Part shown: one piece after another, positions 1-44,764 of the stretch
How the letters are laid out: each line of letters opens with the position of its first letter
Numbering within the stretch: the stretch's first letter is position 1
From: Prolixibacteraceae bacterium
GTDB lineage: Bacteria > Bacteroidota > Bacteroidia > Bacteroidales > Prolixibacteraceae
Reading direction: 5' to 3'
Length of the DNA stretch: 44,764 bases
Assembly (NCBI GenBank): GCA_009773765.1
Contig: WTWZ01000044.1
Location: 1-44,764 of the forward strand
Made by a program: the position numbers and the translations under genes
Notes under the pieces: generated by a model
Told to the model about the DNA's origin: nothing
The model's database searches: none
The model's input: the letters and a program-made list of their open reading frames with translations, nothing else

Positions 1-286
1 AAAATTGTTTTACAGGCTAATGCAACAAGCAGTAACCACTTCATCTGTGACTTATAATGACATTATAAAATAACTTGCTTATTGTGGATAAGCAGTATTT
101 GTTTATTCGAGCCACAAAACGGGAATGGTGGCAAAAACGTCTGTTTAAAGGAATGAAAGAATATTTTTCCTGACTAATTTTTATTCCTCTTCCCTGCTTC
201 CTAATAAAAGGGCTAGGGTAAATTTCAATGAAATTCAACACTTTTGTCATTAACAACAGCAATTTTTTAACCAAAACTAACAAACT

Positions 287-568
287 ATGAAAATCACCAA
301 AGCCTTAATTACCGCCGCCGGGCCTGACCAGCGCAAACTTCCGTTGCAAACACTCATTGACAGAGACCGCACTCAAATAACGGTTCTCGAAATATTGATA
401 AACGTAATAAAAACCGCCGGTATCGATGACATAGGGATTGTAATTCAGGCTGAAGACGAAAAAAGCTTTAAACAGGTTTTGGAGCATAATTCGTACTCCT
501 CAGTCAGGTTCATTCATCAAAACAAAAAACCTGGCTACGGGCGAGGCATTAAAGAAAAACCAGTATAG
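287..568 (+). pseudogene. 5' fragment of a sugar-nucleotidyltransferase gene (partial copy of the gene at 1734)
   Basis: The first ~86 codons match the intact gene at 1734-2600 almost base for base: I count about 22 mismatches over roughly 257 bases starting exactly at the ATG. After the codons for PGYG the reading frame is lost and a stop follows within about 10 codons, so only the N-terminal part of the nucleotide-binding domain remains. Most mismatches are synonymous (about six amino-acid changes), which suggests that the two versions diverged as working alleles before this one was truncated. Bases upstream of the two ATGs do not match. The 286 bases before this fragment are AT-rich and I see no gene in them. 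It is very unlikely to make an active enzyme. Confidence 0.85.
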
Positions 569-647
569 ACAATACCTGCTGAGGCGGGTAAAAGCATATT
601 CTGCAATAAAATTGAGAACAGTAAATAATTCATCACAAGAAATGCTT

Positions 648-655
648 TATCTTTG
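648..655 (+). promoter_or_regulatory. Candidate -7 promoter element for the DUF3791/DUF3990 pair
   Basis: TATCTTTG fits the Bacteroidota -7 consensus TAnnTTTG and lies 22 bases before the ATG of the DUF3791 gene. I see no good -33 TTG at the usual 17-23 base distance. The position makes it the likely promoter of the two-gene cassette, independent of the broken gene upstream. Confidence 0.45.
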
Positions 656-677
656 AAAGACAACAACAATTAAAAAC

Positions 678-1115
678 ATGCAAACGTCGATAGAGAAAGC
701 TATCTTACCAATAAAAATCAATGAGTTAATTCAACTCATTTCCAAAAAAAAACGGATTGGGATTGCCGATGCTGTTGGTTATTTGTATAACTCGGCATTT
801 TATGAACGGCTTTCCAATCCTGAAGCAAAATGGTGGTATATGAGCGGTATTAATCTCTTCAGGGAACTGGAAAAGGAAAAAAAAAGTAAGCTCAAAATTG
901 GGGAAAAAAGTGATAAAGAAACGCAATTTATCATATTCTGTACCGAAAACTACCGCTTAACCAGGCAACTGGAGGGATCGGAAGTAGTTGCCCTCTTTCA
1001 AAAATACCATGTGTACGATTTCCTTACTCAAAATTATGAAATATTGCATACACAGGGAGAACACTATATTCTGGAAGAAATTGAAATTTTTATTAAAAAT
1101 CAACAATACAAATGA
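678..1115 (+). CDS. DUF3791-family protein, probable partner/antitoxin of the DUF3990 gene
   Basis: A 145-residue soluble protein without signal peptide or membrane segment. The C-terminal half carries the DUF3791 pattern: FIIFCTENYR, an LEGSEVVALFQKY stretch, then HTQGEHYILEEIEIF. The N-terminal half has a second helical motif seen in these proteins (VGYLYNSAFYERL, then a KWWYMS stretch). Its stop overlaps the start of the next gene in an ATGA, so the two are translationally coupled. Linked DUF3791 and DUF3990 genes recur in Bacteroidota and Firmicutes. A toxin-antitoxin role is inferred from the small size, the coupling and the toxin-like fold of the partner, and is not shown by the sequence. 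Which protein is the antitoxin is also inference. Confidence 0.7.
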   Translation: MQTSIEKAILPIKINELIQLISKKKRIGIADAVGYLYNSAFYERLSNPEAKWWYMSGINLFRELEKEKKSKLKIGEKSDKETQFIIFCTENYRLTRQLEGSEVVALFQKYHVYDFLTQNYEILHTQGEHYILEEIEIFIKNQQYK

Positions 1116-1600
1116 TCCTGTATCACGGGTCAACCAAAAAGGTTGAAAAACCAAGCTATACAAGCTGTAGATCGAATACCGATTTTGGTAAAGGCTTTTA
1201 CACCACAACAAATTTGGAGCAGGCTGTGAAATGGGCAAAATTAAAACTGCAACGGGCAGGTAAAGGACATGCAATAGTTTCTGTTTTTGAGGTTGAAGAT
1301 GCCTTGTTCGAACGTGCCAATGCATTTAAAATTTTACAATTTGCTGGTCCGGATAAACCTTGGCTCGATTTTGTGATGGCCAACCGAAAGGGATTACAGG
1401 TGGTGCACTACGACATTGTTTTTGGCCCGGTTGCCAATGACCGATTATACGCCACCCTTGCATTGTACGAGCAAGGAATACTTAGTGCCGATGCAGCCAT
1501 TGAACAACTAAAAACACATCTTCTTTTTGATCAGGTTTCTTTTCATTCACAGGAAGCGATGAATGCTTTAATATATACGAACACACAAATATTTACATAG
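1112..1600 (+). CDS. DUF3990-family protein, putative ADP-ribosyltransferase-fold toxin
   Basis: A 162-residue protein beginning MILYHGSTKKVEKP, the usual start of DUF3990 proteins, followed by DFGKGFYTTTNLEQAVKWA and a C-terminal GPVANDRLY motif. Known family knowledge places DUF3990 in the ADP-ribosyltransferase superfamily. The early His in LYHGS and the Tyr in GKGFYTT would be the first two members of an H-Y-x type active site, and the later acidic or polar residue is not clear to me. It starts inside the stop of the DUF3791 gene (ATGA), so it is probably made in fixed ratio with it. The target (protein, nucleic acid or small molecule) cannot be read from the sequence. Confidence 0.72.
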   Translation: MILYHGSTKKVEKPSYTSCRSNTDFGKGFYTTTNLEQAVKWAKLKLQRAGKGHAIVSVFEVEDALFERANAFKILQFAGPDKPWLDFVMANRKGLQVVHYDIVFGPVANDRLYATLALYEQGILSADAAIEQLKTHLLFDQVSFHSQEAMNALIYTNTQIFT

Positions 1601-1613
1601 AAAACGAAGCCGT

Positions 1614-1633
1614 TTGTGTTAATTTTAACACAA
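1614..1633. repeat. Perfect palindrome after the DUF3990 gene
   Basis: Two 9-base arms (TTGTGTTAA and TTAACACAA) are separated by two T residues, beginning 13 bases after the DUF3990 stop. No T-run follows directly, so it is not a classic terminator. It could be a hairpin at the end of the cassette transcript or an operator for the nucleotidyltransferase operon. Two direct copies of TACCTGTT (1650 and 1684) lie between it and the next ATG. Confidence 0.5.
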
Positions 1634-1733
1634 TAAACTTTTTCTCTTATACCTGTTAAATTAATTTCAATTGATAAAAAGGGTACCTGTTGTTTTGAGC
1701 AAAATTAACTTCACCATTTAATAATTTATACTG

Positions 1734-2600
1734 ATGAAAATCACCAAAGCCTTAATTACCGCCGCCGGCCCCGACCAGCGCAAACTTCCGCTGCAAACAC
1801 TTATCGACAGGGACCGAACTCAAAGAACGGTTCTTGAAATATTGATAAACGAAATCAAATCGGCTGGAATCGATGAAATAGGAATTGTTATTCAGGCTGA
1901 AGACGAAAAAAGCTTTGAACAGGTTTTGGAGCATAATTCATACTCCACCGTCAGGTTCATTCATCAAAACAAAAAACCTGGCTACGGACAAGCATTGTTA
2001 AGCGCTGAGAAATTCCTGAACAATGAGTCATTTCTGCATCTTGTCGGCGATCATTTATATGTGAACCGCTCAGGGCAAAATATTGCAAGACAACTGATTG
2101 AACTTGCTGAGAAACACAAATGTGCTATCTCCACAGTTCAATCGACACGCGAAAACCGAATTGGAAATTATGGAACTGTAAAAGCGGAACGGTTGCAGGG
2201 CGAACCAAGCCTTTTTCAAATAACCCGTGTTCACGAAAAACCCACACCAACCTTCGCCGAACAGCATTTTATGGTCCCGGGGTTACGGGCAGGTTATTAC
2301 CTTTGTTTTTATGGAATGCACGTTTTCACCCCGTTGTTGTTTGAATTACTGGCTAAAAAGGCAGTTGATTTCCCCGATAAAAAACTTGGTTTAAGCGAAT
2401 CCCTTGATGAACTTTCAAAAAGGAGCAGGTACCTGGCATTGGAAAAAAACGATTCGCGTTATGATATTGGTTTGGATTACGGATTGTTAAAAGCCCAGTT
2501 GGCATTGTCGCTTTCGGGCAAGGACAGGGATTACGTACTATCGGAACTGTTGCAGTTTTTTGTTGAGAAAGACCTGAATAATAACTGTGGAAACCGATGA
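1734..2600 (+). CDS. GalU-like sugar-phosphate nucleotidyltransferase
   Basis: A 288-residue protein with the fold signature of the NTP_transferase family: an N-terminal ITAAGPDQRKLPLQ nucleotide-binding loop, then PGYGQALLSAEKFL and FLHLVGDHLY, where the Asp is the expected metal ligand. Late motifs are ITRVHEKP and YDIGLDYG. The organisation is closest to UTP-glucose-1-phosphate uridylyltransferases, but the usual Lys of the GalU signature after the loop is not in its standard setting, so the sugar and the nucleotide are uncertain. It is the first gene of a three-gene operon and overlaps the next gene by ATGA. Context (kinase/pyrophosphorylase fusions, then Wzi-like and WecA-like genes) points to nucleotide-sugar supply for surface glycans. 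Confidence 0.8.
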   Translation: MKITKALITAAGPDQRKLPLQTLIDRDRTQRTVLEILINEIKSAGIDEIGIVIQAEDEKSFEQVLEHNSYSTVRFIHQNKKPGYGQALLSAEKFLNNESFLHLVGDHLYVNRSGQNIARQLIELAEKHKCAISTVQSTRENRIGNYGTVKAERLQGEPSLFQITRVHEKPTPTFAEQHFMVPGLRAGYYLCFYGMHVFTPLLFELLAKKAVDFPDKKLGLSESLDELSKRSRYLALEKNDSRYDIGLDYGLLKAQLALSLSGKDRDYVLSELLQFFVEKDLNNNCGNR

Positions 2601-5600
2601 GCAAACTGATTGAAATAATTATTTCATCTGATCCTGAAATCAGAAATCAATCGTTGGGTTCTGCCATTTCGGGTAAAACTACGGCTGAATTACTTCAGGA
2701 GTGCGGCCAACTTGAAAAGTTCAGGAGTAACAGCAATAACCTTTACCATAAAGTCCGGGCGCTGTTTTTTCTTTATGCAATCCACCGCTTTCACATACTC
2801 ACCGCCAGTAAAATTGGCAGTACTGCAATAACGCCTTTTAAGGCTTACGAACACATCATAAACCGAAGGTTTGAGGAAGCAATAAAAATCCTGCTTGATG
2901 TACAGAACGAAAAAGGAATAAACGAAGGTTTATCAAGCTCCCTGGCTGACGCTTACCATAAACTTGCATTCCAAACACTTGCCGATCAGGTTAAACGAAG
3001 TGTGCGTACAACACCCGGAAACAACTGGATGTTCCGCATTGGGCATCCGGGCGATCATCCTTTAAAATTCAGAAAAGAACTGCTCCGGAAAGACGAAAAC
3101 AGCGGGCTTTTTCCACTTTTAGCCGAAAAAACGCCCGTAAGAATGGATTTGACACATAGTTGCTGGAGCGACATTTTTTTTCTCGGAATGGATTACCCTG
3201 ATGGCGCACAGGTACTGAATATTTCGGTTGATCTTTGCATATCAGGAACTTCAGGCAAACCAATTCCTCCAATTGAAACTTATTTAAGGGTAATTGACGA
3301 ACCGGTTATCAGGCTGGTAAGCACCGACTTGGAAACCACAGCCGACATTCAGTTTATACCTGAAATTTTTGATTTTGCCAAAGATTATCTCGGCCTGTTA
3401 AAAGCTGCATTAATTGCTTCCGGAATTGTGCCCCCCGGAATGGAAGGTGTCGAACTCCCGGTTTCGGTGTTACTTGAAAAAATAATTGGCCCTGGCCTGG
3501 GCCTCGAACTGGTAAGCCAGGTAAACAATATCCCTAAAGGATCGCGGCTGGCAGTGTCCACAAATCTGCTTGCTTCCCTGATTTCGCTGTGCATGAGGGC
3601 AACCGGACAAACCTGTCAACCAGATGGCGTTCTTGAAGAAGAGGAACGAAGGTTGGTGGCTGCTAAAGCAATTCTGGGCGAGTGGCTCGGAGGATCGGGA
3701 GGTGGTTGGCAGGATTCAGGCGGGGTTTGGCCAGGAATAAAAATGATAAAAGGTTGTAAAGCAACTGAAAATGATCCTGAATTCAACATCAGCAACGGAA
3801 AACTTCTGCCAAACCATACTATTCTTACCGTACAGGATGTTTCGGCTGAAACAAAACAAAAACTGCAGGATTCGCTGGTAATGGTCCACGGGGGAATGGC
3901 ACAGGATGTGGGCCCAATCCTCGAAATGGTAACAGAAAAATATTTGCTTCGATCGGAAAAAGAGTGGATTGCCCGGCAAAAAGCGCTGACTTATTTTGAT
4001 CAGGTAATTTATTTTTTGAAACTTGGCGATATCAGAAAAATAGGGGAAATAACCCAAAACAACTTCAATGGCCCTATTCAGGATATCATTCCCTGGGCAA
4101 CAACAGCCTATACGGAGCGAATCATTGAAAAAACCAAATCAGAATTTGGCGATAATTTTTGGGGATTTTGGATGATGGGCGGTATGTCGGGCGGGGGAAT
4201 GGGTTTTATTTTCAACCCTGAAATAAAAAAAGAGGCACAGGATTGGTTGCTGAAAACAATGCTGCTGATTAAAAAAGAGATGGAAGCGGCAGTACCATTT
4301 GCAATGGATCCGGTGGTTTATGATTTCAAAATAAACGAAAAAGGAACTTTTGCCACGTTAACTGACGATGAAAAAGCATTACTTCCTGCTAAATATTACA
4401 CCCTGACTTTGCCCCGTTTGCTAAAAAAAGAGTTAAGCGAGTTGTCTGCCTGCCGGAAAAGTGAATTGCAGGCTTTGTCGAAATCGCAAAAAATGAAAGG
4501 CTCCTACAACCTGTTTGTTTCAGGATTATTTGAACGTATGATCCCTGATTCGAAAGCTGAAGGCCAGAAAAAGCAGGATTTGAAAGAGTTGCTTGAAAAC
4601 TACGGGTTTAATACAACATTGCACGAAACGGTTAAATCTGCATTAAAAAGCGGGCAAATCGGGTTGGCCCAAAACCGCCTGAGAACAGGGGTTAAGATTT
4701 CAGATTCTGATGCTGGCACAATTGAAAATATTGAACCAAACCTGAAAGATAGTTTGTTCAAAACAGGGAAAACAGCTTTGCAAAATGGAGAACTGGCAAT
4801 TGTAACCCTCGCAGGCGGGATTGGCAGCCGTTGGACAAAAGGCGCCGGCGTAGTTAAATCTCTCCATCCGTTTTCGAAATTTGCCGGAAAGCACAGAAAC
4901 TTCATTGAAATTCATCTCGCAAAAAATAAAAAGGCAGCAAATAATTATAACGTCCCCCTGCCCCACATTTTTACAACGAGTTATCTCACTCATCAACCTA
5001 TTAAAGAATACTTAACCCCGAACGGCAGGTTAAACAATGGTACTGTTTATCTTTCTCCCGGACAGTTTATTGGCCTTCGGCTGTATCCCACGGAAAGGGA
5101 TCTTCGTTTTTACTGGGAAGAGTTATCGCGGCAGACATTAGACGAACAGGCACAAAAAATGCGCGAAAGCCTGCACAATGCACTAATTCAATGGGCAAAA
5201 AGCAATGGTGAAGCTGAAAATTATACCGACAACCTGCCTCAGCAATGTATTCACCCTGTTGGCCACTGGTTCGAAGTTCCAAACCTTATCATCAACGGAA
5301 CCTTGCTAAAATTACTGGAAACGAACCCAAATCTTAAATATTTGCTTGTACACAATATCGATACTCTTGGCGCAAATGCTGATCCTGTTTTACTCGGTTA
5401 TCATATTCAAAATAAAAACTCTGTTTCCGTCGAGGTCATTTCGCGCTGGATTGATGACCGCGGAGGTGGTTTGGCCAAAGTTGATAACAAACCCCGTTTG
5501 GTTGAAGGATTATCTTTGCCCCATGAAAAAATTGAATTTGAGCTAAGTTACTACAATACAAATACTTTCTGGATTTCAATAGACCCGCTGTTGGCGGTTT

Positions 5601-5914
5601 TTAAACTTACCCTATCTGATTTGCCAAATCAGGAAAAAGTCAGAAACGCTATCATGGAATTAGCTCGCCAAATGCCAACATACGTTACATTGAAAGAAGT
5701 AAAAAAACGCTGGGGCAAGGGCCAGGAAGATATTTACCCGGTTACACAGTTTGAGAAACTTTGGGGAGATATGACCGCACTTTCGGAATTGAAAACCGGA
5801 TATTTGCATGTAACCCGTAGAAGGGGCCAGCAGTTAAAGGAAGTGGCTCAACTCGACGGCTGGTTGCGCGATGGTTCGGCTGCGTACATTGAAGAACTTT
5901 GTGAATGGGAATAA
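2597..5914 (+). CDS. Large fusion: fucokinase-like GHMP kinase plus UDPGP-type uridylyltransferase
   Basis: An 1105-residue protein that I read as two enzymes. Roughly residues 150-620 resemble the kinase half of FKP-type sugar kinases: VRMDLTHSCWSD near residue 180, an IPKGSRLAVST loop near 310, GSGGGWQDSGGVWPGIK near 365, and a glycine-rich MGGMSGGGMGF near 526. Residues from about 735 on resemble eukaryotic-type UDP-sugar pyrophosphorylases: LAGGIGSRW, HPVGHWFEVPNLI, LLVHNIDTLGANADP, RGGGLAKV and YYNTNTFWISI. The order, kinase first and pyrophosphorylase second, is opposite to Bacteroides FKP. The likely chemistry is sugar to sugar-1-phosphate to UDP-sugar, but the sugar is unknown. The ATG overlaps the upstream stop (ATGA). 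Several glycines of both nucleotide loops are replaced, so specificity may be unusual. Confidence 0.72.
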   Translation: MSKLIEIIISSDPEIRNQSLGSAISGKTTAELLQECGQLEKFRSNSNNLYHKVRALFFLYAIHRFHILTASKIGSTAITPFKAYEHIINRRFEEAIKILLDVQNEKGINEGLSSSLADAYHKLAFQTLADQVKRSVRTTPGNNWMFRIGHPGDHPLKFRKELLRKDENSGLFPLLAEKTPVRMDLTHSCWSDIFFLGMDYPDGAQVLNISVDLCISGTSGKPIPPIETYLRVIDEPVIRLVSTDLETTADIQFIPEIFDFAKDYLGLLKAALIASGIVPPGMEGVELPVSVLLEKIIGPGLGLELVSQVNNIPKGSRLAVSTNLLASLISLCMRATGQTCQPDGVLEEEERRLVAAKAILGEWLGGSGGGWQDSGGVWPGIKMIKGCKATENDPEFNISNGKLLPNHTILTVQDVSAETKQKLQDSLVMVHGGMAQDVGPILEMVTEKYLLRSEKEWIARQKALTYFDQVIYFLKLGDIRKIGEITQNNFNGPIQDIIPWATTAYTERIIEKTKSEFGDNFWGFWMMGGMSGGGMGFIFNPEIKKEAQDWLLKTMLLIKKEMEAAVPFAMDPVVYDFKINEKGTFATLTDDEKALLPAKYYTLTLPRLLKKELSELSACRKSELQALSKSQKMKGSYNLFVSGLFERMIPDSKAEGQKKQDLKELLENYGFNTTLHETVKSALKSGQIGLAQNRLRTGVKISDSDAGTIENIEPNLKDSLFKTGKTALQNGELAIVTLAGGIGSRWTKGAGVVKSLHPFSKFAGKHRNFIEIHLAKNKKAANNYNVPLPHIFTTSYLTHQPIKEYLTPNGRLNNGTVYLSPGQFIGLRLYPTERDLRFYWEELSRQTLDEQAQKMRESLHNALIQWAKSNGEAENYTDNLPQQCIHPVGHWFEVPNLIINGTLLKLLETNPNLKYLLVHNIDTLGANADPVLLGYHIQNKNSVSVEVISRWIDDRGGGLAKVDNKPRLVEGLSLPHEKIEFELSYYNTNTFWISIDPLLAVFKLTLSDLPNQEKVRNAIMELARQMPTYVTLKEVKKRWGKGQEDIYPVTQFEKLWGDMTALSELKTGYLHVTRRRGQQLKEVAQLDGWLRDGSAAYIEELCEWE

Positions 5915-5943
5915 ATTCCGAATTAAATACCATTATTAAACCT

Positions 5944-7083
5944 ATGGCAAAAAAAGTATTCGTTTCAGGTTGTTTCGATATGCTCCACAGCGGGCATGTT
6001 GCCTTTTTTGAAGAAGCCGCTCAACACGGAGAACTATATGTTGGAATAGGCTCGGACTCAACCATTCAGCAACTTAAAGGTCGCCCAGCCATTAACACCG
6101 ACAAGGAAAGGCTTTACATGGTAAAAGCCGTTAAACATGTAAAAGATGCGTGGGTAAACAGCGGCAGTGGGTTAATCGATTTCAGCAAAGAAATCAGGGA
6201 ATTAAAGCCCGATATATTTTTCGTGAATGAAGATGGATTTACGCCCGATAAAATAAAGCTGTGCGATGAAATTGGCGCTCAACTGATGGTCAGCAAACGT
6301 ATTCCGCAAAACGGGTTACCTGCCCGTTCAACCACTGCATTACGAACTGTTTGTAACATTCCTTTTCGTCTTGATTTGGCCGGGGGCTGGTTAGATCAGC
6401 CTTTTGTATCGAAATACTGGCCTGGACCGGTAATTACCATCAGTATCCACCCCGATTACAACTTTAACGACCGAAGCGGAATGTCAAGCAGCACGCGCAA
6501 AAAAGCCATTCAACTATGGCAAACCGATATTCCGGCAGGAAACAGGGAAATTCTGGCTAAAACATTATTTAGTTTTGAAAACCCCCCGGGAACAAAAGTA
6601 ATTTCAGGTTCACAGGATTCTATTGGAATAGTTTTTCCCGGAGTAAATAAACTGAATTATGGAAGGGGGAATTATTGGCCCGACTCCATTGAACCCGAAA
6701 AAAACACCGGTATTCTTGAATTTATTGAAACCCATCTTTGGTTTATAACACTTGGCCCGCGTACCGGCGATTTCGATGTTCTGAGCGATACCAACATAAA
6801 CCAGCCCAATGCCAAAAACCTGGCCGATGCTGCCATTAAATGCTGGGAGGCCATTCAAAACAAGAATTTAGCGAAATTTGGCGAAACGATGCGAGAAAGT
6901 TTTGAGGCGCAAACAGCGATGTTTCCCCACATGGTAAATCCCGATATTCTGGAAATTATAGAAACTTACAAAAATGATGCACTGGGCTGGAAACTCAGTG
7001 GCGCGGGCGGTGGAGGATACCTTGTGCTGGTATCGGAAAAACCGGTAAAAAATGCGATACAAATCAGGATTGTTCGTCCATGA
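5944..7083 (+). CDS. Fusion: cytidylyltransferase domain plus GHMP-kinase-like domain
   Basis: A 379-residue cytoplasmic protein. The N-terminal ~135 residues are a cytidylyltransferase-like domain with the class signature SGCFDMLHSGH, which binds the nucleotide. The rest resembles GHMP sugar kinases: FRLDLAGGWLDQPF, an FNDRSGMSSSTRKK loop, and the C-terminal KLSGAGGGGYLVL. An in-frame ATG at 5905 would add 13 residues inside the upstream gene. I chose 5944 because the domain starts at once and the paralogue at 17198-18323 starts the same way. It follows the 1105-residue gene by 29 bases and is the third gene of the operon. The domain pair is reminiscent of heptose or sedoheptulose activation enzymes, but the substrate is not known. 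Confidence 0.75.
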   Translation: MAKKVFVSGCFDMLHSGHVAFFEEAAQHGELYVGIGSDSTIQQLKGRPAINTDKERLYMVKAVKHVKDAWVNSGSGLIDFSKEIRELKPDIFFVNEDGFTPDKIKLCDEIGAQLMVSKRIPQNGLPARSTTALRTVCNIPFRLDLAGGWLDQPFVSKYWPGPVITISIHPDYNFNDRSGMSSSTRKKAIQLWQTDIPAGNREILAKTLFSFENPPGTKVISGSQDSIGIVFPGVNKLNYGRGNYWPDSIEPEKNTGILEFIETHLWFITLGPRTGDFDVLSDTNINQPNAKNLADAAIKCWEAIQNKNLAKFGETMRESFEAQTAMFPHMVNPDILEIIETYKNDALGWKLSGAGGGGYLVLVSEKPVKNAIQIRIVRP

Positions 7084-7152
7084 CTTTCTCATAATTTTTC
7101 ACTTATAATCCTATACATAAAACCAAATCTTTTCCGTTAGTGTGAACTTTAT

Positions 7153-7160
7153 TATCTTTG
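7153..7160 (+). promoter_or_regulatory. Candidate -7 promoter element for hicBA
   Basis: TATCTTTG matches TAnnTTTG and sits 15 bases before the ATG chosen for hicB. A TTG at 7158 that would extend hicB upstream lies inside this element, which argues against that longer start. It suggests that hicBA and the Wzi-like gene have their own promoter apart from the sugar-activation operon. Confidence 0.5.
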
Positions 7161-7175
7161 AAAAAATATTTTAAG

Positions 7176-7400
7176 ATGAGGAAAATGAATTATACGGCAA
7201 TAATCGAAAAAAGTGAAGATGGTTTTTATGTAGGTCAGATTCAGGAAATTCCTGAAGCAATTGCACAAGGAAAGACAATAGACGAACTTAAACAAAACCT
7301 TATAAATGCATTACAATTAGTAATTGATTATCAAAGCGAACAAACACTCAAACAATATAAAGGTCGCAAAATTATTCGTCGCAAACTTAATCTTGTCTGA
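7176..7400 (+). CDS. hicB: HicB-family antitoxin
   Basis: A 74-residue protein with the HicB partial RNase-H-like fold: MNYTAIIEKSEDGFYVGQIQ, then IPEAIAQGKTIDELKQNL and a basic tail. It lacks the extra C-terminal DNA-binding domain of longer HicB proteins. In known systems it binds and blocks HicA and helps repress its own promoter. The ATG at 7176 is preferred over TTG 7158 because of the promoter element there; ATG 7185 is also possible. Its stop and the hicA start share one base (TGATG). The gene order, antitoxin first and then toxin, is common in Bacteroidota. Confidence 0.85.
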   Translation: MRKMNYTAIIEKSEDGFYVGQIQEIPEAIAQGKTIDELKQNLINALQLVIDYQSEQTLKQYKGRKIIRRKLNLV

Positions 7401-7585
7401 TGAAAAGGAATGCTTTCATAAAACACCTTAAAGAAAATGGTTGCATTTTGGTTCGTGAAGGCGCAAATCACAGTTTGTTTATTAATCCCGATAACGGAAA
7501 GAAATCTACCGTTGGCCGACACCCTGAACTGTCAAACCTTATGTGTAAAATAATTTGCAAACAACTTGATATATCTTCAATTTGA
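7400..7585 (+). CDS. hicA: HicA-family mRNA interferase toxin
   Basis: A 61-residue basic protein with the small double-stranded-RNA-binding-like HicA fold: a LKENGCILVREGANHSLFIN core carrying the conserved His, then KKSTVGRHPELSNLMCKIICKQL. HicA toxins bind and cleave mRNA. It overlaps hicB by one base upstream and the Wzi-like gene by four bases downstream, so toxin translation is coupled both ways. Length is normal for the family and no key residue is missing. Confidence 0.87.
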   Translation: MKRNAFIKHLKENGCILVREGANHSLFINPDNGKKSTVGRHPELSNLMCKIICKQLDISSI

Positions 7586-9000
7586 AACTACTTAAGTTCC
7601 CAATCCTCCTGATTTTATTTATAACTTTCAATTGTTCAATTTCTATAGCTCAAAATCGGGTCAATATATCTGTTTCAAACACAACACTGGCAGGCACTGA
7701 CAGTATATTACCTTTTTGGTTTGCAGCGAATCAGCATGGAAAAATTGAAGCAAACAATTCCTTTTTAAATATTTCAGAATTATTTATTGGTCAGAATTAT
7801 CAAAATATAAATAACCAAAAAATAGGATATACCTGGGGAGGCGATTTTGTGGCGGCTTTTGGGGAGAACTCATATTACCAGCTTAACCAGGCATTTGCAG
7901 GTTTTTCAGTTAAAGGATGGGAACTAAAGGGGGGAATGTTTTACGACGAGATTCGTTTTGCCGGTTTATCCACGAGTAACGGAAACATAGCTGCAAGCGT
8001 GAATGCCAGGCCTGTGCCAAAGGTAAGATTTGCAACACTCGGGTATAAACAACTTCCGTTTTGGCAAAATTGGTTCAGCTTTAAGGGAGAATACGAAGAA
8101 GGGTTTTTAAATGATGAACGCCATGTTGACGGTGCCCATTTACACCACAAAAGCTTTAATTTTAAATTTCAAACCTCAGCCACTTTTAATTTCCAGTTTG
8201 GTTTTGAGCATTATGCAATGTGGGGAGGAACATCGCCAGATGCAAATATTGGAGAACTGCCCGGCTGGGAAAACTACTGGCGATATGTATTTGCGTTACC
8301 CGGCGGAGAAAATTTTCCGGTAACAGACCAGAAAAATATTTCGGGCAATCAGTTAGGTACATACCAGTTACAAGCCGAAAAGGAATATTCGGAATTTTTT
8401 TTCTTAGCATATATCAGCCACCCATGGGAAGACAATTCAGGTTTAAACTGGCACAACTGGCCCGACAACCTGATAGGGTTACATGTTAATTTCAAAAACA
8501 GAAAAAGCCCGGTAACCGATGTCGTTTATGAATTTACAAATTCGCGGCAGCAAAGTATCCGTGATTCAATCTATTCGCGGGATGAAACCACGGGTAAATG
8601 GAAAATGAATGAATACGATGGTTATTACAATCATGGTATATACCAGTCAGGCTTTACATATCAGCAAAAAGTGATGAGTTCGCCACTGTTTTTCCCTGTT
8701 AACATCAGCAATGATATTTCAGCAGGACTGCGCTCCAACCGGTTTTTTGCGCATCATTTAGGGCTTAAAGGAAACTTTTACGGTTTTATCGGGTGGAAAG
8801 GACTTTTAACTTATATCCAACATCTTGGAACGTATTCAAAGCCTTATTCAGAAGTTCAAAAACAGATTTCAGGATTGTTTGAAGTACAATATATCAACCC
8901 TGGCTTTCCTGTTCAAATTGGTATATCAGCCGCCGGCGATGCGGGAAATTACGCAGGCAAAAATCTGGGGTTTCGGTTAAATTTAACCAAAAAATGGTGA
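7582..9000 (+). CDS. Wzi-like capsule assembly outer membrane protein
   Basis: A 472-residue protein with a signal peptide (KLLKFPILLILFITF, cleavage near SIAQ) and alternating aromatic beta-strand patterns that fit an outer membrane barrel of the capsule-assembly Wzi family. Characteristic pieces include LPFWFAANQHG, GFEHYAMWGG and LGFRLNLTKKW at the C-terminus. In E. coli, Wzi helps attach capsule to the cell surface; the same job here is inference. The start is forced: an in-frame stop lies at 7567-7569 and no ATG precedes the signal peptide. TTG at 7582 is therefore the only reasonable start, overlapping the hicA stop as TTGA. With WecA downstream it suggests glycan export or anchoring. 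Confidence 0.8.
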   Translation: MKLLKFPILLILFITFNCSISIAQNRVNISVSNTTLAGTDSILPFWFAANQHGKIEANNSFLNISELFIGQNYQNINNQKIGYTWGGDFVAAFGENSYYQLNQAFAGFSVKGWELKGGMFYDEIRFAGLSTSNGNIAASVNARPVPKVRFATLGYKQLPFWQNWFSFKGEYEEGFLNDERHVDGAHLHHKSFNFKFQTSATFNFQFGFEHYAMWGGTSPDANIGELPGWENYWRYVFALPGGENFPVTDQKNISGNQLGTYQLQAEKEYSEFFFLAYISHPWEDNSGLNWHNWPDNLIGLHVNFKNRKSPVTDVVYEFTNSRQQSIRDSIYSRDETTGKWKMNEYDGYYNHGIYQSGFTYQQKVMSSPLFFPVNISNDISAGLRSNRFFAHHLGLKGNFYGFIGWKGLLTYIQHLGTYSKPYSEVQKQISGLFEVQYINPGFPVQIGISAAGDAGNYAGKNLGFRLNLTKKW

Positions 9001-9151
9001 AAAATAAATTTGTGACATTAATTAACAAATAGGTTTATTTTTCAACATTAATCGAAAAAATAATGTAATTCACATAAATTTTATTGAACTTTGGTATTAT
9101 TTTCAATGTTTCAAATTTCAATATATTTAGTTACTCACCCAATAGTAAAAA

Positions 9152-10249
9152 ATGGAATTAACACTAACAATCGGAGCTTTAATTATCGGTTTTTTGCTTG
9201 TAATGATATCCATTCCGCCAATAATCAGAGTTGCAAACGCCAAACATCTTTTTGAACCTTTCGATGAGAGAAGAGTTCATACTAAAATTGTTCCTCCATT
9301 GGGGGGCGTTGCTATATTTATCGGTTTTACACTGAGCAGTATTATCGCTACCGATGGAATTAGTTTCGATGCTTTAAAATACATTATTGCCTCAGTAATA
9401 ATCATGTTCTTCATCGGGCTTAAAGATGATTTAATGGATATTTCTGCACGTAAAAAACTGATGGTTCAGGTTTTTGCAGCCGTTATCCTTATTACATTAG
9501 GCAACGTAAGAATTACCAATCTTCATGGAATAATGGGAACCAACGAAATAGGATATATAACCAGTATCATCTTATCCATTTTTGCCATGGTAGTAATTAT
9601 TAATGCCTTTAATTTAATTGATGGTATTGATGGCCTGGCTTCCGGGCTTGCCATGGTTGCTGCTGCTTCATTTGGCATTTGGTTTTTTATTGCCGGGAAC
9701 ATCCAGTTTGCCATACTTTCGTTTGCATTGGTTGGCAGCTTAGCCGGGTTTTTTATTTACAATGTCTTTGGTAATCAAAACAAACTTTTTATGGGCGACA
9801 CAGGTTCGTTAATCATCGGGCTGGTCATCTCCGCTTTGGTTGTTAAGTTTAACGAAATCAACGTTAATCTCTCTGAGTCCTATGCAATTGCAGCAGCGCC
9901 TGCTGTTTCGCTTGCGATAATTATAATCCCCCTTGTAGATGTCTTAAGAGTTATGGCGATTCGAATTTATAATGGAATATCCCCTTTTTCACCCGATAAC
10001 AATCACATCCACCACCGTTTGCTTTCTTTGGTATCCAGTCATTTAAAAGTTACATTGATTATAATTACAATAAATATTGTAATTATTGTTTTTGCATTGT
10101 TTCTCAATCATTTGCAAATCAATGTTAATGTCCAGTTTATTTTTGTGTTACTGGCTGGAATTATTTTCTCACTTATTCCTGCTGTTGTCTTGAAAATTAA
10201 ATCAGCCGAAAAAATTAAAAGCCCCAAACAAATCAAACAGTTTGGTTAG
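9152..10249 (+). CDS. wecA: Undecaprenyl-phosphate sugar-1-phosphate transferase (WecA/TagO family)
   Basis: A 365-residue polytopic membrane protein of the MraY/WecA superfamily. It has the catalytic motifs: GLKDDLMD with the metal-binding Asp pair, NAFNLIDGIDGLASG, FMGDTGSL, and a cytoplasmic NNHIHHRLL loop typical of WecA rather than MraY. It moves a HexNAc-1-phosphate from the UDP-sugar to undecaprenyl phosphate, the first membrane step for O-antigen, enterobacterial common antigen or capsule. It lies 151 bases after the Wzi-like gene on the same strand and may be in the same unit. The exact sugar is not fixed by the sequence. Confidence 0.88.
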   Translation: MELTLTIGALIIGFLLVMISIPPIIRVANAKHLFEPFDERRVHTKIVPPLGGVAIFIGFTLSSIIATDGISFDALKYIIASVIIMFFIGLKDDLMDISARKKLMVQVFAAVILITLGNVRITNLHGIMGTNEIGYITSIILSIFAMVVIINAFNLIDGIDGLASGLAMVAAASFGIWFFIAGNIQFAILSFALVGSLAGFFIYNVFGNQNKLFMGDTGSLIIGLVISALVVKFNEINVNLSESYAIAAAPAVSLAIIIIPLVDVLRVMAIRIYNGISPFSPDNNHIHHRLLSLVSSHLKVTLIIITINIVIIVFALFLNHLQINVNVQFIFVLLAGIIFSLIPAVVLKIKSAEKIKSPKQIKQFG

Positions 10250-10313
10250 TCCAAAATAAAATCCATCTCTCATTTTCCCATCAATCAATCCAAACACATT
10301 GCCAGTCATCACT

Positions 10314-11327
10314 TTAATAACTGTTTCGGTTGTGTTTCATAATTGGGGTCAATACCATATTCCTGTACGATACTTTTCCATGGTCGCCCTGCAAATAAAT
10401 GGGGCCGACTTTAAAAACATCAGCTTGCATAGCGCCTCCGGTTGGGCCGAATGCAGGCTGATTGTCAATAATCTTTTTGCCGTTCAGAACCACTGTAATA
10501 TGCCTGTTGCAAAGAATCATTTCCATACTTTGCCATTCGCCGCCCCGTTTTTCTGATGCCACAGTTGGCGCAATCCTGCTATACAAACCGCCCATGTTGT
10601 GCGAATCCAGTTCTTTTCCGTACGAATCAACCACTTGAATTTCATACATTCCCCGCAAATAAACACCGCTGTTGCTGCGTTCCGGGACATTAACCTCCAA
10701 CGTCAGTTTGAAATCTTCAAATTCTTTTTCGGTGCGTAAATTGCCAAAATTCACCCGCTGACCTTCCTGATTGACCGGATCGTTTACCAAAACACCATCG
10801 GCCACTTTAAAACCATTTGCTTGTTTTGGGTTGATAAGTTTCCATCCGGTTAAATCTTTTCCGTTAAAAAGCTGGATTGGTTCGCCATATTTTACCTTCG
10901 ACAAATCGGGGGCCGGGCCCGGATCAGGCAATTTCCAGCCTTTAAATTTAAGAGAGCTGACAGTCATTCCGTCACGGGCTGGTTCCGTCATTGTGCCTTC
11001 CAGCTTGTCGCCTATCCGTTTAAACTGAAAGGTTTGGGTTACCACATGTTTGCGTTCCTCAGCTCGGGAAATTTCGCGTGTACGGGTAACTGCCAGTGTG
11101 GTATTGTCAACGAAATAAACACTGGAAACCGGAACCACGCTTCCACCCTGCCATAAAAGTTCAGCGTCCAGAAAACCCTTGTCATCATTCACATTCAGCC
11201 AGCCCACTGAGCCGCCTTCAATGTCGAGAGTCCACATACCGTAAAAATCTTTTGGTGAGTTTTGTGCTTTTAAAATAAACGCAAACATCACGAAAATCGC
11301 AACCAGAATTGAATATCTCTTTTTCAT
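10314..11327 (-). CDS. DUF1080 (3-keto-disaccharide hydrolase-like) secreted protein
   Basis: A 337-residue protein with a signal peptide (MKKRYSILVAIFVMFAFILKAQ). The C-terminal ~200 residues form the DUF1080 concanavalin-like domain: LFNGKDLTGWKL, SNSGVYLRGMYEIQVVDS, then WQSMEMILCNRHITVVLNG. The domain is known from Bacteroidota and Planctomycetes glycoside- and 3-keto-sugar-processing proteins. The N-terminal ~110 residues look like a separate small beta domain (FYGMWTLDIEGGSVGW). I trimmed 27 residues from the longest frame so that the protein starts at the signal peptide. It is convergent with the wecA-like gene. Confidence 0.82.
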   Translation of the reverse strand: MKKRYSILVAIFVMFAFILKAQNSPKDFYGMWTLDIEGGSVGWLNVNDDKGFLDAELLWQGGSVVPVSSVYFVDNTTLAVTRTREISRAEERKHVVTQTFQFKRIGDKLEGTMTEPARDGMTVSSLKFKGWKLPDPGPAPDLSKVKYGEPIQLFNGKDLTGWKLINPKQANGFKVADGVLVNDPVNQEGQRVNFGNLRTEKEFEDFKLTLEVNVPERSNSGVYLRGMYEIQVVDSYGKELDSHNMGGLYSRIAPTVASEKRGGEWQSMEMILCNRHITVVLNGKKIIDNQPAFGPTGGAMQADVFKVGPIYLQGDHGKVSYRNMVLTPIMKHNRNSY

Positions 11328-11473
11328 TTTTAAAAGGTTTATTGGTTTATATTTTTCTGTTTGTAAACTTAAAAAAAAAAGGAAACCACAATTAATATGT
11401 TGTGGCAATTTTAAATTAGATTCCCTTCTTCCTATAAATGACTAAAATTTGTTCTGTTTTGCAAAAAGCCAGA

Positions 11474-11493
11474 ATCCAGTATCCAGTATCCAG
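11474..11493. repeat. Short tandem repeat, ATCCAGT unit
   Basis: Almost three tandem copies of the 7-base unit ATCCAGT lie 10 bases beyond the stop of the peroxiredoxin-like gene. Simple repeats of this kind are common in intergenic DNA and I assign no function. Confidence 0.6.
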
Positions 11494-11502
11494 CCGCCAA
11501 CT

Positions 11503-12087
11503 TCACCAAATCAAATCGCAGGCATCGGCTGGCATCCAGTGTTTGTCTTTCCCATCCCATTTTACGTTGCAGCCAATGGGGTTTGTAACCGGGACAGAAA
11601 TTGGTTTTCCCAGGATTAGCTCTTCCAGTGCCCTCTCCAAATCATTCACCCTTATCTTCGAGGTTTCGCGCGGACTGTCAACCCCGCGGCCGGTGTAAAC
11701 CAGTTTTCTTTCCTTACCGAAAACATAAAAGTGGGGCGTCCGCAGCGCTCCATAAGCCAACGCCACTTCCTGCGTTTCATCGTACAAATATTTCCAGGGG
11801 AAATTGTGTTCTCCCATTCGGGCAACCATGTGCGGAAAATCATCTTCAGAATACGTATTTTTACTGTTCGAATTAATTCCCGCAAATTCAACCCCATGTG
11901 GGCTAAACCTCTCCACAGTTTTTCGTGTAATTTCATCGCTGCCAATCACATACGGGCAGTGGTTACAGGTAAAAAACAGCACCAGGTATTTTGAATTCTG
12001 AAAACTTTCAAGCGAATATACTTTCCCGTCGGTAGCCGGAAGTTTAAAATCCTTTGCTTTTGAACCAATTTCAAGTGTAAATGCCAT
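11503..12087 (-). CDS. Peroxiredoxin-like thioredoxin-fold protein
   Basis: A 194-residue soluble protein of the AhpC/TSA-redoxin superfamily. The N-terminus reads [16 protein letters not shown], followed by [13 protein letters not shown] with the redox CxxC pair. Further on are [27 protein letters not shown], and a TPHFYVFG motif with the cis-Pro. Members are thought to reduce peroxides or act as thiol-disulphide reductases, but the substrate is unknown. There is no signal peptide, so it should act in the cytoplasm. The C-terminus adds CDLIW after an extra Cys (GCNVKW), typical of this subgroup. Confidence 0.82.
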
Positions 12088-12116
12088 TTTTATTCGTATT
12101 AAGATTATAATTAAAA

Positions 12117-12149
12117 AGTATCAAGACCGTTAGTACCAAGTATCAAGAC
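12117..12149. repeat. Direct repeat AGTATCAAGAC, two copies
   Basis: AGTATCAAGAC occurs at 12117 and 12139, in the gap between the divergent peroxiredoxin-like and ligA genes. Two short copies 22 bases apart could be a regulator site or chance slippage. I see nothing else in this 245-base gap. Confidence 0.4.
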
Positions 12150-12326
12150 GTTGAGAATTAAAATTATTATTTTGTGCCTGTCCATTTCATGTCTCTTTTT
12201 CCTGATACTTGTACCTATAAATCATGTATCTTACTCTAATAAAAAGAAATTCAATACCAAATTGTTTAATACCTGATAAAAAACTTGCTTATTTTTAGCA
12301 GGAACTTTATGAAAGAATTTTAATAA

Positions 12327-14339
<2,013 letters not shown>

Positions 14340-14367
14340 AAATATAGCAATTGCATAAAACAATATT

Positions 14368-14375
14368 TATTTTTG
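14368..14375 (+). promoter_or_regulatory. Candidate -7 element before the DUF6913 gene
   Basis: TATTTTTG fits TAnnTTTG and ends 7 bases before the ATG at 14383. A TTG lies at 14351 but the 14-base spacing is shorter than usual. If used, the transcript would have almost no leader. Confidence 0.3.
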
Positions 14376-14382
14376 CGGCCGC

Positions 14383-14901
14383 ATGACAATCAAGGATATC
14401 AAAGAAAAAATAGCACGAAGGAAATTAGCCAAAATAACTTCGGCAATTGAACGCACACCGGTATTTCCGAATATTAACACGGTTAAAACCATTGGCGTTA
14501 TCTGGCAACCCACCCAAAAAGAGGCATTTCAGTATTTAAAAAGTTACTTTAACCGCGAACAGGTTATTTTCAGGGGGTTTTGTGTATTTGAAGCAATTAC
14601 CAATCCGCACCAGGATGCAAATACGCTCACAGTGAAAGATCTCGACTTTTGGGGACTGCCAAAAAAAGATAAGGTTGATGAATTCATAAATATCAGGTTT
14701 GAAGTTCTTTTCAATATTGCGTTTGAAGATAACCTTGTACTCGACTACATTACAGCGCTTTCGCAGGCACGTTTTAAAGTTGGAAGTACACAAATCATTA
14801 ACAATTATTTCGACCTGAATATTAATATTGGCGAAAACCAGGATGCGGTTTACCTTGCCAAACAGCAAATTTTCTATCTTGCGCAACTAAATAAAAAATA
14901 A
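14383..14901 (+). CDS. DUF6913-family protein of unknown function
   Basis: A 172-residue soluble protein that matches my memory of the Bacteroidota DUF6913 family: a basic N-terminus (KIARRKLAKI), a central KDLDFWGLPKKDKVDEFIN stretch, then FEVLFNIAFEDNLVLDYI and ALSQARFKVG. No catalytic motif is evident. It sits 4 bases before dapA and follows ligA by 43 bases, so it is probably cotranscribed with dapA. The family is widespread in Bacteroidota, which suggests a conserved but uncharacterised role. Confidence 0.75.
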   Translation: MTIKDIKEKIARRKLAKITSAIERTPVFPNINTVKTIGVIWQPTQKEAFQYLKSYFNREQVIFRGFCVFEAITNPHQDANTLTVKDLDFWGLPKKDKVDEFINIRFEVLFNIAFEDNLVLDYITALSQARFKVGSTQIINNYFDLNINIGENQDAVYLAKQQIFYLAQLNKK

Positions 14902-14905
14902 TCAA

Positions 14906-15784
14906 ATGAGCCAGCTATTTACAGGTGCAGGTGTTGCATTAATAACCCCGTTTACAGATAAAAACCAGATAGATTACAAAGCGCTTGAAACCGTTATTGA
15001 AAACCAGGTCCAGGGCGGAATGGATTACCTCGTTGCCTTGGGAACCACAGCCGAATCTACAACCCTTACTTCAGAAGAAAAACAGAATGTAATTCAGTGC
15101 GCGCGCAAAAATTCCGGGAAATTGCCCGTGGTTGTTGGAATGGGTGGAAACGATACCCAAGCCATTGTTAACCAGATAAAAAAGACAAATTTACAGGGAA
15201 TCAGCGGATTACTCATTGTTACCCCTTATTACAACCGTCCTTCGCAGGAAGGCATGTTCAGGCATTATTGCACTATTGCCAAAGAAAGCCCGCTGCCAAT
15301 AATTTTATACAACGTACCGTCGCGTACCGGCGTTAACCTCGAGGCCGAAACCGTTGTCAGGCTGGCAGAAGCTTCGGATAAAATCGTTGCCGTTAAAGAA
15401 GCATCGGGAATCATGTCGCAAATTGCCACCATCGCCAAATATACCCCTGACAGTTTTACCATGGTTTCGGGCGACGATGTTTTGGCGTTGCCAACCACAA
15501 CCATTGGCGGAAAAGGTTTGATTTCGGTGATTGCCAATGCGTTTCCTGCAAAAGTAAGCAAACTTATGCACCTCGCCCTGGCCGGAAATTACGCGGAAGC
15601 CACAAAAATTCATTTTGAACTGATTGACCTGTTCAAACTGATTTTTAAGGAAGGCAATCCGGGAGGAATTAAAGCTTTGATGCACATACAGGGAACCATT
15701 GAAAATGAATTGCGGTCGCCCTTATACAAAATCAGCGATGCAACATACGACGAAATTAAAGGGGCATTTCTGAAACTGCAATAA
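14906..15784 (+). CDS. dapA: 4-hydroxy-tetrahydrodipicolinate synthase
   Basis: A 292-residue TIM-barrel protein of normal DapA length. Key pieces are GTTAESTTLTSEE (substrate-binding Thr pair), TPYYNRPSQEG, LYNVPSRTGVN (catalytic Tyr region) and KIVAVKEASG, whose Lys forms the Schiff base with pyruvate. It condenses pyruvate with aspartate semialdehyde on the diaminopimelate/lysine pathway. A strong hairpin follows the stop, so it probably ends the transcription unit. Confidence 0.96.
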   Translation: MSQLFTGAGVALITPFTDKNQIDYKALETVIENQVQGGMDYLVALGTTAESTTLTSEEKQNVIQCARKNSGKLPVVVGMGGNDTQAIVNQIKKTNLQGISGLLIVTPYYNRPSQEGMFRHYCTIAKESPLPIILYNVPSRTGVNLEAETVVRLAEASDKIVAVKEASGIMSQIATIAKYTPDSFTMVSGDDVLALPTTTIGGKGLISVIANAFPAKVSKLMHLALAGNYAEATKIHFELIDLFKLIFKEGNPGGIKALMHIQGTIENELRSPLYKISDATYDEIKGAFLKLQ

Positions 15785-15808
15785 AATAACTAACAGGCCG
15801 TTATTGAT

Positions 15809-15845
15809 AAAAAGGAAAAAATATTCAAAAATTTTTTCCTTTTTT
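15809..15845 (+). terminator. Hairpin terminator after dapA
   Basis: A perfect 14-base stem (AAAAAGGAAAAAAT pairing with its complement at 15832-15845, one base either way) encloses a loop of about eight bases, 25 bases after the dapA stop. The A-rich left arm and T-rich right arm fit a bidirectional terminator. Confidence 0.7.
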
Positions 15846-15918
15846 GATTTTTGATTTCTATTTTGTGGACGTTTTAAATCTGCCGCAAATTTTTTTGACG
15901 GCTCAACGATATGGATGC

Positions 15919-17169
15919 ATGAAGAAAACCGGACTTGTTTTTATTATTGGCTTTGTTTCGCTTATATTATTTGTTTCGTGGCAACAATACGTATTATCCT
16001 CCCCCCCTTTAAGTATTTTGCCCGATTCGCCCGCTTCTGAGTCCGTTCCGGCAGTTGTTCCCCCACACATCGAAATTAAGGAAATCATAAATGAATACGA
16101 CAGTTTAATTACCGCCGAAATAAAAGCATCGGGCACCGTAGGTGCAGCTGTGGCAGTGGTTTACCGAAACGAGGTGGTTTATATTAAATGTTTTGGGGTT
16201 AAAAAATCAGGAACAAAAGATTCAATCGACCAACACACCATTTTCAGGCTGGCGTCGGTTTCGAAACCAATTTCTGGTGTTTTGGCCGGAATGCTGGCCG
16301 ATGAACAAATTATCAACTTTGAAGATAAAGTAGTTGATTACCTACCGGGCCTCCGATTGAAAAACACTGAAATAACCGAGGAAATAACCATCAGAAATTT
16401 ACTGACCCACACCACCGGACTATCGGCCCATGCTTATGATGATTTGGTGGAACAAAAAGTACCGATAAGCCAGATTATGAACAAATTATACCTGGCAAAC
16501 ACACCGGCAATGCCGGGACAGGTTTATGCCTACCAGAATGTAATGTTCAGTTTACTTGATACAATTGTGGCCTGCAAAACCGGTAAAAGCTACTGCGAGG
16601 TTCTGAAAGAAAAAGTATTTATACCGTTTGGAATGAACGATGCTTCCACAGGATTCAAGGCATTCAGAATGAACGAAAATAAAGCCCTGCCCCACTCCGG
16701 TGCAACTACTATTAAATTAAACGATCGCTATTACACAACAACAGCGGCAGCCGGAATTAATGCCAGTATTTCCGACATGTCCAGTTTTCTGATCGCTTTG
16801 CTTGGAAATCCAAATCCGGCAGTAAATGAAAATGTGGAAGAGATGATTTTCACTCCTTACATCCAAACTGAACTGAGCCGGGGGTATTTTTCGCAATGGG
16901 AAAAAGTGGATGCAAAGGCTTATGGTATCGGCTGGAGAATTGTGGATTACAAAGGCCGCAGAGTTGCATACCACGGTGGATTTGTAAGGGGCTACCGCGC
17001 AGAATTAGCGGTTTGCCGCGATGAACAGATTGGCATTGTTTACCTTTCCAACTCACCGGGCACTATTTCAGCCCGAAGCATTCCGGAATTCCTGAACCGG
17101 TTTTTTGCGTTTAAGGATCAACAAAAGATTACTCTGGTTCCAGGCCAGGCGGATAACGCAGTTAACTAA
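15919..17169 (+). CDS. Serine hydrolase of the beta-lactamase class C/penicillin-binding family
   Basis: A 416-residue exported or membrane-anchored protein with an N-terminal hydrophobic segment (MKKTGLVFIIGFVSLILFV). The beta-lactamase-fold motifs are visible: FRLASVSKPISG supplies the SxxK nucleophile and Lys, VYAYQNVMF supplies YxN, and AYHGGFVRGYRAE supplies the third HGG-type motif. Related proteins are esterases, D-aminopeptidases or cell-wall carboxypeptidases, and the true substrate is not evident. I chose the ATG at 15919 because a longer frame begins at a TTG inside the terminator region and adds no signal peptide. It runs convergent to the split paralogue at 17198. Confidence 0.85.
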   Translation: MKKTGLVFIIGFVSLILFVSWQQYVLSSPPLSILPDSPASESVPAVVPPHIEIKEIINEYDSLITAEIKASGTVGAAVAVVYRNEVVYIKCFGVKKSGTKDSIDQHTIFRLASVSKPISGVLAGMLADEQIINFEDKVVDYLPGLRLKNTEITEEITIRNLLTHTTGLSAHAYDDLVEQKVPISQIMNKLYLANTPAMPGQVYAYQNVMFSLLDTIVACKTGKSYCEVLKEKVFIPFGMNDASTGFKAFRMNENKALPHSGATTIKLNDRYYTTTAAAGINASISDMSSFLIALLGNPNPAVNENVEEMIFTPYIQTELSRGYFSQWEKVDAKAYGIGWRIVDYKGRRVAYHGGFVRGYRAELAVCRDEQIGIVYLSNSPGTISARSIPEFLNRFFAFKDQQKITLVPGQADNAVN

Positions 17170-17197
17170 ATTTTTTAATAAAATTATTTTTTAAAAC

Positions 17198-18031
17198 TCA
17201 GAACCTAACCTTAATCTTTATCGCCCCTTCCACTTCTTCTTCCGATGGAAAAACAACATATCCTCCCCCGCTGCCCGAAGTTATTGCCCCTGAATATTTT
17301 GGAAAATAGTTGGTTTGCATCTCTTCCATCACCCAAACGGGAACGGTGTAAGGCAACATTTCGCTCCAGCACAGAAATGTTTCTTTCATCGATTCGCCCA
17401 ATTGTTTAACATTCTTTTTCAGAATGGCATCGAAGCAAGCTTTTCCCGATTCGCCCAGCCGTTTTACAAGTTTAGGAGTAAGGTTTTTCTTCAGAATCGG
17501 GTTGTAACCTTCGGGGCGCGGTTGAAGCGGCGCAAAATTCAAAACTGCCGACAACCATTCGCAGGTTTCTTTATCGGTAGTATTTTCGATATGATTTGGC
17601 CAGAACTTACCGTTGTAATCCAACCGACTGATGCCGGGAACCAGCAAACCGATATGATCCTGAGTGCCTGAAATGTATTCGGTCCCGGGAGGGTTTTCGG
17701 CGCCAAACAAAATTTGTGCATTGCGCACCGGATTTCCTCCGGGATACTGGTCTCCCCAAAGTTCAATCCCCACTTTACGCGAGCTGGTTGCCATTCCCGA
17801 CCGGTCGTTAAAATCCATGGTCGGCCAAATTTGTGCCACCACCACCGAACCGGGATGAATTTCAGAAACCCAGGGCTGGTCAATCCAGCCACCCGCCAAA
17901 CAAACCCGGTAAGGAAATTTCAGTTCTTTTTTTGAATCGGAACTGGATCGGGCAGGCAATCCTTTTTCGGGAATCCGTTCAAGCACAACCAGTTCAACCC
18001 CAAGTTCATTTTTTCCCGGGGGTGAAACCAT
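17198..18031 (-). pseudogene. GHMP-kinase-like 3' part of a split cytidylyltransferase/kinase gene
   Basis: The 277 codons match the kinase half of the protein at 5944-7083: YRVCLAGGWIDQPW, DFNDRSGMATSSRK, and SGSGGGYVVF near the C-terminus. In the intact paralogue this half is joined to the nucleotidyltransferase half. Here the frames are shifted, and the alignment of the two DNA sequences needs exactly an 11-base deletion at the junction near 18008/18009. Apart from that the frame is fully open and the motifs are kept. The break may therefore be recent, or the two halves may be made separately, because an ATG at 18029-18031 starts this frame 26 bases before the stop of the upstream part. 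Confidence 0.78.
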
Positions 18032-18323
18032 CTGAATTCACAATAAAATAATCAGGTTTCAGCGCTCTCATATCATCAGCAAAATCGAGCATTCCCATTC
18101 CCGATGCAATATACGCCTGTTCAACAAACCGAACCGCGCCAACCATAAATTTGCGCTCTTCCTGCGAAAAATAGGGCGCTTTGCCTTTTAACAGTTTCAG
18201 GTTTTCGTCACGACCCAGAAAAACATGCAGTTTTCCATATTTGGCAGCAGTTTTAAAAAATGCGATATGCCCAGCATGAAGCAAATCAAAACATCCGCTG
18301 GCCATCACTGTTTTATCAGTCAT
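18006..18323 (-). pseudogene. Cytidylyltransferase 5' part of the split gene
   Basis: The 105 codons carry the nucleotidyltransferase signature MASGCFDLLHAGH and continue in step with the paralogue at 5944 up to NSDGFTPGK, where a TGA stops the frame. The domain itself is nearly whole but lacks its last residues (the stretch around KLCDEIGAQL in the paralogue). The downstream frame overlaps it by 26 bases. On its own the fragment could still fold, but the linkage to the kinase is lost. It lies close to the GDP-mannose epimerase-like gene on the same strand and probably belongs to the same transcription unit. Confidence 0.78.
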
Positions 18324-18375
18324 AAGAACTTCTTTTTAATTTTAAAGATTGAAATAAGTTTTGCCCGGAACACAG

Positions 18376-18418
18376 TTCGACTTCGCTCACTGTGACAGTC
18401 AGACTGAGCGAAGTCGAA
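18376..18418. repeat. Inverted repeat, REP-like hairpin
   Basis: TTCGACTTCGCTCA (18376-18389) pairs perfectly with TGAGCGAAGTCGAA (18405-18418) around a 15-base spacer. It sits between the 3' end of the epimerase gene and the start of the split cytidylyltransferase gene. Similar GC-richer inverted repeats recur as dispersed elements in Bacteroidota genomes. It may stabilise or end a transcript. Confidence 0.65.
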
Positions 18419-18500
18419 GTCGGTTTACTTAATCAATCAATATTAATTTCTAAAATCTATACGAGATTTGAACCCAAAACTCAAACGTTGAACTCTGAAC

Positions 18501-19481
18501 TCAAAACCTATTGGTATTATTTATCATCTGCTCCTTAATCCAGTCATACGTTTTTTTCATTCCGTCTTTAAGCGGATATGAAGGCGCCCAACCCAGGTAT
18601 TTTTTAATGAGCGTATTTTCGCTGTTTCTTCCGCGTACACCTTTGGGTGCATCCAAATCATAGGTTCTTTTGAGTTTGAATCCTGCTATATTTTCCACAA
18701 TATCAACCAGTTCGTTGATAGAAACCATTTCGTCGCTACCCAGGTTGATGGGCTCCAAAATATCGCTGTACATGATTTTCAGGATTCCTTCCACACATTC
18801 GTCGATATACATAAACGAGCGGGTTTGTTCGCCATCGCCCCAAATTACGATTTCATCTTTTCCGTACAGTTCCCCTTCAAGTACTTTCCGGCACATGGCA
18901 GCAGGCGCTTTTTCACGGCCGCCGTCCCACGTTCCAAAAGGCCCGAAAACATTATGAAAACGGGCAACACGGCATGTTATACCAAAATCTTCCATAAAAT
19001 GACGGCACATTCTTTCCGAGAAAAGCTTTTCCCACCCATAACCATCTTCTGCCAGCGCCGGATAAGCATCTTCTTCTTTTAGTCCCGGATTGTTAGGTCC
19101 GGTTTGTTTTTCACCATTGTAAACACATGCCGATGAAGCATAAAAAAACCGGGTGACCCCCAAATCGCGGGCAGCCATGAGCAAATGCGTGTTTATCAGC
19201 ACACTCAGCATACAATCCGCTTTGTGGTTTTCAATAAAACCCATTCCACCCATATCGGCAGCCAGGTTAAACACTTCGTAATAACCATTTACCGCTATGT
19301 AACAATTTTCCTTCAGATTGAGGTCGAGAACCAGGTTATCGCAATCATCGTGTATCTGATACCATTTTGTTAACGGTTTTTTATCGACACAACGAACTTC
19401 GTAACCCATATCTTTCAGTTTCCTGGAAAGGTGGCCTCCTATAAAGCCGCCTGCCCCTGCTACCAATGCTCTTTTCTTCAT
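18501..19481 (-). CDS. NAD-dependent epimerase, GDP-mannose 3,5-epimerase-like
   Basis: A 326-residue extended short-chain dehydrogenase. The NAD loop reads VAGAGGFIGGHLSRKL, the catalytic Ser region is FYASSACVYN, and the Tyr/Lys pair lies in DGYGWEKLFSERM. Long stretches agree with plant GDP-mannose 3,5-epimerases: NLAADMGGMGFI, FHNVFGPFGTWDGGREKAPA, RSFMYIDECVEGIL, NLGSDEMVSINELV and GVRGRNSENTLI. That enzyme converts GDP-mannose to GDP-L-galactose or GDP-L-gulose; whether this one does the same is inference from similarity. It lies upstream of the split cytidylyltransferase/kinase gene and divergent from a LacI regulator. Confidence 0.88.
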   Translation of the reverse strand: MKKRALVAGAGGFIGGHLSRKLKDMGYEVRCVDKKPLTKWYQIHDDCDNLVLDLNLKENCYIAVNGYYEVFNLAADMGGMGFIENHKADCMLSVLINTHLLMAARDLGVTRFFYASSACVYNGEKQTGPNNPGLKEEDAYPALAEDGYGWEKLFSERMCRHFMEDFGITCRVARFHNVFGPFGTWDGGREKAPAAMCRKVLEGELYGKDEIVIWGDGEQTRSFMYIDECVEGILKIMYSDILEPINLGSDEMVSINELVDIVENIAGFKLKRTYDLDAPKGVRGRNSENTLIKKYLGWAPSYPLKDGMKKTYDWIKEQMINNTNRF

Positions 19482-19535
19482 TATTTTCTGTTTTAATTTA
19501 TTATTTCCGGCGCAAAGGTTGTGAATCTTTTTTAC

Positions 19536-19595
19536 TCACGCAACTGCCTGTATTTGTGCATATTCATGCAAAGGTTTGCGCAAAGCATTGCGTGA
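19536..19595. promoter_or_regulatory. Candidate regulator binding region with nested palindromes
   Basis: The shared upstream region of the epimerase and LacI genes contains a perfect palindrome TTTGCGCAAA (19575-19584) with a central CG, as LacI-family operators often have. It overlaps a GCAAA-gg-TTTGC inverted pair (19568-19579). An outer inverted pair, TCACGCAA at 19536 and TTGCGTGA at 19588, surrounds or overlaps it. Binding by the neighbouring LacI protein is inference. Confidence 0.4.
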
Positions 19596-19606
19596 TAAAA
19601 AAAGTG

Positions 19607-19635
19607 TTGTAAAACATTTCTTTTCGTTACTTTTG
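19607..19635 (+). promoter_or_regulatory. Candidate promoter of the LacI-family gene
   Basis: TTG at 19607-19609 and TACTTTTG at 19628-19635 are 18 bases apart, a good fit to the Bacteroidota -33/-7 promoter. The -7 element ends 20 bases before the ATG. The palindromes at 19536-19595 lie directly upstream. Confidence 0.55.
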
Positions 19636-19655
19636 CCATTCTTCCTGTATCGAAA

Positions 19656-20702
19656 ATGAAAAAAAGACTTACTTCATTAAAAGATTTGGCCGAAGAACTG
19701 GGGATTTCTATTTCCACAGTTTCGAGGGCGCTGAAAAATAATCCGATGATCAGCCCGGAACTGACCATAAAAATCCAGGAACTGGCTGCCATAAAAAATT
19801 ACATTCCCAACCCGCTGGCGATGGGGTTATTAAAGCAACAGACCAAAATGATTGGAGTGATTGTGCCCGATTTGGTAACGCACTTTTATTCGTCGATTAT
19901 TTCGGGAATGGAGGAGGTTGCAAAGGAAAAGGGGTATTACATTATTATCGCCTCATCAAACGAATCGTTGGAGAAGGAAAAAGAGTCGGTCAACAACCTG
20001 TTAAAATCGAGGGTTGAAGGATTAATTGTATGTATCAGTCAGCAAACCAACAGCTTTGAGCATTTCGAAATCCTGATAAAGAATGAAATCCCACTTGTTT
20101 TTTTCGATCGTGTTGTTGAATCGCTTGAAGTTCCATCGGTTACGGTTGACGGTGCTGAAGCTGCAAAAAATGTTACCCGCCATTTTTACGAAAACGGATG
20201 CCGGCGGATTGCCTACATTTCGGGCCCCGAACACCTGAATATTTCGAAAAATCGAAAAGAGGGTTATTTAAAGGGATTGCAGGAATGTGGTTTGAAATTG
20301 ATTCCTGATTTACTCGTTGAATGTAATTTGAATGCAGAAGAAGCCACCCTTGCCACCAGAAAGTTATTGAGTTTAAATCAAATTCCGGATGCCATTTTTG
20401 GGATTAACGACACCATCGCTTTTGCGGCAATGAAAGAAATCAAAAAGCACAAGCTACCTATTCCCGACGATATTGCCCTTGTAGGTTTTACTGATGAATT
20501 TCATTCAACCGTTGTAGAGCCGGCGCTTACTTCGGTTACCCACCCCACACTGCAAATGGGCAGGGAAGCAGCACGGTTGTTTTTTGAATGTATCGAAAAA
20601 GGAAAGAGTTTTGCTGAAAAGTTGATTTTACCAACAAAACTGGTTGTAAGGGAATCGTCGGTAAAAAGATTACAAAAAAAGACAATGCAAAATGTTCAGT
20701 AA
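19656..20702 (+). CDS. LacI-family transcriptional regulator
   Basis: A 348-residue protein with the N-terminal LacI helix-turn-helix and hinge (TSLKDLAEELGISISTVSRALKN in overview, then YIPNPLAMGLL). A periplasmic-binding-protein-like effector domain follows: IGVIVPDLVTHFYSSII, PLVFFDRVVE, ISGPEHLNISKNRKEGY, FGINDTIAFAAM and LVGFTDEF. Such proteins repress or activate sugar-related genes in response to a sugar ligand. It is divergent from the epimerase gene across a short region full of palindromes, so that gene is the most likely target besides itself. The ligand is unknown. Confidence 0.93.
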   Translation: MKKRLTSLKDLAEELGISISTVSRALKNNPMISPELTIKIQELAAIKNYIPNPLAMGLLKQQTKMIGVIVPDLVTHFYSSIISGMEEVAKEKGYYIIIASSNESLEKEKESVNNLLKSRVEGLIVCISQQTNSFEHFEILIKNEIPLVFFDRVVESLEVPSVTVDGAEAAKNVTRHFYENGCRRIAYISGPEHLNISKNRKEGYLKGLQECGLKLIPDLLVECNLNAEEATLATRKLLSLNQIPDAIFGINDTIAFAAMKEIKKHKLPIPDDIALVGFTDEFHSTVVEPALTSVTHPTLQMGREAARLFFECIEKGKSFAEKLILPTKLVVRESSVKRLQKKTMQNVQ

Positions 20703-20734
20703 CAGCGGATTTCAGGTAAATTGAATTTGTATAA

Positions 20735-21271
20735 CTACTTCGTAATCCAACCTAAAATCTGTTCGTCATTGGGTTTTACTTTTGGTTCAACCATTTTTAC
20801 CAGGTTTCCTTTTTCATCAATAAGGTATTTCTGAAAATTCCAGCCTACTTCCGAATCCAAAACGCCGTTTTTGCTTTTTTGCGTCAGCCACTGATAAAGC
20901 GGGTGCATATCATCGCCTTTCACCGAAATTTTATCCATCATTGTAAAAGTTACCCCGTAATTTTTCTGGCAAAACTCCTCAATTTCCTCATTGGTTCCGG
21001 GTTCCTGGTTTGCAAAATTGTTGGCAGGAAAGCCAATAATAGTAAATCTTTCATCGCCATATTTTTCATATAACTCCTGCAATTGTTCGTATTGCGGCGT
21101 TAATCCGCATTTCGAGGCGGTATTAACTACTAAAACTTTTTTCCCTTTTAACGACGAAAGATCAAATTCTTTTCCGTCAATATCCTTCACTTTAAAATCG
21201 TAAAACGACTGCTGTGCAAAAACAGCTCCTGCAATAATTACCATACTTAAAATCAATGTTATTTTCTTCAT
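20735..21271 (-). CDS. Glutathione peroxidase-family thiol peroxidase, exported
   Basis: A 178-residue protein with a signal peptide (MKKITLILSMVIIAGAVFAQ) and the glutathione peroxidase fold: LVVNTASKCGLTPQYEQL with the peroxidatic Cys in place of selenocysteine, IIGFPANNFANQEPG with the Gln region, and GWNFQKYLID with the Trp/Asn pair. Bacterial members usually use thioredoxin. The signal peptide places it in the periplasm. It converges with the LacI gene 32 bases away. Its upstream region is separated from the next gene by the 88-base repeats. Confidence 0.9.
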   Translation of the reverse strand: MKKITLILSMVIIAGAVFAQQSFYDFKVKDIDGKEFDLSSLKGKKVLVVNTASKCGLTPQYEQLQELYEKYGDERFTIIGFPANNFANQEPGTNEEIEEFCQKNYGVTFTMMDKISVKGDDMHPLYQWLTQKSKNGVLDSEVGWNFQKYLIDEKGNLVKMVEPKVKPNDEQILGWITK

Positions 21272-21343
21272 TTTAAATCCTGTTTATTTGTTTGAAGTAC
21301 AAAACAAAAATTAAAACAAAAGGTTTTCGAAATTTTGAGAAAG

Positions 21344-21585
21344 GGACTTTGAGTTTCCTAACTCAAAGTTTTTCAGGAAAATCGTGGACTTGGGAAAGTC
21401 CATGTCCCGCAGGACTTTGAGTTTCCTGCCTCAAAGATTTTTGGATTCTCAAATTGAACTTGCAAAAGATTGTGGACTTGGGAAAGCCCACGTCCCGCAG
21501 GACTTTGAGTTTCCTAACTCAAAGTTTTTTAAATTCTCAAATTGAACTTGCAAAAGATCGTGGACTTGGGAAAGTCCACGTCCCT
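21344..21585. repeat. Tandem hairpin repeat, about 2.7 units of 88 bases
   Basis: The unit holds two hairpins: one built on ACTTTGAGTT/AACTCAAAGT and one on GTGGACTT/AAGTCCAC. The first hairpin starts near 21344, 21412 and 21500, the second near 21384, 21472 and 21560, so the period is 88 bases and the first unit lacks about 20. The middle copy has small changes (GCCTC for AACTC, AAGCCCAC for AAGTCCAC) that partly disturb or keep pairing. The array fills most of the 334-base gap between the peroxidase and oxidoreductase genes. It contains no gene. Confidence 0.85.
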
Positions 21586-21593
21586 GAAAGAAC

Positions 21594-21601
21594 TACCTTT
21601 G
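21594..21601 (+). promoter_or_regulatory. Candidate -7 element before the oxidoreductase gene
   Basis: TACCTTTG fits TAnnTTTG but ends only four bases before the ATG at 21606. If it is real, the transcript would begin near that ATG, and the second in-frame ATG at 21630 (MQAVVLTENG) may be the true start. Confidence 0.35.
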
Positions 21602-21605
21602 CCAC

Positions 21606-22622
21606 ATGAAAACAAATATTCCAACAACAATGCAGGCGGTTGTGCTTACCGAGAACGGCGCACAACCAACAGTGGCAACCATTCCGGTTCCAAAACCTGG
21701 CCCCGGAGAAGTGCTTGTAAAAATGTACGCCTCACCGATAAATCCCTCTGATCTGGCATTTCTGGCAGGCGGTTACGGAGTTAAAAAACCCTATCCGGTT
21801 GTTCCCGGATTTGAAGGTAGTGGAACCGTTGTTGCAGCCGGTAAGGGAATTCTGCCAAAAATATGGTTAGGCAAAAAAATTGCCTGTGCAGCATCGCCAA
21901 AACTCAATGGCTGCTGGGCTGAATATATGGTTACCACAGCCAGTTCGTGTGTTCCGCTTTCAAAAAAGATTTCAACGGAACAGGGTTCGATGATGTTTGT
22001 AAACCCGATGACTGCCCTGGCATTTTTCGATGTTTATAAAAACACACCAAATCCATCAAATAAACTTCGTGGAATTATCAATACGGCTGCGGCCAGCGCT
22101 TTGGGAAGAATGGTTATCCGGATAGGCAAACAAAAAGGGATTCCGGTAATATCAATAGTTCGTCGCAATGAACAAGTTGATATGTTAAAACCGGAAGGTG
22201 CTGAATATATTTTAAACAGTTCTGACCCTGATTTTGAACTAAAACTGAAAGAACTTTCCCAACAACTCAATGCTACCATTTTATTCGATGCAGTAGGTGG
22301 AAAAATGCCACAGCAATTGTTAAGCGCAGCGCCAAAAGGAAGTAAACTATTTATTTACGGAAGACTTTCGGCTGAACCCTGCGAAATTTTACCTAGTGAT
22401 TTGATTTTTACAGGAAACCAGATTCAGGGTTTCTGGCTTACCAACTGGTTGCACGAAAATGGAATGATAAAAACACTGCTCACGATTCGGGAAGTTCAGT
22501 CGCTTATCAAACACGAACTGGCAACCCATATTCACAAGCAATTCAGCATCGGACAAATTACCGAAGCCATTGAAATTTATAAAAATAAAATGAGCAAAGG
22601 GAAAGTACTGCTCAGGTTCTGA
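21606..22622 (+). CDS. Zinc-independent quinone-oxidoreductase-like MDR dehydrogenase
   Basis: A 338-residue medium-chain dehydrogenase/reductase. The GroES-like half begins MQAVVLTENGAQPTVATIPV and contains SPINPSDLAFLAGGYG and VPGFEGSGTVVAAG. The cofactor half has INTAAASALGRMVIRIGKQ, a variant of the usual AAxxGxG loop. The zinc ligands of alcohol dehydrogenases are absent, so quinone oxidoreductase or enoyl reductase activity with NADPH is more likely. Substrate unknown. An alternative start at 21630 removes eight residues and fits the promoter position better. It converges on the ZIP transporter. Confidence 0.83.
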   Translation: MKTNIPTTMQAVVLTENGAQPTVATIPVPKPGPGEVLVKMYASPINPSDLAFLAGGYGVKKPYPVVPGFEGSGTVVAAGKGILPKIWLGKKIACAASPKLNGCWAEYMVTTASSCVPLSKKISTEQGSMMFVNPMTALAFFDVYKNTPNPSNKLRGIINTAAASALGRMVIRIGKQKGIPVISIVRRNEQVDMLKPEGAEYILNSSDPDFELKLKELSQQLNATILFDAVGGKMPQQLLSAAPKGSKLFIYGRLSAEPCEILPSDLIFTGNQIQGFWLTNWLHENGMIKTLLTIREVQSLIKHELATHIHKQFSIGQITEAIEIYKNKMSKGKVLLRF

Positions 22623-22635
22623 TTAATATTCTTTT

Positions 22636-23472
22636 CTAATGATTATGGTCGTGTTCCTTGAGGTCATTTCCGCTGTGGTCGTGCATTTCAATCTGGTTAT
22701 CAACTGGTTCAGCATTATGATGTTCGTGATGCAAACTGATATAAAACATCAGAGCCAAACCGGCAATGATTGCAGCAAACTGAACCATACTTTTCTTTAC
22801 CGACCTTTCGCGGTTTAACTCCGGGATTAAATCGCTGCCAGCCAAATAGATAAAACCACCTGCTGCAAAAGGCAGGATATAGGTCAATATTTTTTCCGAT
22901 ACGGTTCCGAGTGTTAGTGTCAGTACCCCGCCCAGAATTGCTGAACAGGCAGCAATAAAATTCAGGAATAAAGCTTTTCGTTTCGAAAAACCGGCATGTA
23001 ACAAAATCCCAAAATCGCTGATTTCCTGTGGTATTTCGTGAACAATTACTGCCAGCGTGGTTGCAATTCCAACTTCGGGAGAAGCCATCCAGGCAGCAGC
23101 AATTAAAACCCCGTCGGTAAAATTATGCAGACTGTCGGTTATCAAACTAATGTATCCCAGCGGCGCTTTTACTTCTTCATCTGATACATTGTGGTTGTGA
23201 TGCCAGTGAATAAATTTTTCGAGCACAAACATGACAATTAAACCCGAAATTATCAGAATTCCAATGATTTGACTATTGTCAATCTGATGAAAGGATTCGG
23301 GTACAAGAATAAAAAAAGTGTTGCCAAACAGCGCCCCAACGGCAAAACTCACCAATATAAAAATCATTTTTTTCAATTGCGTGGCACGCATGGCAAGCAA
23401 CAAAATGCCTGAAAACGACAAAAGACTTACCAGAAAAGTGCCTCCCAACGCTCCAATCCAAACATTTTCCAT
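22636..23472 (-). CDS. ZIP-family divalent metal transporter
   Basis: A 278-residue membrane protein with about eight hydrophobic segments. The metal-binding helices are clear: DSLHNFTDGVLIAA and VIVHEIPQEISDFGIL, the HNFxDG and HEIPxExxDF motifs of the LIV-1-like ZIP branch. A His-rich loop (HWHHNHN) and a His/Asp-rich C-terminus (HEHHNAE, HDHSGNDLKEHDHNH) probably sense or bind metal. ZIP proteins bring zinc or related metals into the cytoplasm. It starts 35 bases after the Fur-family gene, so the two form an operon and zinc is the best guess. Confidence 0.9.
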   Translation of the reverse strand: MENVWIGALGGTFLVSLLSFSGILLLAMRATQLKKMIFILVSFAVGALFGNTFFILVPESFHQIDNSQIIGILIISGLIVMFVLEKFIHWHHNHNVSDEEVKAPLGYISLITDSLHNFTDGVLIAAAWMASPEVGIATTLAVIVHEIPQEISDFGILLHAGFSKRKALFLNFIAACSAILGGVLTLTLGTVSEKILTYILPFAAGGFIYLAGSDLIPELNRERSVKKSMVQFAAIIAGLALMFYISLHHEHHNAEPVDNQIEMHDHSGNDLKEHDHNH

Positions 23473-23507
23473 AATTTAATTTCTTGTTATTGTGATTTTA
23501 AATTCTC

Positions 23508-23909
23508 TTACAGGTTACATTTGTGGCAAAAGCCCTTGATAATGAGTTCGGTTTCCACATGTCTGTATCCATTGGGCAATGGCGGAATGTTGATTTGGGC
23601 ATCGGGCATACATTCAACTACTTCACACAGGTTGCAATAAAAATGAACATGGTTTTGACTTACCCTGCCACTTTCTGTTATAGCATATTTAACCAACTGA
23701 TTGTCAACTACAATCTTATGAATAATATTTTTTTCAATTAAGGTTTTAAACGAACGGTAAAAAGTAGTGCGGTCGTAGTTCCCTTCCACTTTTTGTTTTA
23801 TTTCATCTTCTGAAACCGCAAAACCCAAATTGGCAATGGTATCGATAATACTTTGCCGGCAACTGGTGCGAACCAGGTTATGCTGATGTAAAATTTCCTT
23901 TGCCTTCAT
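23508..23909 (-). CDS. Fur-family metal-dependent repressor (Zur-like)
   Basis: A 133-residue protein with the Fur winged helix (HNLVRTSCRQSIIDTIANLG, then NYDRTTFYRSFKTLIEKN) and a metal-binding dimerisation domain (VHFYCNLCEVVEC ... GFCHKCNL). The two CxxC pairs form the structural zinc site. The ATG at 23909 is used because the longer frame starts at TTG inside the operator-like repeats. It precedes the ZIP transporter in one operon, so zinc-dependent repression of uptake is the simplest reading. Fur or a peroxide sensor cannot be excluded from sequence alone. Confidence 0.87.
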   Translation of the reverse strand: MKAKEILHQHNLVRTSCRQSIIDTIANLGFAVSEDEIKQKVEGNYDRTTFYRSFKTLIEKNIIHKIVVDNQLVKYAITESGRVSQNHVHFYCNLCEVVECMPDAQINIPPLPNGYRHVETELIIKGFCHKCNL

Positions 23910-23914
23910 TTTTC

Positions 23915-23940
23915 GCAACAATGTTACAAATGCAACAATG
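23915..23940. promoter_or_regulatory. Candidate Fur-family operator before the regulator gene
   Basis: TGTTAC-AAAT-GCAACA (23922-23937) is a near-perfect palindrome, and GCAACAATG is directly repeated at 23915 and 23932. The site lies 6 to 31 bases before the ATG and just downstream of the -7 element at 23944-23951, where a bound repressor would block transcription. Confidence 0.5.
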
Positions 23941-23943
23941 CTG

Positions 23944-23951
23944 CAAACATA
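23944..23951 (-). promoter_or_regulatory. Candidate -7 element of the fur-zip operon
   Basis: Read on the minus strand it is TATGTTTG, matching TAnnTTTG, 35 bases before the ATG at 23909. No clear -33 TTG is seen. The operator-like palindrome lies at the expected transcription start. Confidence 0.5.
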
Positions 23952-24317
23952 AAAATATTTAGCTAATTATTAGTGATCGAAGTAATTAAATCAATATTTA
24001 ACGCGGGTTTTTTTTATCTTCTATAAAATCGTTTAACCCCGTATTTTTATTGAATGTAATTTAAGGGTTAAATTGCGTTTGTACTACAAAAAACCTTGCA
24101 AAACTTAAAATGAGCAATTTCAGGAAACAACCCGCAATTGGCACGGATGCCTGGTTAAGTTTAGTTTTCAGATTTTTCATCATCCGCAATGATATTGGAT
24201 TACCTTTGCAGTTACCGGATTATGACGGCGATGGCTGTTGGACACATTTTAATAAACTATTTAACCAATTCAGGTTCAACCATGCCATTGGTTATCCTTT
24301 CTGAAAATAATTGAAAT
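23952..24317. other. Gene-free region before phosphofructokinase with a candidate -7 element
   Basis: The region is AT-rich near the regulator gene and then holds only a 64-codon frame (24110-24304) with no recognisable family. TACCTTTG at 24201-24208 fits TAnnTTTG on the plus strand and would give the phosphofructokinase gene a leader of about 100 bases. Because that element lies within the 64-codon frame, I treat the frame as non-coding. Confidence 0.4.
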
Positions 24318-25580
24318 ATGAATATAACGCATTTAGGCGAAGCCCATTTTCCTTCTCCAATTTCACGAAACATCAGCGATAACCTTCGCGTTCCGGAACA
24401 CATTATTTTTGATATTGAAACTGCTCAGAAAAGTAATTTAAGTTTCGAACTGGCCGGTCCGAGGGAAAAACTATATTTTAATCCAACGCAAACCCGTGCC
24501 GGTATTGTTACCTGTGGTGGTTTGTGCCCTGGTTTAAACGATGTTATCAGGTCGCTGTTTAATGAACTAACTTATGCATACGGGGTACGGGAAGTAATTG
24601 GATTCAGGGGTGGTTATGGCGGACTTGACCCCGGTACACCCAATAAACCAATTATTTTAACTCATGATTTTGTTGATGATATTCATAAAGAAGGAGGCAC
24701 AGTTTTAGGCACATCCCGCGGGCCCGTTGATGTTGTGCGCGCAGTGGATAACCTGAAAAAGATGGGAATCAACATTTTATTTACCATCGGTGGCGATGGT
24801 ACGCAAAGGGGGGGAAATGCACTTTTCCAGGAGGCCAAAAAGCGCGGGCATGCCTTGTCGGTAGTGGGAATCCCAAAAACCATTGACAACGATGTGGCAT
24901 TTGTTTCACGAACTTTTGGTTACCTGACAGCCGTTCAGGAAGCTGCCGTTGTTTTGGACAGGGCACACATGGAGGCAAGAAGTGTTGAAAACGGAATATC
25001 ACTCGTAAAACTGATGGGCAGACATGCCGGATTTATTGCAGCAGGTGCAACCGTGGCAAGCCAGGATGTTAATTTTACCCTGGTTCCCGAAGTACCTTTT
25101 GAGTTACATGGCGAAGGTGGTTTTTTGGAAGTATTAAAAAAACGCATACTAAATCGAAAACATGCGGTAATTGTAGTTGCTGAAGGAGCCGGCCAGGATA
25201 TGCTTGAAGGCCCGCAATTTAATCGCGACGCTTCAGGCAATGTTTTTCTGAAAGACATAGGGCTTTACCTGCGTGATAAAATCGACAGCTATTTCAGGTC
25301 AGAAAACATTCCGGTAATACTGCGGTACTTTGATCCAAGTTACTTCCTGAGGAGCAGCCCGGCAAATGCTGAAGATTCCATTTTATGCGATTTATTTGCC
25401 CGTAACGCGGTTCATGCAGCCATGGCCGGAAAAACCGGACTGGTAATTGGTTACCTGCACGATAAGTTTATTCATGTTCCGATTGAACTTTTAACCAGCC
25501 GCACTAAAACCATGGATACCAGCGGAGTGGCCTGGAGCGCAGTATTGGCAGCAACCGGCCAGCCAGCAGTGTTTATATAA
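24318..25580 (+). CDS. pfkA: 6-phosphofructokinase
   Basis: A 420-residue protein of the longer phosphofructokinase group that includes plant enzymes. Motifs: TCGGLCPGLNDVIRSLF, GYGGLDPG, GTSRGPVD, then TIGGDGTQRGGN, VVGIPKTIDNDV with the catalytic Asp, and KLMGRHAGFIA. The GGDGT form, not GGDDS, fits ATP rather than pyrophosphate as phosphate donor, although the Lys in PKTIDND is shared with PPi enzymes. It phosphorylates fructose 6-phosphate in glycolysis. A hairpin terminator follows. Confidence 0.92.
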   Translation: MNITHLGEAHFPSPISRNISDNLRVPEHIIFDIETAQKSNLSFELAGPREKLYFNPTQTRAGIVTCGGLCPGLNDVIRSLFNELTYAYGVREVIGFRGGYGGLDPGTPNKPIILTHDFVDDIHKEGGTVLGTSRGPVDVVRAVDNLKKMGINILFTIGGDGTQRGGNALFQEAKKRGHALSVVGIPKTIDNDVAFVSRTFGYLTAVQEAAVVLDRAHMEARSVENGISLVKLMGRHAGFIAAGATVASQDVNFTLVPEVPFELHGEGGFLEVLKKRILNRKHAVIVVAEGAGQDMLEGPQFNRDASGNVFLKDIGLYLRDKIDSYFRSENIPVILRYFDPSYFLRSSPANAEDSILCDLFARNAVHAAMAGKTGLVIGYLHDKFIHVPIELLTSRTKTMDTSGVAWSAVLAATGQPAVFI

Positions 25581-25605
25581 GTTTTGGTTTAAAAAATATC
25601 AGATT

Positions 25606-25640
25606 AAAAAAACTGCCAGCTTTCGACCGGCAGTTTTTTT
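25606..25640. terminator. Bidirectional hairpin terminator
   Basis: CTGCC (25613-25617) pairs with GGCAG (25629-25633), flanked by an A-run on the left and a T-run on the right, between the convergent phosphofructokinase and 114-residue genes. The flanking A/T runs also pair and lengthen the stem, so it can serve both strands. Confidence 0.8.
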
Positions 25641-25656
25641 ACCTGAGAAACTTTTA

Positions 25657-26001
25657 TTACTTCTTTATGTCAAATTCGCCGATCAGCGGGATATCCGTGG
25701 ACAGTTCCTGACGAAACATGTTTTCGAAAAACATTTCGGCCTGTAAAAACTGGGCTGCCGTAATTGGTGAAATTGACTTAGACATATTCTTGTATGTTTT
25801 TTCCCAAAGGCCGATAAAACTTTTTTGCACTTCCATTGAAGCTTTTACAAGCGCATCTGCTTCTTCATTGGTAAGATTTTCATATTTTTTCGCATACTGT
25901 TCAATGTTTTTTACGCGCTGAGTTCCAATTTCCTTTCGTGCAACTTCATACTCATCGTACATCTGCCAGAATAAGTATGCTTTACCTGCTTCAATTTTCA
26001 T
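25657..26001 (-). CDS. Small protein of unknown function after the CoA-activase gene
   Basis: A 114-residue, mostly helical protein: EVARKEIGTQRVKNIEQYAK, an NLTNEEADALVKASMEVQ stretch, and a conserved-looking end SPITAAQFLQAEMFFENM and IPLIGEFD. It recalls Bacteroidota periplasmic Spy/CpxP-like small proteins, but no signal peptide is present and only 20 bases separate it from the upstream gene. It should therefore act in the cytoplasm if the ATG at 26001 is right. It is the last gene of the unit with the large activase-like protein. Function unknown. Confidence 0.65.
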   Translation of the reverse strand: MKIEAGKAYLFWQMYDEYEVARKEIGTQRVKNIEQYAKKYENLTNEEADALVKASMEVQKSFIGLWEKTYKNMSKSISPITAAQFLQAEMFFENMFRQELSTDIPLIGEFDIKK

Positions 26002-26021
26002 GTGTTTAGCAATAATATCTT

Positions 26022-29000
26022 TTACCCGGTTATCTTAGTTTCCTTATACCAATTAGCCGGTTTATCGAATTCGTTTATGGCCGAATACTCCTTTGCCTGA
26101 TGCATAAATGCCTGAAGCCGTGTTTCGTTACTGCTGTCTTCCTGCCCGTCGTAGGCATAATTGAGCCACGGAATATTGTGGTGGTCTTTTTTGAAATCGT
26201 TTGAAACCGCGCAAATAATGGTTCCCGGCATACAGGTAAACGGTAAAATATTGGCCACCCCCGAAATATCCGTTTCAACCAGTCCTGCAGCCGAACCCAG
26301 CGCTATAGGCGGGTCGCCGTCGTAATCTTTATGAATGTAGGGGCTGCAAAGTTTCAGTATTTCATCAATTTCAAGTTCTTTTCTCATCGTGAGGTAACCG
26401 CTTACTTTTCCCGAAAGTTTTTTTGCCACATAGTGCTGATAAACCTGCTGTACCTTCGATTTGAAAAGGCCTTTCAGGTCGCCCTTCCAAACGCTGTCGC
26501 GCCAGTAGCGGTATGATGAATAATGCAGCCACTCTCCAAATGGTGAAATAATCGTTTCGGCCCCTAGCGCTTCCAGCCGTTCAATCAGATGTCCGCTGCA
26601 AAATGGGTTGTCGCGCATAAAAATCTCACCTACAACGGCTATCACTGGTTTGCGTTTTCCCAGGTTTGCTTCTACCGCATGAAAAGCTTTACCTGCCCTT
26701 TCGAGCACTGAACCAACATTTTTTGCTCCGTCTGTCACTGCATTCTCAAGTTCTGTGCGGTATTTCAGATATACTTTATCCGATTCCCCTTTCACCAGTT
26801 CGTAAGGCCTGCGTTCCTGCAGCAACCTGCGGAGTAAATCGAGGCCCACAATTCCGCTCCAGGCATTCTTTCTGAATGTTTTCGAATCTTTACCTGCCAG
26901 ATCGGCATAAGCGTTATCATTGCTTGGCGTCATAAGGTGAACATCATCAAAACCCAGTTTATCGAAAATAATCCGGTGAAGTTTATTATAATCGCCAAAT
27001 CGGCAAGGCCCATTGTGGTTAGGCATAAAAAAGCTGACCTTTTTGGGGTCGATTCCCGGTTCCATTAATTTTTTCAGGAAGTTGCCGGTGGTACAAATTG
27101 CGGGGAAACACTCCTGCCCGCTGGTATGTTTACGGGCAATTTCCAAATCTGCTGTATCCTGCATTGGCAGCACCTTGGCGTCAATACCACAACTTCGTGC
27201 AGCGGCGGCAATCATGTAAACAGTATCGCCGGCATAAGGAAGATACAGCGTCCGGCCATCCAGATTTTTTGAATGAATAACTTTTGGTTTCTCAATTTCA
27301 GTTTTTACGCCTTTTACTTTCTGATAACCAGCCAGACTGTCGAGGAAAGCTTCGCATCGGGTAATCAAACCGGCATCGGCGCTGTGCTCGTCAACTTCGA
27401 TGTGCAGGTAAGGTTTTCCTTTCATTTCCCTGCGCACAAAATGGGTAAGGAACGAATCTGGCCCACACCTGAAATTTCCCATGTAAACCGCGTAAAGATT
27501 ATCGTTTTTGCGCACAATCCGGCTGGCCGAGAGGATTTTCTGCCCGCTTGGCCAGTACATCATTTTATAATCATCAAAAATATTTTCCTCGAAAAGTGGA
27601 AGAAAATCAACCGGAATTGGAAGTGTATCCAGATTAATCAGTTTTTCCACCAACCGCAAATTAAGCAGCGGATCGGTGGTATTGTATTGGCGGCCCAGAA
27701 TTACCAGCGCCTTTTTATCTTTTGGCAGATTGGCCATCACTTCTTTTCCGCGCTGAAAAACTGCATCCTCAAATCGCATTTGTGCAGCATCGGCAATATC
27801 AATCACCCTTTTGGTTTTCAATACCGGAATATCAAACTTTTCTTTCATAAAAGCCGAAAGTTCCTTTTTCAGCACCCTTTCGAAATAACGGAAATGAAGA
27901 GTTGGCGTAAGAAACAACCTGCGGATTTTTGTGTCGGTGAAAGCGCTGCGCACAATAAAGGGATACGACTGTATCCACGGGCAGTTGCAGTTATTTGTAG
28001 GGTTATCTTTTTTGCCTTTTGCATTTACAATAAAGGGCTGGAATATATAATCGACTTTTTTACTTAACAGATTTTCAACATGCCCGTGCATCAACTCCAC
28101 TGGAAGACAGGTCTCTGAAACCATGAGTTCGATTGAACGGGTAACTATTTGCTGATTAGATGGTTCGGAAAGCACAATCCTGAAACCCAACTGTTCGAAA
28201 AAGGTCCTCCAGAATGGAAACTGCTGATAAAATAACGTCAAAGCGCGCGGAATCCCAATTGTAATTTTACCATTTTCGGGCTCTTCGCGGAAATCGCCCA
28301 TTAACATGCCCAACCGTTCTTCAAACAAATTCGGAATATCTTTCCCTTTTCCTTTGCGTTCGTCGAGTTCATATTTCTCACAGCGGCCGCCGTAAAACAA
28401 TTTTTTCGATTCACCTTCAATTTTAATCTGCTGAATCTCGCAGTCGTTGGTACAGGCGTGGCAGGTGAAACTGGAAATTGCAAAAGGTATTTTACTTATA
28501 TTAAATCCTTTAAACCTTGTTTTCTGGCCTTCTGCCATCGAATTTCGAGCCAGGATTGCAGCGCCAATTGCCCCGGTAACATCGAAATGAGGAGGAATAA
28601 TAATCGATTTGCCTGTTATTTTTTCGAATGCCGCAACAACGGCTTTGTTGTTGGTAACCCCGCCCTGAAAAAATATTTTTTTGCCAACAGGTTTATCGCC
28701 AACCACTTTATGAATATAATTCTGAACAATTGAATATGCCAGGCCGCCCACCAAATCGGCAATATCGGCGCCTTTCTGCTGATGCGAATTCAGATCAGAT
28801 TCCATAAAAACAGTACATCTGTCACCAAGACGTACAGGTTTTTCAGATTTGAAAGCCAGGCCGGCAAACTGCCCTACAATTGATATATTGAGTTTATCGG
28901 CCTGTTCTTCAAGAAAAGAACCTGTTCCCGCTGCACAAACCTTGTTCATTTCAAAGTCAACCACTACCCCATTCTCAATACTAATGTACTTTGAGTCCTG

Positions 29001-30320
29001 TCCGCCAATTTCAAAAATGGTATCCACTGTCGGATCGTAAGCAATGGCGGCAGTTGCCTGCGCTGTAATCTCGTTCTGTATGGTGTCGGCGCCAATAAAA
29101 TCTCCGGTCAGGTAGCGGCCAGAACCGGTAGCGCCTGCCCCTATTACAGAAACGTGTTCCCCAATTTCTTCATAAATTTCCTTTAATCCGCGCTGAATGG
29201 CATTTAACGGTTTTGATGCTGTTGGCAAATAACGGCGGGCAACAACATTATTTTCACTGTCGATCAATACCACATTTGTACTGAGCGAACCTACATCGAC
29301 GCCAAGAAAGACTTCGGTTTTGGCCCCGTCTTTCGGAATTTCCTTAACCGTTATGTTATACTCTGCTTTTGACAGGGTTAAAATTTCCAGTCGTGCTGTA
29401 TTGTTTCTGTCGCTTGTCAGGTAATTGTTTAATTCTTCTATTCCCTTAAATGGCGAAACCTGTCCGTTTTGATTTTTTAAAGTATGTAATATTGCGCCCA
29501 AAGCGCCCATTGACGCATGATATTCGGGGATTAAAAGTTCACTTTCTTCGAGTTCAAAAATTTCTCTGAAAGCGCGTACCATTCCAATATTGGCAGCTAC
29601 GCCACCCTGAAAAATGAATGGTTTTTCAAATTTTTTGCCACGGCCAAGCGTGCTTTTAAAATTGCGGGCAACAGCAAAACACAACCCTGCAACAATATCG
29701 TGCAGCGGAGTGGCAATTTGTTGCAGGTGAATCATATCGCTTTTGGCAAAAACGCTGCACCGGCCGGCAATACGGGGCGGATTTTCTGACATTAATGCCA
29801 GTTCACCAAATTTCTTTATAATCGGAACTTCAATGCGGCTGGCCTGCTGGTCGAGAAATGAACCAGTACCGGCGGCGCAAAGACTGTTCATCGAAAAATC
29901 GGAAAGTCTTGAATAGTCCGTAGTAGTTCCATTCTCCATGAAAATGAGCTTTGAATCTTCGCCACCCATTTCGATTATGGTCCGGATATGGGGATACAAT
30001 TCGCCCACCGAAGAGGCCTGTGCAATTATTTCGTTTACAAAAACGCCACCTGTCAGTTCGGCCGCCTGTTTTCCTCCAGAGCCGGTAAAAGCAATGCTTC
30101 CGATGGTTTCAAAACCATATTCAAGTACAATCTCGTCGAGAACCCTCAGCAAAACATCAAATGGTTTGCCGTAACAGTATTCGTAACGGTTGGCCAGAAT
30201 ATTTTTATCGTCGTCAATCAACACGGCGTTTACTGAAATTGAACCAATATCTAAACCCAGGTGGTATTTTGAATTTTCTGAACTTCTAAATTGCTGGCTT
30301 TCTTCATCTTGCTTTTTCAT
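26022..30320 (-). CDS. Large 2-hydroxyacyl-CoA dehydratase activase-like protein
   Basis: A 1432-residue cytoplasmic protein with two BadF/BcrA-type ATPase domains in tandem. The first starts YHLGLDIGSISVNAVLID and contains EMGGEDSKLI and CAAGTGSFLDQQ; the second starts EVFLGVDVGSLSTNVVLID with IGGQDSKYI and CAAGTGSFLEEQ. The paired Cys residues would hold a bridging 4Fe-4S cluster. A DUF2229-type domain follows (IGIPRALTLFYQQFPFW), then a dehydratase-subunit-like C-terminus with scattered Cys (GQECFPAICTTG, NGPCRFGDYN, FTCMPGTIICAV). Family members activate 2-hydroxyacyl-CoA dehydratases or benzoyl-CoA reductases by ATP-driven electron transfer, but the stand-alone large form has no proven substrate. 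Confidence 0.88.
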   Translation of the reverse strand: MKKQDEESQQFRSSENSKYHLGLDIGSISVNAVLIDDDKNILANRYEYCYGKPFDVLLRVLDEIVLEYGFETIGSIAFTGSGGKQAAELTGGVFVNEIIAQASSVGELYPHIRTIIEMGGEDSKLIFMENGTTTDYSRLSDFSMNSLCAAGTGSFLDQQASRIEVPIIKKFGELALMSENPPRIAGRCSVFAKSDMIHLQQIATPLHDIVAGLCFAVARNFKSTLGRGKKFEKPFIFQGGVAANIGMVRAFREIFELEESELLIPEYHASMGALGAILHTLKNQNGQVSPFKGIEELNNYLTSDRNNTARLEILTLSKAEYNITVKEIPKDGAKTEVFLGVDVGSLSTNVVLIDSENNVVARRYLPTASKPLNAIQRGLKEIYEEIGEHVSVIGAGATGSGRYLTGDFIGADTIQNEITAQATAAIAYDPTVDTIFEIGGQDSKYISIENGVVVDFEMNKVCAAGTGSFLEEQADKLNISIVGQFAGLAFKSEKPVRLGDRCTVFMESDLNSHQQKGADIADLVGGLAYSIVQNYIHKVVGDKPVGKKIFFQGGVTNNKAVVAAFEKITGKSIIIPPHFDVTGAIGAAILARNSMAEGQKTRFKGFNISKIPFAISSFTCHACTNDCEIQQIKIEGESKKLFYGGRCEKYELDERKGKGKDIPNLFEERLGMLMGDFREEPENGKITIGIPRALTLFYQQFPFWRTFFEQLGFRIVLSEPSNQQIVTRSIELMVSETCLPVELMHGHVENLLSKKVDYIFQPFIVNAKGKKDNPTNNCNCPWIQSYPFIVRSAFTDTKIRRLFLTPTLHFRYFERVLKKELSAFMKEKFDIPVLKTKRVIDIADAAQMRFEDAVFQRGKEVMANLPKDKKALVILGRQYNTTDPLLNLRLVEKLINLDTLPIPVDFLPLFEENIFDDYKMMYWPSGQKILSASRIVRKNDNLYAVYMGNFRCGPDSFLTHFVRREMKGKPYLHIEVDEHSADAGLITRCEAFLDSLAGYQKVKGVKTEIEKPKVIHSKNLDGRTLYLPYAGDTVYMIAAAARSCGIDAKVLPMQDTADLEIARKHTSGQECFPAICTTGNFLKKLMEPGIDPKKVSFFMPNHNGPCRFGDYNKLHRIIFDKLGFDDVHLMTPSNDNAYADLAGKDSKTFRKNAWSGIVGLDLLRRLLQERRPYELVKGESDKVYLKYRTELENAVTDGAKNVGSVLERAGKAFHAVEANLGKRKPVIAVVGEIFMRDNPFCSGHLIERLEALGAETIISPFGEWLHYSSYRYWRDSVWKGDLKGLFKSKVQQVYQHYVAKKLSGKVSGYLTMRKELEIDEILKLCSPYIHKDYDGDPPIALGSAAGLVETDISGVANILPFTCMPGTIICAVSNDFKKDHHNIPWLNYAYDGQEDSSNETRLQAFMHQAKEYSAINEFDKPANWYKETKITG

Positions 30321-30530
30321 AATTACAGGTTTAAATCATTCAAAAACAAAAAGACAGTAAAGTTAAGCTCCCCTTATGATATGTTTTTTTAGTAAACTCA
30401 AGTTGTAAATATATACTAAAAATACGTTATCCCGGCATCCTGAATCAAGGTAGGCGCCTATTTAAAATAAAGTATTTTTCAGCTATTCTGTATAAATTAA
30501 CTGCTTCTAATTCAAAAACCGGAATTTTAT

Positions 30531-30839
30531 TTAATCATTACCATCTTTAAAATGCTGCTTTGCCTTATAAAAAGCCTCTGACATTGATTTGAAGGATGAT
30601 TTAAACCCTTCCTGGATATCATCCCAGGCTTCTTCGGAAGCATCATCAATTTCTTCCCATTTTTTCTTTGCCTGTTCATATTTCAGTTCAAGCTCCTTTA
30701 CGTAAGGATCAATTTTATCCTGTGCTTCTTTGGCCCCCAAATGCAATTGAAGTTTTGCTTCATCCATTTTTGTTTGCCAATTGCTGATCTCTTCTTTCAG
30801 TTGTTCCTTTAATTTGTTTTTTTCTGTTTGATTTTCCAT
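30531..30839 (-). CDS. Small charged helical protein
   Basis: A 102-residue protein made almost entirely of charged amphipathic helix: NKLKEQLKEEISNWQTKMDE, then QDKIDPYVKELELKYEQAKK and DDIQEGFKSSFKSMSEAF. A coiled coil is likely, and there is no signal peptide. It resembles small stress or cytoplasmic proteins with repeated helices, but I cannot name a family with certainty. It follows the permease gene by 53 bases on the same strand and is probably cotranscribed with it. Confidence 0.65.
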   Translation of the reverse strand: MENQTEKNKLKEQLKEEISNWQTKMDEAKLQLHLGAKEAQDKIDPYVKELELKYEQAKKKWEEIDDASEEAWDDIQEGFKSSFKSMSEAFYKAKQHFKDGND

Positions 30840-30892
30840 CTTTCAATTCATTAAATTTGTTTATATCTTATTTTAACATAATTAATTAGCGT

Positions 30893-31981
30893 TTATTCAA
30901 TATTTTTTTCATTTGTTTTTGTATTAAGCCATCCGATGGCGAGTTGGTATCCGAGTGTAAGAATAATCGCACCAGTAAACAGGCCAATAAATCCGTTAAA
31001 TATAAATCCGCCAATAGTACCCATAAATACAACTATCATTGGTGCAGGCGCTCCAATTCCCATCATTAGTGGCCTGAGAAAATTGTCGATAACTCCGATA
31101 AAAATCATCCAGATGGTTAGCAATATCGCAGTAGTTGTATCGGCTGCTGTCCAGATATAAATAACCACACCTGCTGAAACCGGGAAAATTCCGATTTGGA
31201 CAATACATAAAACCATCCCAATTAACGCCCATAACCCGGCTAATGGGACCCCGGCCATAATCATTCCGAGACCGGCAAGCAGTCCTTGTATAAAAGCTAC
31301 CCCAATTATGCCCCTTGCTACATTGCGAACTGTGGAAGCAACCGATTCTTTCATCGCCTCACCCTGTTTCCCGACCAATCTCGCAAAAAACATACTGGCA
31401 AGTTCTGCCCCATGTTCGCCAAAAACCATTAAAACACCCGAAACAAGTATAGAGGCCATCAGTAAAAGGATTCCCATTCCTGCACTCGATATAAGATCAA
31501 GAAGTTTAAACCCTATGGGTTTTATGGTATCTGCATGTTTGCTATAAAAATCAGTGAGGTTGTCCGATGCCTCCATCCATAGGTTATATAATGGATTACC
31601 AATAAAAGGCCAGTTCTTAATATTTTCGTCAGGTGGTGGTATTTGCATATTTTCAACGCCGTATGTCTCATTAAGGGCCTTAAACTCATCAACGGTAGCC
31701 AAGGTCAGCATGGTTGCCGGTCCAATTATCAACAAGAACATAATCAGCGTAATAATTAAAGCCGAAATCCATTTGCGCCCTTTTAAAATAAGGGTTAACT
31801 TTTTATGAAGCGGGAACAAAGTTATTGCCAGCACAGTACCCCAGATAAGCAGGTTAATAAATGGCTTGATAATCTCGAAACAGAAATACAGTAATATTGA
31901 AAGGGCCAGTAACTGTAAAGCAGAATGAATTACTTTATTATCAAATAATATATGGTTGCTTTCTTTTTCATTGGAATCCAT
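30893..31981 (-). CDS. AI-2E/PerM-family membrane permease
   Basis: A 362-residue membrane protein of the AI-2 exporter superfamily. It has an N-terminal pair of helices (LLALSILLYFCFEIIKPFINLLIWGTVLA in overview), a soluble middle region, then GIIGVAFIQGLLAGLGMIMAGVP, the WALIGMVLCIVQIG helix, and DNFLRPLMMGIGAPAP, the family's most conserved loop. Members have been linked to export of autoinducer 2, sodium/proton exchange or other small solutes, so the substrate is open. Confidence 0.87.
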   Translation of the reverse strand: MDSNEKESNHILFDNKVIHSALQLLALSILLYFCFEIIKPFINLLIWGTVLAITLFPLHKKLTLILKGRKWISALIITLIMFLLIIGPATMLTLATVDEFKALNETYGVENMQIPPPDENIKNWPFIGNPLYNLWMEASDNLTDFYSKHADTIKPIGFKLLDLISSAGMGILLLMASILVSGVLMVFGEHGAELASMFFARLVGKQGEAMKESVASTVRNVARGIIGVAFIQGLLAGLGMIMAGVPLAGLWALIGMVLCIVQIGIFPVSAGVVIYIWTAADTTTAILLTIWMIFIGVIDNFLRPLMMGIGAPAPMIVVFMGTIGGFIFNGFIGLFTGAIILTLGYQLAIGWLNTKTNEKNIE

Positions 31982-32009
31982 ATTTGCAGTTTTAAGTGAT
32001 TTTAAATTT

Positions 32010-32017
32010 CAAATATA
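32010..32017 (-). promoter_or_regulatory. Candidate -7 element for the permease gene
   Basis: On the minus strand this reads TATATTTG, matching TAnnTTTG, 28 bases before the permease ATG at 31981. No convincing -33 element. Confidence 0.4.
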
Positions 32018-32163
32018 GATGATTTTATTCTTTCCTGCAGATTTCCCCGGCTCTTTAGTTAAACCGTAAAAATACGCCCATAAAACACAACTCTTTGCGC
32101 GAAAAACACAAGGGAAAAAGTTTGCGAAAAGGTAAATTTACAAAATGATATTATTGAATTACA

Positions 32164-32197
32164 GGAGAATACCGAAAATCCTTTTTTACAGAGTAGG
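32164..32197 (+). ncRNA. Leader hairpin motif, copy 1 (before the ABM/MFS genes)
   Basis: GGA (32164) and TCC (32179) close a loop reading GAATACCGAAAA; after nine bases comes GAGTAGG (32191-32197). The same layout recurs four more times in this plus-strand gene cluster (34134, 35257, 35917, 37595). Here the third pair is A-T, where copies 2 and 3 have C-G. It lies about 150 bases before the first gene. Nothing else is seen in 32018-32163. Confidence 0.45.
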
Positions 32198-32201
32198 TTA
32201 A

Positions 32202-32339
32202 TTATTAAACCGGAAAGAAGATATAAAAGAAGTTATAGATTTTATACAAAACGATAAAGGCGGATTAAGGCTAAAACCCGACTGGGATTATCCTGAAGGA
32301 GAACGAAATCAAAGTTTTGAACAATGGATAAACGAATAA
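32202..32339 (+). pseudogene. 3' remnant of an unidentified gene
   Basis: A 45-codon frame without any usual start codon ends at the stop 32337-32339. It encodes a well-formed tail: DIKEVIDFIQNDKGG, then LRLKPDWDYPEGERNQSFEQ. The reading frame just upstream in another phase (from about 32130, ...ELQENTENPFLQSRLIIKPE) also looks protein-like, so this may be a frameshifted and truncated small gene. I do not recognise the family. Confidence 0.35.
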
Positions 32340-32350
32340 AAAATTAAATA

Positions 32351-32695
32351 ATGAAAAAGATTCAAATCACAGCAAAGTTTAAAATCCACGACGGTAAAGT
32401 GGAAGAGTTTAAAAAAATTGCAGCGCGATGTGTGCCTGTTGTAAAAGCAAATGAAACGGGTGCATTACAGTACGACTGGTATTTTAATCCGGGCGAAACG
32501 GAGTGTGTTGTCCGCGAAACTTATACCGATTCAAATGCAGTTCTGGCGCACCTCGGGAACGTGGGCGGACTACTGGGGCAACTTTTATCCTTGTCTGATT
32601 TTGAGGCTGAGATTTACGGAAAAATGTCGGAAGACCTGAAAAATGCGGTATCCGACTTGAATGTAAAAGTATATTCTTTTTACCAGGGGCTGTGA
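32351..32695 (+). CDS. Antibiotic-biosynthesis-monooxygenase (ABM)-fold protein
   Basis: A 114-residue protein with the ABM dimeric alpha/beta-barrel pattern: IQITAKFKIHDGKVEEFKKIA, then GALQYDWYFNPGETECVVRETYTDSNAVLAH in overview. The family includes monooxygenases that act on quinol or anthraquinol rings without cofactor, and stress-related proteins of unknown activity. It is the first gene of the plus-strand cluster, and its stop overlaps the GTG start of the transporter gene (GTGA), so the two are coupled. Confidence 0.82.
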   Translation: MKKIQITAKFKIHDGKVEEFKKIAARCVPVVKANETGALQYDWYFNPGETECVVRETYTDSNAVLAHLGNVGGLLGQLLSLSDFEAEIYGKMSEDLKNAVSDLNVKVYSFYQGL

Positions 32696-34068
32696 AAAAA
32701 TTAATTATCTATCGATTTCCTTCACTTTCAGAAAATGCAGTTTTGCGGTATCTTTCATTTTCTGCGCTCTACCTTGCTCAGGGCATTCCTGAAGGCCTGG
32801 TTATATTTGGCATTCCGGCATGGATGGCCATGAATGGAAAAAGTCCGGCTGAAATTGGCAGTTTCGCCGCAGTAGCTATTCTTCCATGGAGTTTTAAAAT
32901 TGTTGCCGCTCCATTGATGGACAGGTTTACGTACCTGCCAATGGGCAGAAGAAGGCCATGGATAATTTTCGGACAAACCGGTTTGATTGTCAGTTTCTTA
33001 TCGATGGCTTTTATTCCCGACCCTTTGAATAATTTAAATTTATTAATGATTGCCGCTTTTTCTGTCAGCCTGTTTAGCGTTTTTCAGGATATAGGAGTCG
33101 ATGGAATGGCCATCGATATTTTACCTGTCGATCAGCAGGCAAGGGCAAACGGTTTGATGTGGGGCTCCAAAACACTTGGCATTTCGGCTTCGGTTGCAGC
33201 GGGCAGTTTTATCATAAACACTTACGGTTTCTTTTATGCGATTTCAGCGTTGTCGTTCTTTGTATTACTGATAATGATTGTTCCGGTTTTCCTCAGGGAA
33301 CGTCCCGGCGAAAAAATAATGCCCTGGACAAAAGGTAAAACTTCGGAAATTTCGGGCAAGTTGCAATTGCACAGTTGGAGAGCTATTTTAAAAAGTCTTT
33401 ACCAGGTATTCTTCCTGCGGGTCAGCATTATTATGGGAGTGGCAGTTTTTAGCTACTGCATTGGCAGAGGCCTGATTAGGGCTGTGTTGCCGGTGTTTAC
33501 CGTCCAGGAACTTGGCTGGACAGATGTCAGCTATTCACAAACATTTGCCACTGTGAACATGATATCCGGAATCCTCGGAATGTTTGTAGCCGGCGCACTT
33601 ATCGACTTTTTTGGCAAAATCAGAATGATGACCATTTATTTACTCTGTTTAATTGGAGTTGTTTTGATAATGACATTGATGAAAAACTACTGGCAAAATG
33701 ATTTGGTTATTTATGGCTTTTTCGCTGGATTTTTTATTCTCGACACTTTTATAACCATTGCTGTTTTTGCCACCGCCATGCAGCTTTGCTGGAAAAGAAT
33801 TTCTGCAACGCAATTCACCCTTTTTATGGCAATTGCAAACCTGGGACTTGCTGCCGGGGCGAGATTGCTTGGCCCGTTAACCGAAAATCTGAACTGGGAA
33901 TATGTAATTCTCTCTGTAGTCATTTTTTCTTCAGTAATGTTGGTGTTAATCAGGTACATTCATTTCGACAGTCATCTGATAAAAGTAAACCGGCTGGAAG
34001 CGATGCAGCTGGCGAAAGATGATGAGGAATTAGTACCAGTGACTGAAAACATTAGGATAACAGCTTAA
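32692..34068 (+). CDS. MFS transporter
   Basis: A 458-residue membrane protein with about 12 hydrophobic helices. The region LMDRFTYLPMGRRRPWIIFG matches the MFS loop 2-3 signature in the form seen in AmpG/PucC-like and sugar-transporter branches. A GTG start at 32692 is used because it overlaps the ABM stop and precedes the first helix (VLRYLSFSALYLAQGIPEG). The substrate is unknown; AmpG-like muropeptide import is one option, uptake of the compound handled by the downstream enzymes another. Confidence 0.82.
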   Translation: MKKLIIYRFPSLSENAVLRYLSFSALYLAQGIPEGLVIFGIPAWMAMNGKSPAEIGSFAAVAILPWSFKIVAAPLMDRFTYLPMGRRRPWIIFGQTGLIVSFLSMAFIPDPLNNLNLLMIAAFSVSLFSVFQDIGVDGMAIDILPVDQQARANGLMWGSKTLGISASVAAGSFIINTYGFFYAISALSFFVLLIMIVPVFLRERPGEKIMPWTKGKTSEISGKLQLHSWRAILKSLYQVFFLRVSIIMGVAVFSYCIGRGLIRAVLPVFTVQELGWTDVSYSQTFATVNMISGILGMFVAGALIDFFGKIRMMTIYLLCLIGVVLIMTLMKNYWQNDLVIYGFFAGFFILDTFITIAVFATAMQLCWKRISATQFTLFMAIANLGLAAGARLLGPLTENLNWEYVILSVVIFSSVMLVLIRYIHFDSHLIKVNRLEAMQLAKDDEELVPVTENIRITA

Positions 34069-34116
34069 AAATCAATATAAAGTGGAAGCGGGAAACCACT
34101 CTAAAAACCGGCCTGT

Positions 34117-34161
34117 CCCGATCAGGTATCGGGGGCGAATCTGAAAAGCCATATTAGTAGG
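34117..34161 (+). ncRNA. Leader hairpin motif, copy 2 (before DUF3500), with an added upstream hairpin
   Basis: GGC (34134) pairs with GCC (34148) around GAATCTGAAAA, then AGTAGG at 34156. Directly upstream CCCGAT (34117-34122) pairs with ATCGGG (34128-34133), giving a second, GC-rich hairpin only in this copy. The 114-base gap between the MFS and DUF3500 genes holds nothing else except a small GTGG/CCAC hairpin near 34082. Confidence 0.5.
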
Positions 34162-34182
34162 AAAATTTAAAATTATGTTACA

Positions 34183-35238
34183 ATGAAAAAAACGTCTTTT
34201 CTGTCTGTCATTTTTCTCCTCTGTTTTGGCAATAGTTTTAGTCAATCCATTGAAGAAATCACCCCAGTAACCAACGATTTTCTGAAATCATTAAACGGGA
34301 AACAACTCCAGCAGGTAAGTTATGGGTTTAACGATTCTGCCCGAACGAAATGGACTAACCTGCCAGTGGGTATGGTTCCAAGGCCCGGAATAAAATATGG
34401 CGATTTATCTGCCGAAAGTAAAATCCGGTTTCACCATATTCTTACAACAGTTTTTAGTTCGCAGGGTTATTTAAAAACTACCAGTATTATGCAATTAGAC
34501 GATATTTTAAATGAAGTTATAGCAGATAAAAACAAAACTGGTAATTTACCTGATAAGAATTATGAAAGATTAAAAGATTTGCAATGGGGTTTTGAAAATT
34601 ACTATATATCACTCTGGGGAAAGCCGGGAGAAAACGATCCTTGGGGACTTAACTTTGGAGGGCATCACATTTCAATAAACTTAACCGTAAGTGGTGATGA
34701 ATTTTCGATAACACCCTTTTTCATTGGCTCTGATCCGGCCGAAGTACAGAATACAAAATACGCAGGAATAAGAGTATTGAGCAAAGAAGAAGATTACGGT
34801 TTTAATCTTATTAATTCCATGAACAAGGAACAGCAGTCAATTGCAACCATAAGCATGGACGTTCCCGGAGATATTATAACAAATCCAAAAAGTGACCAAC
34901 GCTTAACTGAATATTGGGGAATTAAAGCAAATAATCTTGATGGAAAACAAAAAGAAATTCTGGTTTTACTCATTAAAGAATACATAAAAAATCTTGAAAC
35001 AGAGAAATCTGCCAAATATTTATTAAAAATAGAAAAGTCAGGAATCGATAATATCTACTTTGCCTGGATTGGAGAATATGAACCTCAGAAACCTCATTAC
35101 TACATCATAAACGGCCCCGATTACCTGATTGAATATGATAATAAATCAGGAAATCATATACACGCTATCTGGCGCGAAAAGGGAAACGATTTTGGAGAAG
35201 ATATTTTAAAAGAACATTATCTGGAACACAAACATTAA
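34183..35238 (+). CDS. Exported DUF3500-family protein
   Basis: A 351-residue protein with a signal peptide (KKTSFLSVIFLLCFGNSFSQ) and DUF3500 features: VTNDFLKSLNGKQLQQVSY, WTNLPVGMVPRPGI, WGLNFGGHHISINLTV, FIGSDPAEV, and a C-terminal PDYLIEYDN with GNHIHAIWRE. The conserved His residues (GGHH, NHIH) suggest metal binding, but no activity is known to me. Its position between a transporter and a cytochrome c in an oxygenase-containing operon suggests a role in periplasmic oxidation of an organic substrate. Confidence 0.85.
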   Translation: MKKTSFLSVIFLLCFGNSFSQSIEEITPVTNDFLKSLNGKQLQQVSYGFNDSARTKWTNLPVGMVPRPGIKYGDLSAESKIRFHHILTTVFSSQGYLKTTSIMQLDDILNEVIADKNKTGNLPDKNYERLKDLQWGFENYYISLWGKPGENDPWGLNFGGHHISINLTVSGDEFSITPFFIGSDPAEVQNTKYAGIRVLSKEEDYGFNLINSMNKEQQSIATISMDVPGDIITNPKSDQRLTEYWGIKANNLDGKQKEILVLLIKEYIKNLETEKSAKYLLKIEKSGIDNIYFAWIGEYEPQKPHYYIINGPDYLIEYDNKSGNHIHAIWREKGNDFGEDILKEHYLEHKH

Positions 35239-35256
35239 CAAAAGGAATTTAAAAAG

Positions 35257-35284
35257 GGCGAATCCGAAAAGCCTTACGAGTAGG
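35257..35284 (+). ncRNA. Leader hairpin motif, copy 3 (before the cytochrome c gene)
   Basis: GGC (35257) pairs with GCC (35271) around GAATCCGAAAA; GAGTAGG follows at 35278-35284, 22 bases before the ATG. Nearly the same sequence as copy 2, including the AAAACTTAAAATTAT-like run after it. Confidence 0.5.
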
Positions 35285-35305
35285 AAAACTTAAAATTATA
35301 TTACC

Positions 35306-35905
35306 ATGAAAAGGAACAACTATTTCAACGCGCTTTTTGCAGTAACCTGTTTTGTGTTTATTGCAATATCCTGCACAAACAGCAATCAAAAACCAGCCGA
35401 AAACAATCCGGCAGTAAATGCAGTTTCTCCCGAAGCTATTGTAAAACGTGGGGAATACCTTGTAACCATCATGGGTTGCAACGACTGTCATTCACCAAAA
35501 AAAATGGGGCCAAACGGACCGGAAATTATTCCTGAACTGCTTTTGTCGGGATATCCATCGGACAGGCCAGTTGTTAAATTTAAAGATCCAATGATCAAAG
35601 AGGGTTTCGGCATGTTTTATCCCGACCTTACAGCAGCAGCCGGCCCCTGGGGTATTTCATTTGCGGCCAATTTAACCCCCGACCAATCGGGCATTGGCAC
35701 ATGGACCGAAGAACAATTCAAAAAGGCGCTCACACAAGGGAAATTTAAAGGAATTGACGGTGCACGTACACTTTTGCCCCCGATGCCCTGGTTTAACTTC
35801 ACGGTTTTAAAAGATGAAGATGTCAGTGCCATATTTGCCTACCTGAAAAGTATAAAACCGGTTGTTAATGTTGTTCCCCAGCCTATTCCACCGGACCAAA
35901 TGTAA
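35306..35905 (+). CDS. Lipoprotein cytochrome c
   Basis: A 199-residue protein with a signal peptide and lipobox (VFIAISC, Cys near residue 23), then a single haem c attachment site in IMGCNDCHSPKKMGPNG. Later Met-containing segments near MPWFNF could give the sixth ligand. The size and the EEQFKKALTQGK and DEDVSAIFAYLKSIKP parts resemble c-type subunits of sugar or alcohol dehydrogenases. It probably passes electrons in the periplasm from a neighbouring oxidase or dehydrogenase-type reaction, and is anchored to a membrane. Confidence 0.88.
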   Translation: MKRNNYFNALFAVTCFVFIAISCTNSNQKPAENNPAVNAVSPEAIVKRGEYLVTIMGCNDCHSPKKMGPNGPEIIPELLLSGYPSDRPVVKFKDPMIKEGFGMFYPDLTAAAGPWGISFAANLTPDQSGIGTWTEEQFKKALTQGKFKGIDGARTLLPPMPWFNFTVLKDEDVSAIFAYLKSIKPVVNVVPQPIPPDQM

Positions 35906-35916
35906 AAATAATAAAA

Positions 35917-35946
35917 CGGGGAAAGCCGAAAACCGATCAGAGTAGG
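35917..35946 (+). ncRNA. Leader hairpin motif, copy 4 (before the tandem ABM-fold gene)
   Basis: CGG (35917) pairs with CCG (35933) around a GGAAAGCCGAAAA loop; GAGTAGG follows at 35940-35946, 17 bases before the ATG at 35964. The stem bases differ from copies 1-3 but remain paired. Confidence 0.5.
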
Positions 35947-35963
35947 CAATAAAAACAAATACA

Positions 35964-36626
35964 ATGAAAAACAACAAATTTTTCTCAGTAATGACATTAA
36001 CAATTGCCTTGTTTTCGGTGGCTGTTGTTTGTAAAGCACAAATTCCTGCCTCACCTTTTAATGTGGTGGAAATATCGCATACAATAAAAGATTATGCCGT
36101 ATGGAAAAAGGCTTTCGATGCCGATGAATTCAATCGGAAAGTAAGTGGGCTCAATTTTATCGTTATAGGCAGAAGTAATGAAAACCCGAACAATGTAACC
36201 GTTGTCTTACATGCTTCAGATGTAGCAAAGGCAAAAACTTTTTCGGCTTCCCCAAAACTAAAAGAAGTAATGGAAAAAAACGGCGTGATTTCAAAACCCG
36301 AATTTAACTATTATAAGGTAATCAGGATTAACACTGATTCAAAAGAAACCAGTTGGGTACAGGTAACTTACAAGGTAAAAGATTTTGATGCCTGGCTAAA
36401 AGTTTTTGATGCAAATGGAAGAACTGCCAACAGAGCAGCTCAGGGCTTAATTGATGTGGTTTTGGCGCGAGGTATTGACGACCCGAATATCGTACATCTT
36501 GTCTTTGATATAAAAGACATGGCTAAAGCAAAAGCATATATGACTTCGGATGAAACGAATAAATTGAGGATTAGCGCAGGGATGATCGGTTCGCCAAAAA
36601 TTGAGTTTTATAACACAGCAGAATAA
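35964..36626 (+). CDS. Exported protein with two ABM-like domains
   Basis: A 220-residue protein with a signal peptide (LTIALFSVAVVCKAQ) and two repeated domains of ~90 residues: HTIKDYAVWKKAFDADEFNR ... NNVTVVLHASDVAKAKTF and YKVKDFDAWLKVFDANGRTA ... NIVHLVFDIKDMAKAKAY. The 88-residue protein at 37649 is a third, single copy of the same domain. The dimeric alpha/beta-barrel pattern links it to ABM or similar small-molecule-binding folds. Function unknown; it is exported, unlike the single-domain protein. Its stop directly precedes an ATG, but the dioxygenase starts further on. Confidence 0.78.
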   Translation: MKNNKFFSVMTLTIALFSVAVVCKAQIPASPFNVVEISHTIKDYAVWKKAFDADEFNRKVSGLNFIVIGRSNENPNNVTVVLHASDVAKAKTFSASPKLKEVMEKNGVISKPEFNYYKVIRINTDSKETSWVQVTYKVKDFDAWLKVFDANGRTANRAAQGLIDVVLARGIDDPNIVHLVFDIKDMAKAKAYMTSDETNKLRISAGMIGSPKIEFYNTAE

Positions 36627-36701
36627 ATGCAAAAGTTAAAAGCAAATACATCTGCATCAGGGATATTTACAACAACGATGCGAAAGAAAAGTAATTTTAA
36701 C

Positions 36702-37592
36702 ATGGAAAGAAGAACATTTTTAAAAGCCTCGGCTTTATCAGCTATTGCAGTAAGTGCAACTGGTTTTATCAGCTTCGCCGGCAACGGTTATGTTGGCGAT
36801 TGCGAAACAACCTCCGATATTTTAGGACCGTTTTACAGACCAGATGGTCCCATTCGAAATAACCTGGTTATCAAAGGCGAAAAGGGAGAATTGTTGGAAT
36901 TACTGGGTAAAATAAAACACCAGGACTGCACAACTCCGTACAAAAACGCAAAAGTAGAGCTTTGGCACTGCGATGGAAACGGCGTTTATGATAATACGTC
37001 AACAGATTTTAAATACCGCGGCACAACTTTTTCAGATGAAAATGGAAATTATTCGTTTCAAACCATTTTGCCGGTACCTTATGATGTTGGTAACGGGCAA
37101 ATACGACCGGCCCATTTTCACATGATGATTACTGCCGAAGGCTACCAACCGCTTGTTACCCAGCTCTATTTCAATGGCGACAAACACATAGAAAAAGATG
37201 CCTTTGCCAATTCTGAATTTGCCAAAAGAAGAATTCTGGAAATTACGGGATCAGATAAATCAAAGCAGGTTATTTATGATGTTTCAATGGCAAAAATAAT
37301 CCCAGCCGATCCCTCTGCAATTGACAAATTAACAGGCGTTTATGTTAATCAGGCCAATAAGGGTAAAACTAAAGAGTTTTTCAAACGGAATAATTCACTG
37401 TGGTTGAAAAATGGAGTTTTTGGCGAGGAATACCGCTATATCGGCAATAACACCTTCGAATATGCAGGAATGCCAGGTGGAATGTTTGAAACATACACTT
37501 TTGAGATTTCAGGTTCGGGTGCAATAAAATGCACATTAAATTACATGAACGAGAATAATGAAAAAGGCACCGTTGAGTTTGTGAAGGCATAA
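36702..37592 (+). CDS. Intradiol ring-cleavage dioxygenase-like protein
   Basis: A 296-residue protein with a Tat-like N-terminus (MERRTFLKASALSAIAVSATGF) and the protocatechuate 3,4-dioxygenase-type beta-sandwich. The iron ligands are visible as Tyr in NGVYDNT, Tyr in FKYRGTTFSDENGNY, and two His in RPAHFHMMI. The family opens catechol-like rings between the two hydroxyls; exported Bacteroidota versions are poorly characterised. The ATG at 36702 is chosen over 36627 because the twin-Arg signal starts there. The last ~90 residues (ITGSDKSKQ... and FEYAGMPGGMFETY) form an extra domain not found in the classic enzyme. Confidence 0.85.
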   Translation: MERRTFLKASALSAIAVSATGFISFAGNGYVGDCETTSDILGPFYRPDGPIRNNLVIKGEKGELLELLGKIKHQDCTTPYKNAKVELWHCDGNGVYDNTSTDFKYRGTTFSDENGNYSFQTILPVPYDVGNGQIRPAHFHMMITAEGYQPLVTQLYFNGDKHIEKDAFANSEFAKRRILEITGSDKSKQVIYDVSMAKIIPADPSAIDKLTGVYVNQANKGKTKEFFKRNNSLWLKNGVFGEEYRYIGNNTFEYAGMPGGMFETYTFEISGSGAIKCTLNYMNENNEKGTVEFVKA

Positions 37593-37594
37593 AA

Positions 37595-37624
37595 CGGGGA
37601 AAGCCGAAAACCGAAAAGAGTAGG
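37595..37624 (+). ncRNA. Leader hairpin motif, copy 5 (before the small ABM-fold gene)
   Basis: CGG (37595) pairs with CCG (37611) around the same loop as copy 4; GAGTAGG follows at 37618-37624, 24 bases before the ATG. Copies 4 and 5 are identical over 23 bases, which points to recent duplication or strong conservation. Confidence 0.5.
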
Positions 37625-37648
37625 CATTAAAATTTAAAGATTAAAAGT

Positions 37649-37915
37649 ATGGCAACATTCGTATTTCGTCACAAAGTAGGCGATTTTAAAAGATGGATCA
37701 AAGGACATCAGGATCGGGTAGATTTATTTGGCGATACAGTTTCAGGATTCAAAACATTTCAGGATGCAGATGATCCGAAATCAATAGTTATCGTTATGGA
37801 AGTCAATGATATTGAAAGGCTTGGAGCAATTATCAACGATCCAAAAAACCAGGCAGTAAAAGACAGACACACTGTACTTGAACCAATTACAATGTCAGTG
37901 CAGGTTGATGTATAA
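37649..37915 (+). CDS. Small ABM-like domain protein
   Basis: An 88-residue protein, FVFRHKVGDFKRWIKGHQDR, then DADDPKSIVIVMEVNDIERLG, matching one domain of the tandem protein at 35964. No signal peptide, so it should act in the cytoplasm. The fold suggests a dimer binding a small aromatic or lipid molecule. Located 6 bases before the desaturase gene. Confidence 0.75.
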   Translation: MATFVFRHKVGDFKRWIKGHQDRVDLFGDTVSGFKTFQDADDPKSIVIVMEVNDIERLGAIINDPKNQAVKDRHTVLEPITMSVQVDV

Positions 37916-37921
37916 TTTTCT

Positions 37922-38725
37922 ATGGAAACACTGAATAAATTATTGAGTATCGATTTGAATTACATCGTTATAGCTCTGTTCGTTGTTTTTTACTCTCTTG
38001 AACAGATTCTGGAGACACAGTTTAATTTCAAAAAAAGAGGACAGCATTTTTTTCACAGTGCCCTTTTTCAAATCGTGTTTCTCATCGGAAATCTGTTTTG
38101 GGCATCGGTTACTATTTTTAGTATCGAATGGCTGAACCGGAATGAAATTGGCCTTTTTTACTTAATCCAGTTGCCCGTTTGGTTAAAGCTTGTGCTGGGC
38201 GTGGCCATGATTGACATGGTAACTTACTGGTTTCACCGAATGTCGCATAAAGTTCCGGTGTTGTGGCGGTTTCACCGGGTGCATCACAGCGATACCACAA
38301 TGGATTCAACCACCTATTTCAGATCGCATCCTGTTGAAATCCTTTTCTGGTTTGGCTCTTCGAATATTCTGGCTGCCGGAATCTTTGGGCTCGATCTTTT
38401 AACACTGGGATTATATTTTCTTGTGGCCACTCCATTTTTCATTCTCGAACATACCAACCTGCGTTTTCCGGCATGGCTCGATAAAACATTGGGTCTGGTT
38501 ATAACAACACCCAACCTGCACAAAGTACATCATGAACAGGATCAGTATTATACCGATTCGAATTTTGCAGATGTATTTATTCTGTGGGACAGGCTATTTG
38601 GCACATACAAATACAAACCAGTGGAGCAGATTAAATTCGGATTAAAAGAATTTGAGGAAAATAAAAAGCAAACTTTCTGGTATTTGTTTATCAGCCCGCT
38701 TTTCAAAATAAAAAAAGTGACTTAA
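37922..38725 (+). CDS. Sterol desaturase/fatty acid hydroxylase-family membrane enzyme
   Basis: A 267-residue membrane protein with the three His boxes of the di-iron fatty acid hydroxylase superfamily: WFHRMSHKVPVLWRFHRVHHSD supplies HxxxH and HxxHH together, and LHKVHHEQ supplies the third. Several hydrophobic helices surround them. It hydroxylates or desaturates a lipid or sterol-like substrate using oxygen. It is the last gene of the cluster and no regulator is nearby. With the dioxygenase and cytochrome it suggests an oxygen-dependent pathway. Confidence 0.88.
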   Translation: METLNKLLSIDLNYIVIALFVVFYSLEQILETQFNFKKRGQHFFHSALFQIVFLIGNLFWASVTIFSIEWLNRNEIGLFYLIQLPVWLKLVLGVAMIDMVTYWFHRMSHKVPVLWRFHRVHHSDTTMDSTTYFRSHPVEILFWFGSSNILAAGIFGLDLLTLGLYFLVATPFFILEHTNLRFPAWLDKTLGLVITTPNLHKVHHEQDQYYTDSNFADVFILWDRLFGTYKYKPVEQIKFGLKEFEENKKQTFWYLFISPLFKIKKVT

Positions 38726-38754
38726 TATTTTTAGACTACTTTAAATATTCTTTT

Positions 38755-39690
38755 TCAATTACTTATCCTCTTCTGCTCCTCATCGGAAGCGGTGTTTCTT
38801 TTTCGCGCTTTTGACGCTGTGTTGCCAAAATTTTGGGTAAAAGTTAACCGCAAAACACGCGGTTCAAAATCGAGCATCCAGGTATTGTAAATATTCAATT
38901 CAGGTACATCTGCGGTAAATCGAATTATATTTGTTTTAAATACATCTGAGATATTCAGGTTAAACCGGCTGTTTTCGTTTTTCAATTTCCATTGCACTCC
39001 AATATCGAGGCGGCCCATCGGCTCCCAAACATAAATACCGCTAAATGATCTCGACTGATAATATCCCGCTAATTCAGCCGATATATTTTTGGTGATTGTA
39101 AAACTTTGAATGGTATTCGCACGGTAATTATTTTGTCCATAATCTAAATTTTCACCTTCGTAATTGGTTTTTATTTTCCTGTAAATAAAAGTGAAATTGT
39201 TTTGCATTTTCCACCAATCGGTCACTTTAATAGGAAATGTCAACACTGCCGATGTAATTTTCTGACTGTCGAAATTCTGTGAAATAAAATAAGTTCTGTC
39301 CGTTTCCTCATTGTAATCCGGCTGAAATCGCGAAATCGCATTTTTTGTATCGGTGTAACTTACCGACAAAATCACCGATTTATAAATGTAATCGGTTTTT
39401 AAAATGGTACTAAAGGCAGGTAAAAGATTTTCATTTCCCGAGAGAAAAAGTTCCGGGGACATAAAAACCACAAACGGGGCAAGTTCATTAAATGTCGGTC
39501 TGTCTATTCTCCGGCTGTACGAAAGTTGAAACGTATTATTCTGATTTAGCTTTTGCGAGAAATAAACCGTGGGGAAAAACTCGCCATAATGCAAATCAAT
39601 AATTCCCTTCTCGGTTTCCGAGTCGAGCACCGAATTCATGTATTCATATCTCAAACCCGCCAACAATGCTGGTTTTGTCGGTAAAACCAT
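38755..39690 (-). pseudogene. 3' part of a frameshifted outer membrane beta-barrel protein
   Basis: The 311 codons encode the C-terminal barrel strands: QLSYSRRIDRPTFNELAPF, typical of OMP_b-brl_3 proteins, then FIYRKIKTNYEGEN and VLRLTFTQNFG near the end, with a hydrophilic basic tail. The in-frame start MVLPTK overlaps the upstream frame and is not a real gene start. Removing one base from the GGCGGG stretch (plus-strand C run at 39656-39658) joins it to the upstream frame, giving ...IVGG-LRYEYMNSV, so this is the lost end of the same gene. Confidence 0.8.
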
Positions 39691-41209
39691 AACTGACAGT
39701 TGAATAGATGGCCATGATATTTTCCTCCATCGAATATTTATTGGTTAACTCAGAATCGGTTGTCAAAATTCCATTTTCAAGATATTTAACTCCAATATCG
39801 TTTTTAAACCAGGTTAAAGTTCCTTTGGTCCCGCCTTCTACTTTTAATTTCGAATTAATTTGGTTTGAATAATCCAGCATTCCCACGGCAATATTGATGG
39901 GCGTGATTTTGGAAACGTCAATATTTTCTCCCGATTCCACTTGTCCCGTATTATCGAAATTTTCAATAGTATAATAAGATGGATTGTCGTTGTAATAGTT
40001 GAGAAAATCGAAATTAAAATCGAGGATTTCTTCTTCCTGAAAACGATGTTGCAGGTTGATGTTGGCCATTCCGTGTATCCACTTGCTTAATTCAGCCATT
40101 TCGAGGTTTGATTGCCCGGTAACTACTCCGTTTGTTTTGTAATAAATATGATTCAAAGCATCCGCGTCCCAATCGCGCAAATACCCTGAACCTAAAACAC
40201 TTAAAACTGTTTTGCTGCTCATGGTATAATCGAGGCCAGCCCTGAAATTCTGAAAAGTTACCAAAGCAGCGCGATTACTCTCCGACCCTGATTCCATCAA
40301 TATTTCATCCTGCATTGTTCTGCGATAGGAATCTAAATTCTGGCGGGTATTATTGTAGGTTACGCTGTATGTTCCGAAATAATTTACCTTTTCAACGTGA
40401 TGGTTCAGGTTCAGACTGGCTTCCAGTTTTTCACGCGATGCCACTCCTGCGCCCAAAGTAAATGATCCGTTTGTGCCAAAATCGTCATTCTTTTTCAGCA
40501 CAATATTTATAATTCCCGCATCTCCGTCAGCATCATATTTCGATGGAGGAGTTGTTATCAATTCAATCCTTTTGATATTATCCGCACTCATTGATTTTAA
40601 CATTTCGACAGCGGCTTCCATGGGCATCCGGTTTTGCTTACCGTTTATCATCACCTGAACGCCGCCTTTTCCACTCATCGAAATGGCATTGTTCTGACGG
40701 TCGACATTAATACCCGGCGATTTTTCGAGAACTTCAAGCGCGGTGCTTCCTGCTGAAGTAATGCTGTTTTCAACATTCACCACCATCCGGTCGATTTTCA
40801 TTTCGTAAAGCGGCTTTTTGGCGACCACATTTACATCCTGTAACTGGTGCGATTCGCTTTCTGCGATAATGGGTTCGTTATGGAAATGGGCATTTGCAGC
40901 CGGAATTTCAAATGGCTGCGAATAAGCAGGTTTGTAGCCAAGCATGCTAACTCCAACAATGTAAGTCCCGGGTTTAAAACTGGTGAAGTTATATGTTCCT
41001 TCTTCGCTTGCCATTAAACCGGTTACAACTGTTGAATCTTTCTTGTTCATTAAAAGCACATTGGCAAACGATACCGGCTGGTTATTTTCGTTGCGCACAG
41101 CGCCCTGTATCTGAGCAAAACCTAAAGTCGGTAAAAATAAACCAATCAGTGCCAAAAGGTATTGAACAGGTTTTGATTTTGTAATTGGGAAACGATTATT
41201 CATTGTCAT
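39644..41209 (-). pseudogene. 5' part of the same outer membrane beta-barrel protein
   Basis: From the ATG at 41209 the frame encodes a signal peptide (FPITKSKPVQYLLALIGLFL, cleavage near GFAQ), a carboxypeptidase-regulatory-like domain (VSFANVLLMNKKDSTVVTGL, YNFTSFKPGTYIVGVSMLGY), and a plug-like domain (VEKSP-type GSTALEVLEKSPGIN, MSGKGGVQVMINGKQNRM). The first barrel strands follow before a stop after GGFEI. A 79-residue N-terminal extension in the longest frame is discarded because it lacks the signal peptide. Joined to the 3' part the protein would have about 815 residues, a normal length. It lies downstream of a hybrid two-component regulator and may be its target. Confidence 0.82.
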
Positions 41210-41562
41210 ATTTTTGTTGTTTTTACGTACACAAAAATACAATGACCAAATGCGCGTGAATTGGATTATTTGCGCAATAACCTGCACTTTAAGGGAAAAA
41301 CGGAAATTATAAACGAATGTGGAAATCCTGGTAATTTGGATGTGGACAAGCTCATTTATTTTAAAAAATCTAAAATATCGAATAAGGAATCTGAAATAAG
41401 AAAGGAATGTTCCAATTGAATACTTCAATTTGAATTCGGTCATTGATTCTGTATTCCGCTGACTTTCTGATTTGTTATTCCTTATTTCTTATTTTTAATT
41501 TGCTTTTCAAGTCAAACTTTTGGAGTGTATATCTAATTCTTAAATCTTCGATTGGGGATTTT
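41210..41562. other. Gap between the regulator and barrel genes with a candidate -7 element
   Basis: No gene is supported here; the DNA is AT-rich with short frames on both strands. CAAAAATA at 41232-41239, read on the minus strand, is TATTTTTG and matches TAnnTTTG, 23 bases before the barrel gene's ATG. A TTGCGCAA palindrome near 41273-41280 could be a regulator site. Confidence 0.4.
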
Positions 41563-44500
41563 CTAATTCTTGGCAAACTCCGATGGGCTGCAGCCAAACT
41601 GTTTTTTGAAAGCGCGCGAGAAATAGGCAGGGTCGTTAAAATCGAGCTGGTAACAAATTTCCGAAACCGATCCGGCATTTTGCTTTAACAAATCGGCTGC
41701 CCGCTGCAAACGAAGCGATCGCATCAGTTGTCCTGCCGGTTGCTCAATCAAAGCATTCAGTTTCCGGTTGAGTTGCGAAACGCTCATATTTACGGTTTCG
41801 GCAAGCGATTCGGGTGTAAAGTCCTGGTTTTCGAAATTGGCTTCTATGGTTTTAATCACCTTTTCGATAAACAGTCGATCGATTGATGTGGCTGTAACTT
41901 CTGAGGGTTTTATTACTGTTGATGTTTTAAACCGCGACCGGAGCAGTTTACGCTGATTAATGAGATTTTTTACCCTAACCTTTAACTCTTTTGCGCTGAA
42001 TGGTTTTGTAATGTAATCGTCAACACCAATTTCAAGACCTTCAATTTTATCGTCAAAACCGGCTTTCGCCGTTAACATCACAATCGGAATATGGCTGGTC
42101 CGCTGATCATTTCGAACTAATTTACAAAATTGATAACCATTTACTTTGGGCATCATCAAATCGGTTACAATCAGGTCGGGTACAATTCCCTGTGCCATTA
42201 ACATTCCTTCTTCGCCATTTTCCGCCTCTTTTACCTGATAATCAGCTTCCAGTTGCTCGCGAATGTACGCCCTCACATCACTGTTATCTTCTACAATCAA
42301 TACAATTTCGCGGTAGTCGATGGTTGGTTTCTCGGTTTCAGTAACCGTTTTTTCAGTTTCAACAATTTCTTCTTCAAGGTAAAATTTTGTTGAAAAATCG
42401 TGGTTAACAACAGTGATTTTATCACTTTTGATTTCTTGTTTTTGCTCACCAAACGGCAACCTTACAGAAAACACAGAGCCCACTCCTTCCCTGCTGTTCA
42501 CCGTAACTATTCCCTTGTGAAGTTCAACCAGTTCCTTAACCAGCGCCAAGCCAATTCCTGACCCCTCATAATTACGGGTAAGTGAATTATCGACCTGGTA
42601 GAAACGGTCGAAAATATTTGGGAGATGTTGTGCCGGAATTCCCAAACCAGTATCTTCAACCCTGATTTCTACATAAAGTGAATCAATAATTTTTATTACA
42701 ACCTTCACTTCTCCATTTTCGCGGGTAAATTTAAATGCGTTGGAAACCAGGTTGTAAAAAACTTTTTCCACTTTGTCCAAATCAAAAACCACCTGAATAT
42801 TTTCTGAATCAGATTCGAACTTTAAAGTAATATTTTGTGATTCGGCCATCGATTCGAATGAATATAAAAGACTTTTCAGAAACGAAACGATATTGAGCTT
42901 TTTGACATTCAAATCCATGCTGCCCGATTCAAGTTTCGAAAGATCGAGTAACTGGTTTATCAGGGTAAGCAGCCTTCTGGCATTACGGTTGGCCACCTGA
43001 AGTTTTGTTTTTTCCTTCATTTCAACCGACGATGACATAACGCTTTCTATCTGTCCCAGAATCAGAGTAAGCGGAGTGCGAAATTCGTGCGATATGTTGG
43101 CAAAGAACTGCGATTTCAGTTTATCGAGCTGGCGAAGAGTATCCGTTTCCACTTTTTCAAGCTTTAACTGGTTTCTGATGTTGATGCGGTTTAATTCGTA
43201 ACGCCGCAACAGGTAAACCAGTAATAACAAACCCAACCCAAATACAAAAAAAGCAAAAGTAGTTCTCGTCCAGGGCGGTTTAACAATCAGGGTCACTGCA
43301 AGCCCTTCCTCGTTCCAAACGCCATCGTTATTTGCCGCTTTTACCCTGAAAACATATTCTCCAGCCGGAAGATGTGTATATGTCGCTGTCCGTTCCCCAT
43401 CGGAATAAAACCATTTATCATTAAAATTTTCAAGTTTATAGGCATATCTGTTTTTCCCGGGCGCCGAGAATTCGAGCGCTGCAAATTCAAACGATACAAT
43501 ATCATCTTTGTGTGTGAGAACAATTTGTGTGGTTTCTTCAACCGACTTTTTCAAAATGTGAGGATCTGTTTTGTATGAAATGGATTTATCCCCCACCTTA
43601 ATTTTTGTGAGCGCAACATTTGGAATATTCATGTTTTCGCTGATGTTGGAAGGAAAAAAATAATTAAACCCTTTAATACCTCCAAAAAACAGTTCACCAC
43701 TTTTGCTGAGGAAAGAAGCGCCTGTGTTAAATTCGTTGCTTTGCAAACCGTCGTTGATATCATAATTTCTGAAAGCTCCGGTTTGAGGTGTAAATCTTGA
43801 CAAACCTTTATTGGTGCTAATCCACAGATTTTTCTGTTCATCAGGCAGAATCCCGTAAATCACGTTATTAGGCAACCCATTTTCTTCGGTATAGTAAAAA
43901 AATGTTTCCGATTCAGTATCGAAACGGCTGAGTCCGCCCCCGGTTCCAATCCACAAATATCTTTCAGGAAAAACCGGGTCGGCACATATCGATTTAACCA
44001 AATTGTTAATTAAACTGGTTGACTGGACCGGGTCGTTGTCAAAAAGTGTAAAAGTCCTTTCTTTGCTGTTAAAACGAAACAAACCGTATTTTGTGCCCAG
44101 CCAAATCCGAAGGTTTTCGTCCTGAAAAATAACCGGGCGTACCTGCTCATAAAAGGGCGGCCCAAAATGATACGGAATGCTGTAAATATTTCCGTTTTCA
44201 GCATCAATCAACCTGCAAAGGTATTTTTCTGTTGCAAACCATATTTTTCCTTCCCTGTCTTCATAAACCGAGTAAACTTCACTTTGGGGGATTCCATTGA
44301 TTTTCCCGGGTTCATGTTTATACAACCTTACTTTTTCGGTTTTTGGATGATAACGAAAAAGGCCTTCGGTAGTGGCAGCCCAAATGTGCCCATCTGCCGA
44401 TTGTATCATGGAAAATACAGTCGTGTTTCCGAAAGCTGTGGGTTCGTTTGAACTTTTTTCGAAACTGCGGATTTTTCCTGTTTTGCGTTCCCATTTATAT

Positions 44501-44764
44501 AAAACTTCACCGCTCACCCAAACATCGCCGGCATCATCCTCCAGTATCGATCGAACGCTAAAACTTGTTGTCCGCGATGATTGGCCTGGTTTTATCTCAA
44601 ACACAGGAAAACGGTTCGCCTTTGGATCGTAAAAATCGATTCCCATTCCGGTTGTACCAACCCACATTATTTCTGTATTGTCAATATAAACGCACGAGAT
44701 TGAATTAAAACTAATGCTTTGTGGTTTTAAGGGGTCGTGGGTAAACGACGTGTATTCTGCTTTT
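41563..44764 (-). CDS. Hybrid two-component system regulator (propeller/histidine kinase/response regulator/AraC), 5' end outside the window
   Basis: About 1067 codons are visible and the frame stays open to the right edge, so the N-terminus is missing. Order from the edge: two-component propeller repeats (GDVWVSGEVLYKWE, HIWAATTEGLFRY, IWLGTKYGLFRF), a Y_Y_Y domain (GKNRYAYKLENFNDKW), and one membrane helix near 43210-43265. The HisKA phospho-accepting His lies in ISHEFRTPL near 43087, followed by an HATPase domain (EDTGLGIPAQHLPNIF), a receiver domain (LIVTDLMMPKVNG) and a C-terminal AraC helix-turn-helix (YFSRAFKKQFGCSPSEF). Such proteins sense periplasmic glycans and switch on nearby outer membrane genes. 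Its next gene downstream is the beta-barrel protein. Confidence 0.94.
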   Translation of the reverse strand, partial: KAEYTSFTHDPLKPQSISFNSISCVYIDNTEIMWVGTTGMGIDFYDPKANRFPVFEIKPGQSSRTTSFSVRSILEDDAGDVWVSGEVLYKWERKTGKIRSFEKSSNEPTAFGNTTVFSMIQSADGHIWAATTEGLFRYHPKTEKVRLYKHEPGKINGIPQSEVYSVYEDREGKIWFATEKYLCRLIDAENGNIYSIPYHFGPPFYEQVRPVIFQDENLRIWLGTKYGLFRFNSKERTFTLFDNDPVQSTSLINNLVKSICADPVFPERYLWIGTGGGLSRFDTESETFFYYTEENGLPNNVIYGILPDEQKNLWISTNKGLSRFTPQTGAFRNYDINDGLQSNEFNTGASFLSKSGELFFGGIKGFNYFFPSNISENMNIPNVALTKIKVGDKSISYKTDPHILKKSVEETTQIVLTHKDDIVSFEFAALEFSAPGKNRYAYKLENFNDKWFYSDGERTATYTHLPAGEYVFRVKAANNDGVWNEEGLAVTLIVKPPWTRTTFAFFVFGLGLLLLVYLLRRYELNRINIRNQLKLEKVETDTLRQLDKLKSQFFANISHEFRTPLTLILGQIESVMSSSVEMKEKTKLQVANRNARRLLTLINQLLDLSKLESGSMDLNVKKLNIVSFLKSLLYSFESMAESQNITLKFESDSENIQVVFDLDKVEKVFYNLVSNAFKFTRENGEVKVVIKIIDSLYVEIRVEDTGLGIPAQHLPNIFDRFYQVDNSLTRNYEGSGIGLALVKELVELHKGIVTVNSREGVGSVFSVRLPFGEQKQEIKSDKITVVNHDFSTKFYLEEEIVETEKTVTETEKPTIDYREIVLIVEDNSDVRAYIREQLEADYQVKEAENGEEGMLMAQGIVPDLIVTDLMMPKVNGYQFCKLVRNDQRTSHIPIVMLTAKAGFDDKIEGLEIGVDDYITKPFSAKELKVRVKNLINQRKLLRSRFKTSTVIKPSEVTATSIDRLFIEKVIKTIEANFENQDFTPESLAETVNMSVSQLNRKLNALIEQPAGQLMRSLRLQRAADLLKQNAGSVSEICYQLDFNDPAYFSRAFKKQFGCSPSEFAKN

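Follow-up and report, generated by a model that had tools for sequence, protein, structure and literature searches.

Five DUF805b/DUF805-like RNA elements in one Prolixibacteraceae gene cluster: a proposed pseudoknot that may act at translation initiation

What could a short hairpin followed by the word GAGTAGG be doing when it recurs five times within a single gene cluster? The question is raised by a contig of a Prolixibacteraceae bacterium (WTWZ01000044.1, assembly GCA_009773765.1, forward strand), of which the whole 44,764-nt stretch was analysed and is called the window below; element coordinates are given on the whole window, + strand, where the copies cluster at approximately 32162-37626 (Table 1). 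A sequence-only reading of the locus had placed copies at 32164, 34134, 35257, 35917 and 37595, and all five are present, each with a hairpin, a loop of the CCGAAAA type, which reads CTGAAAA in copy 2, and, 4-9 nt past the stem, GAGTAGG (AGTAGG in copy 2); as claimed, the closing stem differs between the copies yet stays complementary in all of them. The copies are genuine and far exceed what chance would give: the pattern CCGAAAA, then 5-14 bases, then GAGTAGG is present 4 times in the window, where 0.01 occurrences are expected, and none of 100 shuffles reaches that count; GAGTAGG by itself is marginal (4 versus 1.14 expected; 5 of 100 shuffles reach 4). No tRNA or tmRNA was found in the window.

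Table 1. The five copies and the genes of the cluster (Rfam gathering scores: RF02914, 35.6 bits; RF03081, 51.1 bits; x-x' is the outer loop-tail pair proposed here)
Feature	Position	Strand	Sequence features or Pfam match	Rfam match	x-x'	Relation to copies
Copy 1 (DUF805b-like)	32162..32199	+	P1 AGGA/TCCT; loop ACC 32171-32173, tail GGT after GAGTA	RF02914 33.9 bits, E 8.9e-07	A-U	
Antibiotic-biosynthesis-monooxygenase-like protein	32351..32695	+	PF03992 2.7e-07			first annotated gene after copy 1
MFS transporter	32692..34068	+	PF07690			overlaps previous gene, no own copy
Copy 2 (DUF805-like, two hairpins)	34077..34167	+	upstream hairpin GTGG/CCAC 34082-34099; downstream half P1 GGC/GCC, loop TCT 34140-34142, tail GGA after TAGTA	RF03081 39.4 bits, E 1.3e-04; RF02914 15.9 bits, E 0.16, at 34132-34163	U-A	
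DUF3500 protein	34183..35238	+	PF12006 7.5e-89			after copy 2
Copy 3	35255..35286	+	P1 GGC/GCC; loop TCC 35263-35265, tail GGA	RF02914 29.6 bits; RF03081 42.2 bits at 35230-35290	U-A	
Cytochrome c	35306..35905	+	PF00034 8.8e-06			after copy 3
Copy 4	35916..35948	+	P1 CGG/CCG; loop GCC 35925-35927, tail GGC	RF02914 28.2 bits	G-C	
DUF3764-like protein	35964..36626	+	PF12594 1.1e-06			after copy 4
Intradiol dioxygenase	36627..37592	+	PF00775			no copy
Copy 5	37594..37626	+	P1 CGG/CCG; loop GCC 37603-37605, tail GGC	RF02914 33.2 bits	G-C	
88-aa protein	37649..37915	+	no Pfam match			after copy 5
Fatty-acid hydroxylase family protein	37922..38725	+	PF04116			6-nt gap, no copy

The arrangement of the copies largely follows the gene borders. 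That every gap of more than 50 bases holds a copy is true with longest-ORF starts; it would fail if the dioxygenase started at the internal in-frame ATG at 36702, which may be the true start given the twin-arginine-like N-terminus encoded from there, because a 75-nt gap would then lack a copy. Overlaps and 6-base gaps are free of copies, as the MFS transporter and the fatty-acid hydroxylase family gene attest. A copy does lie in the leader before the first gene, but the first annotated ATG is 153 nt away, with a 45-codon open frame (32202-32336) in between that contains no ATG, GTG or TTG. A conserved small gene at this place was considered and rejected: the frame is not clearly coding. Of 60 relatives, a single one yields a match to it, and a weak one (E 0.001, 41% over 29 residues).

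Is the element new? In a covariance-model scan, no match in the window attains the gathering score of its Rfam family and, for this reason, the statement that this is not a known riboswitch stands; the copies nevertheless belong to a described RNA class. Copies 1, 3, 4 and 5 match positions 1-35 of DUF805b RNA (RF02914) with E-values from 8.9e-07 to 7.7e-05, and share with this Bacteroidota family the hairpin, the CCGAAAA loop and the GAGUAGG tail; for copy 2 the E-value is 0.16. All five remain below the RF02914 gathering score, and a further copy elsewhere in the same genome scores 47.5 bits. DUF805 RNA (RF03081), of the same clan CL00115, has the same downstream half and an extra upstream hairpin that is shared by copy 2; neither copy 2, with both hairpins, nor copy 3 attains the gathering score of this family, and in copy 3 no GTGG/CCAC hairpin is visible within the matched segment. 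Thus, judged by sequence and consensus, the five copies are below-threshold matches to two sister families and not a new family. The founding paper of DUF805b RNA is reportedly Weinberg 2017. We know of no function assigned to these RNAs, which to our knowledge form an orphan class; nor do we know of a ligand or a protein partner, or of any change in expression linked to the element. A search of the open-access literature, judged by titles and the beginnings of abstracts, returned no paper on DUF805 RNA; the term 'DUF805' does not occur in the main text of PMC8040213, and passages of PMC9723704 that deal with the cis-regulatory RNAs at 5' ends in Flavobacterium psychrophilum name Flavo-1 and not the DUF805 class.

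A covariance search beyond the five copies found the element widespread in phylum and species scans of Bacteroidota, with up to 15 copies in one genome, and also in phage contigs. Copy 5 is retained before four orthologues of its gene while the flanking sequence diverges; the orthologues of the 88-aa protein (55-57% identical) each have their own copy, and a DUF3764-like homologue (53% identical) in a Chitinophagales bin is likewise preceded by one. The downstream genes are diverse and partly mobile, with export-signal-like N-termini enriched and bacteriocin-like peptides present, and those following viral-contig copies include genes for ParB-like proteins and DNA methyltransferases. One viral locus was compared with named phages and gave no match.

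The Rfam consensus (cmscan) of DUF805b contains neither a pseudoknot nor any pairing of the tail. We propose a different fold, in which the three loop bases xCY seem to pair with RGx' directly after GAGTA, forming an H-type pseudoknot with a second helix, P2. Because the consensus lines leave these loop and tail positions unpaired, the pairing is not imposed by the model. Of 175 covariance-model matches, parsed with no more than one mismatch allowed in each 5-base anchor, 151 have a Watson-Crick pair at x-x', against a mean of 61.7 and a maximum of 88 in 2000 shuffles, with four pair types represented (GC 84, TA 42, CG 14, AT 11). One of 182 model matches is without the GAAAA loop and defied parsing. 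In a less related set of 130 matches the count is 110 (5000 shuffles: mean 44.0, maximum 63) and drops to 11-38 when x' is slid by 1-3 bases. In the 130-row alignment A4, the paired share of cells is 96.4% for P2 and 86.6% for P1, and sliding all partners lowers the paired total from 91.0% to 13-51%. The shuffle control leaves relatedness in place; two of five covariation measures, the number of pairs with two-sided changes (reached by 113 of 500 shuffles) and the number of further pair types (35 of 500), do not rise above it, and in DUF805b the middle pair of P2 is almost constant. A fourth and a fifth P2 pair did no better than shuffles and were rejected. Nor is the outer pair x-x' supported for DUF805, where it is Watson-Crick in 22 of 89 sequences (shuffles: mean 17.0, maximum 24). 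The upstream hairpin of DUF805 shows a second short pseudoknot of 2 bp, which we propose to be formed by loop YC with CGR before P1. The hairpin alone is weak (median -3.0 kcal/mol).

The core of the element is almost invariant: AGTA and AAAA are found in all 175 parsed matches and a G before AAAA in 172. The near-invariant GAA and AGUA flanking P2 correspond to the sarcin-ricin/G-bulge consensus and, with AGUA opposite GAA and a continuing helix, a G-bulge of this type next to P2 is probable at the sequence level. The compensatory stem changes are those expected of a conserved RNA structure, as had been suggested; the original picture of a hairpin plus GAGTAGG was right except that GAGTAGG is not a free signal and would carry the 3' side of the loop pseudoknot.

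Where does this structure lie relative to start codons? Measured from the end of the tail RG to the A of ATG, the distances for copies 1-5 are 153, 21, 21, 17 and 24 nt, those of copies 3-5 falling within the 17-24 bases reported earlier. A same-sense ATG ORF lies within 160 nt of 323 of the 337 instances, in keeping with the description of DUF805b as a family found upstream of Bacteroidota genes. In 271 of the 337 the tail ends 17-28 nt before the ATG, with a mode of 22 (52 of the 323 instances with an ORF lie outside that range), and the proportion is 172 of 207 without the 130 instances that came from pattern-selected loci. Such a spacing would leave no room for an intrinsic terminator. A Shine-Dalgarno-like 4-mer between tail and ATG is present in 10 of the 271 and absent from 261; A predominates at -3 (77%) and at -13 to -11 (72-80%), a bias that resembles the initiation signals described for Flavobacterium johnsoniae in a portion of PMC6847099. 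On viral contigs (n=93), 56 copies lie 19-23 nt and 19 lie 37-176 nt from the ATG, and 5 have no ORF in reach. By mechanical count, copies precede two or more genes at 28 of 290 loci. Of the roles offered at the outset, control of translation is made likely by the near-fixed spacing to the ATG, and the sequence analysis brought up nothing in favour of processing.

Do known systems offer a model? The preQ1-I riboswitch is not known to share sequence with the element, has no 5-nt loop between its helices and holds the Shine-Dalgarno sequence partly within its knot, unlike DUF805b-type elements, whose knot contains none. It is similar in being a small knot with short helices that adjoins the translation start. 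A pseudoknotted preQ1 riboswitch acting on translation is the subject of PMC9410914. The glutamine riboswitch combines a loop E motif with a pseudoknot, a module shared with the element (excerpt of PMC12510878). Its three-way junction and 1-bp pseudoknot, and the genes that it controls, are different. The Csr/Rsm regulon, in which exported and competition products are controlled post-transcriptionally via hairpins near starts, is alike at the level of the gene set. The element was rejected as a Csr/Rsm target: CsrA was found in none of 61 genomes (this one and 60 relatives; E <= 0.001), and the same search was positive in 3 of 14 controls.

The hypothesis that we favour, with a probability of roughly 0.55, is that DUF805b/DUF805-class RNAs act in cis on the start of translation of the gene that immediately follows, probably as a switch set by a signal. 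The mRNA would fold the short hairpin P1 (3-5 bp), the loop xCY would pair with RGx' downstream of GAGUA, and P2 would run on into the probable G-bulge. The knot would then end about 22 nt before the AUG, that is, at the upstream edge of the region occupied by the 30S subunit in mRNAs without a Shine-Dalgarno sequence. Given that P1 and P2 are short, we infer that a common trans-acting signal, be it a metabolite or an RNA-binding protein, stabilises or releases the knot, so that 30S access would change gene by gene and accessory, often exported, genes would be co-regulated. Against this reading stand the 153-nt distance of copy 1, the 52 instances outside the preferred range and the gene set without a single metabolic theme, which is unusual for a metabolite riboswitch.

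A serious rival, to which we give substantial but less than even credence, is that nothing is sensed and the folded pseudoknot is a constitutive translation enhancer that docks at a fixed place on the 30S platform and brings ribosomes to mobile and accessory genes, in a phylum that makes no use of Shine-Dalgarno pairing. The tight ATG spacing is equally well explained in this way, and the carriage by phages, with similar spacing before ParB-like and DNA methyltransferase genes among others, perhaps better; the diversity of the gene set fits too, and there are precedents of structured mRNAs meeting or recruiting the ribosome (excerpts of PMC3858243 and PMC9410914). However, structure in the initiation region is usually inhibitory (PMC6847099), and plain docking would not seem to call for so strict a core as the invariant AAAA and AGTA. 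A role in mRNA processing or stability, with the element as an RNase site or a 5' protector that sets the cistrons of the operon apart, would suit a small folded RNA in the gaps between cistrons but would not by itself explain the ~22-nt spacing, nor its recurrence in many viral contigs, and is improbable. Least probable of all is a DNA-level element, whether promoter part, operator or dispersed repeat with a chance inverted repeat: the presence of several copies per genome and in one operon, the strict word GAGTAGG and a modest rise of TAnnTTTG boxes, 16 of which fall at -30 to -11 across 232 upstream regions, speak for it, but that rise equally fits mRNAs starting just before the element and is too modest for a promoter box at one fixed distance, and such a box is found at -120 to -5 in only 40 of the 232. 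In 43 of the 306 instances whose upstream sequence exceeds 700 nt, a same-strand ORF ends no more than 60 nt before the element; this, the compensatory changes in P1 and P2 and the prevalence of same-sense ATG ORFs speak against a DNA-level element.

Returning to translation initiation, a broader and more tentative proposal is that DUF805 and DUF805b might constitute one widespread phage-borne pseudoknot module (P1, a three-pair P2 and a sarcin-ricin-type G-bulge). It would act on ribosomes engaged in initiation, always at the same distance from the AUG, as a structured substitute for, or a gate on, initiation in Shine-Dalgarno-poor Bacteroidota, and would stand at the centre of a regulon that takes in phage accessory genes and genes for exported and bacteriocin-like products. 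The revised fold with its three loop-tail pairs, the spacing rule and the list of targets would turn a class of unknown function into one that is directly testable. Two wider matters are touched as well: the means by which Bacteroidota adjust initiation in the absence of Shine-Dalgarno pairing, and the reason why a single RNA should unite phage genes with those for exported proteins and bacteriocin-like peptides.

The element is a conserved pseudoknotted RNA that lies at a near-constant distance upstream of start codons. All five copies that the sequence-only reading had placed in one gene cluster, each a hairpin followed by GAGTAGG, are borne out by re-reading of the window sequence, and the combined loop and GAGTAGG pattern occurs four times in the window against 0.01 expected, far above chance. 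No Rfam family matches the window at the gathering threshold; at a permissive threshold, four copies match DUF805b (RF02914) and one its sister family DUF805 (RF03081), which has an extra upstream hairpin, the two families being of the same clan and both typed as cis-regulatory in Rfam. The window copies are an RNA of the DUF805b/DUF805 class, filed only so, with scores below the curated threshold.

Features of the window operon, with model scores at the permissive threshold and the outer P2 pair (x-x') of each copy
Feature	Position	Strand	Model (bits)	x-x'
Five copies, full span	32162-37626	+		
Copy 1			DUF805b (33.9)	A-U
Open frame of 45 codons without ATG, GTG or TTG, between copy 1 and first annotated gene	32202-32336	+		
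Upstream hairpin of copy 2	34082-34099			
Copy 2			DUF805 (39.4)	U-A
Copy 3			DUF805b (29.6)	U-A
Copy 4			DUF805b (28.2)	G-C
Dioxygenase ORF	36627-37592			
Possible internal ATG start of dioxygenase	36702			
Copy 5			DUF805b (33.2)	G-C

The claim that copies occupy the wide gaps of the operon, and only these, holds for the copy-free genes, which overlap or closely follow their neighbours; the dioxygenase may break the rule, its start perhaps being the internal ATG, which opens a twin-arginine-like N-terminus, rather than the beginning of the ORF. Copy 5 is kept before orthologues in four relatives (protein identity 55-57%) in which the flanks are not kept, and by eye in a Mariniphaga bin as well. 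The gene after copy 4 has a homologue of 53% identity in a Chitinophagales bin, and this too is preceded by a copy. The 45-codon frame, with an in-frame ATA codon 25 nt past copy 1, could be a small gene that is degenerate or starts at a codon other than ATG, or could have arisen by chance.

A search of the whole genome (118 contigs, 4.27 Mb) with the DUF805b model yields 17 matches at E <= 10. Seven of them are counted as convincing, namely all five in the window (copy 2 by its DUF805 score) and those on contigs C63 (47.5 bits, above the DUF805b threshold) and C90 (32.1 bits, upstream of a small lipoprotein-like ORF judged by reading to be similar to the TRL family), so that five of the seven fall within one 5.5-kb operon. 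Among the window's genome and those of 60 relatives, 40 of 61 carry DUF805b (E <= 1e-3), as against none of 14 control genomes; in the phylum, where stricter filters make the figures lower bounds, it is found in at least 96 of 395 genomes at E <= 1e-5 and in at least 76 above the cut-off, with up to 15 matches per genome. Within the order, 112 of 295 genomes have DUF805 (E <= 1e-5), as does one of 14 controls, a Bacteroides. A 21-base pattern retrieves at least 117 stretches from a collection with one genome per species (84,980 species); among the 80 matches listed, 78 bear names that we take to be those of Bacteroidota, one is 'Chlorobi' and one an unnamed bacterium.

The pseudoknot helix, P2, joins the hairpin loop (xCY, with x three bases before GAAAA) to the tail (RGx', with x' three bases after GAGTA). 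From 182 DUF805b matches, 175 distinct ones were parsed (six were identical repeats and one had no loop word). Among these, x-x' is Watson-Crick in 151, compared with a mean of 61.7 and a maximum of 88 in 2000 shuffles, which, like those of the DUF805 set, leave relatedness in; the middle C-G pair is present in 171, and the Y-R pair is CG in 150, TA in 10, TG in 14 and CA in one. After thinning by similarity to 130, the pairs number 110 (plus 5 GU), 129 (plus 1) and 119 (plus 11), respectively, with Y-R shuffles averaging 108.6 (maximum 115) and slid partners of x pairing in 11-38. In alignment A4, a tool count gives 96.4% paired cells for P2 and 86.6% for the short hairpin stem P1, and three of five whole-structure measures, not the other two, exceed all 500 shuffles. 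The x-x' differences within the window operon are exchanges among sister copies.

In DUF805 (97 found, 89 after filtering), both inner P2 pairs hold, the middle pair in 84 (CG, TA and GC; shuffle mean 78.5, maximum 83) and Y-R in 65 plus 24 GU (50.7, 61). The outer x-x' pair is unsupported there (22 of 89). The loop of the upstream hairpin, NYCAG, pairs with CGR ahead of P1 and was parsed in 86 of 89; in this second pseudoknot, Y-R is Watson-Crick in 78 (72 CG, 6 TA; shuffle mean 67.9, maximum 76) and the C-G position paired in 81 (79 CG, 1 TA, 1 GC; 76.4, 80). Copy 2 and one other locus (L046) have loop CG where most others have YC, and partner CCG in place of CGR, which would add another exchange to this second pseudoknot.

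AGTA and AAAA, which adjoin P2, are invariant in the 175 parsed DUF805b matches, and the G preceding AAAA is kept in 172. The sarcin-ricin/G-bulge consensus is GAA opposite AGUA, extending a helix. By this likeness, the element would have G-bulge geometry next to P2; the G-bulge and G/U/A triplet are named as characteristic of the motif family (PMC11426329).

Where does the element lie relative to genes? In the stricter search, an ATG-initiated ORF follows within 160 nt in 323 of 337 instances, at 17-28 nt in 271 (mode 22); these include 130 from pattern-selected loci, without which the count is 172 of 207. A looser search (289 instances) leaves the peak unchanged. The intervening stretch is AT-rich, with A at -3, an A-rich block at -13 to -11 and SD-like 4-mers in 10 of 271; such A signals, plus low pairing from -20 to +20, are reported for F. 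johnsoniae (PMC6847099). Of 232 sequences with no co-directional ORF close by, 40 contain a TAnnTTTG box within -120 to -5; these boxes rise modestly at -30 to -11, which would fit mRNAs beginning just upstream of the element. Three loci (L080, L182, L225) have a tandem pair before one gene, the second copy at 22-23 nt.

The downstream proteins (149 scanned of 163 non-redundant ones from model-selected loci; 112 of 112 from pattern loci) are diverse. By Pfam at E <= 0.01 rather than curated cut-offs (model plus pattern loci), the largest groups are DUF6520 (9 + 8), TRL (6), DUF805 (4 + 2) and Por secretion tail (4 + 1), followed by OMP_b-brl (2 + 2), PixA, DUF2589, DUF4440 and SnoaL_2 (3 each); NCBIfam adds 'bacteriocin-like' leader (9 + 1), CCPGW bacteriocin (4 + 1), class I lanthipeptide leaders (5 and 2) and pinensin (1), models that may overlap, and rSAM RiPP (2). 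These counts cover the best 25 families per scan, and rarer classes may exist. By a crude rule, signal-peptide-like N-termini occur in 97 of 143 downstream proteins of at least 100 aa, compared with 213 of the 485 other ORFs that were sampled (P 6e-7). Copies precede two or more genes at 28 of 290 loci, a mechanical count that takes in the window's own copies and a few copies that are kilobases apart; one locus (L181) bears six, all on the same strand and each followed at 22-26 nt by a small-peptide ORF. Several of these peptides have a GG leader-like site.

Two scans of IMG/VR viral contigs yielded 80 and 11 stretches. Among 93 viral instances, the ATG lies at 19-23 nt in 56, 24-31 in 10, 4-12 in 3 and 37-176 in 19, with five lacking an ORF in reach. 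The viral proteins (41 scanned of 55 non-redundant ones; spacing 4-37 nt) include PHROGs for ParB-like proteins (7) and DNA methyltransferases (7), possibly the same proteins, and one match to an HU-type DNA-binding family. GG-leader-like peptide genes also lie downstream of viral copies.

We put at roughly three in four the probability that the element acts on translation, presumably at initiation. That it does so as a switch is somewhat favoured, and a constitutive enhancer is a less favoured but serious reading; the three were judged separately and overlap, so their likelihoods are not meant to sum to one. Transcription attenuation is unlikely because the spacing appears to leave no room for an intrinsic terminator. 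Acting on translation, the element would work in a manner similar to small pseudoknot riboswitches or platform-docking leaders.
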